NCBI GenBank assembly: GCA_946902875.1
Contig: OX336355.1
Location: forward strand, 11,210,847-11,274,846
Direction: 5' to 3'
From: Nematopogon swammerdamellus
Lineage: Eukaryota; Arthropoda; Insecta; Lepidoptera; Adelidae
Length of the DNA stretch: 64,000 bases
The notes below the pieces were generated by a model that had not been told where the DNA came from, did no database searches, and worked only from the letters and a program-made list of their open reading frames with translations. Of this stretch, positions 1 to 64,000 are shown piece by piece (the stretch's first letter is position 1; each line of letters opens with the position of its first letter). The translations under genes were made by a program, and so were the position numbers.

Positions 1-927
1 TTTTTTGGTCAGGTGTATGAAGGTAAATTTGTGGGTTAGGTTCGAATTACAAAAAAATTATCATGTGCATTTAAAAGTCAGTTAAATGAAAGAAGCTCCG
101 CGATTAAGCCTGCATAATCAGCAATGTTATAGTGTCTTTGTTGCACAGGGCTGTCTGGAAGAATGTGATTTCGACTAATCAATATGACATAGAAAAGAAA
201 ATAATTGTTTTTTTTTTCCTTAAGAAAATCTTTCTTTAAGAGACGCTACTAAGTCTAGTACAAAATTATTCATTTTGTTTTATCAGTACGCAGTAGAAAG
301 TGACGGTTTTTATTTTCACAGAATAAGATAATGCCTCTTAAGTAACTGACTTCTAAAATATAAAAAGCTTGCAACAAAATCATTTCTCACTATCAGTGGA
401 TTGCGGAGAACGCCAAATCTTGAATGAATATAAATGATATGGACATCCGAGTCCCCGCAATCGGCCACAGACGGAACCTTCAAATCTGTCATTGTCACAT
501 TTGAATACGACCAAACGGAAATGGGAGAAAAAAATAATGCGGCGCCATTTTTGACGATCATCACTGTGTTTCGAGTTTTGCGAAATAGTATCCTTATGGT
601 ATATAAACACGTCGCGGGGCCCTTTCACCAGTATGTTCTCCAGCTTATTTGGAGACGAAAGCAAATCATAGTTTTAATTTATAAATCCAATACTTTCGAG
701 GTACTTATTGGTTTGATTATTGATTTTGTCATCGGAGATAAAAGTCGAGGTGAGTAGCAGTCGCCTCGCACTCCTGCCGCTGTTCGCACCCATACCAGAT
801 TTTTTTTTAAATAAAAAAATATTTTTTTAAATAGTTGATTGTAAGCTTTTTTCACCAATCGTGATGCGATGTGTGCTAAGGCGGTATAGTGGCAATACTT
901 TTAAGATCTGCTATCTAATCACCTGAT

Positions 928-1060
928 ATGATAGATAACAGAAGGGAGACCCTGAAGTGGTTGGTCGAAAACCTGCCAGACCGAAGTCACGATGTACCGG
1001 CCTATAGCGACAGTGGCCGACAAGCATTAGTCGCCGTAAGTCACGCAGCAAAGGGATTAG
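928..1060 (+). CDS. Weak candidate exon, product unknown
   Basis: ATG at 928 follows an in-frame stop at 916-918 and opens a frame with gene-like composition (motifs ETLKWLVENLP, DSGRQALVAVSH). It ends at a donor-like site, TTAG|GTGAGA at 1061; another donor-like GTAAGT lies inside it near 1035. No similarity recognised, no partner exon seen. Could be chance. Confidence 0.2.
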
Positions 1061-1147
1061 GTGAGAACAATTTGAGAACCTTTTATGTTCTATTAAATTT
1101 GCGTACTTGAATTTTAAATTAAATTTTTTTAAATTTTATTTAATGTA

Positions 1148-1178
1148 AGTGGTGTAATTAAAATTTAATTACACCACT
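1148..1178. repeat. 31-bp near-perfect palindrome
   Basis: AGTGGTGTAATTAAA faces TTTAATTACACCACT across one central base. Confidence 0.7.
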
Positions 1179-2868
1179 CGATAGGTAAAGGATCAAAGAA
1201 TACGTACACGTATTCACGTAAAACACACGGTCGTGTCCATGACACAGCCACACCCCGATTTTTTGTTAGTAATTTCAACATGTTCTGTACTTAAAATTTT
1301 GGACAGTTGACTGATCTTAAAATGTGTTAGAAAAGTCGTGTTTCGTGTCAAGGTCTCTGTCCTAAGTACCTGAGATAAATAAATAAATAAACTTGCGGCC
1401 GATTTCACTATCTTCGCCTGATACGTAGCTGTCGGTTAAAGCCTGCCAAATGTGTGTGAAATGTCACTATAACCGACAAATAACTTTTGGATGATGACAC
1501 TTAACCGGAGGTTGTGAAACCGACCATTACAACTGTTAACAATGAATGTGGTGATCAAAATCACAACAAAGTGCAAGCACACACTGCTGCGCTAAGAGTT
1601 TTCTCATTGTCATAAAATTTCTTATTTAAACAGTCGAATGCAAATCGCAGTCTCACGGATTGAAATGGAAATGCGTCGGCATCGAAAATTGAAAATAAAT
1701 GTAATCTCCGTGAAAATAATGTAAGCTGGAGTTTGACACGCGCCCGAGACAGGCGTGGCTAAGTCGCTACTGAATGAAGTACGCGGGGCGCGGGGTGCGG
1801 GGCGGCGCCTTGAGATTTGGGGGACATTTTGCATGGCTGAATACATTATCGATTACAATGGGATTTTCTTTTTCTAATTTGTATTAGTATTATATTTGTA
1901 GATTGATACATTTATTTTTTATTATTTTAGATAAATGCAAACCGAAGATAATGATAACGATTAAAATTAAACATTTATATATATATAAAATTTTCTGGGG
2001 TTGTTTGATGTCCGATGCCAAAAACAACGACGTTATGGTGCCGAAATAAAGGAGTTTGAGATAGTCTCTTGACATTTTTCCATTAAATTTTGGGGAAAAG
2101 CAATCCACTTCAATCAAATTTTATTTATAATGTTATTATTATATGAATTATTTTATATGTAAGATGTGGTTATAATTTCAATTAGTTTCCTGCTTTAATT
2201 TTGAAATACACTTTTATTTATTTTTACGTATTTATTAAGGTTCGTGGGTGGAACGACTGCTTTTAAATTTTTTGCTGATTTTAAAAACAGCACTAGCCAT
2301 TTAAGAATTTAATTTTTTCAAAATTCTTATTTTTTATTACTAGAATGCTTTTATACCGCAAGAATAAAAATATGCAACAATATCATCCGTGCCCACATCA
2401 CACACGAGTAATCTGCTAGCGTGGCGAAATTCAACAAGAAACATTAATCATGCGCCGGATTTTATGCAAATTTACTAAAAACCCGCCTGATAAATGATTG
2501 GTCAAGCTTTCAGCTACTCGCATGGAAATGTGCCGACCCTTTGTCGTCTGTTTGTCCACTTCATTTTGTCATTACTCACTCTGTGATGTAATCTGCGTTG
2601 AAAGAAACTGGGCGAAACCAGTATTACATACTGGTGGGCCATTTCCAGTAAAGGATGTTTATTCATAAGGCTCGGATAGAGACTTGGTTCGAGAAGGACG
2701 AAACTATGTAAAAAAAATATATAAAAGAAAAGAAAAAAAACCACATACTTACGCACGAATTGACGCCTTACTTTTTTGAAATCGATTAAAGTATAATACG
2801 AGCACAATTTGTACTTAAAATACATTAAATAACTCATTAATTCGCTTCGCTTCGAGGCAAGCATACAC
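1179..2868. other. AT-rich, no gene seen
   Basis: A short GC-rich patch (about 1735-1820, GGGGCGCGGGGTGCGGGGCG) stands out; otherwise low-complexity AT sequence. A short minus frame at 2869-3060 (DALYSTLYSIISRELLDSS) looks gene-like but has no support. Confidence 0.6.
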
Positions 2869-3060
2869 TTAGGTGTCTTTAGGTGTGCCAGAAAACGTCC
2901 GGTTATTCCCCGACGAATCTAGTAGTTCTCTACTTATAATCGAATATAGAGTCGAGTACAGCGCGTCGTCGGTCGGTCTTGCGGCAGGACCGATGCCTGA
3001 CATATTTAGCGGTTTTGATTTTAGTTTGCATTTTTGGGATTGGTGTAACCCGGCAGCCAT

Positions 3061-3846
3061 CAGCCTATGCCACTCTTGGTTATAAACATTTCCACAACGC
3101 TTCGTTTTAAATAAGTACTTTCTTACCGAATACCAGACAACATAAAATTTTCAATGTTTTTTTATCGATTTCAAAATTCGATCAGATTTGTTTTATTCTC
3201 TCGTTGTTAGGTTTTATCAATGGGTTTAACCGTTATTTATTACCAATACTTTATCCTGGCATTTGACCAACTCAATAAAAACACACACACAACCACACAA
3301 ACTAACTTGAATGATTCGTCTGTCCAATGTCCATCAGCTCTTCCCCTAACCGGCCAAGATAAATGACCGCACTATACCGGATGGAGGAACGCTGTAGGCC
3401 GCGTAGTGAACATCACTCATAGTGCCACTATTGTGAACTGGTCATTTATCTACGGATTTGCGTATGCGATGCGTAATTAAAACTTGTGTAAGAACATTTT
3501 GGGGTTATCAGAATGAGGATTATTAGTGATTTAATTATACCTAAGTGTAATAATGAAAAAGAAAAAAATACACTAGAAAACTAGACAATTTATAGAAAAA
3601 CCTTTTACTTTTTTGTCTCGGAAAAACATGAGGATTGAGCTGGTGAAATTAATGTACTTGCCGTTACAACACCCTGTATATTTTAGTGTACCACGATCAA
3701 AGAAAGTTAGGTTTATGGTTTAAATTTTTCATACTAATCAAAACGATTCGTACCAAAGGCCTGTCGTTTAAGAGCTACAACAAATTTGTTAAATGTTATA
3801 TTGTACCTAACTAATGTATTAGAAGAATCACATTTACAAACGTAGT
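3061..3846. other. Anonymous non-coding
   Basis: A short CA run near 3280 and a possible weak inverted pair around 3360-3450 (AAATGACC / GGTCATTT). Nothing else supported. Confidence 0.5.
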
Positions 3847-4139
3847 AGTACTTTGGTCTCGAAATAATATTTCTTCTAAATCACACTATGCTAGTAAGCT
3901 GTACATAAACTTTTTCTAAGGCTTTCAAGGCGACCAGCGGTAAACAGTATGAAATATATGTCCATTTCACAGTCTGGTAGTTTGTGCCTTCGCTGTTCAG
4001 TACAAAAGCCTTTGTGTCCTACGGAATTCTGTGAAATCAGGAGGCTAATTCACTAGTACTAACTCGAAAATAGAGTACGATATTTCGAGTGGAATGGATG
4101 CATTTTGTATTTGAAATATTATTACGAGACCAAAGTACT
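3847..4139. mobile_element. MITE with 26-bp terminal inverted repeats (first of a tandem pair)
   Basis: The left end AGTACTTTGGTCTCG is mirrored by CGAGACCAAAGTACT on the right, with the inversion extending through AATAATATTTC. The interior (3850-4104) is repeated almost exactly at 4144-4398. Confidence 0.7.
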
Positions 4140-4143
4140 ACTA

Positions 4144-4398
4144 ACTTTGGTCTCGTAATAATATTTCTTCTAAATCACAATATGCTAGTAAGCTGTACAT
4201 AAACTTTGTCTAAGGCTTTCAAGGCGACCAGCGGTAAACAGTATGAAATATATGTCCATTTCACAGTCTGGTAGTTTGTGCCTTCGCTGTTCAGTACAAA
4301 AGCCTTTGTATCCTACGGAATTCTGTGAAATCAGGAGGCTAATTCACTAGTACTAACTCGAAAATAGAGTACGATATTTCGAGTGGAATGGATGCATT
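4144..4398. repeat. Second, right-truncated copy of the 3847-4139 MITE
   Basis: About 255 bp, nearly identical to 3850-4104 (a handful of differences). It keeps the left terminal repeat but its right end is lost after GATGCATT. The two copies are direct repeats 39 bp apart, with an inverted-repeat junction between them (about 4113-4168). Confidence 0.75.
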
Positions 4399-5416
4399 GT
4401 GTAATATGGATGGATGTGCGTGGTAATATTTAAACTGAGAAAAGAACGTAGCCTGCGATACTAGCTAGAATCCATAGAAAATTCGTCAGGCGTTCGTCCA
4501 TCCGTCTGTCCGTCCGTACGACGCGCCCGTGGCCCGTGCGGTCGTCCGCCCGAACCCACCCATCCGCCCTTCCGTCCGTCTGTATTTCTGTTACACGCGC
4601 TGTCTGCGGTGATTACTACGGAAAGTAAAGGCCAATAAATCTAAAATAAAAATAATAAAGTAGTCCATCTAGTCCTTATGACACGAGCATTACCTCAAAC
4701 GAATAAAGAGAAAAAAACATTTTTTTGGTCTGCAGCGGATGTGCGTCGGCGCGGGGCACGGAGCGACTGCGCATCACGCGCACTCGCTATGTGTGCAGAA
4801 GCAAATGCTACGGAACTCTCTCTGTGTGAACAACGTTCGCACTTGGTTTCTTTCAAGTTTTTTAATATTGATATAGAAATAGCTAATATTAAATAATATA
4901 ATAATATTAATTTTACCCGAAGCAGGTGCATACTCGATTCCCGATTTATCTTTTAGTAAATTGGTCTCCTGCGCTATAGTTTGCGGGTTTCCCAATGAAC
5001 CGTGGCATATTATATTTTGTGTGCTTTTGCAAACTCATGAAAGACAAATGCAGTTAAATTTCAAATGCATTCAAAATTACGGAGAATTTTTTGTTGACTA
5101 GCAATTTTGCACATTTACTTAGCTCGCAAAATCCTGGAACTGTTAAACCATTTTCATTTCATTTTAATATTAAGTGCAATGCTATTCATCCCACTCCGGT
5201 CAAGAAAAACATCAAGTGGAAACATTAAATTATAAAAAGACAGTCTTAGCGGTAGTGTGGACATGGACGATGGCGCCCACTGAAATTGGAAACTGCACTC
5301 AAAGACCGCATTGGTGCGCAAGAGGTACCTCTTAAAGAAAACGACTGATATTGCCTTGCGGGTGGCTATAATTTCATAAATTTATCAGTTCTGTAGGTTG
5401 TACCTGCGGTGATATC
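4399..5416. other. Non-coding with GTCC-rich and GC patches
   Basis: CCGTCTGTCCGTCCGTACG-type simple sequence near 4497-4585 and a GC-rich patch 4730-4800. The segment 4790-4870 recurs weakly near 58995-59065. Confidence 0.5.
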
Positions 5417-5631
5417 AACCCGCCCGGGTTGGTACCACCACACTGAACGAAACGTCGCGTCGGTCGAAACGGCTATGTAAATAGTTTGTGTTTTCCGTCC
5501 TGTTCAGTGTAGCCGGCACGACCGAAGGGAAGCACTGACATGGTACCTAGTTCACCCGGTGTTATGGGCTAACATTACGGATGTTATAGGTGATGTAGCC
5601 AATCGTGTCAGTTTCCATAAGAAAAAAAAAA
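5417..5631 (+). mobile_element. SINE B, headless
   Basis: AACCCGCCCGGGTTGG through GTGTAGCCGGCACGACC to GTGTCAGTTTCCATAAG and a poly-A tail. 5' truncated. Confidence 0.8.
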
Positions 5632-6198
5632 CATTTATAAGTTTGCCAAGGATCAAAGAGTGTTATTATATCGGTTGAACGCGTGTGCGAACCCGCCGGG
5701 CGGGGTCGTCGCTTGGATTTCTATTAAAAGCCGGAAGTATCGCCACTCTGTCTTCACAGGACGAACCTCGCAGATCCGACACGGCACATCCTGTACGGAG
5801 GGGGTTCGGGGACATCGATCATTTTGGTGACGTTTTACACAAGTACGTTTTTAGGGCATTCTACAATGGGTGTTTGAGTGACTACATTGCCGGGAACATT
5901 CTTAAAGCTAAAAAAATTATCTTTAACCGCCGACTCAAAAGGAGGGGTGTTATAGTTTGACGCCTCCGTCTGTCTGTGTGTCTGTGTTTGTCTGTGGCAT
6001 CGTAGCTCCCAAACGGATGGATGGATTTCTATGCGGTTTTTTTATTAGAATGCTGGTTTAACCGGGATGGTTCTTAGCTATGTTAGTAATCGAGTTATAA
6101 AGTAATTACGAAGTAATAAAACGTTACGTCTCACGGCATGACCGATTCGGATTTTTTTTTAAAAGCTTGAAATAAAAGTTAAATTACAGACTTAAAAA

Positions 6199-6368
6199 AC
6201 CCCGACCCTTAAAATGTTAAAAATAATTTCCGCTTACTTAAAGGAGTCGGGGACCGCTAAGTTAATAAAATATAAAAACTCTGAGCTGTGCGGGTATTTA
6301 CTTAGCGGTCCCCCAACTCCTTTAAGTAAGTAAACGGAAGTTATTGTTTTCTTTTTAAGGCTCGGCAG
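6199..6368. mobile_element. Inverted-repeat element with about 60-bp arms
   Basis: The left arm (CCCCGACCCTTAAAA to GGACCGCTAAG) is mirrored at 6301-6368 (CTTAGCGGTCC to TTAAGGCTCGG), with about 35 bp between. The right arm carries small indels. A foldback or MITE; family unknown. Confidence 0.65.
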
Positions 6369-6479
6369 TTTTTAAATTTGTAATTTAATATTATTAAATG
6401 TATTGCTATTACAAATATAATAATTCTAATGGTAGATTACTTTATTGTTCCAAAAGCATGTTACAGAAACAAGCACGAT

Positions 6480-7030
6480 ACGTTTTTTTTATGTACGGTA
6501 CGGCTGGCTGAGTCAGACCCCAAAGCACATGTTCCGACCAGCCAATATCACCTACGAGAAGGTACTCGTAGGTGCCATATCCGAGACTAACCCTTCGATT
6601 TCTGGCTATACTGGACTAGAGGAGAACACAGCCGAGGCTGATATGCGGCCATATTACAAGGGGATGGAATGGGGATAAGGTCAAGATGCCGTGCTAAAGG
6701 GCGACAGGTTCGCCACCTCTCACCTTCGCACGGTACTTCCACCGAGTCATGCAGCAGGTGGGTCTTCGTGCCTTACTTGCTGCTTGATCGATTGAATCTT
6801 GTTCGAATACTTTGCGAACGTGGTGGTCGGTGTTATGCTGTAATTTACCAGAGTTCTTGCAGCACAACACGGATTAGGTACTCTGCTTACCCCGATTGTC
6901 GGGATTCAGCGTGTGTGATATGTATTACATACAGTACGGTGGTACTAACCCAGGCTACAATTTGAGCCTACCACCTAGTACGGGGCAAGGGAAAGGACCT
7001 ACAGTTTTACACCGGTTCCGAATGGTGAAG
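6480..7030 (-). mobile_element. SINE A, split by an element C insertion
   Basis: Starts with the T-rich tail and runs through the conserved SINE A body (CCAGCCAATATCACC, CTGGACTAGAGGAGAACACA, TATGCGGCC). It is interrupted at 6659-6923 and resumes with CAGTACGGTGGTACTAACCC. The tRNA-like head is missing. A plus-strand SINE A tail (about 7048-7080) is attached at the right. Confidence 0.8.
6659..6923 (+). mobile_element. Element C inserted in SINE A, 6-bp target duplication
   Basis: 5'-truncated copy of element C ending in GTGTGATATGT. ATTACA is duplicated at 6653-6658 and 6924-6929, and SINE A is continuous across the gap, so element C is the younger insertion. Confidence 0.8.
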
Positions 7031-7273
7031 GTAGGTATGCAAGTTACACGTTACGTCACCCATACCGGATTACATAAAAAAATCCAAATTATTACGCAGT
7101 AGACCAGCGCATTGACCACTTGCGACTAGTTAAGGAAATTACATCATTATAACAAAATAATATAATCATTTGAACACTTTCAAAGATTCCTACTTCAAAA
7201 TTCCTTACACCCTCAGTGGCCGGTGATGATTTTTCCACCAAATATCAGCTAATGATCAAGGCGTGGACTATTT

Positions 7274-7424
7274 ACAGGGTGTCCCGCACATCCTGCAGCA
7301 GATTGATTGTCGGCACCTCCTACCGACAGGAAGAGGAAATGAACCTCCTCTGGGGAACATTAGCGAAGATACACCTCCTTAGACAATCATTACTCAAGGC
7401 TCTGTCATTATCGCGGACACCCTG
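7274..7424. mobile_element. Short TA-flanked MITE with CAGGGTGTCC ends
   Basis: Left end TA-CAGGGTGTCCCGC and right end GCGGACACCCTG-TA give roughly 12-bp inverted termini and TA target sites, as in Tc1/mariner elements. The termini resemble those of the 55651-57917 element. No coding content. Confidence 0.6.
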
Positions 7425-7587
7425 TACTTGAATAAACCTAATACATTATTGTAAATATTGTTCGTAGATATTATGTTGTCTCTTTAATTCGGCTGCGAAC
7501 GCAAAGGGGGGGATTGGAATTATTAGTTCCATGATGACAATATAACCTGACGCATGGGACCTGCCTCGCGTTCGCTAAGAAAATTAG

Positions 7588-7800
7588 CAAACTGAAGTGG
7601 CAGTGGGCTGGGCACATATCCCGATAACCGCTGGCGTAGACGAGACTCCCCCCCCCCCCCCCCCCGGCTTGCTGGACAGACGAGCTGGTGGTATTCTCAC
7701 ATTGCGCTTTGCTGTCTACGCCCGCCAGTCTAGGATACAGTTACTCCAATGGGCGTCGTCTCTTCGGCTGAAGTGCTCAGCCCACTGCCAATTGAGCTTA
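7588..7800. pseudogene. Two RTE-like LINE scraps joined head to head by a C18 tract
   Basis: On the plus strand 7588 onward encodes LKWQWAGHI. On the minus strand, from 7800 backwards, it encodes LNWQWAEHFSRRDD and then a DWR-like motif, the same LINE C-terminal region (compare 25690-25780). The two copies point toward each other, with 18 C residues (7648-7665) between them. Confidence 0.6.
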
Positions 7801-7916
7801 ACCACCCGGTGTCCAATATACTTTGGTACAATAGCAAACCAAACCTCTAACATGAATGCTGCAGTGGGTGTAATTTCATGTAGATACTGGGATGTATAAT
7901 CTTGTTGTCGAAACTA

Positions 7917-8085
7917 GGTGCCATGTTAATGTTTCCCTGCGGTCGTGCCGGCCGGGTACTCTAAACCGGACTGAAAACACGGATTATTTTTCACCACCAT
8001 TCCGACCGGCCTTCATTGTATGCGTTGGTACCAATTCAGGGATAAACCGATCCTACCTACCTAACCTGAATCTCCATCTGCTCTG
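7917..8085 (-). mobile_element. SINE B, old minus copy
   Basis: GGTGCCATGTTAATGTTTCC, GTCGTGCCGGCC and TGCGTTGGTACCAATTCAGG follow the SINE B order in reverse with many changes. Confidence 0.55.
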
Positions 8086-8535
8086 AACTTCAATTTAAGA
8101 AAATTCTGCAAGTTTTCTCGTCCATCAACAAAATGCGTGGAATATACCTACTCCATGCATTTAAGTATATAACTCTATAAAGGTACAATATATTCATAAC
8201 ACTCAGAAATCTCTGCTTATAGGTAGCAATCTCACTTTACGTCTCGACTGTGGACGGATGCAGTCGAAGGTAACCAGAATGTTTTGAGTTAAGTTTTACA
8301 ATGTTGTCTGTTCAATAGAAATAAGATATCTTACACAATCTGATATTTCTATTTCTGATTTTACTGTCAAATCAGCTGGTACGCATCCAACATTTTATGA
8401 CTTACTGCACTTATATCTTAGATATAATACAATCGTAAAGGCAAAACAAATTGTACATTGAATACATTCGAAAAAAAAACCAACCACGGCGACTTAGAAT
8501 AAGTAAATGAACATGTTAGAATAGTTTTTAAACCT

Positions 8536-8652
8536 TTTGTTTTTTTTATGTAAACCAGCATGGGTGGCTGTGCCGAGAGACCAATGGTGCAGTCGACAGA
8601 GCCAAAATCACCTCTCCTTGCTAAACCACGCTCAGTTAGGTGCCATGCCATG
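8536..8652 (-). repeat. SINE/LINE 3' tail fragment
   Basis: On the minus strand it ends CAGCCACCCATGCTGG, TTTACATAAAA, the tail seen in SINE A and in the LINE at 15082. A related scrap lies at 39995-40100 (minus). Confidence 0.5.
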
Positions 8653-10277
8653 TTTGTTTGTTTGTCTGTTTATGTGTACGCGCATCACGCAAAACCACTG
8701 AACGGATTTTGAACATCAATTGGTATAGTGTATACCCCGAAATAACATAATACATATAAAAAAAGTACCTTCATTTATACTTTTTTATATTTGATTCTTA
8801 CTTTATAAACACTTTCAAAATACTATACTACTTACTTATAAATACTTTCATTTATAAACACTTTTCTTTTCTTTGGTTTTGTCTAATTGAGGCGTTTTCT
8901 GTAGTATTGATTAGATATGATTTAGATATATGAGGCACGCTTCTGCATGAATCATCCAAGCAGAAGTGTTCCCCTGAGAGACGTCGGGTTCAAACATAGC
9001 TATGTAAATGTTATTGAAAATTTATTGTTATTAGTTTGGAGCAAGTCGCTAAGTGATATTCAAGAAAATTCGGCGCTGCTTTCCCGGGAAATATGTTCGA
9101 GAGATTTCCCTTATTTATGTATGAGAGAGAGCGGCGTTTCACATTCACAATGGAAAGGTTTCCGGGTGAGAGGTTTTAGTGATTGCTTCTGGAGGGAATG
9201 GGAGTGCTTGGAGAAGTAGAAAGCTGATTTGGAGCTACGATTGTTCGATTTTAACGATATGGCTCTTGATCGTGAGACATGCCATAGATGAGGTACCTAC
9301 TGATTTATTTATTGTTAGGCTTTCGTAACCGTATGGAAGCCCTTTATTAAGACTAGGTTGCCACTATTGAATCTATATTGAACCTAGAATAACGTTTTAA
9401 TGTAGATATAATATGTATATATAATATATTATACCATATATTATGTATACATATTTTTTTTAAAAGCAAAAATATTGTATTTATTTAACCTTTGAAACCT
9501 AGTAATACTAATTAAATAAAATTAATCTAATAAATAAATAAAAACTAAATACTAACATGTAAGACTTACTGTAAGTAAAAAAATTCGTCCGAAAGCTAGA
9601 ATTATATTATGCAGTTTTATTATTAAATGAAAATTACATTACCTCTCAGTTGATTTTCCGAATGTCCTTCCCAGAAATACCTAAACATAAAACCTAGAAT
9701 TTGGAAGAATAAAAAATATATATAATTTAACACCTATTTTTATTTAATTTTTCGATCGATCTAGAAGGTTGGAAAATCATTTACACCATAAAATAATTGC
9801 ATTTAAATTCATGAATGTTTATTTTCTACGTAGCGAAATAGTAATGGAGCAATAAACTGCAAGGCAGTAAGAATTCCGTCCCATTTGATCAAACAGCCGA
9901 ATACTAAACACCGAGCAATGAACCGAATGGAATCGCTCGGCTTCGTCAAAATTTCACTCAGTGGCTTGCAGAAGTGGGTTCACTACATTCAACATGGGAT
10001 GGCGGAGAAGCTACCGGAGTTTGATGTCTTCAGTTGCCGCCCACGACATTTTCAAGCTCGAGGTATGAAACATCTGGAGGTAACCAGGAATTTGCAGTAA
10101 CCAGGAATTGTTAGTTGAATATAAGCGTGGCCATTCAGCGAGGGAACGCTGCTTCGGTTCTTGGGACCACGTTAACCTTCCCAATGGAGGAGTTATTTAT
10201 TTTAATTTAGTTTTACTTTGATTTTAATCTGTTGTTTTTTCCATTTTTAATTCATGTTTTTAACACATAAATTACTA
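8653..10277. other. Non-coding, AT-rich
   Basis: Starts with the common motif CGCATCACGCAAAACCACTG. Short frames at 8947-9219 and 9885-10100 are unrecognised and have no splice or codon evidence. Confidence 0.5.
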
Positions 10278-10400
10278 GGCTAAAAAAATGAATAGAATAG
10301 AATAGAACAGAACATAGAGCAGAGCAGAACAGAACAGAAGAAAGCAGAACAGAACAGAATAGAATATAATAGATTAGAATGAGTAGAGTAGAATGGAATG
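10278..10400. repeat. (AATAG/AACAG)n microsatellite
   Basis: Imperfect pentamer array alternating GAATA and GAACA units for about 115 bp. Confidence 0.8.
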
Positions 10401-11379
10401 GCCTTGTAGTGGAAATATTAGTTTTATTTAGCTTAAATAGATCTTTACTTTATTAGTGTGCATCTATGAGTGTGCATCTATGAGAGATATTCTGTTTCTA
10501 CCGGTAAAATGTATGCCCAGAAAGTAGAATGTCGTTGGTGCCATAACTGCCTACAAGCGAGGGAAGTGAGAATGTAAGCAATGGTTGTATACGGACAGCG
10601 TGCGCTGGCGCGCGCTTGTGTGAGTGCGATATCGGCGCGCTTGTATGAAGACGGTTAACTAGTCTGTTTAAACTATGACGCGAGTGCGACTGCGACTCTT
10701 GGATCCCGCCCTGCACCCCGCACGCCACGCGCCGCTCGCCTCGGAGACCACCTTTGAATATTTCCTGCACTAAGTGCAATATTTTAAATTTTAATTTCAT
10801 TATTACCTAGTTCTAATTATTTTCTTTTTTTCTTCTTACCCAATAAATATATATGTGGTAAATAAATAAATGATTGGTTTTATTACATCAAGTCTTATCT
10901 TGTTGATTAATGTTACAATTAATAGTAAATTTTTTTTAAATAAAATGCGCTGTACGTACAGTTCATGATACATTTGGTGGCTATCATGATATAGTTTATT
11001 GTATGACTAAAAATGAAGGATCATTTAATCACAATGATTATTTATGATAAAGTGAGTAAGGTAGTGATCCCACTGGGCCGTGAATAGCAAGTGCCTTTTC
11101 GCTATCGCTAACAATTCCCATTCTTGTCGAAAGCCTACCAGCGTCAAATCACCGACTTGAACGACCCTTAGCTGTCAACGCCTCGCACAGAACAGATACG
11201 CACAAGAAACGGTGATATTAACAGGATTGGCAGTCATATAACAGTCGGCAATATGATGACATGCTACTTGAACTGATACACGAGATATATGTAATGTAAA
11301 TAGGCAGAGTCGTTAGATTCATAAGTAGGTATCATGTTTTGCTGTAAATATTAATGATATTGGAAGCGGTATTATGGGC
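10401..11379. other. Non-coding with GC-rich patch
   Basis: 10590-10750 is GC-rich with CpG (GCGCTGGCGCGCGCTTG), like a promoter or a repeat end; no TATA box or exon could be tied to it. Confidence 0.4.
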
Positions 11380-11507
11380 TAATTATGTGTAGCCGACATG
11401 AAATGAAGGGAAGCACTGACATGGCACCTAGTTCACCAGGTGTTATGGGCTGACATAACGGATGTTGTAGGTGTAGGCCAACCGTGTCAGATTCCATTAA
11501 ACAAAAT
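11380..11507 (+). mobile_element. SINE B, 3' fragment
   Basis: GTAGCCGACATGAAATGAAG to CCGTGTCAGATTCCATTAAA. Confidence 0.7.
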
Positions 11508-11663
11508 ATATATATATATTTCTACGTGACTATGTTATAATATTTATTATATTATATTATACTTACATTTATGGTACTAACAAAACATTGTGAATTGCGA
11601 TGTTCGTTTGTCAGTTCTTCTTCGCATTGAATTAGAACTGGTAGAGTTTTTGACGTGTCCAAG

Positions 11664-11706
11664 CGTAGTAAAGTAAAGTAAAGTAAAGTAAGTAAAGTAA
11701 AGTAAA
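11664..11706. repeat. (AAAGT)n microsatellite
   Basis: About eight pentamers with one shortened unit. Confidence 0.85.
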
Positions 11707-12689
11707 AAACGTTTAATTCTCGATCAGGAGGCAGTACAATAAATACACCTTAAAATAACAAGTTAACAATATAAAGCATAAAAAATAGAGATATACATAC
11801 AGTGCCCACCGCTATGACCGGAAAAGGATGTGACACAGCATGTGATTCCGTATAAGAAAATAACTACCCTTATATATATAAACCAAACGCTATGCCCAAA
11901 AAATTAACTAAGAAATCCTAAGTCTACACCGTACTCTATAGTAGTACAATTACATAATACAATAAACAATAAACTTTTTATATTTCTTAATCAGATAAAT
12001 GCAAAGCCTAAAATGAAGAGAAAAAATACGTCCCGATCAAGATCCGATGAGAAATAGGATTTTGGTGATGACAGCATAAGATTCAATATTGAATTGTGCA
12101 AGTTGACTCAACGCAGGAGTTGATATATTCTTTGTGTCACTTCTATTTCACTAATACATTTGTTCTATGTCGCGGTCGCTTCTCAACACTTCACGGGTAA
12201 TGATTTTGCTTTTCACGAATTTATGTAAGCGCCTCTGGGAAATGTAAGCGCCTTCTCATGAGGATAATACGCCGAGGAAACTCTACTACGGCGACTTATT
12301 CGAACAATATTAAATACCCACTACAAAAACAAATGCTTCACTATCAGCTATGTATCTGTCTGTACATATACAGGCTGTTCGGCACATCCACCCACAAAAT
12401 TTGTTTGTAGGTAAGTGGGGTCATTTGCAACGTTTTGACCCATGATACCTTTTGTCAGATGTCACGTCGTATCGAGATACGATTTTTTTTCTTTATTTTT
12501 GAAAATTACCAAAATCCCAGCTCTAAACCCTTGTAACTTTTTTGTTTATGATTGTATGAGCACGAAATAAAATTTATTGAATTTTACGATGTATCCTTGT
12601 TCTAGAAAAAATAATATTTGATGAAGTTATGTATGTAGCATAATAAATAATATAGTCATAAATTTATTCAAATAATTTTGGAAATTGGG

Positions 12690-12790
12690 ACAACGACATT
12701 AGGTACGTCGGCGGAAAGCAGTGGTTCCGTACCGCTGAAGTGGAGCTGGAGAAATATTGAAGAGGCGTATGGTGCTTACAGGCTAACTGA
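12690..12790 (+). pseudogene. Very short LINE reverse transcriptase tail
   Basis: ACGACATTAGGTACG through GAGGCGTATGG resembles the last part of the same reverse transcriptase (DDIR, then W, then EEAY-like residues), matching 25780-25890. Too short for a firm call. Confidence 0.35.
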
Positions 12791-12799
12791 CTTGGAACT

Positions 12800-13904
12800 T
12801 TAGTAACAGTGAGGATTGTTTGTTATGTTTGCATTAATTTAAGTGTTTATGAATTTTATTGTATTGTTTTGTTTAAGGCAGATTTTTGTCATACATTTTG
12901 ACTTTACTGTTCGACCTCTGTTACAGCGTGATTTTAATCATAATTGGATGATTCGATCATTCCTTAAAGCGTGTAGCGCACGATAAAGATGATATAAAGT
13001 TTATCTATCTTAGGACTTACTTCACTATATGCTAACCATAAAATACTTTATAACATCACACCCGAAGAAGATAATATATACATATTTGATTTTACAGTAT
13101 CTTAAGACATCGATCGTTATTGAAAGATACCAAGCGACATGTAAATTATCGTAATATACGTGTAGCACCTAGGCAGTCTCTTAAGATAATGTATAGTTGT
13201 TTCCTAATATTATCGTATCTTAGCCATGTGTGATACATGAAGATGTCATATGTAACATTTCATCTTATGGCATCTTAAGATAAAATATTATAGTATCTTC
13301 ACCGTGTTTGACGCCCTTAAAACCAAAAGAACGTAAATAGAAAGAAGTGTTAAATATGTAGGTATCTACTCTATTATAAGTTTACTTATAATAGGAGTAA
13401 TAGGATTAGTCAAAGTCGTTTCTACCACTAACAAGACCTCAAGCAAAATCTTGTCAAATGTCACAAGAAACCAGGGGTCGCAAACTATTCCATTAGACGA
13501 ATTAATTATTAAACGTTGGGACTTGACGTTAGCTATTTGTTGGTTTGACCGCCTTTGTAACTCTACCGGGGTCTCACGAAGTATTCAGGGGTCGTCAACA
13601 AGTGAATTTCTTGGCTATAAGTTGTTCCTTTTGGGATTTTATAGCCGACAGAGCTACCAAAACAGACAGGCCGGTAGCTCTGAAAGAAATAAAAATGCAA
13701 TTTTATTTAGCATACAATACAGGGAAATTAATTTATATCTTAACTCTAGAAGTTTCCATTTTGCTATGAAACATTTTTGCTTCGTCCCTGTTTTAAAAAT
13801 ATATCCGCGCATGAAATAGAATTGCTAACAGTTTTACTAAGTAGTAGGTAGTAGTAGTAACATTATGATTTTTCATGTGGCATAACGAGATTTTTTTCGT
13901 ATGG
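12800..13904. other. AT-rich with repeated ATCTTAAGAT-like words
   Basis: TATCTTAAGA/TCTTAAGATA words recur between 13000 and 13310, with weakly inverted ends near 12965 and 13315, perhaps an old MITE. The 122-codon frame at 13451-13819 is unrecognised. Confidence 0.4.
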
Positions 13905-14195
13905 CCAGGCCTCACGCACTCTATGTACTTGCGCGCGCTAACTACCTACCGCCCGACGGGCAGCCGGCGGTCTATTTCAGCGGAAATTCGTCAGCCTCGC
14001 GAAGTATACATAGACGCTCGCCCACGCAACTGCGCGCAGCTGCAAAGCAATAACCACTATAAACTCCATCGTTAATGTACATTTTCGCACGCAGCGATTG
14101 GCGACGTGAAGCAGTAGGCTATTAAAGCCCGAAGATAGGAACATTTTCTATGTAGTGATTTATCTGTTACGAAGTAATTATTATGTAATCTGTGG
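13905..14195 (+). repeat. GC-rich dispersed repeat H
   Basis: GGCCTCACGCACTCTATG, TACTTGCGCGCGCTAACTAC, GCAACTGCGCGCAGCTGCAA, CGCAGCGATTGGCGACGTGA, ATTATGTAATCTGTGG. An inverted copy lies at 26634-26905. Family unknown. Confidence 0.75.
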
Positions 14196-14694
14196 TATGG
14201 CTCCCATAAAAGGTGACAAGATTGCATTTTACTACCTTTTGCCCGTGGCTTCGCTCGCATAGCCTATGTCCATCCTGAAGGTCAATTCTAAATATTGGTC
14301 AAATATTTTTTTCAAATCGGATGAGTATTTCCCCTTGACTTTACCTCTTTATAATATTAGTGTAGATTGAGAATAAACACCCATTTTAAATTTAAGATTT
14401 TTTCCATTATAGCCTTGCCAAATTGTTGGTGAACTCTGCTCCCGGACGACAATCGTAGGAGACGTCAGTTTGTGAGCGTCTCAAAGTCCTGCAACAAACA
14501 ATACACGAATACATTAACTTGGAGTCACAAGCAGAAGGGAAAGACGAAAGGAACAATCGGGAAACGTATTTCCGAAATAGCTATAGAACGTAGAAGATGT
14601 TCGTACTGAGAAGTTGAATAAGCATTTGTTGAAATGACTGGGAATTTAATCTGAAACTAAATGAATACATTTACATTTTCTCTGTACTTTCTGG

Positions 14695-14812
14695 CCAATT
14701 CAGTGTGGCCGACACACAATGGGAAGAACACAGTATAATAAGCTGACATCATAGTTGTAATAGGTGACATAGAGAACTAGTCAGGTTATTTTCATAAAAA
14801 TAAAAAAATTAT
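14695..14812 (+). mobile_element. SINE B, old 3' fragment
   Basis: CAGTGTGGCCGACACAC, AAGCTGACATCATAG and TCAGGTTATTTTCATAAA keep the family order but are strongly diverged. Confidence 0.5.
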
Positions 14813-14860
14813 AAAAAAGTATAATTTTGGTTCATTTCCAACACACAAGATCGAACCTAT

Positions 14861-15098
14861 AAGTTTTTTTAAGTAACCCTGGAAGGATTGGCTGAGTCAG
14901 AGGGGCCAGAGCACATTCCTCAACCAGCCAATATCATCTCTGACTAGGTGTCATACCGGAGACATTCTTTTAGGTCGCTGGGTATACGTAACTAGAGGAG
15001 AACACAGCCGAGCCTGCTATGCGGCCATCTTACGTCCAGTACGGTGGTACCAATCCACTCGGCTACAATTTGAGCCACTACTTTTCGTACCGCTAGGT
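14861..15098 (-). mobile_element. SINE A, 3' part
   Basis: T-rich tail, GGCTGAGTCAGAGGGGCC, ACCAGCCAATATCA, GAGGAGAACACAGCCGAG and TTGAGCCACTA match the SINE A body. It is cut off before the tRNA-like head, where a LINE fragment begins. Confidence 0.75.
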
Positions 15099-15260
15099 TG
15101 TGGAACTGTCTTTCAGCGAGCGTTTCTCCCGAATCCTGTATATTAACCTGGGTGTCTTCAAACATCGTATTAACAGCCTAGCAACATTCCGCAAATCTGC
15201 TGGCATGGCGTCGTCTCTCTTGGTCCCTCGGCACAGCCACCCATGTTGGTTTATATAAAA
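15082..15260 (+). pseudogene. Jockey-like LINE 3' end with tail shared with SINE A
   Basis: FRTARLWNCLSASV in one frame, then, after a shift near 15125-15145, NLGVFKHRINSLATFRKSAG and a short C-terminus ending HSHPCWFI. The 3' end reads CAGCCACCCATGTTGG, then TTTATATAAAAA, nearly the same tail as SINE A. Confidence 0.7.
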
Positions 15261-15567
15261 AAAAACACCTAGTAAAGATCAAGGGAGGTTGCGTGGGTCA
15301 CTGTCCGCATTTGACAAAAATATCAAAATATTATCACAATATCACAAAACTAATCAAATAAAACCAGACACCGTCAATAAAACAGTAGGACACGGCTTTT
15401 GCCCCTAACTCATGCACATAAATACCCATAAGCGGCATTGTCACACATTGCATACAATTTACCTTGTTACCAACATTTGGTCGGCACGCACACCATTTGT
15501 AGTAGGCCAAAGACACGTGATTTTTTTTAATGAAAACGAACATCAGTGACTGCCGAGGCGAACCAAA

Positions 15568-15896
15568 TTTTTTTTTGTTTTTTTTTTATGGAAACTGACA
15601 CGGTTGGCTACATCACCTACAACATCCGTGATGTCAGCCCATAACACCGGATGAACTTGGTGCCACGTCAGTGCTTCCCTTCAGTCGTGCCGGCTACACT
15701 GAACTGGACGGAAAACACGAACTATTTACATAGCCGTTTCGACCGATCTTTCATTCAGTGCGGTGGTACCAACCCGGCCGGGTTAAATCCTTCCACCTAG
15801 TAATATAAGAAGGGAGTCATATCCCTTAGTCGTCTTTTACGACATACAAGGGGAGAAATGCAGTGGGCTATTCTTTTAAAGTACCGGACCCTCACG
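15568..15896 (-). mobile_element. Element C / SINE B chimera, minus
   Basis: The minus strand starts with the first about 80 bp of element C (GGTACTTTAAAAGAATAGCC, GGCGACTAAGGGATATGA) and passes directly to CTCCCTTCTTATATTACTAG and the SINE B body, without the 5S-like head. The junction is the same as at 28431-28749, so this is a propagating subfamily. Confidence 0.8.
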
Positions 15897-15968
15897 GCTG
15901 CACAAATAGTGCAGTCTTCAGAGCTAAATTCGCCTGTCCTTGCGAAACCACGCTCAGTGAGGGGCCAT

Positions 15969-16000
15969 GTCAGCAGATTTGCGTCAGCAAATCTGCTGAC
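15969..16000. repeat. Perfect 14-bp-arm hairpin
   Basis: GTCAGCAGATTTGC, loop GTCA, GCAAATCTGCTGAC. Confidence 0.75.
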
Positions 16001-16142
16001 ATCTGTTACTGGGCTGTCTAGACTCTAGCCTGTTAATATGACGTTTGGATACCAACCTGTAAAAAAAATCGGGAAATCGACTCGCCGGAAGACAGTTCCA
16101 CACCCTAACGGTGCGACAGTATACAAGAGGAGCATGTAAGTT

Positions 16143-16460
16143 TTTTTAACACTGACACAGTTTGCTACATCACCTACAAAATCCGCGGTGTCCGCCCATA
16201 ATACCTTGGTGAACTAGGTGCCATGTCAGTGCTTCCCTTTGGTCGTGCCGGCTGCACTGAACTGGACGGAAAACGCACGAAATATTTACACAGCCGCTTC
16301 GACTGACCTTTCATTCAGTGCGGTGGTATAAAGCCGGGCGGGTTAAACTCTACCACCTACTCACCCAGTAAGCTGTAAGAAGGAAAGGGACGTACAGTTT
16401 TTTGTGGAATCGGAACCACGGTTAGCTTCAACGATCAAACGGTCACCGTCCAAGTTCTCT
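16143..16460 (-). mobile_element. SINE B, minus, with eroded 5S-like head
   Basis: T-rich tail at 16143, body through CTGCACTGAACTGGACGG and TCATTCAGTGCGGTGG. The head region (GGAACCACGG, then CGGTCACCGTCCAAGT) is the reverse complement of the B-box and 5S-like blocks with several changes. Confidence 0.75.
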
Positions 16461-16721
16461 CCCTGTATATTTGTGGAAATATGCATTGACGAATTAGCAT
16501 AGTCTCAGTCGCTAACAGAACCGCTGACGGCACCTAGGTGGGCTTAAGCTCACTAACGGAAGTCGACCGATCGCATATTCATTGAGCTACCGAAGCTGAC
16601 TAAAGTGTGTCAGTTCTTGGTTTTTGTGCACTTTTCTTTCACCTCCTCGAAAAGTTGATACGCCTTCTAGACATATATTTCCACGCCCTAGTGTTAATGG
16701 GCTTCTTCGATCTGCGGATAT

Positions 16722-16790
16722 CTGGGGGCCATCTAAACTGGGGGCCGTTTGGCTGGGGGGCCGTTTGACTGGGGTCCGTTCGACTGGGGC
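16722..16790. repeat. 16-bp minisatellite
   Basis: About four and a half units of the type TGGGGGCCGTTTGGC/TGGGGTCCGTTCGAC. Confidence 0.7.
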
Positions 16791-17158
16791 AAGCCGGCGG
16801 CAGATGGGAGCGAATCGATTGTCTCGAACAGAACAAGGTCGGTGTACTTTGGCACTTTCGACCCCTGAGTATGTGGTGGTGGGGTCATTTGTGTGCACTG
16901 ACGTAAGTGGTGTATACATATATATGGTATAATCAAGTTGTTAACTGAAACATATTTGATAAGTCGATATTAGTCGATTTGTTTTTTTTTCACTCATTGA
17001 CATGGATTGAAAGAGGATTTCTGCAAGGGTACTACATGTAATCTATTGATTACTCAAAGATGAGCCAATTTTAGACAAATGAACCGTAAATGGGATAAAT
17101 TAATGAGATGATATTAATTATTTTTAGGATGTGATTTTTTTGTAAATATACAATACAC

Positions 17159-17460
17159 GTGACAAAAAGTATTGAGAAAGGAATGCTTCGGTGGTTCGGT
17201 CATGTTGGAAGAATGGATGATAGGAGACTAACGAAAGAAATTTATGAAGCAATTGTGAGAGGAAGAGTCGGGAAGGGTCCCCTAGACTTGTGCTCAAAAG
17301 GGGTCAAGTGCGTAGTACCCTTAACCGACGAGCATGCATGAAGAACATTATGGGAGTAGAAGAGGCGGCAGATGTGTGTCAGGATCGTGGCACGTGGAGA
17401 TCCGTTGTCTCTGCCTACTCCACCTGGAAACAGGCGTGACGCTATGTATGTATGTATGTG
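17159..17460 (+). pseudogene. 3' end of an RTE-type LINE (reverse transcriptase C-terminus)
   Basis: The first frame has LRWFGHVGRMDDRRLTKEIY, the conserved C-terminal motif of RTE-type reverse transcriptases in insects. Near 17285-17310 the frame shifts and continues as STLNRRACMKNIMGVEEAAD, then TWRSVVSAYSTWKQA and a stop at 17436-17438. The TATG tail that ends RTE elements follows. It is 5' truncated and frameshifted, so not functional. Confidence 0.85.
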
Positions 17461-19562
17461 ACAAAAAGTTAAAAAATGGTAATAATAACGAGGAGATGGG
17501 TTTCTAATCCCATAAGAGCGCTGACTACGAGGTCGGTGTTTATGTAAGAGTATGACTGTGAAAACAACATTTCGACCGATATTAAGTTTACAACCACTAT
17601 AACTTTTTGTCTTAATTTTACAAGAATTATGCATAATTGAGGTATTTATTTCAGGCCTTGTTAAGAATGACTAACATAACACCATTTTCAAATCAGTTCC
17701 TATAACAAATTAATTAGATAATATTTACTAAGCTGTGAAACATAAACACATAGATACATATAATTATTATGCACTGACAAACATCGTTCGCATTAAATAG
17801 CGTATCGCAGATCGCAGGCAGATGCGACAACACGGTCTGATGTCAACTAATTAGATCAAGTCTGCGTTGAACACGGATCAGATCACGTGACGAGTGTGCT
17901 CAAAGAACAGATAATTAGGGAGAGGCTCAGTGTCAATGGCATAAAAGATAGAAAGGTGAAAAGAGAACGAAAGAAAAATAGAGACAAAGAAAGTAGGAAT
18001 GGTAGGTAGGATCACGAATACGAGACTCGAGAATGCGATTCATTCAATTGATTCAATCAAATATTATAGTAATTGACATATATGTTGTAGATAGATAATA
18101 ACTCTACCATATTTAACTCGAAAATAATCCATATAATAACTTTTGGTTAGAGACTAAGCTGTAATTTTGTAATGCGCGTATAGAAGAGAAGTGTAGAGAT
18201 GGACAGGAAATATTGCGTTTTTAACTATCGGAATGGAAACAAAACCTGGGAGTGCAGGATTAAGCATAAGCGCTTTTGTTTCAACAATTGAACGCCCTCG
18301 TCCCCTTCATTATAAGCTCAATAGAATTTTTTTCCAACCTTTTAAATCCAAGTGCCAATTTCAAATCATACATTTTCAACACCAGTGCTTCTTTTGACTT
18401 TTACGACTTTGCTTATTATTTGCAGACCACCATTTACGCCTATATTCTAAGGACCGAATAAGGTTGGATTTCAGTGCCAAAATGAACTTTAAATCTATAA
18501 TAGTAAGGGTTAAGAGTTTGCTAGGATTATTACCGTGATGGCAAAATGTAATCTTTAAAGCTATCACAATAAGGTCGCATAGTTTATCCTTGTTACCCTT
18601 CATCGCAGATGGGGTCCAGAAATTCGGAAGGATTACGCTTGATGCGTTGAATGACGTCGTTCATTCGAATATTCAAGAATTTATTGAATTTGATTTTGAC
18701 AGATATGGACCACAGCTTAGAATAGCGGGCCCTAACGATTCTAACAGAATTCGCTTTTATGACGAAAGCTGTAATGAGTTACGCTGCGTTTTATGCTTTT
18801 GACTGTCTCGAGGGGCTTCAAACAATTTCGTGGTTAGATTGTGGGTAAAGCCGTTTAGCCTGATAGTAAAGTTGAATAGTTTATGATCGTGCGTGTGTGC
18901 CCGCTTAATAAAATTAATACTAAATTAATTAATGGCGTAGTAAGGTTTAACTTCTGTGCACGGAGACTGAATCTGGGTTAATGGATACAGTTACTTCAGG
19001 TTAGAAAGACGATGGATCAGATCTCCTGGATTGACGTGTGTCGCATCGTAGTGACTACTGTTAAACATTATATTTTTATTATCTTTAGTATCATCATGCT
19101 TCTTTATTGAGTCTTATTTGGTTCACGTTTTTCCAAAGATTTTATTAAGGAATACTTCTTCCCGAAGAAATTCTTAACCTTTTCACCCTCTTCTACAGAA
19201 ATTTACCTTGAGAATAGTCTAAGAGAGATTTTTTTGCTAATGTATCTATTAGAAATAACAGCTAAAGGATCACTTCGACTATTTAGATAGAAATTCCTAA
19301 TCCACACTGATGCTATACACTATACAGCACACGATATATTAGACGTAGGATAATTAATTGAGTTAGGCACACACGAAATTGTCATGCAATTCCTTTGTGC
19401 CCATTATAGAGATGTGTAAACTAATGAGAAGAACCTATCGGACATGTGAGCGGGCAGTAACCGATCACCAAAGAGAAGTTAATGGGCCGATATCACGCAT
19501 GTAGCAGGTGACGTAGTTAAGTGACTATTCCATCGCAATGATCATCTTCCTATTATGTAAAG
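17461..19562. other. Non-coding, apparently low-copy
   Basis: No element recognised. A 70-codon frame at 18590-18802 has fair composition but no recognisable similarity. Confidence 0.45.
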
Positions 19563-19775
19563 CGAAGTTTCTACGGCCATGTAGCTAGCGTACGTCAATA
19601 TATGAATATCCTTATAACTCGAGAACCACTTTATCGATTTACATACGGTTTTCACTGATACATTTTGTCACGTCTCAAGATGGTTATAAGATATAAATCA
19701 TAACTCTACACCATCGGCGGCCTGAACTGCGAGCAAAAGTCACACGAAGCGAAGCCGCGGGCAAGAGCTAGCAGT
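19563..19775 (+). repeat. Dispersed repeat with Helitron-like end
   Basis: TACGTCAATATATGAATATC, AACTCGAGAACCACTTTATC, ATCGGCGGCCTGAACTGC, GAAGCGAAGCCGCGGGCA, then CTAG. An inverted relative lies at 24745-24970. The CTAG terminus suggests a Helitron 3' end, but the expected terminal hairpin was not clear. Confidence 0.4.
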
Positions 19776-20305
19776 AATAAATAAAGTGGAAAATCTGTAA
19801 CGGCTCAACTACCCGTCGTCGTCAATCATATTTTCGTTTATAAGCCGACAACTGCTCAATCAATTCACGTGGTGATTCTCTGACTTTTTTTGGCACATCT
19901 TTTTTAAGGATTTTTTCATGTTGATTATTTAGACTGATAGAAGATTCATTAAGGGGATTTGTGGAGCGAATACACCGAGTAAAGAAGGGACCAGAGAGAA
20001 AGGTGCTAAGGAGCGTTCAAAATATTTACCTATTTTGGTAGGGTTGGCACAGAAGGATAACATTAAATAATCAAAATATTTATCAGTTTTTTATTAAATA
20101 CCTATGATATTTTTTTAAAGAAGTGACGTCATGCGACGGAAATGCGTTAGACAGCTGTCAACCGTGCATTAACACCATTAATTTAGGCAGTCAGTGAACG
20201 TGTATGCAACCACTGCGAACGGAATCACTGCTTTCCGCCTACGTACATACTTGATAATATTGTCGTCCCACTTAGTGGGTGGTCTTTCCACACTCCGTTT
20301 TCGAT

Positions 20306-20790
20306 ACCAACACGATAGGTCTATGACCAGTGGTTCTCGAAATATGACCAAAACAAATGTTTATGTGACAGATGGGTAGATCTCATCGAGATGTCTAGTT
20401 TGAGTACCAATACGATGGGTCTAAGACCAGTGGTTCTCCAGATATGACCAAAACAAATGTTTATGTGACAGATGGGTAGATCTCATCGAGACGTCTAGTT
20501 GAGTACAACACGATGTGTCTAAGACCAGTGGTTCTCGAGATATGATCAAAACAAATGTTCGCATGACAGATGGGTAGGTAGATCTCACCGAGACGTCTAG
20601 TTTGTGTACCAACACGATGGGTCAAAGACCAGTGGTTCTCGAGATGTGATCAAAACAAATGTTCCAATGACAGATGGGTAGATCTCATCGAGACGTCAAG
20701 TTTGAGTACCAACACGATGTGTCTAAGGCCAGTGGTTCTCGAGATATGACCAAATGAAGACGGACGGACGGACGGACAGACGGCGTAGGC
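20306..20790. repeat. 100-bp minisatellite, 4.5 units, followed by a GACG run
   Basis: Units start at 20306, 20406, 20505, 20608 and 20708 (period 99-103 bp). Shared marks are GACCAGTGGTTCTCGA, CAAAACAAATGTT and ACAGATGGGTAGATCTCA. The last half unit runs into (GACG)n at about 20759-20782. Confidence 0.85.
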
Positions 20791-21587
20791 TTAGTAATAG
20801 GGTCCCGTACCGGACACGGAACCGTAAAAATTCTAATAAAGTTTTTATGTAGGTACTTATCTAGTGGACTCCTTCGGATAATTAAAATATGATATGTTTT
20901 TATTCTTTCTATAATTGTTCATACACACTGTACATTTAATAACCATATATACACTTTTTTATATTAAAACAATATTATTTATTAATAATAGTGATTTAAT
21001 ACATGGAACGAAAATGACTGACGTGCGTTGTGCACGCCCTGAGTTTGCCCACTGGTGGAGCCGGTATAAACCGGTTTCCGCTCGTACGTGACGAGCCGCC
21101 AGTGGGACACGCACACACGCGCCTCAAGCTTGTAGTAGTGTACCTATCACAGCGCGGTTCTATGAAGCTTAGTTTCTGGTCGCTTCTCTATTCATGTGGC
21201 GAATATGAGTGGAAGAATCATTCAGGAAGACAATAATGTGCACCAATCAAGGTAACTGTCTTTCTGCCCATATGTCTGTGGGGTTATTAGTATACATCGG
21301 TGTGCTTGTGGTTTCTTGACCAATTAGACAATGTCGGATCAGTAGTCCGTATTTGCGTCGGCAATATAGTAATTATGTGCGCCTGATTAATTCTGTCTCT
21401 CACTTGTCAACAGAGTTATTTCCACTAATATACTCCGAGTCTAATATACCTACACCAATATTGATGAGAATGCAGCTATTGTATATATATAGTATCAAAT
21501 TATATTGTTGGGCATACTTACTTAGTAACGGTTTTCGTTTATTATTAATTCTTGTCTTGTTAAGGATAAGATCGAAATTTGGGTAAA

Positions 21588-22147
21588 GCGGCGGGTGGCC
21601 GAGTGGTTTGGTCATAGGCTTCTCATGCGAGAGATCCGAGGTTCGAATCCGTTCGGCGTGTACTAATGAGTTTTTGCTGACGAAACAAATTACGTGCATA
21701 CCTACACCTGCTGCTTCACCGTTCGGAACCGGTGAAAAACTGTAGGTCCCTTACCTTGCCCCTTACCAAGTGGTAGGCTCAAATTGTAGCCGAATGGACG
21801 GTTTTTTTTTTTATGGAAATTGACACGGTTGGCTACATCACCTACAACGTCCGTGATGTCAGCCCATAACACCGGGTGAACTAGGTGCCATGTCAGTGCT
21901 TCCCCCTTTGATCGTGCCGGCTACACTGAACTGGTTACGGTACCATTACCACGGTACGGTTACCATTGTACTGGACGTTAGATGGCCGCATAGCAGCCTC
22001 GCCTGTGTTCTCCTCTAGTCCAGTATAGCCAGCAATCCAAATGCAAGTCGCCGGGATGGCACTTTCTCGGGGGTGATATTGGCTGGTCGGAGCATGTGCT
22101 CTGACCTCTGACTCAGCCACCGATATTACTGGATCATAAAAGAAAAA
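21588..22147 (+). mobile_element. SINE A, full length, interrupted by a SINE B
   Basis: The head (GCGGCGGGTGGCCGAGTGG, GGTTCGAATCC) is a class II tRNA-like (Leu/Ser type) Pol III promoter with A and B boxes. The conserved body follows (CTGTAGGTCCCTTACC, GTGGTAGGCTCAAATTG), then a minus-strand SINE B (21802-21934), then the rest of the body and the tail CTCAGCCACC...CATAAAAGAAAA. Confidence 0.85.
21802..21934 (-). mobile_element. SINE B nested in SINE A
   Basis: T-rich tail then GGAAATTGACACGGTTGGCT to GCCGGCTACACTGAACTGG, the 3' half of SINE B in reverse. It splits SINE A, so SINE B inserted later. Confidence 0.85.
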
Positions 22148-24055
22148 TCTAACTTAGTAAAACTACGTATAGAATAGAGGTGCCTACTTATTCCAGTATC
22201 TTCCTTCTACCGCCATCATCACGCTCTTCAAACTAAAGCCTGGTTCAATTAAATGGATTGAATCACTTGCACGAAGCCCCTTTACGATTGCTCCTAAATA
22301 CGGAACAGTTAAATTTACGTCCGAATCTGTAAATACTCGCCCGTTTATATCCGCGCGTTACGGGCCCGGACAAAGGACGGTTAAAATTCCGTCACATATC
22401 CGGGATTATAATGTCCGGGTTTTATAGTACCGGTTAAGTGGAGGTTTTGGGTGATTTTGGTGTGTCAGTAGTGATGAATAGTTAGAAGCGTATGTGTGAA
22501 TATGTAAAACATACATTATAATGTAGATTTTTACTACTTACATCTTCCACATGTGCCAACTTCATCCAACTGTAGGACGAGGTGTTGGGGATGGATAAAA
22601 AAAAGGAACCGGCAGCTTACCCGGTGATGCGGCAGAGTGGTGCTGTGTGGTTTGCTGAGTGGACTGTAAATGGATGGCGAGGCTCCTTCCCAAAATCGTT
22701 GGTTGATCAAAGCAGGACTATTTAGTATAGCGCACTGGGTTAGCTGCTGCAGTCAGCTCGTAAAATCTATCCGTTCAATGTTGTTCTTCGGTGATGGGGT
22801 GAAAAACGATGCAGTCCCCTCTAGGTCGATCTTGGAAGTGAAGTATTGAGAGCTACCCTCATAGTTGCGAAAAATCTAAAGTGAGGCTTGCTGCCGATTT
22901 GAGGGTAGGTAAAATAATGGAGAAAATTTGGTGACAGAGAGACAAGGAAAGGAACAGGTCATGATAGGTGGACAGTGTACCAGTTGGCATGAATCAGGAC
23001 GCATGAGGGTATAATACTAAACTAACTAAATTTAAAAAAAGTAGAAAGAACACTAACATAAACAAAACTAAAACTATATCAAAACAAAAACTAACGGTGA
23101 AGATAGAACACACATATTTTTGAAGCGAAGCTTTCACGAATGTTTGGGATGGGGAACTAACTCAGAAAAAGTGAAACATTACGAAAGTACGAACGGAAGT
23201 CGCAACGCTTCTCAATTAGGAGCGTTTGCTGCACCATCCAGCGGCATCTATGAAAGTATTTTGAAGTCGAATTGTATAAGTTGAAAGGAATATCGCATAG
23301 ATGTCGCTATCTCGATCGAAATTAAATAAAATACATATGTACCTACTCGCTGTTGATACTTCGACGACTAATAGAACCAAACATATCATCAATCACTAAC
23401 TTCCAATTTCACCACCATCGGCTACACTGTAGCCGCCAGTTGTAACTCCTGTAAAATGAAAAAAAGATAGGTCACTGTGACCTACAAATATCTGTTGGAC
23501 TTGATTTAAACGGAAGTGGTGAGAGCGGGGTAAGTAATCAAGATTTCATTCAATTATAGAATTGCGATAAAATCCAGCCTCCTGTTTGATGATACACCAG
23601 CGAACGTTCTGTCTCATGATCATTTTAAAAATTCCAAATTTTACGAGACGAAGACAGCACTCCAATTTGCATTCGAAATCAGAATAAAACCAAGAGAAAT
23701 TTGCAAATCCATGCGTAATATACGAGGCAACCATCAAAGCTGAGACTAGGGTCTCATCCTCGAACGAGATCCGTCAGAAGGCGTTTGAAACAGAGGTTAA
23801 GCCTGACGAAAATCGCCTATAAACTACGTGACTTGAGCTCGCCTCGTTACGACGGGATCGACCGCAGGTACAGTTCGTCTCATTTCGACTTGAAACTTTT
23901 TTTTTATAATTTGGAATTGGTCAAGATTTTCAGATTAGTTTAACAATAAAACAGTTCTAGAACACTACTTACTTACTATTCACTTGGTTTCACTCAAATA
24001 AAACACTACGGACTTCTATGGGTTTTTAAATTACCGTGGTTGTTAGTCATTATTT
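22148..24055. other. Non-coding, apparently low-copy
   Basis: 22320-22440 is richer in CpG with repeated CCGG/CCCGG words. No ORF of note. Confidence 0.45.
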
Positions 24056-24177
24056 TTAAACAAAACATACTCACGGTTCTTAACGAGCTATGTGGCTTGA
24101 TGATGGGACATACGCTTGGCCCGAAACGTCGAGCCACATAGCTCGTTAAGAACCGTGAGTAAAGCTGTTTTGTTTAA
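24056..24177 (+). ncRNA. Long hairpin with a degenerate hammerhead-like core
   Basis: A perfect 29-bp stem (24069-24097 with 24132-24160) continues outward with an 11-bp stem. The enclosed sequence reads TTGATGA, a GGG/CCC stem, then GAAACGTC, which resembles the small type I hammerhead variants linked to Penelope-like elements; there the palindrome ACGT would form stem III between two RNAs. Core position C3 is T, a T disturbs stem II, and the stem I register is shifted, so it is probably an inactive relic or a lookalike. Confidence 0.35.
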
Positions 24178-24744
24178 AAATAAAGCACTAAGGACTTCAT
24201 CTACAAAAATAAAATTTATAAAACCCGGCAATTTTTTTCTCAACTTTCTTTGATATCTATGGTTTTTCGTAGACGGGATTAATAAAATTTTTATTTTATT
24301 TTTTATTTAAAGAATTTAGTTCTAAACAATCTAATTTTCAAGCTCCTGGATACCCCACTCGAACGAGTTAGAAGGAAAGAATAATTTCTAAGGTTGACAT
24401 TATGGCAAATAAATTGCCTATAACCCGCGGGCTGCTATTGAGATGAATTAAAAATGCATCATGTAATGAAATTTGTTAAGTATCTTAGGCTCTGTTACTT
24501 TGACATTATAACCATATCAATGGGCTCAAAAGTAACGTAAATGGCAAAAAAGTAAAATTGTATGACATTAAAAAATTCACTGTTGCCTAATTTATTCGAT
24601 CTGACGATATTGCAAGCTGACTAGACAACCTTAGTGCTGATTAGAGGCGGGGTGTTAGTGGAAGTGTTGTCACACTCAATGCGTTAGTTTTGTATGCGGC
24701 TGGTATGAATTCGGTGGGTAAGAATTTGTGAATTATTTTATTAT

Positions 24745-24970
24745 TTTGCTTTTGCCCGCGACTTCGCTTCGCGTGACTTTTTGCTCGCAGCTCAGGCCGC
24801 CGATGACGTAGCGTTGTGATTTATCGTAATAATATTGAGAAGTGACCAAATTTAACAGTTAGAACCGTATGTAAACCGTTAAAGTGGTTCTCGAGTTATA
24901 GAAATATTTTGTATATATTGACGTACGTTACAAGGCCGTAAAAACTTCGCTTTAGGATCACACCGGACAT
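24745..24970 (-). repeat. Dispersed repeat with Helitron-like end, inverted copy
   Basis: CTTTTGCCCGCGACTTCGCT, GCTCAGGCCGCCGATGACG, TTAAAGTGGTTCTCGAGTTA, TTGACGTACGTTACAAGGCC mirror 19563-19775. A shorter relative starts at 14233 (TTTTGCCCGTGGCTTCGCTC). Confidence 0.4.
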
Positions 24971-25006
24971 AATTTTTTTCCTAAAAGTTTTTAGGAAATC
25001 GTTAAT

Positions 25007-25341
25007 CGTATGGGGCTGGTACTTCAAATGAATAGCCCCACTGCATCTCTCCCCGTGCATGTCGTAAAGACTAAGGAATGAGGACAAGATTCCGGGCTAA
25101 CGGGGCGACAGGACAGCCACCTCTCACCTTTGCACGGTCCTTCCACCGAGTTATGCAGCAGGTGGGTCTTCGTGCCTTACTTGCTGCTTGATAGTCTTTG
25201 TCCTAATACATTGCTAAGCGTGGTGGTCGGTGTTGTGCTGTAAATTACCAGAGATCTTGCAGCGCAACACCGATTGCTCTGATTACCACGATTGTCAGGA
25301 TACAGCGTGTGGTATGTATGTATGTGTGTGTATGTATGCTT
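25007..25341 (+). mobile_element. Element C, near full length
   Basis: About 330 bp: GGGGCTGGTACTTC, AATAGCCCCACTGCATCTCT, then GAGTTATGCAGCAGGTGGG, TTGCTGCTTGATAG, GGTGGTCGGTGTTGTGCTG and a TATG/TGTG tail. No ORF and no clear Pol III boxes were seen. The tail type matches the RTE LINE. Confidence 0.75.
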
Positions 25342-25609
25342 TAATCATTATGCATTTTCATTGCGACTGTACGCATGTAGGTATACCGACCGAGTTTGTT
25401 GACATATAAAATTTCGCTTAACGCTCGTTCGTGGCATTAAACGGAGACAGCATATAAAGCACTTGATAGCGGATTCCGGGACATCCGTGCAAATAGTGAA
25501 TGTTATATTACCTATGCTTCACTTATATTACCTGTGCTGTGCTCTAACACGCCCTAGTGTTCAAGGTGTTTGAACCCTAAATATATTTCGAAGAAAGACT
25601 AACCGAAGA

Positions 25610-25896
25610 AGAAAGACTAGACGAACCTAACCTAACCTAACGAGGCAAACCGCCGACGCACCAAAGTAGTGTCGATATTGGACACCGGGCGGCTAAGCTC
25701 AAGTGGCAGTGGGCTGGGCACGTCGGCCGAAGAGACGACGATCGTTGTAGTAACCGTGTCCTAATCTGGCGGTCATGTAAAAAAACTCGACGACATCACG
25801 TATGTCGGCGCGGAAAGTACTTGTGTGGTAGTTGTACCGTACCGCTGAAGGCCGAGAGAACTGGAGAAAAAAACGGAGAGGAGTATCTCGAGGCGT
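25610..25896 (+). pseudogene. LINE reverse transcriptase C-terminal fragment
   Basis: Encodes KLKWQWAGHVGRRDDDRCSN and a WR motif, the typical end region of insect endonuclease-reverse transcriptases, then degenerates with shifted frames. Element C abuts on the right. Confidence 0.65.
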
Positions 25897-26219
25897 GTGG
25901 GGCCGGTACTAAGAATAGCCACTGCATCTATCCCCGTGCATTTCGTAAAAGGCGATTAAGGGATAAGGACCAGATGCCTTGCTAAAGGGCGACAGGATGG
26001 CCCCCTCTCGCCTTGGCACGGTCCTTCCAACGAGTCATGCATGCATCAGGTGGATCTTCGTGTCTTACGTGCTGCTTGAGAGTTTTTGTTCTAATACATT
26101 GCTAAACGCGGTGGTCAGTGTTGTGCTGTAATTTACAAGAGTAATGGCAGCACAACACCGATTAATTTGCCTACGATTGTCGGGATACAGCGTGTGATGT
26201 GTATGTGTGTGTGTGTGAA
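25897..26219 (+). mobile_element. Element C, near full length
   Basis: CGTGTGGGGCCGGTACT to GATACAGCGTGTGATGTG and a GT-rich tail, 556 bp after the start of the copy at 25341. It lies directly against a LINE fragment on its left. Confidence 0.75.
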
Positions 26220-26633
26220 GTTAAATATATGTGTAATATTTTTATTTTCTAAATTAATTATTCAATATCATCTGAACATCCATTTCATTTATCTATCGTT
26301 GCATAACTAATTTCTCATGCTGTTAAGTTTCTTTCCTTGCACTAAAACAATTCATAAAAAATAGCTATAAAGATCGGTTCACCCATTCGCCATCTTAAGC
26401 GCATTTACCTAGAGATATAGAAATGGTTCTATCAAGTGTGAGTGCAGTGTTATGTCACGTATTCCATAGTTATGATCACTATAACTCCGTAGTTTTATGG
26501 CGGCAGACACCCGGCGATAGGGCAGTAATACTATGCGGCATAGAGTTCAATGTATAGAGCTTGCATCAACGTATCAGGTGAAGATGATGTGCGCAGATAC
26601 ATATAATTATTATTGTCAGCCTCGTTATTTCAG

Positions 26634-26905
26634 TCACAGATTACTTAATAGTTACTTCGTAACAGATAAATCACCCCATAGAAAAAGTTCCATACCTTCG
26701 GCTTTAAGTTTCACGTCGCCAATCGCTGCGTGCGAAAATGTACCTAAACGATCGAGTGTAAAGAGATTATTGCTTTGCAGGTGCGCGCAGTTGCGAGGGC
26801 GAGCGTGTTGGTATGCTTCGCGCGGCTGACGAATTACCACTGAATTAGTCCACCGGGCGGTAGGTAGTTAGCGCGCGCAAGTACATAGAGTGCGTGAGGC
26901 CTGGT
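26634..26905 (-). repeat. GC-rich dispersed repeat H, inverted copy
   Basis: Reverse complement of 13905-14195 over its whole length with scattered changes. A SINE B follows directly on the right. Confidence 0.75.
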
Positions 26906-27275
26906 TCAGTGGTGAGATCGGTCGACTGCCGACTGCACACCTGGGCGCGGTCAATGCTTGGATGGGTGATCGCTCGATCGTTGGAGGCTGAACGTGGTTA
27001 GAATTCCACGTAAAACTGTAGGTCCCTTCCCTTCTTACCTTTCTAGGTGGTGGGGTTTAACCAGCTCGGGTTGGTACCAACGCACTGAATGAAAGCTCGA
27101 TTGAAACGGCTATGTAAAATAGTTCGTGTTTTCCGTCCAGTTTAGTATAACCGTCACGGCCGGTGTGAAGCAGTGACATGGCAATTGGCATCTAGTTCAC
27201 CAAGGTTTTATGGGCTGACATCACGAATGTTGTAGGTTATGCAGCCAAACGTGTCAGATTCCATAAGAAAAATGG
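26903..27275 (+). mobile_element. SINE B with diverged 5S-like head
   Basis: GGTTCAGTGGTGAGATCGG, then GGCGCGGTCAATGCTTGG and ATGGGTGATCGC (5S-like), then GTGGTTAGAATTCCACG (B-box region) and the SINE B body to TCCATAAGAAAAA. Confidence 0.8.
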
Positions 27276-27937
27276 TTCCACAAAACAAAATTATGTTGGG
27301 TGATGTAGTCACAGTGGCTGGTTCTATTTCTGATCTCTCTGCTATGGAAGCGCTATACTAGCTCATAAATGCATATCCTAACATCTAATCTTCCTACCGC
27401 ACTCCAACTCGACTTTACTAGCGGTTCCGGTGAAGGAAACACCTGCGATCAAGAATTGGAAATTTTAATGCAAACTAGTATAAAACATGGGAACGTTTAA
27501 AAGGGTTTACCAATAGTTTACCGAAACCGTAATTTTTATTAACTATTTAGGAAGTTTATTCATACTGAAAACGAAAAAGATATGTATTGATCTACAAAAT
27601 CTATAACAACATGAGGGGGCGAACAATAATCTTGTAGACAGACAATGCTCTCAGGATATTCGGCGATATTCCTCTAATACTATATCATACAGATGCCACC
27701 TTCCCAGCCATAATTCTTGTTAAGACTCAATAAAAACAAAATAATTCTCGGACCAATCTAGGCGCAAGGAATCCATTTCATAAGATGTGAACTACGGGGT
27801 GAAGCGACATTATATGCAATGCAAGCCTGTTTGCATGATGGCATTCTTGTTCTTGTAATTTATAAAGAATATAATAATAATTAATTATAGCCCTACAAAT
27901 ATTTTTAAATAAATACAGATTTAATACCAAACAAGCT

Positions 27938-28170
27938 TACCTTCTTACCTTACTAGATGGTAGGGTTTATCTCGCCCGAGTTGATACCACCGCATTGAAT
28001 GAAACGTCGGTCGAAACGGCTATGTAAATAGTTCGTGTTTTCCGTCCAGTTCAGTGTAGCCGACATGAAATGAAGGTAAACACTTACATGGCACCTAGTT
28101 CACCCGGTGTTATGGGCTGACATCACGGATGTTGTAGGTGATGTAGCCAACCGTGTCAGTTTCCATAAAA
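27938..28170 (+). mobile_element. SINE B, headless
   Basis: TTACCTTACTAGATGG to GTCAGTTTCCATAAAAAAC, close to the family consensus but without the head. Confidence 0.8.
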
Positions 28171-28430
28171 AACAAGCTTTTGCCCGTGGCGTAAGACACT
28201 AAGAACGAGGCTGAAGGCCGAGTTGCGTTCAGGTAAATGATGTAAGTACTTATCTCCAAGAAGAAGTAAATCACTAAAACTGAGGCCGAATTGAGAGATG
28301 TTTGTATAGTTATGTTTGAGTTTTATTCTAAAGGCGAGACCGCACTACCCGGCAGTGGCGTCTCTGCCGCGTAGTGTGGTTTACTTCATACAATTTAATA
28401 CAAATAATACCGTAATAATAATTTTGTACC

Positions 28431-28749
28431 GTGTGGGGCCGGTACTTTAAAAGAATAGCCCCACTGCATCTCTCCCCGTGTACGTCGTAAAAGGCGACTA
28501 AGGGATATGACTCCCTTCTTATATTACTAGGTGGTAGGGTTTAACCCGCCCGGGTTGGTACCACCGCACTGAATGAAAGGTCGGTCGAAACGGCTATGTA
28601 AATAGTTTGTGTTTTCCGTCCAGTTCAGTGTAGCCGGCACGACGGAAGGAAAGCACTGACGTGGCACCAAGTTCATCCGGTGTTATGGGCTGACATCACG
28701 GATGTTGTAGGCGATGCAGCCAACCGTGTCAGTTTCCATAAAAAAAAAT
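28431..28749 (+). mobile_element. Element C / SINE B chimera, plus
   Basis: GTGTGGGGCCGGTACTTT to GGCGACTAAGGGATATGA, then CTCCCTTCTTATATTACTAG and the SINE B body to a poly-A tail. Same fusion point as the minus copy at 15568-15896. Confidence 0.8.
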
Positions 28750-29921
28750 ATTTTGACGTGCCGCCGTGCCGACACAATTTAGAACGGTTGACTTGAAAAA
28801 AAAAATTTCAGCATCTGTACGTTGCGACCTCCCTGTAGCACACAATATTCCCATGAATTTTCTATGAAGTCCGTTCGCACTCGCCGATATTATTTACCGC
28901 AACACTTGTGGGTCACCCTCGTCCCATAAAACTGTCCCCAAATGAAGACAAACGGCGCTGGACATGCTCCGAGAACTTTTCGTACAGCCCTCGCGGTAAT
29001 AAGCGCTCAGATGTCGACGCACAAAATGTGCCGAATATTTTTTGGTTAATAAGATTTTCGGTAATCGAATGCGAAGGAGAATATATTATTACGACGAAAA
29101 AAATAATTAAGAATATCGCCTCTATGCCAGTAAAATAGATGTGTTACATCATAAAAGGCAGATGAAATGTGTGTTCAACTCGTTTTCAAGTACATGCAGT
29201 ATATGACTTTTTTTGAAATTTTTAGATTTCGATCATAATACGTCCACGAACAGGTTTCAACATGGCACATGGCATTTTAAAATTTATTATTATTATTTTT
29301 ATTTATTATTCTAAATTATAATATATTATAATTTTTATAATTAAAATCAATATTAGAATTTTTTTATTTTTTATCTTAATTCAATCTTGCGCTTTGTAAC
29401 GCCACATGTGGATGTTTGAAGAAGTAGCCCGTGATAACTAGACCAATCTAAAGGCTAAAACTACTGCAAAATATAGAACAATTTGGTTTTTGGTTGTAAA
29501 ATTTTATAATTTTCTATACAAACTATACGGTAACCAAAGTCGATTTTTTCTTCCGCGTGAACTTTGAAAACCTTATCTCGGAAACTAAAGAGAATTTGAA
29601 TGGATTTTTTATAGCAAAACGACGCCATTTGTTATATCTATCGATCACACGCTTTTCAAAGTTCTAATGCGAAAGATCGCAATTTATGAAAAAGCCCCTA
29701 ATGAAAACTACTACGCGCTACGCCGTTGGCGTTACTAGGCGCCTTAAATGTTTAGTGTGTTTTTTTTATTTATTTAATTATTTATTGTATATCCAAATCG
29801 AAATCGGCATTATCGGATAGAGAAAAAAAAATTTACTGATAATTTTTTTTTGATAATATGATTTGATTGACCTAAATTCAGTCGACTCTAAAATTTTAGA
29901 TGTCAGTGTAAACTTTTGTTC
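28750..29921. other. Non-coding, AT-rich
   Basis: A 76-codon frame at 28908-29138 is unrecognised. 29270-29380 is almost pure A/T. Confidence 0.5.
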
Positions 29922-30075
29922 GTGTCGGCTATACTGTACTGGACGTATAGCAAGAACTATTTACATAGCCCCTTCGACCGACCTTTCAATTAGTGAGGTG
30001 GTACCGGTTCGGAGAGGCTATAAACCTTACCATTTAGTAGGTAAGGTAAGGGAAGGGACCTGCAGTTTTATAGGC
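29922..30075 (-). mobile_element. SINE B fragment, minus
   Basis: GTGTCGGCTATACTGTACTG, ACTATTTACATAGCCCCTTC and GTAAGGGAAGGGACCTGCAG in reverse order; the tail side is missing. Confidence 0.65.
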
Positions 30076-30114
30076 CCTTTTAAAACATAACCAGGCACAT
30101 ATAAAGCAAAGTTC

Positions 30115-30345
30115 TGCAGGTGGTAGGCTCAAATTGTAGCTGACTGGGTTGGTACCGCCGCCGTACTGGATGTAAGATGGCCGCATAGCATCCTCGGCTG
30201 CGATGTCCTCCAGTCCAGTATGGCCAGCAATCCAAAGAAAAGTCTTCGGTATGGCACCTACCTTCTCGAAGGTCATATTGGCTGGTCGGAGCATGTGGTT
30301 TGGCCCTTCCGAATCAGCCACCCATACCGAAATACATAAAAAAAG
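30115..30345 (+). mobile_element. SINE A, 3' part
   Basis: GGTGGTAGGCTCAAATTGTA to ATCAGCCACCCATACCG, ATACATAAAAAAAG: the body and tail of SINE A without its head. A minus-strand SINE B fragment lies immediately to the left. Confidence 0.8.
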
Positions 30346-30419
30346 ACGAGAGGTGTCGTGGGACACCCTAAATGAAAAAAAAGCCACAGTTGCACTCCGG
30401 GAGTGCCGGCAGAAGTGAA

Positions 30420-30710
30420 AACTTTTTGTATTTCCGAAAATAATTCTTAGGTGGTTATAAAAAAAACTTAACACCCTAAAAAAAATTTAACACCGCAATA
30501 TTGCTTAAAAAATAAAACTGAAAATAAAAATAAAAAAGAAAAAAAAACAAAAAAAAAATTTTGAGGGATTCGAACCCATGGTCAAAAATACAAATCCTAC
30601 ACTCTTACCATTGAGCCACGAAATCACACAAACGACCAAACGAATTTCGGATTTCCTTGATTCGCTTTCGGCTTTACTGTCACTGAGAGACGAACAGAAT
30701 TGATCCCGAG
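30420..30710 (-). mobile_element. SINE D, tRNA-like head
   Basis: On the minus strand a tRNA-like segment (TGGCTCAATGGTAAGAGTG as A box, GGTTCGAATCCC as B box) is followed by an A-rich body and TAACCACCTAAGAA. The arrangement matches 41870-42115. Confidence 0.6.
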
Positions 30711-30855
30711 CAACTCGTAACTTAACCCTTAATGCAATGACTTAAGGTTACATTTTAAATAATAAAAATAAATATGTCGCTTTTCGAGATCTGACGCGAG
30801 TTTAACATTTTTACCCACCTAAAAAAGTGCCAAGCGCCGCTAAAGAAGTTTTCAC

Positions 30856-32059
30856 TTCAAAAAAATACGTCTATACTGCAGTCATATGCATACGCTTATA
30901 AACACACAAACACACATACTACAGCAAGTGTCGTGACGGTCGAAGTCTTACACTTTTTTCGGCCTAGCTCTCATTCGCCAAGTGTCTGGAGTGTAACGTG
31001 CAATAAGGAACTATGTTCCAAAAATCATTAAAAACTAGCAAAACTATGAACAAAATATAAGTAATTAAATACAGTGTGCCCCACATAAAAAGTACCACCA
31101 CTAGGGATAACCGAGGGCCTTACCCAATCACGAATAAACAAGCAAAAACATCGCTACACTTAATTAATCTTTATTTAAAACTCGCCAAAGCGAGTAAAAC
31201 AATGCTAGTTGATAAATGATCCGTCGCTATCTGTTGACCACGCGTGGCCGAAATCACAACCCTTGTCCACATGTCGGGCCGCAACCGAACCAGCCACCGC
31301 GCCGCGCCCCTGTCGCGTCTAGTCGTGTCGTGCGTGACGCGTTGGCGGCGTTGTTGGTACCACGGAGTAAGGAGTAGCTGGAAGGCCATGGACCGGCCGT
31401 ACTATTGAATTTCTACTGAAACTACGATGGCCATTAATCACGACATTTTAGTTTGTACTGCGATAATGTTAATATTGTGCCATAACTATTGAGAATAGTG
31501 ATGTAAAATTCAAAAAGAGCTCAAATTTACACGAATCAAATAAATGATAAATGATGCTTAAGTCTTTTTTATAAGTAGGTTTACAATATGTTGCAATTAT
31601 TATTATTTAATTTTATTATTTTTCTTGCAGCACAACACCGATTACTCTGCTTACCCCGATTGTCGGGATTCAGCGTGTGTGATATGTATGTATGTATGTT
31701 TACAATATACAATTTCTAGATCATTTACACAACATTACATACTTAACTAAACTATGAAAAACAGGGTGTGGGAGCCGAGACGACCCTGCGGCTCAGCCTC
31801 CAGAGTATTCTACTTAACAGGTAAAATATAAAATTGTCAACACAATCTAAAAAGAAAAACATAATTTGTACTGACAAACATACATAGTATGAACGATATC
31901 AACTTCAGTGGGTAATTAATGAAACAAATTAAGAACATTAATAAATAAAAAAATGGTTATAAAGAAAAAACGTGATATTTATCTACATATAACAAAATGT
32001 TGATTACTTTTGCGCCACATTCGATGGACGATCAAGGTATCTTCTGCTTTATGCGGGGA
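30856..32059. other. Non-coding with one GC-rich patch
   Basis: 31240-31390 is GC-rich (CCGCGCCGCGCCCCTGTCGC) with a 72-codon minus frame; no domain recognised. Confidence 0.4.
31625..31697 (+). mobile_element. Element C, last about 60 bp and tail
   Basis: CTTGCAGCACAACACCGATT to GTGTGATATGTATGTATGTA. Confidence 0.7.
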
Positions 32060-32067
32060 GTTACCAC

Positions 32068-33585
32068 CAGGGGCGTGCATCCCATAAAGGCAGAAAAGCA
32101 CTGCCTACCCTGAGTAAAGTCCTAATTCCACCCACCCAAACAATCAAATTAAACATATAGAACCATTGATGTCTAATTTTATAGATCGAACGTCGCGCGA
32201 TTTAACCTGTACTACGTTTCGTCTTAACAAGTGTGCGTGCATTCACACACAGTATTGTGATACTCACACAAGCACACACTTACATCATATAGTCGTTTCA
32301 TGTCCGTAAACGGCGGGCATCGGAGCGCGCCGCGCCTCCTGCCACGAGATACTTTCGTGTTTGCATTTTACACACCGCCATGCTGTCACGTGACGCGATC
32401 CCTACGACGTTACTGTCGCGTTCTAACTTGCCTACAGATGATAAGAGTGAGCGAGAAAGTTGTCATCGCTCGCCCATCGGCGCGATTGTCGTATATCCGC
32501 TCACTCTTATGATCAGTAGGCAAGTGGGAACGAGAACGCGATAGCTACGTCACACAAGTCAGCATGGCTTCTTAACACGTCATAACATGCTCAGGCGAAA
32601 CAAACAACAACGTTTGTCACTGTTACTCTTGCATAAAACACAGCTTTACTCTTTCTCGTTCGCTCTTTATATTTAATTACGTATACAAAAATCTGTTTAA
32701 CATAAAATTTGAGAAAAAAACCAGCAAAATAAATACTTACTGATGGAAGGAGACGCCATTCTTTACGTAATTTCGATCTGAGCTGTTACAATACTTGTAA
32801 CAGCAACCGGGCATGCTGAACACACGCACTTTTGCGCCACAGACTCGGTACAGTAAGACTTACGCTCAACACGCGCTGCACACGCCGTATGAAGCGGCTG
32901 TCCGTGAAATCTGCAATTTATGCAGTTCTCGTCGAGAACAAATTTTTTCGGGAGTAATGTATGGGATGGGCATATCTCTAAATATACATCAATGTATAGA
33001 ACTACTCGACTTCACTACAAATGATTTAAAATTTTCCGCGCACTCCTCACTCTCGCTTGGCTCGGCTCGGCGCGGCCGCTCGCACGGAGGCGCGGACGCA
33101 ACGCCACCGCGCGGCAAAAGCACACAACACGGCTGCCTGGTGGTCACTCACACTATTACTCAAATCCTGCGTCATATACGCTGGAATTTTGCGTGTGTAT
33201 GCGTGTTTCGATGCGCGATTTAGTACGCCAGGGAAGGACTACCTTTCACTAACACCACAATGCCTCGTAAAGTAGGTGCAGCTGGTCTAGCATCGTTCCC
33301 GCAGCGCGCGCTCCGGAGCGCCGGGCAATTCTAGTCAATGAATTGGTTGTCTGTTTCTACACTTTATAAAGAAGTTTTTATATATTTTCAAAAGAATAGA
33401 TCTGAGGTGCACTGAAAAAATAATAATCTGTTGGAACTTTTTCATGTGGACATGAAGATGTAAGAGATGAAAACCGGGCTGAGGTAAAAATTAAAATGAA
33501 TTCAACTTGTTTCTAAATTAAGTACTTATTTTGAATCTTAATTGCTGCCTGCCTACCCGGTCTAGAACGTCTGTGCACGCCACTG
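32068..33585. mobile_element. hAT-like non-autonomous DNA transposon with 8-bp target duplication
   Basis: The 8-bp duplication GTTACCAC flanks both ends (32060-32067 and 33586-33593). The termini are inverted: CAGGGGCGTGCA on the left, and the reverse complement of the right end reads CAGTGGCGTGCA, 11 of 12 identical. A CAG-GGCG start with an 8-bp duplication is the hAT signature. No transposase ORF is visible inside, so it must be mobilised in trans. The interior holds a smaller inverted-repeat element (32417-32540) and a GC-rich patch near 33040-33110. Confidence 0.85.
32417..32540. mobile_element. Inverted-repeat MITE nested in the hAT element
   Basis: The left arm starting CGCGTTCTAACTTGCCTA and containing ATAAGAGTGAGC is mirrored on the right by GCTCACTCTTAT and TAGGCAAGTGGGAAC...GAACGCG. 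The arms are about 40 bp with small differences; the loop is about 40 bp. Confidence 0.6.
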
Positions 33586-34208
33586 GTTACCACCTTATGG
33601 CACATGATGTTGAGATGCGACCGGCTTATCCTTCATGAAGACCATCGCTGTCTCCCAAAGAACTTGCTTACGCCCTCAGGATAAATTTGTAAGCAAAAAT
33701 GGAATGTGTGGACGTGCATGTCTAGGGGCCTTGTAGGGTCACTTTTCTATGACCAAACACACGGTCGTTACGTCAATTCTAACTTTAATTTCTTTCGTTT
33801 GTGCGGGTGTATTTTGCAAAGTAATGCTTCGGATCAGAATCACTAATGTTCCGTTTCTATGCAGGGGTGTTCGTTAGGACTTTTGGTTTGAGTATTAATC
33901 TGGAAGTGACATTCTGTATAAAATTAACAGTTTAAGACTAAAATTATTTCGTCAGATTAAATATTGACAAACAGACGGAGAAGTACCGCATATTCTCTTA
34001 CTTTTTCTGCACTTTCTTACAAAACCCTAAACAGTAATTTTTTTAATCATATCAAGTTGTGAGTGTGTTCCTTACTATCTTTAACGTGGGGATCTTGAAA
34101 AGGCGTGCCAATAAAGACGACGACCTTTTTGTTTCCTTCTATGTGGTATAGCTCCTCTCTGTGGTTTCGCAATGAGTGGTGTTATTGGCTGTGTCTGATC
34201 TTCGGTGA

Positions 34209-34525
34209 AGGCGGTGGGTGGCCGAGTGGTCTGGGCGTCGGCTTCTCCTGCGAGAGGTCCGATGTTCGAATCCAACCGGCGCGGCGTGTACTAATGAGTA
34301 TTTTCTGATTAAAAAAAAAAAATACGTGCGTACCTTCACTCACTGCTCCATGGTTCGGATTCCATGAAAATATTTATGTTGGGTTTACCCGGTGGGGATT
34401 GACTGGAGGAAATTGCTTAAGGCAAAAAGCCCGCCCTTGCCACATATTAAGTGCTCTAAAGTTTATTATTATTATTTTCCATTGAACTTCTGGGCGCAGC
34501 CACCCATGTCTGCTGTTTAAAAAAA
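34209..34525 (+). mobile_element. SINE A head with a variant body
   Basis: tRNA-like head GGTGGGTGGCCGAGTGGTCT with box B-like GTTCGAATCC near 34265. The middle differs from other SINE A copies, but the 3' end again reads GCAGCCACCCATG followed by an A run, so this is a subfamily. Confidence 0.65.
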
Positions 34526-34940
34526 GACAATCTTGACAAAAATGTTGAAAAGAAAAATGTGATGCCGAATATTCACATGTTTCTTCCAGACCGCATATTG
34601 TTACGAAACGGATACTAATGGTGGTAAACTGGTAACATGCAAGTACATAACTCTCACAAAAAATCCAAATTTAATAAAAGTGCATTCAAAGGACAATGAC
34701 TGGACGGACAGTGCTTCAGAATCAAATTAGGGAAGAAAAAAAATGCATCAAAATAAATCAATCTAACACCGTTTCACCCCTCAAGTGGCGATCCCTAATC
34801 ACTTCTGCCCCCCTTAAACGCTCTTTTTTTGGGTGAAATAGCGTAAAAGGGACAATAATTAAATTACGATACAAAAAGCTCATACTGATACAACTTATTC
34901 ACCACATGCCAATAAATACAAGTAAAATTGCTATGTTGGT

Positions 34941-36506
34941 ATGTATATGTTTAGTATATGTTTGAGCTTAACCAGGAAAGGTTCAAAGTTTACCTCGAGC
35001 AATCCAGGTCTGACAGTAGCCGGAAAACCAATCGCAACCGTGGCTGATGAAGCTCCTTTTAAATTCTTGGGAAAAAGGATCACCAGCAGAGGAAAGGAGC
35101 ATCCTACTGATGATATTGTCCAACTTTTCGAAGAGAGCCTCCGCCAAACTGACAATCTTCCCCTCCTGGGTACACAAAAGGCATGGATTTACGATAACTA
35201 CCTGACATCAAAACTTTCATGGCCATTTCTCGTCTACGACTTCACAAAGCAAAACCTGACTAAATTAGACTCGTATGTGACCAGATTCCTGAAATCATGG
35301 TTTGGACTGGCTCACCCGGCTGACTCGTCAACGCTATACAGATCTCACAATAACTTTGGACTGAACATTAAGAAACCGTCGATATTTTATCAAAAGGCGA
35401 GAATAGCCAAACGATGTATACTCAAAGACTCCAATGATAGCGCTATTCAAGCCTTACCCAACACATCACTATCAGATGAACTGGAATCGAGACTCGACTT
35501 CTACAAATCATTCCAAGTTGGTACACGCACCAATAGATCTGGATTGGGCATAGAAACAGCAAAGTCTGATAAAGAAATACTGAAAGGTTTTGCTCAGGAG
35601 GACATGGAACAAGGCTTCAAACTTCACGCCTTAAACCTAGAAATGCAGAATGATTGGCTAACAGTGGGTGACTTCTGCATCCCTCCTGCATTGAAGTGGA
35701 AATCCATAATATACAACTGGTCCCCTGAGCTGCTTAAGTTCTACTTAAATGCATTCCAGCTTACTCTCCCCGACCCGAGTAACCTAGTTAGATGGGGGAA
35801 ATCTACAAATAGACTATGCCCGTCATGTAAGGAGTTCGTAGGCACGGCCAAACATTTGTTATGCGGATGCAAAATACTACTTGAGCGAGGCCAGTATTCC
35901 TACCGTCATGATAAAGTCCTCCAAATCATCAGAGAGGCCATCAACCTGTCAATTGCACGGACCAGGAAAGGGCAAACCAGTAGCGGCTTCCAGAAGGTCA
36001 ACTTTGTGAAACCTGGAGCCAATAAGCTGCCCAAAGATAGGACTAAACCTTCTTCAATTTTGGGAGCAGCAAAGGATTGGGAATTGTTGATGGACACACA
36101 TGAGAAGCATTACCAAATGCCTTCGGAAATCTGTACCACAGCATTAAGGCCGGATATACTCATATTCTCAAAAGCGACAAAGCATGTAGTACTTGTTGAA
36201 CTTACAGTTCCATGGGAAAGTAACATACCGAAGGACCACAACATCAAGCTTAACAAGTACTGCAACTTAGTAGACCGGATTGTGAGAAACGGATTCAAGA
36301 CTGATCTCTTCGCTGTGGAAGTCGGAGCAAGAGGACTACCAGCGAAGTCGCTCTACAGTCTCTTCAAGAATCTAGGGCTCCCAAGATCGACGCTAAGCTC
36401 ATATATGGAGAGAGCTTCGAAAACGTCACTGGAAGCATCCTACAGAATATGGATAGGTAGAGAGAGGGAGGTCGAGAGCGGGACTGGTGGTTTCCCCGCG
36501 TCCTAG
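34941..36506 (+). CDS. C-terminal part of an RLE-type LINE protein (CCHC finger and restriction-like endonuclease), 5' truncated
   Basis: 521 codons without a stop. The start is simply the first ATG after truncation; the reverse transcriptase core that should precede it is absent. Residues 30-150 (motifs FLGKRITSRGKE, PLLGTQKAWIYD, WPFLVYDF, TRFLKSWFGL) match the region after the RT fingers in R2/Hero/NeSL-like elements. A zinc knuckle C-x2-C-x8-H-x4-C lies at C293, C296, H305, C310. An RHD motif lies at 322-324. A restriction-like endonuclease core has PD at 404-405 and E420 in LVELTVPWE. In R2-type elements this endonuclease nicks the target DNA to prime reverse transcription. An intact frame suggests a young insertion. 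The stop codon falls inside a hammerhead ribozyme. The exact clade is uncertain; the assignment rests on the finger-RHD-RLE order. Confidence 0.85.
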   Translation: MYMFSICLSLTRKGSKFTSSNPGLTVAGKPIATVADEAPFKFLGKRITSRGKEHPTDDIVQLFEESLRQTDNLPLLGTQKAWIYDNYLTSKLSWPFLVYDFTKQNLTKLDSYVTRFLKSWFGLAHPADSSTLYRSHNNFGLNIKKPSIFYQKARIAKRCILKDSNDSAIQALPNTSLSDELESRLDFYKSFQVGTRTNRSGLGIETAKSDKEILKGFAQEDMEQGFKLHALNLEMQNDWLTVGDFCIPPALKWKSIIYNWSPELLKFYLNAFQLTLPDPSNLVRWGKSTNRLCPSCKEFVGTAKHLLCGCKILLERGQYSYRHDKVLQIIREAINLSIARTRKGQTSSGFQKVNFVKPGANKLPKDRTKPSSILGAAKDWELLMDTHEKHYQMPSEICTTALRPDILIFSKATKHVVLVELTVPWESNIPKDHNIKLNKYCNLVDRIVRNGFKTDLFAVEVGARGLPAKSLYSLFKNLGLPRSTLSSYMERASKTSLEASYRIWIGREREVESGTGGFPAS

Positions 36507-36568
36507 TCAACGCAGACTAGCTGACGAGGGCTTGACGCGAGCCGAAACGTGAAGCATGCGCGGGAAAC
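36490..36568 (+). ncRNA. Hammerhead ribozyme (open in stem III) at the end of the RLE-LINE ORF
   Basis: All conserved core positions are present. GTC (36500-36502) is the cleavage triplet. Stem I is CTAGTC (36503-36508) paired with GACTAG (36515-36520), closed by a 6-nt loop. The core CTGACGA is at 36521-36527. Stem II runs 36528-36543 (GG, bulged G, CT against AGCC). GAA is at 36544-36546. Stem III pairs A36547 with T36501 and continues C-G, G-C, T-G, G-C; after a 10-nt bulge, GTTTCCC (36490-36496) pairs perfectly with GGGAAAC (36562-36568). Predicted cleavage between 36502 and 36503 would split the last sense codon and remove the stop codon from the mRNA. The fold is seen in the sequence; activity is inferred. 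Confidence 0.82.
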
Positions 36569-36895
36569 TTAGAGTGGCCACTCGCTAGTCCCGGCCTCGA
36601 TTAATACCCTCCTCTACTGCCGATGGGCCCGGATATGTTCGGTGAAGCCATCGTAAGCTTAGATCCACACCTTCTAGGGTTCTTGAGATGGAACCTTTTG
36701 TGGGCAGTATATAATGAACCACATCACAATATAAAACTTGACAAGAGAAATTCTATCACCGGTTTATTCTCAATTATTTTGAAATAAAGAAAATCTTAAG
36801 AATGTTTCTATAATCAGGATTCGGGTTAAGTACCGCTGTAAACGGTTCAATAAATCAAAATTTTGTGGATTTTTTGATGTGGCAGAAAACACCGT

Positions 36896-36975
36896 CCCGT
36901 GCCGTGCCGTGCCGTGCCGTACCGTGCCGTGCCGTGCCGTACCGTGCCGTTCCATGCCGTACCGTATCGTATTGT
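36896..36975. repeat. (CCGTG)n microsatellite
   Basis: About 15 imperfect pentamers GCCGT/ACCGT, degrading at the right end. Confidence 0.85.
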
Positions 36976-37573
36976 ATATATTTATTGCACTAAAATAAAA
37001 TATGAGCAAAAGGTAACACTTAATGCCTCTCGGCGTTTTCTAACAGAATACCTTTGGGGTAAAAGGTAAGCATCGAACCGTGTTTCTCACAGCGGTTGCA
37101 TGACATTACCCCTGTTGTACTCGAATAATCAATTAAACTTACACCCGTATCAAATCAGAAAACATTACATTTCCTTTCCGGTCACATTTGAATCTAATGT
37201 CCAAAATAATGTCCGCCATTACCAAAGTTAACGCTTCTAATTGGATCAAATGTTGTCATTACTCATTTGAATATGCTGGTCTTGGTTATAGCAGAGCGTA
37301 AGTTTAAAGTGTGCGAGATTGCATAATACATTTTATAATCATAAAACGTTCTCTTTACACACACTTTATTAAGAAAAGAAAAATAAATGCATTTATGGTT
37401 ATGAAAAAACCACAGAGAAAAGTTATGAATCAAAATCTTACGAAACACACGACCGTTTAGATATTGAAATAGGAAATTCATAACTAAGATATTATATTTG
37501 AATAACTCGTCTAATCTTTAAACAGTTCTTACTGAAACAATAATAGTTTACTTAAAACTATCAAAATTAAGAA

Positions 37574-37705
37574 ATGGAAACCCTAAATACTACACACAAA
37601 GGAAATAGCTTATCCATTCTGTCCTACGAGAGGGCGCTGGCTGAGTTTCCCCTGCATTACCCCAGCGACTTTCACGCGTTGGACAGCCAGGAATCTCCGC
37701 ACGAG
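37574..37705 (+). CDS. Candidate first coding exon of an unknown host gene
   Basis: An ATG in good context (GAAATGG) opens a 44-codon frame with balanced composition, including the segments ILSYERALAEFPLHYP and SDFHALDSQESPHE. It runs directly into a splice donor (GAG|GTAATA at 37706) in phase 0, with an in-frame stop 10 codons into the presumed intron. Codon use and GC content rise against the AT-rich flanks on both sides, and no repeat overlaps it. I do not recognise the protein and see no second exon, so the gene may continue beyond a long intron. It could also be a chance ORF. Confidence 0.42.
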
Positions 37706-40700
37706 GTAATAATAATTAGAATTTTATTACATTAGACATATACCAATTATGTAAAGAATTCTAGTTTCTCAGAAAAGTGATTTATTCTTCAAAACTCTCT
37801 AAAATAAATAAATATATGTCGATATGGAGATCTAAAAAACTCTAAAATATAGCGTAGACAATTCTAAAACTATTGATGTCAATACTGAAAGTAAAATCAT
37901 ATTGATAGGTAACGTAACTGTAACAATTCATTTTAAGTCCTTGTAACACTAAGCAGACCACCAAACTTCAATGAATCCAAGCGATGTTAAAAAATGAAAT
38001 ATAACGCACGTCTCCAATACAAATCGCGTTAATTAGTGATATTAATGATAAGAGAGCAAGCGTGCTCAGCGGAGCGTAAAGTGAGGGTGTTTTTAGATTG
38101 GGACCAATTTGTCATAATGTGCGTTGTGTTGTGAGTCTACTGAGTTTTCTGTATAGATATTCGATGTTCCAAGCAAATCAACCAAAGTATATGATATAAA
38201 AGATAATACGGGAAAAAATAAAACTTAATGTGTGAATGCTTAGTGTATTTACTTTATTTTGTAATTGAATTGTCAAATTACTTTATGATTGTATGCACAA
38301 TCATAATTAGTATTAAAATGAATTGGCAGTTACGTTAACTACCTATCTTTAGTCTTCAATATGATTTTATTTACTTTCAATATTGTCATCAATGTCTAAA
38401 ATAAAATATGAAATAAATTAAACCTGATTATTCTGACAGATTTAGGACTGAAAGGTGCACAATTTGAACCTATAAAGAGACTTTCAAGCGTATTTAATAT
38501 GTGGTTGCTAAAGAGATAATAGGAGATTTTTTACGGAATCTTTGTACCTGTGCCTTATTGATTCGCAAAGGTATTAAATCGAAACAAGTTAAATATTTAT
38601 ATACATACATATAATATAATATTAATATAGGTATCACCTCATTTAACATTCAGGAATGCTTATAACATGTACGTACTGTACCACCAAACGAAACTATTGT
38701 TTAAAAATTAATTATCGTCATGTTAAATGATATGTAGGTAGTACTATACTTAAAGCCAATTAACCCTCTGCAGATTTAACTGACACAATCATATTCGCAA
38801 CATCATCTAAATTCGCCCGTACTTCATTCCCGTACTCACATACTTGTTCCACGTCAATCACCATTCCCCTTCAGACAAGAACGACTTACAATCCTCGCTA
38901 CGCCCGATAAACCTACTATCCTGACCCGTCATTACGAAAGATACGGAAACTCGAACCGCAAAGCACCAGAAACCGTTGCGCGCGGAATTAAGATCGCCAT
39001 AGATAAAGCTAATCCCGGCATAACTCAGGATGACTTGACGAAAACGACCAATGGCCATTGTATCGTTTTAATTTAAATGAGGGTCAAGTCAGGTTCTGGA
39101 GGGTAATTCAATAGCAGAAATATAAAGAATCGTACATGGTATTTCGACTAAAATTCAAACATTACGTGTCCGTACGGACATAATTCACATCAAGAAAAAA
39201 ATCGCTGTTCCTCTCGAAGTGTTGCTCGATGTAATGTCCCTAGTGATTAGTCTCAATAAATTGCGCTTATTTTCAATGTAAATGTCGCTCTGAAATCACA
39301 ATGTATTCAATAAATTTCAATAAAATCATTAACGCAACGCCGATTTAAAACATAAGATACGAGTATTTTTATTCTTATAATAAATGAACGATTTAAAGTT
39401 CACTTTAGCATAATCAAATATTGCCCTTCCAATCAACAATATCGGAAAACAAAACAATACAGTTCATCATTTTATGGATTTTTGTTGGTTTTACATGGCG
39501 GACGATACTTCTTTGTTTCTTCTCGTGTATTATTTTATATCGTTCAATGAAAAGTGTAGATATAATTATGTTTATTCTATCTGTTTTCATTGTACTTAAA
39601 ATATGGAACACGATTCTCGATTTTAAATTACGGAATAGTTGGTCTGCTCCTGCTCAGGCCTCGGATAATGGTTTTAGTACTTGTCGTAAGATTTTATAGG
39701 TTCCAGTTTGGACCATGTTTATGCAAGTTAGTCCTGTGGGGAATATTTTAGGTTTTTTGGACATTGAAGGACCCTTGTGCTCCGGAATGACATTTGCGAC
39801 TATTATGTGTAATGGGTAATGGGACGGGTTGTATCATTGTGGACTGGGTGTAGTTATTGTTTTTGGAGGTAACTGAGTATTGGCGTTATGTAAAATATAT
39901 ATTAAAAATCGTAAGTTTATTCTCTCAAAAAATTACTAGCTCGATCTACATTGGATTACTGGCTGTCAATTGAAATTTGTAAATGTTTTAATAGACAGCC
40001 GGCACGGGTGACTGTGCCCAAAAGTTCAATGGAAGATCAGACACAGCACAGCCAATAGCATCACTCCTTGCGAAACCGCGCTCAGAGAGGCCTCAAGCGC
40101 TCAGAAAAGAGATCTTCGTCTAATTTATTAGCACACCTTTTGAAGATCCCCATGGATGAAGTCAGCGCGTATTTGGGTTAACTGCTAGACATACGCCTCT
40201 CCAATATTTCTCCAATCCTCCTACTTTCTCCAATACCTAATTCACATTATTCTCTTTAATATTTCCAAGCTTCACAAACTTTAACGTTAAGCCGCCCACA
40301 TATTTTTAAAAGTTTATCCCGACAAAGTTGGCCTAATTAATTTGATGGTACGGACCATCCATTAGATCGCTAATGTTCACAAATTATTGTTAAGCAGTGC
40401 ATCAATCTTTCCTCTAATTATTGTGACATATATTTTGAAAAATTCTATTAAAACTTTTAGATAAGGAACACGCAATTCCAGTTTAAGTTTGGGCGTTCAA
40501 TATTGTCTAAGTTGCCACTGTCAATAAGAAACGAGACAGTGAAGCAGATATATTCTTCTCTTCTTTCCATCTTTTTAATTCTTCGTTCTTCTTTTAAATA
40601 TTTGAAATATTAGAAGTAACTAATATGTACGTATAGAATATCAAAGCTTTTGTAAACATGATGAAGACAGAGAGTTCAGTTATTCTGTGGTCTCATATAG

Positions 40701-40843
40701 TTCATATCGAAACCTGCACTTTTGCACGATGAGCTGGCATAACAACTTGATGACTAAGACAAAATAAGTCAATGTTTGTCAAGAAATGGAATTTTATGCC
40801 GTAATTAGCCGCGGTCAAAACCTGGTATAAAATACTCTATAAG
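37706..40843. other. Low-copy DNA, presumed intron of the 37574 exon
   Basis: Nearly free of SINEs and LINEs, unlike its surroundings. 38760-39060 is of balanced composition and not repeated in the window, so it may be a conserved non-coding or exon-bearing segment. One SINE/LINE tail scrap lies at 39995-40100. Confidence 0.4.
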
Positions 40844-40960
40844 TCAAATCAAAACAAACGTGCAGCTCGCACAACAAAATTTTATGTCTTAGTGAAGGGA
40901 GATTCCCTTCACTAAGCCATAAAACTTTATTATGCGAACTGCACGTTTGTTTTGATTTGA
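40844..40960. mobile_element. Foldback element, 57-bp arms around a near-perfect palindrome
   Basis: TCAAATCAAAACAAACGTGC at the left is mirrored by GCACGTTTGTTTTGATTTGA at the right. The arms continue to AAGGGA/TCCCTT at the centre near 40902, with only a few mismatches and a tiny loop. Confidence 0.75.
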
Positions 40961-41337
40961 GAATAGTTAAATTTCAACAATGCACGTTGTCGGTTTTGAA
41001 GTCACAGGAGCAATGTAATAAATTATCCAGAGGCTAGTTAATAAAAAATATTTAACCGATTATTATCTCTAATAGAGGCTTATCTTGTAACAACATACGT
41101 TCATTTACCGAGAGCTGGGCGGGACAACCCACATTTATTTTAATATTTACCATGCCCGCGAGAATTTAAGCAATTCATGCTATTTAATATGCAGAAAACT
41201 TTCTATGATATGTACTCTAACATGTTGCCTATGTATTTATGCCTATTGTATTCTTATTGTATAAGTTTGTGTCTTGAATTTATATAGTTCCTATATTTAT
41301 ATATAATTGAAAGATATAAACGTAAAAGATATAAACA

Positions 41338-41468
41338 AAAAGGGTCAAGTGCGTAGTACCCGTAACCGACGAGCATGCAAGAACATTATGAGAGTGGAAG
41401 AGGCGGCAGAGATCCGTTGTCTCTGCTTACCCCACTGGGAAACAGGCGTGACGCTATGTATGTATGTA
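41338..41468 (+). pseudogene. RTE LINE 3' end, second copy
   Basis: Same terminal coding segment and TATG tail as 17300-17460, with an internal deletion of about 25 bp before ATCCGTTGTCTCTGC. Confidence 0.75.
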
Positions 41469-41516
41469 ATAAATTAAAATGAAACATTGAGGTTTTTTTG
41501 TAGAAGCGCAACATAA

Positions 41517-41645
41517 GGTGTCTAATGAAATGAATGACATTCGTTCACACACGGGGTTTACGAATGCCATGCCGACCTGACAGGTGCCTATTCATGTCTT
41601 TCTTGAAGAACCCGAGACTGTACTTGGGGGGAACATCGGTCCGCC
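41517..41645 (-). pseudogene. Jockey-like LINE 3' fragment, left part
   Basis: Close match to 46917-47040 of the previous LINE. Similarity stops at a G run (GGGGGGAACAT) and appears to resume at 42188, so the two pieces may be one copy split by about 540 bp that includes SINE D. Confidence 0.65.
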
Positions 41646-41799
41646 ACCTGAAAGACCTGCTCGATCCTGCAACCTACTCCTTAAGCTCCTTTCGGCAAAC
41701 TTCGGCTCGAAGGAGGAATGTGCGGTATGATCGATGTTGTGTGGTATGTATTAGTGATGTTTTTGGTGGTTAAAAAAAATAACCAGGGTTAATATAGAG

Positions 41800-42115
41800 A
41801 AGATGGGTCGCTACGCGACGCATCTTCTTAACCCTAACCTAATGTTGAGGCGGCGCATGTCGTTTTTGTTACGTTTGTATTTCCGCAAATAAAGCTTTCT
41901 TAGGTGGTTATAAAAAAAAATAACCATAACCTAATTTTAACACCCTAACATTGCTTAAAAAAAAACAAAACAAAACAAATTTTGACAAAAGGGACACGAA
42001 CCCATGGTCGAGATCGAATAAATAAAAATCCTTCACTCTTATACCACTGAGCCAACAAATTATATAAACGACCAAACGAATATCGGATTCAGTTGGTTCG
42101 CTTTCGAGCCGAGTC
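41800..42115 (-). mobile_element. SINE D, second copy
   Basis: The minus strand has TGGCTCAGTGGTATAAGAGT, a box B-like segment CATGGGTTCGTGTCCC, then the A-rich body and ATAACCACCTAAGAAAGC, as at 30420-30710. It separates two LINE pieces. Confidence 0.6.
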
Positions 42116-42187
42116 AACCCGAGTGTTTCCGAAAGGAACGTAGGAGGAGGCGCAGGATCAGCCAGAGCTGTCAGGTGTCAAACCCGG

Positions 42188-42305
42188 GGGGACATATGTG
42201 AGCAGGGAGAGCGTCCCAGAGTTTACCAGTTCTGTGTAGGAATGATCTGCAGAACCGATTGGTACGCAATACCTGCGCGGTGCGCGTTGTGTGGAGGTGG
42301 AATAA
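42188..42305 (-). pseudogene. Jockey-like LINE 3' fragment, right part
   Basis: GGACATATGTGAGCAGGGAG to GTGTGGAGGTGGAATAAAT matches 47034-47178. It continues the 41517-41645 piece after an insertion. Confidence 0.65.
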
Positions 42306-43434
42306 ATAGGTATATCCACTAAATTATCCGCTGTCAAATGGATACAAAATATCTCGGATAGAATCCAATTAGGGGAAAGTAAGAAGCATTAGAATAATAC
42401 ATTTCTTACCTCTTGCGTACTAAAATTTCACATACAATCCTCAGGTGAAACGTTTCATCAATTCGTTCTACCATACTTATATTCTATCATCCACGGCACT
42501 CACATCACAATCACAAGACGAGACTACTGACGTAATCACATTCACAATAAACCAGCACTAGGAGATTGCTTATAAATTCTCCTTTAGAAGACAATAATGT
42601 CCTTTGTCCAGCGTACCGCTGCTCATCTAAGCAGCTCACTTAGTGCGATCCCTCGGATTATCCTTAACTGCATGTCTAATTAGACTAATTGACAAGTCGT
42701 TTAATTGTGTAACATAATCGTTAATCCACCTATGTCCTGTTGAGAGGCAACTTCGTGTCGGTTATAGATATGACTGATTGCTGTCCGTGCAGACATGAAT
42801 CCTTGATTGTTCAAAGTGTCTTTGTAATTGATTCAAATGTCTCGGATATTGTGGCCGAAATTCACTTCCATCTTGTGATGTAATGTGAAAATGTTTTTAA
42901 ATGTTTCCAGTTAGTTTGAAATTGTTTAAATGTTTCTGTTTTGTTAATAAATTATCGCTTTGCTGTTGTAGTTATTTTTATTTAAATAACAAATTATGTA
43001 TACTCGTGTGTCTAACGTAATTATCTTTAAAAGAACTACTCCAACATTTAAAAAACAAATTGATATGTCAACACAAATTAAACACACTAGAAGGTACACA
43101 ATTTCAACACAGCACCCAATTTCCCTCCGTGCAGTGTCAAATTGTTTATCATACAACTAATAGGAAATAATCAGAAAGTAATTCCATTATGGTCGAATTC
43201 GATTGTCGACCGCTCAGACGATATTAGCTCTGACAATTTTCAAATTGGAATCGGTAATGTATTCACCCCTAGGCGCCCGGTGGCTCCGGTCGGTGAGTGT
43301 CAGGTTCCTACACATATGGCGATGTTTGGTGATGACACATTATTCCACTTGTACTTCAACAAGGGATTTCTGGGGTTCAAATGTATTGTCTACGATTGCT
43401 ACTAGTTAAACATATCATTAATGTATTTTATGTA

Positions 43435-43917
43435 CCGTGTGGGGTCGGTACTTAAAAAGAATAGCCCCACTGCATCTCTCCCCGTCGCATGTCGTAAAAG
43501 TCGACTAAGGGATAAGAAAATTCGTAGCCTCGGTAGCTCAGTGGCGCGGTTGGTTAGTCAACTGTTTTAAGCAACGCTGAGCGCGGTCAGTGATTGGATG
43601 GGTGACCGCTCGACCGTTGGAGGCTGACCGTGGTTCGGATTCCACGTTAAACTGTAGGTCCCTTCCCTTCTTACATTACTAGGTGGTAGGGTTTATCCCG
43701 GCTGGGTTGGTACCACCGCACTGAACGAAACGTCGGTCGAAACGGCTATGTAAATAGTTCGTGTTTTCCGTCCAGTTTAGTGTAGCCGACATGAAATGAA
43801 GGGAAGCACTGACATGGCACCTAGTTCACCCTGTGTTATGGGCTGACATCACGGATGTTGTAGGTGATGTAGCCAACCGTGTCAGGTTCCATAAAAAAAA
43901 AAAAAAAAAAAAAAAAA
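43435..43917 (+). mobile_element. SINE B with 5S-like head, preceded by the 5' part of element C
   Basis: 43435-43520 matches the 5' end of element C (GTGTGGGGTCGGTACTT, AGCCCCACTGCATCTCTCC). A full SINE B with tRNA A box, 5S-like block and B box follows from 43527, ending in about 26 A. Whether this is a composite unit or two adjacent insertions is unclear. Confidence 0.8.
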
Positions 43918-45415
43918 TATTTAGACTTGGATTTCTTCTTTTCGTTCTAACATTTTTTTTTTTCATAAATTTTTACATCACTTAATTTTCAGTGTACTGC
44001 TGATTCCGAAAAAAAAAAACATAAACTGTAATAATGAAGCCGTTCTTCGTCCATTTTCATCAGTATGATTTAAAGATAATATAAACTTAGGTAAGTCCCT
44101 AGATACGAGAGAGTAATCTAATCTATGAAACGTCATAAAATCACTCCATACACAAGGCTGACTTGTAAGACGTCTAAACATTGAATAACAATAATCCTAA
44201 TCGAGCACCCTGAAGAACCCCAAAATCAGAAGTGGGAACAGCGATACAAAGTGAAATATTAATATTCAGCCAACTATCCAATTGAACAGAGCAAAGGGGT
44301 GAATAAATTTAATCTGTGAACAAAGTGTCGCGTCGAAACCAGAAAGGCATGAAGAATTCGGTAATTAATACGCAAGCTTTATGTATTTTGTATGAAGCAA
44401 ATTCTATTCAGGTCTCCGCGGAAGTTGGTGGTTGGAGTTGTCTTCTGGCGATTCAAATTCTAAGATTAATTACAGTTGTAAAATATTTTCTGAAAACTCA
44501 AAAAAATCTTAATTTTATTTTAACATTTTAAACAGGCAACGATAACCCTATAATCATAATAGAAACTACAATCTAAGCAAAAGAAAATGTTAACTTGGTG
44601 ACATCCAAGAAATCCTTAACAAACAGGAGGATAACTGCGGATTTAATCTCGATTACGAGGATAGTGTTTACATTCATTGTCGAATTCTCCAGCGACATTG
44701 GTCTTCAATATTCATGAAGACATAAACCCAAAATATGGTCTGCTGGTACAGTAGCAGTATTTTTCTCAATCACCATTAGCCTCCGATCACTGCGTATCTC
44801 GGTGCGTACCAACTACTTTACGCTAGGCGACAGCGACTGACGCCTGATTTTCATTATGCAGAATCTGTCACTGTCCAATTCTTATCTGTTATGGAATAAG
44901 GGTCAATGTTGTCTGTAGCAACTTTGTTGTTGGTCGTTTTTACAGATTTGTCATTTCGCACTAGAATGCGGAATATGTCGGTACTTCACTTTTATTGTAT
45001 CAAATAATAGGGGCGCTCTTATAGCCATTATCACGTGTTTGATCTAAAATGATACTTTGTACCGGGTGTACTTGCGTGAAGGGGAGATCTATTCAGCAAC
45101 CATTCAGTTGCAACGCTCTGCCCTGGGTCTGTCTATCAAATTGTTATTGATAAATTCCTGGCTCTCTTTTCCTGCCTCCTTGCCGGTTAATCGTACAATA
45201 TACGTGGTAAAGAGGTCAGACGCGTTGAATTGTTACGATAAGACCTTCAAAGACGGCATTGAATTCACTTCGTGGGCTCAGTGAAAGAAAATCACACGAA
45301 TATGAATGACTATATTTATTTTGGTGTTGGGGTCAAAATATTTAGGCGTGTATGAAAGCTTGTAAATATTCCAATTTTGTAATTCTACAATAGTATTTAT
45401 AGAAGTTTTAGATCG
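43918..45415. other. Non-coding, low-copy
   Basis: No repeat family recognised. Frames at 44316-44531 and 45057-45284 are unrecognised. Confidence 0.45.
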
Positions 45416-45837
45416 TTTTTTTTTTATGTAATCCGGTATGGGTGGCTGAGTTGGAGGGGCCTGCTTTGGCCCCTCCCCATGCTCCGACCAGCCAATATCA
45501 CCTCCGAGAAGGTAGGTGCCAATGCCATACCGGAGACTTCCCTGGATTGCTGGCTATACTGGACTAGAGGAGAACACAGCCGAGGTTGCTATGCGGCCAT
45601 CTTACATCCAGTACGGTGGTACCAACCCAGTCGGCTACAAATTGAGCCTACCACTACTAGTAAGGGGCAAGGGAAGGGACCTACAGTTTTACATCGGTTC
45701 CGAACGGTGAAGCAGCAGGTGTAGGATGCACGTAAATTTTTTCGTCAGAAAAAACTCATTGGTACACGCCGACGGGATTCGAACCGCGGACCTCTCGCAT
45801 GAGAAGCCGATGCCCAAACCACTCGGCCACCCGCCGC
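45416..45837 (-). mobile_element. SINE A, full-length minus copy
   Basis: On the minus strand: tRNA-like head (GGCGGGTGGCCGAGTGG, box B GGTTCGAATCC near 45775-45785), the conserved body, and the tail CAGCC ACCCATACCGG followed by A-rich sequence. About 420 bp; the best reference copy in the window. Confidence 0.85.
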
Positions 45838-46605
45838 TTGTAAAAAAACAATAGTTTATTGTTTCAGATATACATTTTTAAATTAGTTTATGATTCCAGT
45901 TCCAATCTTTGAAAATGCAATAATGCAATACGCCCATGTGATATAAAGTCGATATACGTAAGTATAATAACGGTGACGGTCTTATGCAAATCCCAAAGAG
46001 GCAAGGTCTAACTAACTTGTAGTTCCTATAACAAGAGTATTCACACAAACAGGTAGACAGCTAAAGCACAATGCTCCTCAATCACGCATTCAAAGCTAAA
46101 GATAAGACACATTTCACATTTCGAGCCCACTATTTCGTCCCGTCTACCGCAATCCATCCAAGCGAAATATTCGCCAAACAACTGACATACGCAATCAAAA
46201 CACAATACGTTATAAATGGCGAACATTAGGATGTTACGGATCTGAACTTTTGCCATAACCGACCCGCTGAGATAGTTGAAGAGAGGATGGCTTCAATAAA
46301 TCCAAGTGCTTCTGCTTTCCGGTTAAGATGATGGTAGGATTTTGACTGCGCTTCAGAACTATTGTTCGATGGTTGCGAACTTAATGTAGCTTTAGGAGGA
46401 AATTGGTGTATATATCGGCTTTCGTACAAGGAAAATAGTAGGAATACAGTACAAACAGAAGTCTAATAAAAATCGTTCTGAAGGATCAGAAGTGCGCGCA
46501 CGGTAAGCTAGTAGTGCGCTTCCTTGTGTACGAAAGTCCGTGCAGAGGGCGTGTTTCTATATATTCAGCTCAAATATTTTTAATAGTTCGTATACTTATT
46601 TAACA

Positions 46606-46771
46606 GTACCCGGCAGTAAGTAATGAACATCGAGCTTTTGAAAGAGGCAATGCGGTTGTAGAGTGTCGTCCCTGTCGCATGAACTCGCACGTCTCTGTGC
46701 GACAGGGACGACGCTCTACAACCGGATTGTCTCTTTCTAAAGCTCGATATTCAATATTTACTGGCGGGTAC
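46606..46771. mobile_element. Foldback MITE with about 75-bp arms
   Basis: GTACCCGGCAGTAAGTAAT at the left is mirrored by ATTTACTGGCGGGTAC at the right. The inner arms (GGTTGTAGAGTGTCGTCCCT and its complement) are almost perfect, leaving a loop of about 18 bp. Confidence 0.75.
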
Positions 46772-46861
46772 TGTACCATTGATTATTTTAACGTTAGGTT
46801 GGTGGTATAGGTACTAAGCATGTACTCGCTTTATATTTCTTCCTTAGAGATTCAAAATTGA

Positions 46862-47260
46862 AATTTATTTTTTATTTTTTTTATTGAAAGCGCGACATAT
46901 GGCGCCGAGCCACCCATAAGGTGTCTAACGACGCCCATGGACATTCGGTCGTATGCGGGGGTTGCGAATGCCATGCCGGCCTGACAGGTGCCCATTCACG
47001 CCCCTCTTGAAGGACCCGAGTCTGTACTTGGGGGGAAATATATGAGCAGGGAGAGCGTTCCAGAGTTTACCGGTTCTGTAGAGGAAAGATCTGCAGAATC
47101 GATTAGTACGCATCCACGGTAAGTCCAGCGTATAGGGATGCAATCCCTGCCCAGTGCGTGTGGTGCGGAGGTGGAAAGGGGACGACGGGATTGCGTTAAA
47201 CAGCTCCTCCGAGCACTCCCCATGGAATAAGCGATAGAACACACTTAGAACACACAACAA
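46862..47260 (-). pseudogene. Jockey-like LINE, C-terminal 111 codons and poly-A tail
   Basis: The minus-strand ORF (46925-47260) contains FYRLFHGECSEELFNAIP, RTTRTGQGLHPYTL, FLYRTGKLWNALPAHIFPP and SFKRGVNGHLSG, the standard C-terminal motifs of Jockey/CR1-type reverse transcriptase ORFs. A stop and then an A-rich tail (46862-46885 on this strand) follow. It is 5' truncated, losing the RT core. Confidence 0.85.
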
Positions 47261-47328
47261 AATTGAAATTGATTATACTGTTCGAGATTTGGAGAGAATA
47301 CTTCATCGATATCGAATACCGAATAACT

Positions 47329-47600
47329 CTCTCCCCGTGCATGTCGTAAAAGGCGACTAAGGGATAAGGACAAGATGCAGTGCATAAGGGCGACAGGCTA
47401 GTCACCTCTCACCTTGGCGCGGTTCCACAGAGTCATGCAGCAGGTGGGCCTTCGTGCCTTACTTGCTGCCTGAGTTATCTTGTCCGAATACTTTGCTGAA
47501 CGTGGTGGTCGGTGTTGCGCTGTAATTTACCTAAGTACTTGCAGCACAACACCAATTACTCTGCTTACCCCGATTGTCGGGATACGGCGCGTGTTGTGTA
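47329..47600 (+). mobile_element. Element C, 5' trimmed
   Basis: TCTCCCCGTGCATGTCGT to GGATACGGCGCGTGTTGTG; no long tail remains. Confidence 0.75.
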
Positions 47601-48029
47601 CTTCATCGACAAGGCGGCGAAATTGTTAACGCGTTGGTGGCTCGTGTCAGAGGTCCAGGTTTGAAACCTGGTCTAGTAGTACTTTTGCTCTTTATTTCGC
47701 CTTTGCATCTGTCTAATGAAGAGAAATAATGTTTGAGGTACAATTTTTTTCAAACTTCGAATGAAACAGCTGGAATCCATCCAATGTTACATACATACAA
47801 GCAGATTTTTGTTTTCGTGTTTTCAGCAAAGTTGCATAACAGAAAAATTGCCAAAGAAAATATTTCAGCCCATAATAAATATCTGAATTGCGTCAGTTGC
47901 TTAGAGCAGTGAACATTTAATCCAAAGTCCGAGAGTTCCAATCCCATTTCAGAGAATTTCTGGTAGGTACGGTCCGAAATAATTTTTTACATATTTTTTG
48001 CTCTTATTTCCAATAATATTTATTTATTT

Positions 48030-48178
48030 TGATTTATGGATACTGAAACGGTTGGCTACATCGCCTACAACATCCGTGATGTCAGCCCATAACACAGGAT
48101 GAACTAGTCAGTGCGTACTTTATTTCATGTCGGCTACACTGAACTGAATGGAAAACACGAACTATTTACATGGCCGTA
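48030..48178 (-). mobile_element. SINE B fragment, minus
   Basis: GATACTGAAACGGTTGGCTA to AACACGAACTATTTACATGG. Head absent. Confidence 0.7.
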
Positions 48179-48464
48179 TATGTAGATATAATTTGTAGAT
48201 GTTTCTAAAATAAATATAAATAAAATAAATACAATTTTACTAAATTTTACTTTTAAAATGAAAAAGGGAAACTTTGAAAAGATGCTCAATTTCAATCAAC
48301 GAATCTTTTATTCGACCCCAGTGTAAGTCCACGGATTCTTATCTGTGAAAAATCTTCAAAACGCATTGGAAACTAACTTCCCTCTGTATATTTTCACATC
48401 AGTACCGCATCTGATTGATCGGCGTAGATGGGGCGCCACCTAGCGGGTGGTGGCTTCGATATCC

Positions 48465-48486
48465 GGGGGGGGGGGGGGGGGGGGGG
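48465..48486. repeat. G22 homopolymer
   Basis: Twenty-two consecutive G in otherwise AT-rich DNA. True length is uncertain in any assembly. Confidence 0.9.
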
Positions 48487-48664
48487 TTGGTTAAATTGAT
48501 CGTATATTTGGCAGGATGTGACATTTGTGACTTCGGTTAGATGATATTTGTTGATAGGTTTGTATTATTTTAGATCAAAGATATGGATTTTAATCAAACT
48601 TTGCTGTATTGGTTTGAGTTTATGAGCAATATGTTTGAATTTCGTGAAGCGGTGTAAGTATAAT

Positions 48665-48800
48665 AATATGTATGAAATGAAATGAAATGAAAATTTTCTT
48701 TATCTATTGCATTATAAGAAGTGACAAAAGGGGAAACTTAATGCCTAAAGGCATTCTCTACCAATCGTGCCAGGAATTGTGGGTAAGGTCGAGGGGTGGT
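48665..48800. repeat. (GAAAT)n followed by a LINE-like 3' segment
   Basis: GAAATGAAATGAAATGAAAA, then AAACTTAATGCCTAAAGGCA. A related segment is at 36985-37065 (ACTTAATGCCTCTCGGCG). Probably minus-strand LINE tails. Confidence 0.4.
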
Positions 48801-48966
48801 GCGATATTTTAATAAAAAAGTTAAAACAATAAAAAATTATTATTATAATATCCTTACTTATATATTTAATATGGCATGTAGGTAATTATTAAATATTTAA
48901 TAAGTACCTACATTCATTATATACATACTTACAGGTTCATAGCAAGAGTTCATAGGTAATGTTAAA

Positions 48967-49076
48967 ATTACATACATACATACATAGCGTCACGCCTGTT
49001 TCCCGGTGGGGTAGGCAGAGACAACGGATTTCCAAGTGCCACAATCCTAACATACCTCTGCCGCCTCTTCCACATA
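48967..49076 (-). pseudogene. RTE LINE 3' end, third copy, minus strand
   Basis: CATACATACATA followed by GCGTCACGCCTGTTTCC is the reverse complement of the RTE tail and last codons. It extends about 90 bp into the coding end before similarity is lost at CCTCTTCCACAT. Confidence 0.75.
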
Positions 49077-49089
49077 AAAAAATTAAATT

Positions 49090-50243
49090 AATGTTTTAAT
49101 TAATTGAAACTTTCGTACACAGAAATTAAACATAGTTGAAAAGAAAAAGGAAACACATAAATATTTTGACAGTTGCATTTATTTTTCTTCAGTAACCACG
49201 CCCTACATAATATTATGTACGTTGTACATAATATTATGTAAGGTAGATACGAGCTTTTGACAGGGTTCCAGAGCAGTCCAGTATTTGTTTGAAGGGTATA
49301 ATTTAACAGTATATAGTATTAAATACAAATTGAGGTGGATTTCTGATCGAACTCACGTAATAAATTGAAATAAATTAGTGAACTCAATCAAATGTATTTA
49401 AACGCCTGCCACATTAGAGTTGGCAACATGTTAATACTTAGAACGTTATGACGCTATATTTTAAACAAAATTCATTTGTTCATTGCTTACTTGTTGTGTT
49501 TTCTATTTATAAAAGTACATTCATGAACTGCAAAATAGATATCAGTGAATGAATTTAATTATTAAATCTGAACACTTGAACAGTTACAACTAAGAATTAC
49601 AAACTAAAATTAATTTACAATTTAAACTAATTATATCTATAGGTAATAGAAAATAAATAAATAATTAACCGTAGCAAAGAGAAGAAACAAAGAGGATGAG
49701 GGGGGGCGGAAATAGGCAGAATAATCTGTAGACTGCCTAATCTAAAAGGAACATTGAAAAAGGAACTATTTTAATATTATTAAAAATACATAAGGCACCT
49801 TTCATGTCCTCGAAATGGTACCAGTCGTAGAAAATATAGAAAACCAACGAATTCAAACGAACCTGTTTTCGTTTGTTGCGCTAGTCTAGCTAACAATGCT
49901 TGACCAATTTAGGGTGATTTGAGTAATTGGGGTGCGATCAAATATTTTGGACATTTTCCTACAAAAGAAAACAATAAGGAGAGAAGAAACGGAGGGGGCC
50001 GTTCGTGCTTTGGACATGAATTAAATATTATTTCTTTGAATGGTCACGTGTCATAGAAAATACTGTCTTTTTAGACAATTATGTTGTTAGAGGAAATTAC
50101 GGATTAGGAAAATTTGTTTTCACAAATACATACCTTTCGTTTCTCACGAATGGGCAAACATTTCAATGAAATTAATTTAAAGTTCTTGCTGTACACACAG
50201 TAATTAATATAAGAGCATTCTGTCTAACTCGCCTTTCCATATA
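49090..50243. other. AT-rich left flank of the Gypsy element
   Basis: A short repeat of ACATAATATTATGTA near 49207-49240; nothing else seen. Confidence 0.5.
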
Positions 50244-50247
50244 AACG

Positions 50248-50527
50248 TGTAGCAGCACCGGCGACGAGCGTTACACCAGTACTAATACCGCGCCGCCGCT
50301 GCCACTAATATTTATAAACTCGGCTGCGACAGTGCTGCTGCGCCCTGATTGGCTACGCTGGACGAGCGCGCGCGGCGAGCGCCGCATCTGCATGCAAACA
50401 TTGATAAGGACAGCTTGTAATTTAATATTGAGGTCGAATGTCAAAATAAACTACAAACTGAAGCTTACATCTGTTTAATATCGTATACCTACCTATACTA
50501 TATCTACTACATATTGAGACCTCAACA
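50248..50527 (+). repeat. 5' LTR of the Gypsy element
   Basis: Direct repeat of 54504-54783. A TATA-like box (TATTTATAAA) lies near 50309-50318 and an AATAAA signal at 50445-50450, so U3 would be about 60 bp upstream of the TATA box and R/U5 near the AATAAA. The first third is GC-rich with CpG runs. Ends are TGT...ACA. Confidence 0.95.
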
Positions 50528-50528
50528 T

Positions 50529-50543
50529 TGGTGACCCCGACGT
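50529..50543 (+). promoter_or_regulatory. Primer binding site, tRNA-Trp type
   Basis: TGGTGACCCCGACGT starts one base after the 5' LTR. It is complementary to the CCA end and acceptor/T-arm side of insect tRNA-Trp, the primer used by CsRn1-clade elements. Confidence 0.85.
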
Positions 50544-50567
50544 TCGACGAGAGCTACCTTCTACAAC

Positions 50568-51428
50568 ATGTCAAACAAAGAGGAGCGAGTCGACGAAATA
50601 GGAGCGCTCTCCTTATCATCTAAAATACCGCCGTTTTGGAGAGAGCACCCTAGACTTTGGTTCGCCCAATTTGAATCGGTTATTGCGCCACACAAGCAAG
50701 GGGACGAGTCTAAGTACCACCTGGTTGTAGCGAGACTCGAGCGCGCCGATGTCGAGCAAGCGAGCGACATTTTGCTCCAGCCGCCCGCCACCAACAAGTA
50801 CGAGACTTTGAAGTTGCGCCTGCTCGCCGTGTACGAAGAATCCGAAGCGCGCCAGTTTCAAAAGTTACTTAACGACATGGAACTAGGCGACCAGAAGCCT
50901 TCTCAGTTACTCCGTCGCATGCGAGAACTCGCAATGGGCAAAGTCCCAGACGACACACTCAAGATAATGTGGACCGGACACCTGCCGCCATCCATCCGCT
51001 CCGTGCTTTCCATCAGCCAAGAGCCGAGCCTGGATGTGTTGGCTTCCATGGCCGACAAGATGACGGAACATTCAAAAGAGATTAACTCCATATGCAATGG
51101 GTGTCAACACGCAGGCGGCGGCGCCACCGCCGCCGCCGCCGGCCGAACGAACGCTGACTTGGCGAATAAAATCGAAGAACTAACGCGAGAAATATCCGCA
51201 CTGAAGATGCATCGCGGTCGCTCCTACGAGCGAGACTGGCATCGCTCGCCGCCGCCGGCTAGCCGCGGCGGCGGCGGCGGAGGCGGCCGCTCGCGCACTC
51301 CCTCCCGCAGTCGCCGCGACACTAGCGCCTCCAGCGGCGGCGTATGTTTCTATCACCGCCGCTTCGGTGCATCCGCACGACGTTGCCTGCGACCCTGCAC
51401 TTTCGACGAACGAGCGCAGGAAAACTAA
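50568..51428 (+). CDS. gag: Gag polyprotein of CsRn1-type Gypsy element
   Basis: This 286-codon ORF encodes the structural protein that packages the element RNA. The N-terminal half (about residues 20-165, with motifs PPFWREHP and LWFAQFE) resembles the capsid-like Gag domain common in insect Gypsy elements. A glycine- and arginine-rich, low-complexity stretch follows (about residues 185-255, including an Ala run and Gly runs). It ends with a zinc knuckle of the unusual form C-x2-H-x9-C-x3-C (C260, H263, C273, C277), the CHCC finger typical of the CsRn1 clade. The start is the first ATG, 40 bp after the LTR. The stop at 51426-51428 lies inside the pol frame. GGAAAAC just before the stop could be a slippage site for the -1 shift into pol, but it is not a canonical heptamer. 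Confidence 0.9.
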   Translation: MSNKEERVDEIGALSLSSKIPPFWREHPRLWFAQFESVIAPHKQGDESKYHLVVARLERADVEQASDILLQPPATNKYETLKLRLLAVYEESEARQFQKLLNDMELGDQKPSQLLRRMRELAMGKVPDDTLKIMWTGHLPPSIRSVLSISQEPSLDVLASMADKMTEHSKEINSICNGCQHAGGGATAAAAGRTNADLANKIEELTREISALKMHRGRSYERDWHRSPPPASRGGGGGGGRSRTPSRSRRDTSASSGGVCFYHRRFGASARRCLRPCTFDERAQEN

Positions 51429-54400
51429 ACCTGACTTTGGAGGCGACGGGATCCGAAGTCAACACAATTTCACACCGTTTGTTCGTCACCGACCGCACGA
51501 CAGGACTGCGCTTCCTTGTAGACACCGGAGCGAATATTTCCGTACTGCCTGTGGATAAAACTAAGAAAAGAAGTACGAGCATATCCGAGTTCAGCCTCTA
51601 CGCAGCGAATGGATCCGTTATACCTACCTACGGCAACAGGCGGCTAGACCTCGACCTCGGCCTACGTCGTGCGCACTCCTGGGACTTCACAGTAGCCGCA
51701 GTCAGCCGGCCCATATTAGGCGCTGACTTCATAAAACACCACCACATTCTCGTGGACTTGCACGGCAGCCAGCTGATCGATAGTCAAACGCATCTATCGG
51801 TCCGAGGAGCGGTACTTCCCACGAGCACACCGACAGTACGAACCATCGACGTGCAAATGCCTTACCATGACCTTCTGGAGAGGTACCCAGAGCTGACGAA
51901 ACCATATTTGCTGAAAGAGAGAACAAACGAAGACGTATATCACTGCATCGAAACACAAGGTCCGCCGGTCTACACTAAAGCACGACCATTGCCACCACAC
52001 AAATACCAAGCGGCTAAAAAAGAATTCCAAGTCATGCTTGAGCAAGGCATATGTCGTCCGTCTAAGAGCTCCTGGGCCAGTCCGCTGCACCTCGTCACCA
52101 AGAAGAACGGAGAGTTGAGACCTTGCGGCGACTTCCGGCGACTCAATGCCACGACCGTACCGGACCGCTACCCTGTCCCGCGCCTGCACGACTTCACCAA
52201 CAATCTGGAAGGAAAGAAAATTTTTTCGACGATAGATCTGCACCGCGCCTATCACCAAATACGCGTAGCCGATAGAGATATCGAAAAGACAGCAATCATC
52301 ACACCCTTCGGCTTATTCGAATTCCAGAGGATGTGCTTCGGGTTGCGAAATGCTGCCCAAACTTTTCAACGTTTTTTGGACTCGGTGCTCCGTGACCTAG
52401 ACTTCGTATTCTGCTACTTAGATGATCTGCTCATTGCTTCATCGAACGAACAGCAGCACCGCGAACACTTGGAAGAAATTTTCAGAAGACTAGACCAGAA
52501 TGGAGTAACATTAAACGCGTCCAAATGCGTCTTCGGAAAGCCATGCGTACAATTCCTCGGCTACAGCGTGTCAGTGGAAGGCATCGCCCCGACCCAAGAG
52601 AAAGTACAAGCGATTACAACTTACCCCAAGCCCACGACCGTGCAGGAATTACGTCGCTTTCTCGGGATGTTAAACTTCTATCGAGCAAGTCTTCCTCGAG
52701 CAGCTCATCACCAAGACGTGCTAAATAAATACCTACACAATTCAAAAAAAAATGACAAGACAAAGATCGCATGGACTACGGAAGCAGAACGAGCCTTCGA
52801 AACATGTAAGGTGGATATAAAGGACGCTGCGACACTGACTCATCCCTCGGCATCTGCAAGTTACGCAATAATGAGCGACGCCTCTAACACCTGCGCTGGT
52901 GGAATAATCCAACAAAATATCAAAGGAAAATGGAAACCGCTAGCATTCTTCTCGAAGAGATTCTCCGATGCACAACAACGCTACAGTACATACGACCGCG
53001 AGCTGCTGGCTATGTACTTAGCCGTTCGCCACTTCAGAAAAATTTTCGAAGGAAGAGAGCTAATTCTATACACCGACCACAAGCCGCTAGTCTACTCCTT
53101 ATCGACGCCGAGCAGTTCAAAGAATGAAACGCCGCGCCGCACCCGCCAGCTCGAGTACATCGGCCAGTTTACATCTGCTATCCGGCACGTCAAGGGAGAA
53201 GACAACACGGTCGCGGACGCACTGTCAAGAATAGAAGAGATTTCACTCCCGACGACAATCAACTACGACGAATTGGCACAAAAACAGCTGATAGACGAAG
53301 ATATACCAGCGCTACTGAAAAATGTAAAACTACACTTCAAAAAGTTAAGCACGCCATCGACGTCAAGACAGATATTATGCGAAACGTCTACAGGCAATGT
53401 TCGCCCCTACCTATCGCACGACTTTCGTTTGCCAGCCTTCAAGGCCGTCCACGAACTGAGTCATCCGGGCATCAGAGCGACACGCAAGATGATGACGCAG
53501 CGATTTTTTTGGCCATCTATAAACTCCGATGTCAACGAGTGGAGCAGAAATTGTATCGCATGTCAGCGATCGAAGGTGCAGCGACATACGACCGCACCGC
53601 TCGCTAACTTCACATCGACGGACCGATTTGCTCACATACACATAGACATCATCGGGCCGCTACCTTTATCGCAAGAGTCAAAATACTGCGTCACCATCAT
53701 CGACCGTTGTACGAGGTGGCCGGAAGCGTTCCCAGTCAGCAACATCACCGCTGAGACAGTAGCTGAGACACTATACAACGGCTGGATATCAAGATTCGGA
53801 TGTCCAGCGACACTCGTTAGCGACCAGGGCAGGCAGTTCGAGTCTGAACTAATGAAGAGCCTCATGAACAGGCTGGGCATAGAAAAGAACCGTACTAGCG
53901 CTTACCATCCTCAAGCAAACGGTATTGTTGAGCGCTGGCACCGCTCGCTCAAGACATCCCTCACGGCAAGACTCATCGCGCAGAGCGAGCACTGGGCTCG
54001 CGAGCTGCCTACAGTACTTTTAGGACTACGTACAGCTGTAAAAGAAGACATCGGAGCTAGCCCCGCCGAGTTGGTGTACGGACGACAGCTACGCATCCCC
54101 GGTGAATTCTTTCAAGAAGCGGCAACATCGGCGCCGACAGAATCTCATTTTATGAACGTACTGACCGAAACGTTGAGGAGAGCGCAAGCCGTAAAACGAA
54201 CGTCTCAGCCGACGCGAGCCGTGTTCATTCACGACGAGCTACCGAAGTGCACACACGTCTTCGTACGCAACGACGCCTCGCGCAAGCCGCTGACGCCTAC
54301 TTACGACGGCCCGTACCGCGTTATCGAGCGGCGAGACAAGATCTACACGATTCAGCTGCCTACGAGAACGTCGAATATATCTATCGATCGCCTGAAGCCT

Positions 54401-54508
54401 GCATTTCTCATGAACGAGGACGGGAAGCAAGGGTGCACGGCATATACGACACGATCAGGCCGCGCATCAAAACCGCCTGTACGCTTCGCTGAGGGGGGAG
54501 CTCTGTAG
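51344..54508 (+). CDS. pol: Pol polyprotein: protease, reverse transcriptase, RNase H, integrase
   Basis: The open frame from the first ATG is 1054 codons. It overlaps gag by 85 nt in the -1 frame, so it is probably made by frameshifting rather than from this ATG. Domains in order: aspartic protease with DTGA at residues 60-63; reverse transcriptase with YLDD at 358-361; RNase H with its first Asp near 512 and TDHKPLVY further on; integrase with an HHCC zinc domain starting at H703 and a catalytic triad D768, D827, E863 (DD35E spacing), followed by GIVERWH. Every key residue is present and there is no internal stop. The stop codon TAG (54506-54508) is formed by the first bases of the 3' LTR. 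Order PR-RT-RH-IN places it in Ty3/Gypsy (Metaviridae). Confidence 0.96.
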   Translation: MFLSPPLRCIRTTLPATLHFRRTSAGKLNLTLEATGSEVNTISHRLFVTDRTTGLRFLVDTGANISVLPVDKTKKRSTSISEFSLYAANGSVIPTYGNRRLDLDLGLRRAHSWDFTVAAVSRPILGADFIKHHHILVDLHGSQLIDSQTHLSVRGAVLPTSTPTVRTIDVQMPYHDLLERYPELTKPYLLKERTNEDVYHCIETQGPPVYTKARPLPPHKYQAAKKEFQVMLEQGICRPSKSSWASPLHLVTKKNGELRPCGDFRRLNATTVPDRYPVPRLHDFTNNLEGKKIFSTIDLHRAYHQIRVADRDIEKTAIITPFGLFEFQRMCFGLRNAAQTFQRFLDSVLRDLDFVFCYLDDLLIASSNEQQHREHLEEIFRRLDQNGVTLNASKCVFGKPCVQFLGYSVSVEGIAPTQEKVQAITTYPKPTTVQELRRFLGMLNFYRASLPRAAHHQDVLNKYLHNSKKNDKTKIAWTTEAERAFETCKVDIKDAATLTHPSASASYAIMSDASNTCAGGIIQQNIKGKWKPLAFFSKRFSDAQQRYSTYDRELLAMYLAVRHFRKIFEGRELILYTDHKPLVYSLSTPSSSKNETPRRTRQLEYIGQFTSAIRHVKGEDNTVADALSRIEEISLPTTINYDELAQKQLIDEDIPALLKNVKLHFKKLSTPSTSRQILCETSTGNVRPYLSHDFRLPAFKAVHELSHPGIRATRKMMTQRFFWPSINSDVNEWSRNCIACQRSKVQRHTTAPLANFTSTDRFAHIHIDIIGPLPLSQESKYCVTIIDRCTRWPEAFPVSNITAETVAETLYNGWISRFGCPATLVSDQGRQFESELMKSLMNRLGIEKNRTSAYHPQANGIVERWHRSLKTSLTARLIAQSEHWARELPTVLLGLRTAVKEDIGASPAELVYGRQLRIPGEFFQEAATSAPTESHFMNVLTETLRRAQAVKRTSQPTRAVFIHDELPKCTHVFVRNDASRKPLTPTYDGPYRVIERRDKIYTIQLPTRTSNISIDRLKPAFLMNEDGKQGCTAYTTRSGRASKPPVRFAEGGAL
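54491..54503 (+). promoter_or_regulatory. Polypurine tract for plus-strand priming
   Basis: GAGGGGGGAG followed by CTC lies immediately before the 3' LTR, the expected place for the plus-strand primer tract. It overlaps the last codons of pol. Confidence 0.75.
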
Positions 54509-54783
54509 CAGCACCGGCGACGAGCGTTACACCAGTACTAATACCGCGCCGCCGCTGCCACTAATATTTATAAACTCGGCTGCGACAGTGCTGCTGCGCC
54601 CTGATTGGCTACGCTGGACGAGCGCGCGCGGCGAGCGCCGCATCTGCATGCAAACATTGATAAGGACAGCTTGTAATTTAATATTGAGGTCGAATGTCAA
54701 AATAAACTACAAACTGAAGCTTACATCTGTTTAATATCGTATACCTACCTATACTATATCTACTACATATTGAGACCTCAACA
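54504..54783 (+). repeat. 3' LTR of the Gypsy element
   Basis: 280 bp, matching 50248-50527 by eye. It supplies the pol stop codon in its first five bases and an AATAAA at 54701-54706. The target duplication AACG follows at once. Confidence 0.95.
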
Positions 54784-54805
54784 AACGTAATCGATTTTTT
54801 TTTTG

Positions 54806-55025
54806 ACGTGATAACGTCACGTCTTATAAATTGATTAACACCGGCTGCACGCACGAAAAAGTGTCACGTTCCATCTGAGCCTGTGTGTGCAAGCGAGAGC
54901 GCGTAACAAGCGATAGAGAGGCACAATCGGCCCAAGCGTCGGCTTTTACACATTTATCTCTCTGGTTCTAAAGTACCAGGGCATCAGAAATCTAAAAGTC
55001 TTACCACTTTATGACGTTATCACGT
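54806..55025. mobile_element. Small inverted-repeat element next to the Gypsy insertion
   Basis: A perfect 14-bp inverted repeat ACGTGATAACGTCA lies at 54806-54819 and, inverted, at 55012-55025, enclosing about 190 bp. The Gypsy element sits about 20 bp to the left. A MITE is likely; no clear target duplication was seen. Confidence 0.5.
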
Positions 55026-55140
55026 AAAACTATCGTCCGTAAACCGACTTTACAGACAACCATTTTTTTATTTAATAGGTATTAATTTTAATTTTATTTC
55101 ATTGTTAATGTTCAGTAAATACCACAGAACAACGATGTCA

Positions 55141-55526
55141 GCCTCGATAGCTCAGTGGTGCAGACAGTCAACTGTCGCTATTGATTGTTAAGCAACGCTG
55201 GGTGCGGTCAGTACTTGGATGGGTGACCGCTGACCGTTGGAGGCTGACCGAGGTTCGGATTCCTCGTAAAACTGTAAGTCCCTTCCCTCCTAATCTTACT
55301 TGGTGGTAGGGTTTAACCCGCCCGGGTTGATACCACCGCACTGAATGAAACGTCGGTCGAAACGGCTATGTAAATAGTTTGTGTTTTCCGACCAGTTCAG
55401 TGCAGCCGGCACGATCAAAGGGGAAGCACTGACATGGCACCTAGTTCACCCGGTGTTATGGGCTGACATCACGGACGTTGTAGGTGATGTATCCAACCGT
55501 GTCAGTTTCCATAAAAAAAAAAAAAA
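55141..55526 (+). mobile_element. SINE B, full length, with tRNA/5S-like head
   Basis: The head starts GCCTCGATAGCTCAGTGG (tRNA A box). At 55188-55230 comes a 43-nt block (TTAAGCAACGCTGG, then GCGGTCAGTACTTGGATGGG, TGACCGC) that matches the 3' half of insect 5S rRNA. Then comes a tRNA B box GGTTCGGATTCC at 55252-55263. The body runs through GGTAGGGTTTAACCCGCC, GAAACGGCTATGTAAATAG and GGTGTTATGGGCTGACATC to GTTTCCAT and a poly-A tail. About 386 bp. Confidence 0.88.
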
Positions 55527-56331
55527 CGATCGGGCCACACCGCCCGCGAAAGGGCGACAAGACCGGACTTTTTTGCTTTTTTGCTCTGTGGTAAATACAT
55601 TACAGTTGTTTACTTTCAAACGTCAGTTGTAAGTGACTACAATACTTATACAGGGTGTCCCAGAAACCGACGATAATCCTTTAACAGGAGATAGGGCTGC
55701 TAATTACCTCTCAGAATATCTAATTTTAGGTTTAGTAAAAATGGCTTAGTTTTTGAGATATTGTCATTTTTGTAAAAATCCAAAATTTTCTCCCTCAGCT
55801 CATTTTTTTAAACGCCACAAGTACAAATGTAAGATTTTCTTAAATCTAGTTTTTGTCAAATATTCCTGAAAAGTAAGGCTTTCACACGGTATAATTTATT
55901 TTTTCATGCTTAATCCTGTTTAGCTGAAAAACGACTTAAGAGCCACATGTTAAAAAAATTTCAGCCTCATCCCTGAGTTTGGCCATTCGCGGTGAAAAAA
56001 AAAAATTACTACACTAAAGTGGCATTATGCAACAAAAATACGCCCACCTAATGTAGTTTTTAAAATGGTACATCACTTACTGATTTGCCCAATAATTTAT
56101 GAGATATTGTTATTTAACTGCAAAAAGACCTCGGAATTTGATAACTGTTCTACCAACTACGAATTGGAATAAAATAAACACTTGAAGTAAATTGGTCTTT
56201 ATTAACCTGTTATAGTAGATGTTCAAATTGTTTACAACCTGCACAAATGCTAGCTCGACATCTTCTCACAAATTCCCGGTTGATGCGTCGAGCAAGTACT
56301 CGATGCAAGTGCAGATACGTCCACCTATGCT

Positions 56332-56488
56332 ATGTAAATAGTTTGTGTTTTCCGTCCAGTTGACTATTAGTCGGCACGACCGAAGGGAAGCGCTGACGTG
56401 GCACCAAGTTCACCTGGTGTTATGGGCTGACATCACGGATGTTGTAGGTGATGTAGCTAACCATGTCAGTTTACATAAAAAAAAACTG
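56332..56488 (+). mobile_element. SINE B in the left arm of the palindromic element
   Basis: GTAAATAGTTTGTGTTTTCC to CATGTCAGTTTACATAAAA. The flanking element sequence on both sides matches the right arm, where inverted SINE B copies occupy the same site. Confidence 0.8.
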
Positions 56489-56489
56489 A

Positions 56490-56793
56490 GCTACTGCCGT
56501 AATTCTTTCTTTGAGCTCTATCAAGTTTTTCACCGGTTTCCCGTAAACTTTTTCTTTTAAATAGCCCCAATAATAAAAATCTAACGGATTTAAATCCGGA
56601 TACCTAGACGTCCGATCCATCTGTGGGGATATGCTTGGTCTAAAAAATTACGCACTTCTCTAGCGTAATGGGCTGGGCAGCCATCATTTTGCAACCACCT
56701 CCGTATGGCCAATGGTACATCTTCTAAAAGGCTCTGAAGCTCCTGTTGCAGAAACTCAAGATAATTCGCCCGTTTAAAGTCTCTACAATTCAA
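56490..56793 (-). pseudogene. Transposase fragment, IS630/Tc1/mariner superfamily
   Basis: On the minus strand the loop encodes a 67-codon frame with NDGCPAHYAREVRNFLDQ, the region around the second catalytic Asp, and WIGR. After a frame change near 56600, the inner left arm continues with YPDLNPLDFYYWGYLKEKVY, holding the third catalytic Asp. The first Asp and the DNA-binding domain are missing. It cannot encode an active enzyme. The fragment identifies the family of the palindromic element around it. Confidence 0.8.
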
Positions 56794-56977
56794 CGGACGT
56801 CTTGTGACCTCCTAGCCACTTGCATCCCCACAGATAGACCGGACGTCTAGATCACCGGATTTAAATCCGTTAGATTTTTATTATTGGGGCTATTTAAAAG
56901 AAAAAGTTTACGGGAAACCGGTGGAAAATTTGATAGAGCTCAAAGAAAGAATTAAGGCAGTAGCTCAGGTTCTTTTT

Positions 56978-57245
56978 AATTTTTTTTTTATGGAAACTGA
57001 CACGGTTGGCTGAATCACCTATAACATCTGTGATGACAGCCCATAACACCGGGTGAACTAGGTGCTATGTCAGTGCTTCCCTTCATTTCGCAAAATTATG
57101 TAAACTGTCATGGTTGGCTACATCACCTACAACATCCGTGATGTCAGCCCATAACACCGGGTGAACTTGGTGCCACGTCAGTGCTTCCCTTCGGTCGTGC
57201 CGGCTACACTCAACTCAACTGGACGGAAAACACAAACTACATAGC
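56978..57245 (-). mobile_element. Two tandem SINE B pieces in the right arm
   Basis: A first piece (56978-57090) ends in the middle of the body and is followed at once by a second (57095-57245) beginning again near the SINE 3' end. The left arm has only one copy, so the right arm gained a partial duplication. Confidence 0.75.
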
Positions 57246-57919
57246 ATAGGTGGACGTATCTGCACTTGCATCGAGTACTTGCTCGACGCATCAACCGGGC
57301 ATGAGAAGATGTCGAGCTAGCATTTGTGCAGGTGGTAAACAATTTGAACATCTACTTTAACAGGTTAATAAAGACCAATTAACTTCAAGTGTTTATTTTA
57401 TTCCAATGCGTACTTGGTAGAACAGTTATCAAATTCCGAGGTCCTTTTGCAGTTAAATAACAATATCTCATAAATTTTTGAGCAAATCGGTAAGTGATGT
57501 ACTATTTTAAAAACTACATTAGATGGGCGTATTTTTGTTGCATAATGCCACTTTAGTGTAGTAATTTTTTTTTTCACCGAGAAGGGCCAAACTCAAGGGA
57601 TGAGCCTGAAAAAATTTTAATATGTGGCTCTTAAGTCGTTTTTCAGCTAAACAGGATTAAACATGAAAAAATAAATTATACCGTGTGAAAGCCTTACTTT
57701 TCAGAAATATTTGGCAAAAACTAGATTTAAGAAAATCTTACATTTCTACTTGTGGCATTTAAAAAAATGAGCTGAGGGAGAAAATTTTGGATTTTTACAA
57801 AAATGACCATATCTCAAAAACTAAGCCATTTTTTAATTTTAAAATTAGATATTCTGAGAGGTAATTAGCAGCCCTATCTCATGTTAAAGGATTATCGTCG
57901 GTTTCTGGGACACCCTGTA

Positions 57920-58645
57920 TATAAGGTACTAACAAAACAATGTGACTTGCGAAGTTTGTTTGTCAGTTCTTCTTTGCACTGAATTTAGAAATGGCAGAAT
58001 TTTCGACATGTCCAAGTGTAGGTTACCTACCTATGGATGAAATTATACAATAAACGAATGCTTCAAAACTATGTATTTGGATTGGAGTGCACAGGTTACT
58101 TTGAATCCACTTTTAGACTCAATGTCTGTGCTTCTATAGAGAAAATGAAATTATTGTTATGTGACATATTTTGATAAAATTGTTGCTACAAAGTACAGAT
58201 GTTGACTAGAAAAGTCGATTCAAAGTAAAATGTTAACCCTATGCCAAATCGTATTGAAGTAATGTCAGGGTCCCTTAACTTCAATTAGTAGGGGCCGCAA
58301 AAATTTAAATTAAAATAAATGACCAGGAAATCTTTCAAAGAAATACTAGTTTACAAGTATTAATTGAAAAAAAAAATATAGTTGTGAATTTTTTTTATAT
58401 ATTTATGGAAAGTGTGCAATTTGATCTGTACAAGCTGATTATTCAAAAATGAAATAAATACAAAAAAACTAGTGCTTACGGCCTGAAAACTATGTTCAAA
58501 TTTGTACCTTAAGGCTTCATGCAAGGTAAGCAAGCACGGTGTAATTCCACGGGTAGTGGGAAACTATGAATTGAAATAAAAAAGTGAAAAGCTATCGACC
58601 TAAATACATAATCAACGAATAAAATATGTTTTGATTTGTATCTTG
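57920..58645. other. Non-coding with a dispersed scrap
   Basis: GGTACTAACAAAACAATGTG to GACATGTCCAAGTGTAG (57926-58021) recurs at 11572-11665. The rest is AT-rich and anonymous. Confidence 0.5.
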
Positions 58646-58772
58646 TCCTAATGCATTGCTAAACGTGGTGGTCGGTGTTGTGCTGTAATTAACAAGAGTA
58701 CTTGCAGCACAACACCGACTACTCTGCTTGCCCCGATTGTCGAGATACAGCGTGCGGTATGTATGTATGTAA
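58646..58772 (+). mobile_element. Element C, 3' part
   Basis: CCTAATGCATTGCTAAACGT to GATACAGCGTGCGGTATGTA, TGTATG tail. Confidence 0.7.
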
Positions 58773-59333
58773 AATATATTTTTCCTAAAACTTTACTTTG
58801 GTCAGGTTACTCCCAATACGTTTTCATAAGTAAATTTAGAGGTATTTTCCAAATCGTGTTTTCACAAAGCTACCGATCTGCCCTGATAATAGATGAAGTT
58901 TTACATGTATTGAGTATTACTCAACTGAATATGTCAGGTGAGGTGATCCATGGTAATACTGGTGGCAAATCTCTCCGAAATAAGAGGAATCTTACCTTGT
59001 ATGCAGCCTTAGTCTGCAAGGGAATAGCTACGGAACCTTCTGCTTGTGAACAATGTTCTTTTTAGAACTCACTAAATGATAAATTTCCCTCGAGCACATC
59101 ATTTTCTTATTATCTCGAGATGAGTCAGCGCTCTTCGGTTTGTGTAGAGTTTGCTTATCTCTAAAGTACATTCGCGCTTTTGACGTAGTAAAAGTTATCT
59201 CCGTTCACTTTCGCTATTTTCAACGCCCGCCCGCACAGCGATGACGTTTGACACTCGTAGCGGCGCGCGGCGGTAGCGGCAGCCGGTTATGTTTATATAC
59301 AGCTATTTCGTCCGGTGCTTCACAACTCCGATA

Positions 59334-59405
59334 GCCGTGATCGTCTAGTGGTTAGGACCCTACGTTGTGGCCGTAGTAACCCAGGTTCGAATCCTGGTCA
59401 CGGCA
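59334..59405 (+). tRNA. tRNA-His (anticodon GTG)
   Basis: A 72-nt cloverleaf: acceptor arm GCCGTGA paired with TCACGGC plus discriminator A; D arm with TCTAGTGGTTAGGA (A box); anticodon arm CTACG/CGTAG with anticodon GTG at 59367-59369; T arm with the B box GGTTCGAATCC. No CCA is encoded and no intron is present, as in animal nuclear tRNA-His; G-1 is added after transcription. The second anticodon-stem pair is T-A where the Drosophila gene has C-G, a compensated change that argues for a functional gene. A GC-rich region lies upstream. Confidence 0.97.
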
Positions 59406-59433
59406 GTGCAATGCACTGTCATGGCGGAGTCTA

Positions 59434-59445
59434 CTTTTTTTTTTT
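59434..59445 (+). terminator. Pol III terminator of tRNA-His
   Basis: A run of at least ten T begins 29 bp after the tRNA 3' end, a standard RNA polymerase III stop. Confidence 0.8.
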
Positions 59446-60688
59446 ATTTATACTCAAATTGTATACATATACCAAAATATTACAATGTTTTTAATCTATA
59501 AATTTTTTTTTTTTTTTTTTTTTAGAAAAATCATAATATTTATTTAATAAATAACAAAAAAGTAATACTAATAACTAAAGAAATAAACCTACCTAACAAA
59601 CATTAAAATAACTATCAAAAGGGGCATTTTCAAATGTTCCTAGAACGCTTGCTGCATTACCCCGCTGGATGGCAAGGCTTACCCTATAAATAGATTTTTT
59701 GTTAAGTATTTTTTTTCTTAATTGTTTTTTTTTATGAGATTGGTAAGATACAAAATATGAAATTTAAATTATTGCTTATTATTACTGAAAATGTTGTTTT
59801 GCTGTGAATAGAATTTTTTTTCTTCAGTCTGCTAATTCAACCAAACAGCATTTTCTAAATAAATACCTACATATTATGTAATTTTGAAACAATTAAATGT
59901 GCAAGATAAATTTATGTACTTAGATAATAACGAAACATATAGTTAATAATTCGAAAATACAATAATGAATTATTTAAACAAACTACCTGATCGATGATTT
60001 TTCAATTATAAGCCATGAATGAATGATGGATGTCTTACGAAATATTAGCAATTCAATTCAAATCAATTCGTGATCGCGATTGGTCGTGGATGCTTAGCCA
60101 CATACTAGCATGTCACTTCCGTAATACATCTTTCTGCTTGTCACATGATGTAAATTTTTTCGGTTTAGATTATATTATAATTGGTTTTATATTTATGGGA
60201 TACGATAGAATAATAAAAATTTTCTGTTCATAATATGTTACAGAACGAATGCGTTTTATTCATAGAAAATATTAAAATACTGATTGATTGAATAACACTT
60301 ACCTACTAGGCCTATTGGTGAAAGCGCCTAGCCCCTCTAATGCAAGTAGTCTGGGGTTCGTAATTTAGAATTCAGGTTTGCACTAATGCATTTTTCGGAT
60401 TGCCGAAGAAAAATACATAATATCTATGCCCCTCACTCTGGTATAGGATAGCTTTGTGGATAAAACTGTACGCTAGAAATGCAAAAGTATTTTTTTTTCA
60501 GTCAAGAAAGCTTGTCTGGAAATAATTGCATTCTCAATTTTCAAGAAAATACTTTTCAAAAAAATTTACCTTACGTTTTATTTTGAAGTTAACGATTTAT
60601 CACCTTGTTTATTTGTGTATGGATAAATAAAAATAACAATAGATTCTCGGTATGACAAAATAATAATCAATAAAAAATAACTATATAA

Positions 60689-61043
60689 CCGTCTGGGTCC
60701 GGTACCTACTTAATTAAAAAAGAATAGCCCCACTGCATTTCTCCCCGTGCATGTCGTAAAAGGCGACTGATAAGGACAAGGCGCCGTGCTAAAGGGCGAC
60801 AGGTTAGCCATCACTCACCTTGGCACGGTATTTCCACCGTTTCATGCAGCAGGTGGGTTTTCGTGCCTTACTTGCTGCTTTAGTTATCTTGTTCTAATAC
60901 ATTGCTAAACGTGATGGTCGGTGCTGTGCTGTAATTTACAAGAGTGCTTGCAGTATAACAGCGATTATTCTGCTTACCCCGATTGTCGGAATACAGCGTG
61001 TGGTACACCGGTGTGGTATGTATGTATGTATGTATGTATGTAA
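60689..61043 (+). mobile_element. Element C, full length with TATG tail
   Basis: GTCTGGGTCCGGTACC to GGAATACAGCGTGTGG and a (TATG)n tail of about 25 bp. A short duplication (ACACCGGTGTGGT) precedes the tail. Confidence 0.8.
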
Positions 61044-63094
61044 TATAAAATACATATCTACTGGTCGAATTGAGTTTATTTCAAAATGAAATAGTCTAGC
61101 TAGAACTACTCGAATGTTGTTCACATACACCACGCATACTTAGCACATCTTTATGTTTAAAAATAAGTAAAAAACTCCTGCGCCAATTACTAGATTGAAA
61201 TTTTAGATGTTTATAATCTTCGCACAAGTAACTCTATGCGGGTTCATTGTTCGTGCTCTACGCCACGAGATAGATCAATCAATTCACTCTTCTCATTTAC
61301 ATGTTAATAAACATGTCATTTCATATATATTTTATGTTGCATATAAATTGCTTGCTGCATTAATTTGTTGCGTCTTAAACTCGGTGCGAAATTTTTTTTT
61401 CGTTTCAGTTGCTAAGTCCGCTTGATAAAATTAATCGTGGCGTTTTACAATAGCTTAATTTCATTTGTTGGAAGTGCATTTTCACATATCCGATTAATTT
61501 GAAAATTTGCACAAACACATCTGTGGTCTCAGGATTAATAGTGATAACTCCAAAATGGCAATTGTCCAGGAGAGTGATTTGAAAGTTAAAAAAAATCCTG
61601 TAAATCGGACATGAACTAAATTAATTAACACTTTGATGAATTTCTACTTGCAAAATGTACATCTTTCCTCTATTACTACTAAGCCAGTGAACATGTAGCC
61701 CTAAGTGGGTTAAAGCGGACTTACCTATCCATTTTATTATATGAGATATATTAAAAAAAATACATCTCGGATCATATGGTCAAATAGTGATATCTTTTAT
61801 TTTATTTGGGAAAGACACAGTTATAATAAATGGGTACACAGTAATATAAGCATTAACCAATAAAGTTTCCACTTAAATTGATACACTTAAAATAATAAAA
61901 ATTATAGTATGGAAAATTATCATTATTGGATCAAAATTACTATTTGGTTAGAACTTGATATGTGATATTATCATTATCTGACCAAATCTAAAAATTTAAA
62001 AACAGGAGATATTCGTTCTGGACCATTGTCGTAGAGCCATTTCTACTCGCGATGTAGTTATCACGAATATACCAAAAAAAAGATAATTTTTTTTAGCCCA
62101 AACTGTATTAAAAACTAAAAATCGTCAAAAATGGAGTTATCACTATTAGGCCAGTGACCACAGACATACTTCTGATCATCGCGATTAGGGAAATTATTCA
62201 ATTAATTTATTTTCAGTGTGTGTACAAAATATTACATACTTATGTAGTATAAAAATATTTAATTAAATATTGTGGTTTGGAAGGAGCGAAGTGTACATAT
62301 TATGTAGAATAGTTCATAGACCTTTCTAAACCTCACCTAACCTTAGAACGTGAAACCGTTTATCCGAAGTGACGCCGACAATGCGGGTAATTAGGACGAA
62401 TAAAGTGTAAGTGCGACCGCAGCGCCGCCACACCGCCTAGTGACAGCTAGCGGCACTAATTAAACTCGTCATGGCAATATTATTGACCTATGATTTTGCT
62501 ATTTATGGCGTTAATAATTTTTATGGTAAATTATGTTTACTGTAAACTTTAATTTATTTAAATGTTGCCTGGTGATTTGTTTACTATTATGCCACTGTGC
62601 CTTCATATGCGATTAGTTACATACTCGTACCTACATACATACATCCACGTCAAACTCATACATAACCCTTCCTTAGGCGAGCGAAATTGTATGCAAAACT
62701 ATAGTTTGTATACAATTTCTGAAATATAGTATATAATGTCATAATATCATGAGCATATAAGTACTTATTTACCAAACAATTATTTTGTTTTATACATTGA
62801 ATTAAAAAGTACCTAATAAAAGCCTAAGGTTGCAGAAGTGAAAACATCAACGTTGTGCATTTTTGAATATTTTGGAATGGTTAGGGAATCATTTCGCACG
62901 AATTGTTTTATTTATCAGTATAAAAGTACTATCATTTATGTGGTAAAATACAATATTCATTTATTGCGCTATCGTAGACAAACATGACAATTTATATTAC
63001 ATAAAAAATTTAACACTACAGAACTATTATAATTACCTATTTTACATCAAAAAGTTTATTTCTCAGAAAAATCAACTTTCATCCATAATTTCAA
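61044..63094. other. AT-rich, no gene seen
   Basis: A slightly GC-richer segment at 62340-62470 has no open frame of note. The rest is low complexity. Confidence 0.5.
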
Positions 63095-63262
63095 CGAATC
63101 TTACGCTTTTTCGATCAGGCTACGGATCTGACGCGAGTTTAACTTTTTTTACCCATCTAAAAAAAGTGCCAAGCGCCGCTAAATAAGTTTCGAATCTTAC
63201 GCTTTTTCGATCAGGCAGGCTACGGATCTGACGCGAGATCTGACGCGAGTTTAACATTTTTC
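63095..63262. repeat. Local duplication of a dispersed motif
   Basis: AATCTTACGCTTTTTCGATC and GGATCTGACGCGAGTTTAAC occur twice or more here. A further copy of TGACGCGAGTTTAAC...GTGCCAAGCGCCGC lies at 30792-30842. Confidence 0.7.
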
Positions 63263-63306
63263 ATCACTGTTACTGTTACCAAATCGCATTCCAGCCTCAA
63301 AACATT

Positions 63307-63329
63307 CCCCCCCCCCCCCCCCCCCCCCC
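63307..63329. repeat. C23 homopolymer
   Basis: Twenty-three consecutive C, same caution as for the G22 run. Confidence 0.9.
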
Positions 63330-64000
63330 ACGGTATAAAGTTTGTACATAAAAAATTACCCTACGTTTAGACCACGCGCTAAGTAAGCTTATCCCTTGTA
63401 CCCGTTCGAACCTAAACTACGATTTTAAACAATTTCACAGCGGCAGAGTAACGTGACGGATAAAAAAACTTGCCAGACGTCACGAACCGATTTCTCACCG
63501 AAATTAAATGAACTCATCAAAGACGGCCAAACAAAGTCACTATTCATTACATAAGTTCCCACAAGCGAAGATCCCAATTACACGCAAATGAACACACCCC
63601 TTTGTCTCCTTCAATTCGAACTTTTAATTGCAGTTGAACCCAATCAAGATCGAATTTCGGTGCAAAAAACGTTAAACTTCTAAATCCTTTGTTAACACAT
63701 TCGGACGTCATTAATCAAGGCGAGCGGGTTGAATTTCACGCTGTCAGTCGGATAGAAAGGGTTTAATGTTATCCTTGGGCTTGAGGTTTTGATAGTGAAA
63801 TTCGTTGGAACAGTGCCATATTTGAATTTTAAATACTTAGACAACTGTTGAATTTGACTTGAAATAATTCTTCGAAATATATTAGATTCTATATATTTAA
63901 TTCAATATTACAATGTACAAATTCACTTATTAGAAAATCACAATAACAATGAAAAAAAAACTAAAACTAAAATTAACACCTATTAAATAAAAAAAATTTC

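What the first reader, a model, noticed from the sequence alone, without database searches (positions are those of the whole stretch)
36490..36568. Complete hammerhead ribozyme across the stop codon of an RLE-type LINE ORF
Seen: every hammerhead core nucleotide (GTC, CTGACGA, GAA, A15.1-U16.1), a perfect 6-bp stem I and a bipartite stem III closed by a perfect 7-bp outer helix. Known: hammerheads in animals are best linked to Penelope-like elements and retrozymes, and R2 elements carry HDV-like ribozymes at their 5' end. Inference: a hammerhead at the 3' end of an RLE-LINE ORF would be a different pairing of ribozyme and retroelement. Its predicted cut between 36502 and 36503 would split the last sense codon and remove the stop codon, so cleavage would uncouple template RNA from translatable mRNA. 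I cannot tell whether this has been described.
Basis: partly seen in the sequence, partly recalled or inferred. Interest (0 to 1): 0.88.

Follow-up and report, generated by a model that had tools for sequence, protein, structure and literature searches.

The report
Hammerhead ribozyme in R2-like LINE end
A young, high-copy jumping gene related to the R2 elements appears to carry a self-cutting hammerhead RNA across its own stop codon, and a few genomic copies begin exactly where that RNA is predicted to cut, but cutting has not been shown.

Summary
The hammerhead at 36490-36568 is really there: all core bases, 6-bp stem I, 5+7-bp stem III. Stem II needs one extra nucleotide (G36528). Rfam RF00008 (type III) scores 22.3 bits, E 0.0049 on 91 nt, under its gathering score of 48.5. 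A descriptor of this quality hit once in 1,880 Mb simulated.

The host is a 3,639-bp R2-like RLE LINE in many near-identical copies. A diverged copy keeps all 37 core, stem I and stem II bases; changes hit free sites and stem III. Head-to-tail unit junctions number 141. Upstream copies start exactly at the predicted cut in 2 of 55 junctions read (P about 0.002). Genome-wide, starts at the cut number 32 versus 9, 15 and 15 at controls, some being small deletions.

Against: energy rules prefer another fold by 5.4 kcal/mol; no RF00008 match in the diverged copy. Self-cleavage is untested. Verdict: probable type III hammerhead, a new ribozyme-retroelement pairing.

The parts
34926..36506 (+). 5'-truncated ORF of the R2-like RLE LINE (3' part of a 1,146-aa frame): end of RT, CCHC zinc knuckle, restriction-like endonuclease; UAG stop at 36504-36506. 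Element sequence begins near 34960.
   Evidence: full-length frame in L009 and L011
36470..36602 (+). Long stable hairpin that encloses the hammerhead and prolongs its stem III; MFE -63.9 kcal/mol for 36470-36610, z -4.31
36490..36496 (+). Outer part of stem III, 5' strand (pairs with 36562-36568); two pairs with a change on both sides
36497..36501 (+). Inner stem III, 5' strand (pairs with 36547-36551); U16.1 = 36501, G16.2 = 36500
36502..36503 (+). Predicted cleavage site, between C17 (36502) and 36503; = unit position 3467|3468
   Evidence: position from the motif; copies L047 and L050 begin at 36503
36503..36520 (+). Stem I, 6 bp (36503-36508 / 36515-36520), loop AACGCA; contains the UAG stop
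   Evidence: paired bases invariant in 18 of 18 haplotypes
36521..36527 (+). Core CUGACGA (C3-A9); N7 is C here, A in the diverged copy
36528..36528 (+). Extra nucleotide between A9 and stem II (G here, A in the diverged copy)
36529..36543 (+). Stem II, 6 bp with loop ACG; among the haplotypes read, variation is confined to the loop (36535, 36536)
36544..36547 (+). Core GAA plus A15.1
   Evidence: one copy (L035) has G36544A
36562..36568 (+). Outer part of stem III, 3' strand
36503..36674 (+). Predicted 172-nt 3' cleavage product: rest of the ribozyme plus the element's 3' end (...CCACACCTTC)
   Evidence: 3' end of the element at 36674

Best explanation
The segment is a type III hammerhead ribozyme that belongs to the 3' end of a recently active R2-like, non-site-specific LINE. 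It most likely cuts the element's RNA between 36502 and 36503. The 5' part (mRNA without stop codon) is separated from a 172-nt 3' RNA that carries the 3' terminus where target-primed reverse transcription starts. That 3' RNA can then be copied to its new 5' end. It may be copied alone, or as an acceptor after the reverse transcriptase runs off a full-length RNA and jumps end to end; this leaves [3' fragment][full unit] joined at a ...CCTTC|GAAAC... junction. Shown: motif, its retention in a diverged copy, native place in the element, the junctions, two insertions starting exactly at the cut. Inferred: cleavage, use of the fragment as template, template jumping as the source of junctions.
For: Core and three stems present, RF00008 E 0.0049; 1 hit in 1,880 Mb simulated. 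Diverged copy L006: 8 differences in 36497-36551, none on the 37 nt of GUC, stem I, CUGA-GA, stem II and GAAA. Five fall on N7, the extra nt and loop I; three fall on inner stem III (one base deleted, G-U to G-C, one pair broken). P is 3.6e-5 if inner stem III counts as free and 0.0054 if it counts as constrained; on the MAFFT alignment (7 differences) 1.6e-4 and 0.0023. The outer helix has 2 pairs changed on both sides. 30 of the 37 nt lie 3' of the stop, so coding does not explain them. L047 and L050, with unrelated flanks, start exactly at the cut: 2 of 55 junctions, P 0.0017-0.0030; L052 (3470) possibly too. Starts with two mismatched bases before the site: 32 at the cut versus 15 (36509), 9 (36497), 15 (36506); binomial P 1.6e-4 for all hits, 9e-4 and 0.0098 after dropping likely small deletions. 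141 junctions at up to 2 mismatches, reversed control 0; the 100 listed are all exact.
Against: The nearest-neighbour MFE is another fold, 5.4 kcal/mol better, with probability about 0 for the inner stem III; the diverged copy also prefers another fold. RF00008 score is less than half its gathering score, and no RF00008 match was reported for the diverged copy. The conservation argument rests on one diverged copy and weakens when stem III is counted. Position 3606 also has 2 starts, and a coincidence somewhere among 20 starts in 300 nt has probability 0.48.
Confidence: 0.47

Rival explanations
1. The region is a structured 3' RNA that the LINE protein binds to start target-primed reverse transcription, as in R2. 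The hammerhead-like core is a chance resemblance inside a conserved fold.
For: The alternative long fold is more stable and very significant; R2Tg recognises a structured 3' UTR (PMC12222951, passages); both pairs changed on both sides lie in the helix common to both folds.
Against: Chance of such a core is about 1 per 1,880 Mb simulated. In the alignment the alternative-specific helices show 3 broken pairs and 3 lost to gaps, against 1 broken pair in hammerhead stem III (by the alignment these fall in the L006 row). Changes in L006 avoid the core and stems I and II. Two copies start at the predicted cut.
Confidence: 0.27
2. Penelope-like processing: tandem units are transcribed through, and the hammerhead cuts long transcripts into unit-length or circular RNAs that serve as template; 5' starts at the cut mark the upstream cut.
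For: Tandem or partial-tandem organisation with hammerheads is the Penelope layout (PMC11167929, passages). 141 junctions; some are exactly one unit (3,639 bp) apart: C10:18001804/18005443 and C15:18477706/18481345.
Against: In L042 two 564-nt mini-units precede a unit that starts at base 1, which a single unit-length circle cannot give but jumping between RNAs can (inference). No RNA data were available.
Confidence: 0.15
3. The motif is a former hammerhead that is now slow or silent because of the extra nucleotide and the competing fold; it persists because the segment also serves the reverse transcriptase.
For: Extra nucleotide, low RF00008 score, better alternative fold, one copy with G12 mutated (L035).
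Against: Core kept in the diverged copy while N7, the extra nucleotide and loop I changed; an extra core nucleotide is on record for a viroid hammerhead (De la Pena and Flores 2001, title seen in a reference list; its position is recalled).
Confidence: 0.15

Closest known systems
Type III hammerhead ribozyme (Rfam RF00008); plant retrozymes, satellite RNAs, toad/termite HDV-like agents, dipteran and termite genomes (PMC7936874, PMC7761336, passages)
   Same: Open stem III, closed stems I and II, all core bases; stem I of 6 bp with a 6-nt loop is the usual size quoted there
   Different: One extra nucleotide before stem II, 3-nt stem II loop on a 6-bp stem (4 and 4 usual), 10-nt one-sided bulge in stem III, very long extended stem III, sits across a LINE stop codon; sub-threshold Rfam score
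R2 LINEs with a 5' HDV-like ribozyme (PMC3774820, start of abstract in listings; PMC12222951 passages)
   Same: R2-type RT; a ribozyme inside element RNA
   Different: Ribozyme class differs (hammerhead, not HDV-like) and it lies at the 3' end; no Rfam match up to E 10 in the first 180 nt of a unit; element is not site-specific
Penelope-like elements with minimal type I hammerheads (PMC11167929, PMC7761336, passages)
   Same: Hammerhead, tandem or partial-tandem copies
   Different: RT is R2-like, no GIY-YIG match; hammerhead is type III with stem III intact
Non-site-specific R2-like BLAG elements of the German cockroach (PMC7650587, section 3.3 read; passages)
   Same: 3.2-3.7 kb, one ORF, 3' UTR 132-241 bp, varied insertion sites, 5' truncations
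   Different: 6, 3, 4, 4, 3 and 3 copies there versus at least 40 here; no ribozyme of BLAG and no tandem junction mentioned in the parts read
Animal and plant retrozymes (PMC7229834 abstract; PMC4918200 passages)
   Same: Hammerhead inside a retroelement; short RNA between cut and element end
   Different: Retrozymes are non-autonomous, the plant ones with a hammerhead in each of two LTRs; this is an autonomous LINE with one per unit

Membership tests
Hammerhead ribozyme, type III | Core C3UGANGA9, G12AA14, A15.1-U16.1, H17 not G | tested here: met
   17 of 18 haplotypes keep all core bases, one has G12A
Hammerhead ribozyme, type III | Stems I and III formed around the core | tested here: met
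   6 bp and 5+7 bp by sequence; 99.8% of 432 cells pair over four helices. Not the predicted MFE fold
Hammerhead ribozyme, type III | Stem II directly after A9 in canonical register | tested here: not met
   2 pairs in register; 6 pairs with one extra nucleotide
Hammerhead ribozyme, type III | Covariance model at gathering score | tested here: not met
   22.3 of 48.5 bits, E 0.0049 on 91 nt; no RF00008 match up to E 10 for the diverged copy
Hammerhead ribozyme, type III | Loop I - loop II tertiary contact | not tested
   loops are present; contact not modelled
Hammerhead ribozyme, type III | Self-cleavage at H17 | 1.1 | not testable with these tools
   indirect only: starts at 36503
R2-like RLE LINE | R2-type reverse transcriptase | tested here: met
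   PF00078 E 4.3e-26; R2 protein 9nl3 E 1.9e-38
R2-like RLE LINE | N-terminal C2H2 finger, CCHC knuckle, RLE R/KPD-X12-14-D/E motif | tested here: inconclusive
   zf-C2H2 17.2 bits and zf-RVT 16 bits, both under cut-off; RPD-X14-E read by eye, motif recalled
R2-like RLE LINE | Insertion into 28S rDNA (true R2 only) | tested here: not met
   3' flanks differ among the copies read
Penelope-like element | PLE reverse transcriptase with GIY-YIG endonuclease | tested here: not met
   Pfam up to E 0.1 finds RVT_1 with weak zf-C2H2 and zf-RVT only
Retrozyme | Non-autonomous element bounded by two hammerheads | tested here: not met
   1,146-aa ORF in L009 and L011; one descriptor hit in the window

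The most novel reading that the evidence does not exclude
An autonomous R2-like LINE carries an active hammerhead across its stop codon. Cutting makes a short, SINE-like 172-nt 3' RNA that the element's own reverse transcriptase copies and joins end to end with full-length RNA. One ribozyme thereby yields both solitary 172-nt insertions and tandem arrays, and trades translation against template making.
Probability: 0.28. Interest if true: 0.87.

Novelty: new variant of a known kind. Interest (0 to 1): 0.7.

Why it matters
Self-cleaving RNAs in LINEs have been reported at 5' ends (HDV-like in R2 and other LINEs; twister in RTE, given as in preparation in PMC7761336, passages). A hammerhead at the 3' end of an R2-like element would show that these elements can recruit another ribozyme class in a place where cutting costs the stop codon and frees the reverse-transcription start. 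The genome offers a built-in assay: 5' ends of insertions at the cut site, and head-to-tail junctions. Near-identical copies with an open frame make the element testable now.

Tried and rejected
Chance motif: at loose limits the motif is not rare enough for a whole-genome claim (6 in 113 Mb); at observed quality it is rare (1 in 1,880 Mb), but the limits were set after seeing it.

Inserted retrozyme rather than native part: rejected because element copies share it at the same place. The ORF of some relatives ends at a like distance from the conserved S-[YF]-x-[IL]-W block (counted by eye: 22 aa here and in P0013 and P0025, 23 in the Danaus proteins; P0002, P0007 and P0020 are shorter).

DNA relatives elsewhere: none in viral contigs or genome contigs. 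Protein relatives (Danaus, Cuerna and unnamed sources) came without DNA, so conservation of the ribozyme outside this genome is untested. C-terminal residues compatible with a NUH site were noted but prove nothing.

5' ribozyme: no Rfam match in L009:1930-2130.

Genome-wide proof of cut-site starts: only counts were possible. Of the 87 hits, the 55 not have T at -2, so most are probably C36502 point mutants. One of these, C12:2178827, lies 160 bp before a junction and may be a third cut-site start; unread. Of the 32 hits, 8 are GT (a 1-nt deletion in the CC run gives the same letters, though L050 is a true start) and 4 are CG (possible 2-nt deletion). Six of 15 control hits at 36506 are GC (a deletion between GTC repeats gives the same letters), and 4 of 15 at 36509 are GT; at 36497 5 of 9 are GT. 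The junction test CCTTC-CTAGTC did not complete.

Recount: one search gave 44 junctions because it dropped loci with identical 300-nt surroundings. Counted by place there are 55 in hand, 52 with a start inside the held DNA. The conservation P counted inner stem III as free; one search gives the stricter values. Odds were lowered a little for that (best reading 0.50 to 0.47, novel case 0.30 to 0.28, first rival raised 0.25 to 0.27).

Full report
Observation. The letters at 36490-36568 are as described. Reading 5' to 3': GUUUCCC-CGCGU-C | CUAGUC-AACGCA-GACUAG-CUGACGA-G-GGCUUG-ACG-CGAGCC-GAAA-CGUG-AAGCAUGCGC-GGGAAAC. It is 6 bp only if G36528 is left as an extra nucleotide between A9 and 10.1; in the canonical register it has 2 pairs. 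An extra core nucleotide is on record for a viroid hammerhead (De la Pena and Flores 2001, title seen in the reference list of PMC4918200; the exact position is recalled).

More than chance? Rfam gave no hammerhead at gathering threshold or on 281 nt. On 91 nt, with laxer filters, RF00008 type III matches over its full length: 22.3 bits, E 0.0049, gathering score 48.5. My descriptor (CUGANGA, GAAA, NUH, three stems) finds this one place in the window over both strands. In order-1 Markov sequence it finds 6 per 113 Mb at loose limits and 1 per 1,880 Mb at observed quality, one strand each. The surrounding 141 nt fold at -63.9 kcal/mol, z -4.31.

Host element. The ORF is the 3' part of a LINE that is 5'-truncated near 34960. 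In the window's own genome (699 Mb, 39 contigs) the query 36300-36800 has 42 listed matches, 40 of them at 100% (rounded) over 375 bases or more; only 40 of 1,420 candidates were scored, so the family is probably larger. The copies read end at 36674. The full unit is 3,639 bp. L009 and L011 hold an open frame of 1,146 aa; the L011 frame has RVT_1 (E 4.3e-26) and sub-threshold C2H2 and zf-RVT. Its RT matches solved R2 proteins (E 1.9e-38). 3' flanks differ between the copies read, so it is not site-specific. It is an R2-like RLE LINE, recently active by its near-identical copies. Protein relatives are named from Danaus and Cuerna.

Conservation. Among the sequence types in the 78 loci (several overlap), all but one differ from the window inside 36497-36551 only at 36535-36536 (loop II), at 36497 in one copy (L039), and at core position 36544 in one copy (L035). 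The exception, L006:523-658, is 85.5% identical over the last 220 bases of the unit. In 36497-36551 it has 8 differences, and none falls on the 37 nt of GUC, stem I, CUGA-GA, stem II and GAAA. Five fall on N7, the extra nucleotide and loop I. Three fall on the inner stem III: one base deleted, G-U turned to G-C, one pair broken. The hypergeometric P is 3.6e-5 if inner stem III is counted as free and 0.0054 if it is counted as constrained; on the MAFFT alignment, with 7 differences, 1.6e-4 and 0.0023. The partition is mine and was made after looking. On 18 haplotypes 99.8% of hammerhead cells pair, with 2 pairs changed on both sides, both in the outer helix. The MFE fold shares that helix and keeps 99.2%; its own helices show 3 broken pairs and 3 lost to gaps, against 1 broken in hammerhead stem III. 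Stems I and II do not vary, so covariation neither supports nor refutes them. No RF00008 match was reported for the L006 copy.

Genomic traces of cleavage. The unit's 3' end is joined to its 5' end (...CCACACCTTC|GAAACAAGACAG...) at 141 places at up to 2 mismatches, reversed control 0; the 100 places listed are exact. I hold 55 of these junctions (44 after a cruder filter). The usual layout is a 5'-truncated copy followed by a unit that begins at base 1. The truncated copy starts at many positions. In L047 and L050, with unrelated flanks, it starts exactly at unit 3468 = window 36503, the predicted cut. L052 starts at 3470 with flank letters that fit 3468 plus one inserted A. With the local density of starts (66 starts), 2 or more at one named position has P 0.0017-0.0030. 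Against that, position 3606 also has two starts, and some coincidence is expected in such data (0.48). Some starts (L035, L039 and L064 at 3062, L042 at 3374, L053 at 3170) are internal joints, not true 5' ends.

Genome-wide counts. I counted exact 26-nt matches preceded by two bases that differ from the element: at the cut 32; at 36509, 15; at 36497, 9; at 36506, 15. Allowing for the base composition that I assumed for the filter, the excess has P 1.6e-4. With likely small deletions removed it is 9e-4, and on the strictest removal 0.0098. The flanks of these hits could not be read, and 12 of the 32 have G just before the cut, more than expected, so part may be indels in longer copies. I take this as support, not proof.

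Mechanism. Known R2 enzymes jump from the 5' end of one RNA to the 3' end of another (Bibillo and Eickbush 2004, title seen in the reference list of PMC7650587). That would give [truncated copy][full unit] with a clean junction. It also fits L042, where two 564-nt mini-units precede a unit that starts at base 1. If the acceptor RNA was cut by the hammerhead, its copy ends at 36503. The rival is Penelope-like processing of tandem transcripts (PMC11167929 passages), where hammerheads, tandem copies and pseudo-LTRs also occur together and where, in that paper, no reads beginning or ending at the cut site were found. Stem I holds the stop codon, so a ribosome ending translation would block the fold (inference).

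Main weakness. Nearest-neighbour energies prefer a fold in which CGCGU pairs with AUGCG instead of ACGUG, 5.4 kcal/mol better, with inner stem III probability about 0; the diverged copy likewise prefers another fold. Energy rules do not count the hammerhead's tertiary core, but an inactive fold is a real possibility.

Literature. In the library, the terms hammerhead ribozyme, retrotransposon and restriction-like endonuclease together give one paper, which uses a hammerhead as a tool. Other searches were seen as listings only, with titles and starts of abstracts: 20 of 36 papers; none; 11 of 11; 28 of 29; 10 of 149. None of the listed titles or abstract starts names a natural hammerhead in an RLE LINE. 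PMC7761336 (passages) names HDV-like ribozymes in R2 and other LINEs, twister in RTE 5' ends (in preparation) and type I hammerheads in Penelope elements. PMC7936874 (passages) reports type III hammerheads in termite and dipteran genomes. Subscription papers and preprints are not covered, so priority is not settled.

Noticed in passing
G000, 141 places; e.g. L009:1950/1951, L010, L011, L015, L021, L047, L050: Head-to-tail junctions of the LINE unit, usually a 5'-truncated copy upstream of a unit that starts at base 1; some junctions are one unit (3,639 bp) apart.
   Followed up: partly
L042 (G000:C3:19998662 and 19999225): A 564-nt internally deleted mini-unit (unit 1-298 joined to 3374-3639) in tandem before a unit that starts at base 1: a derivative that keeps both ends and the ribozyme.
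   Followed up: no
L009:1951-2090: The 5' UTR holds about five short hairpin-like repeats of the form GG-GAAAGA-CC spaced by GACG (by eye); purpose unknown, no Rfam match.
   Followed up: no
L035, L039, L064: Three loci share an internal join of unit 3593 to 3062, either a rearranged subfamily or an internal template switch.
   Followed up: no
L006:523-658 (-): The diverged copy keeps the ribozyme core although the frame before the stop is shifted by one base (by eye), so RNA rather than protein may be what is conserved.
   Followed up: partly
window 50535-54508: Two overlapping long frames that look like gag and pol of a Ty3-like LTR retrotransposon (by eye).
   Followed up: no
window 36892-36980: CCGTG-type 10-nt tandem repeat shortly downstream of the LINE copy.
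   Followed up: no
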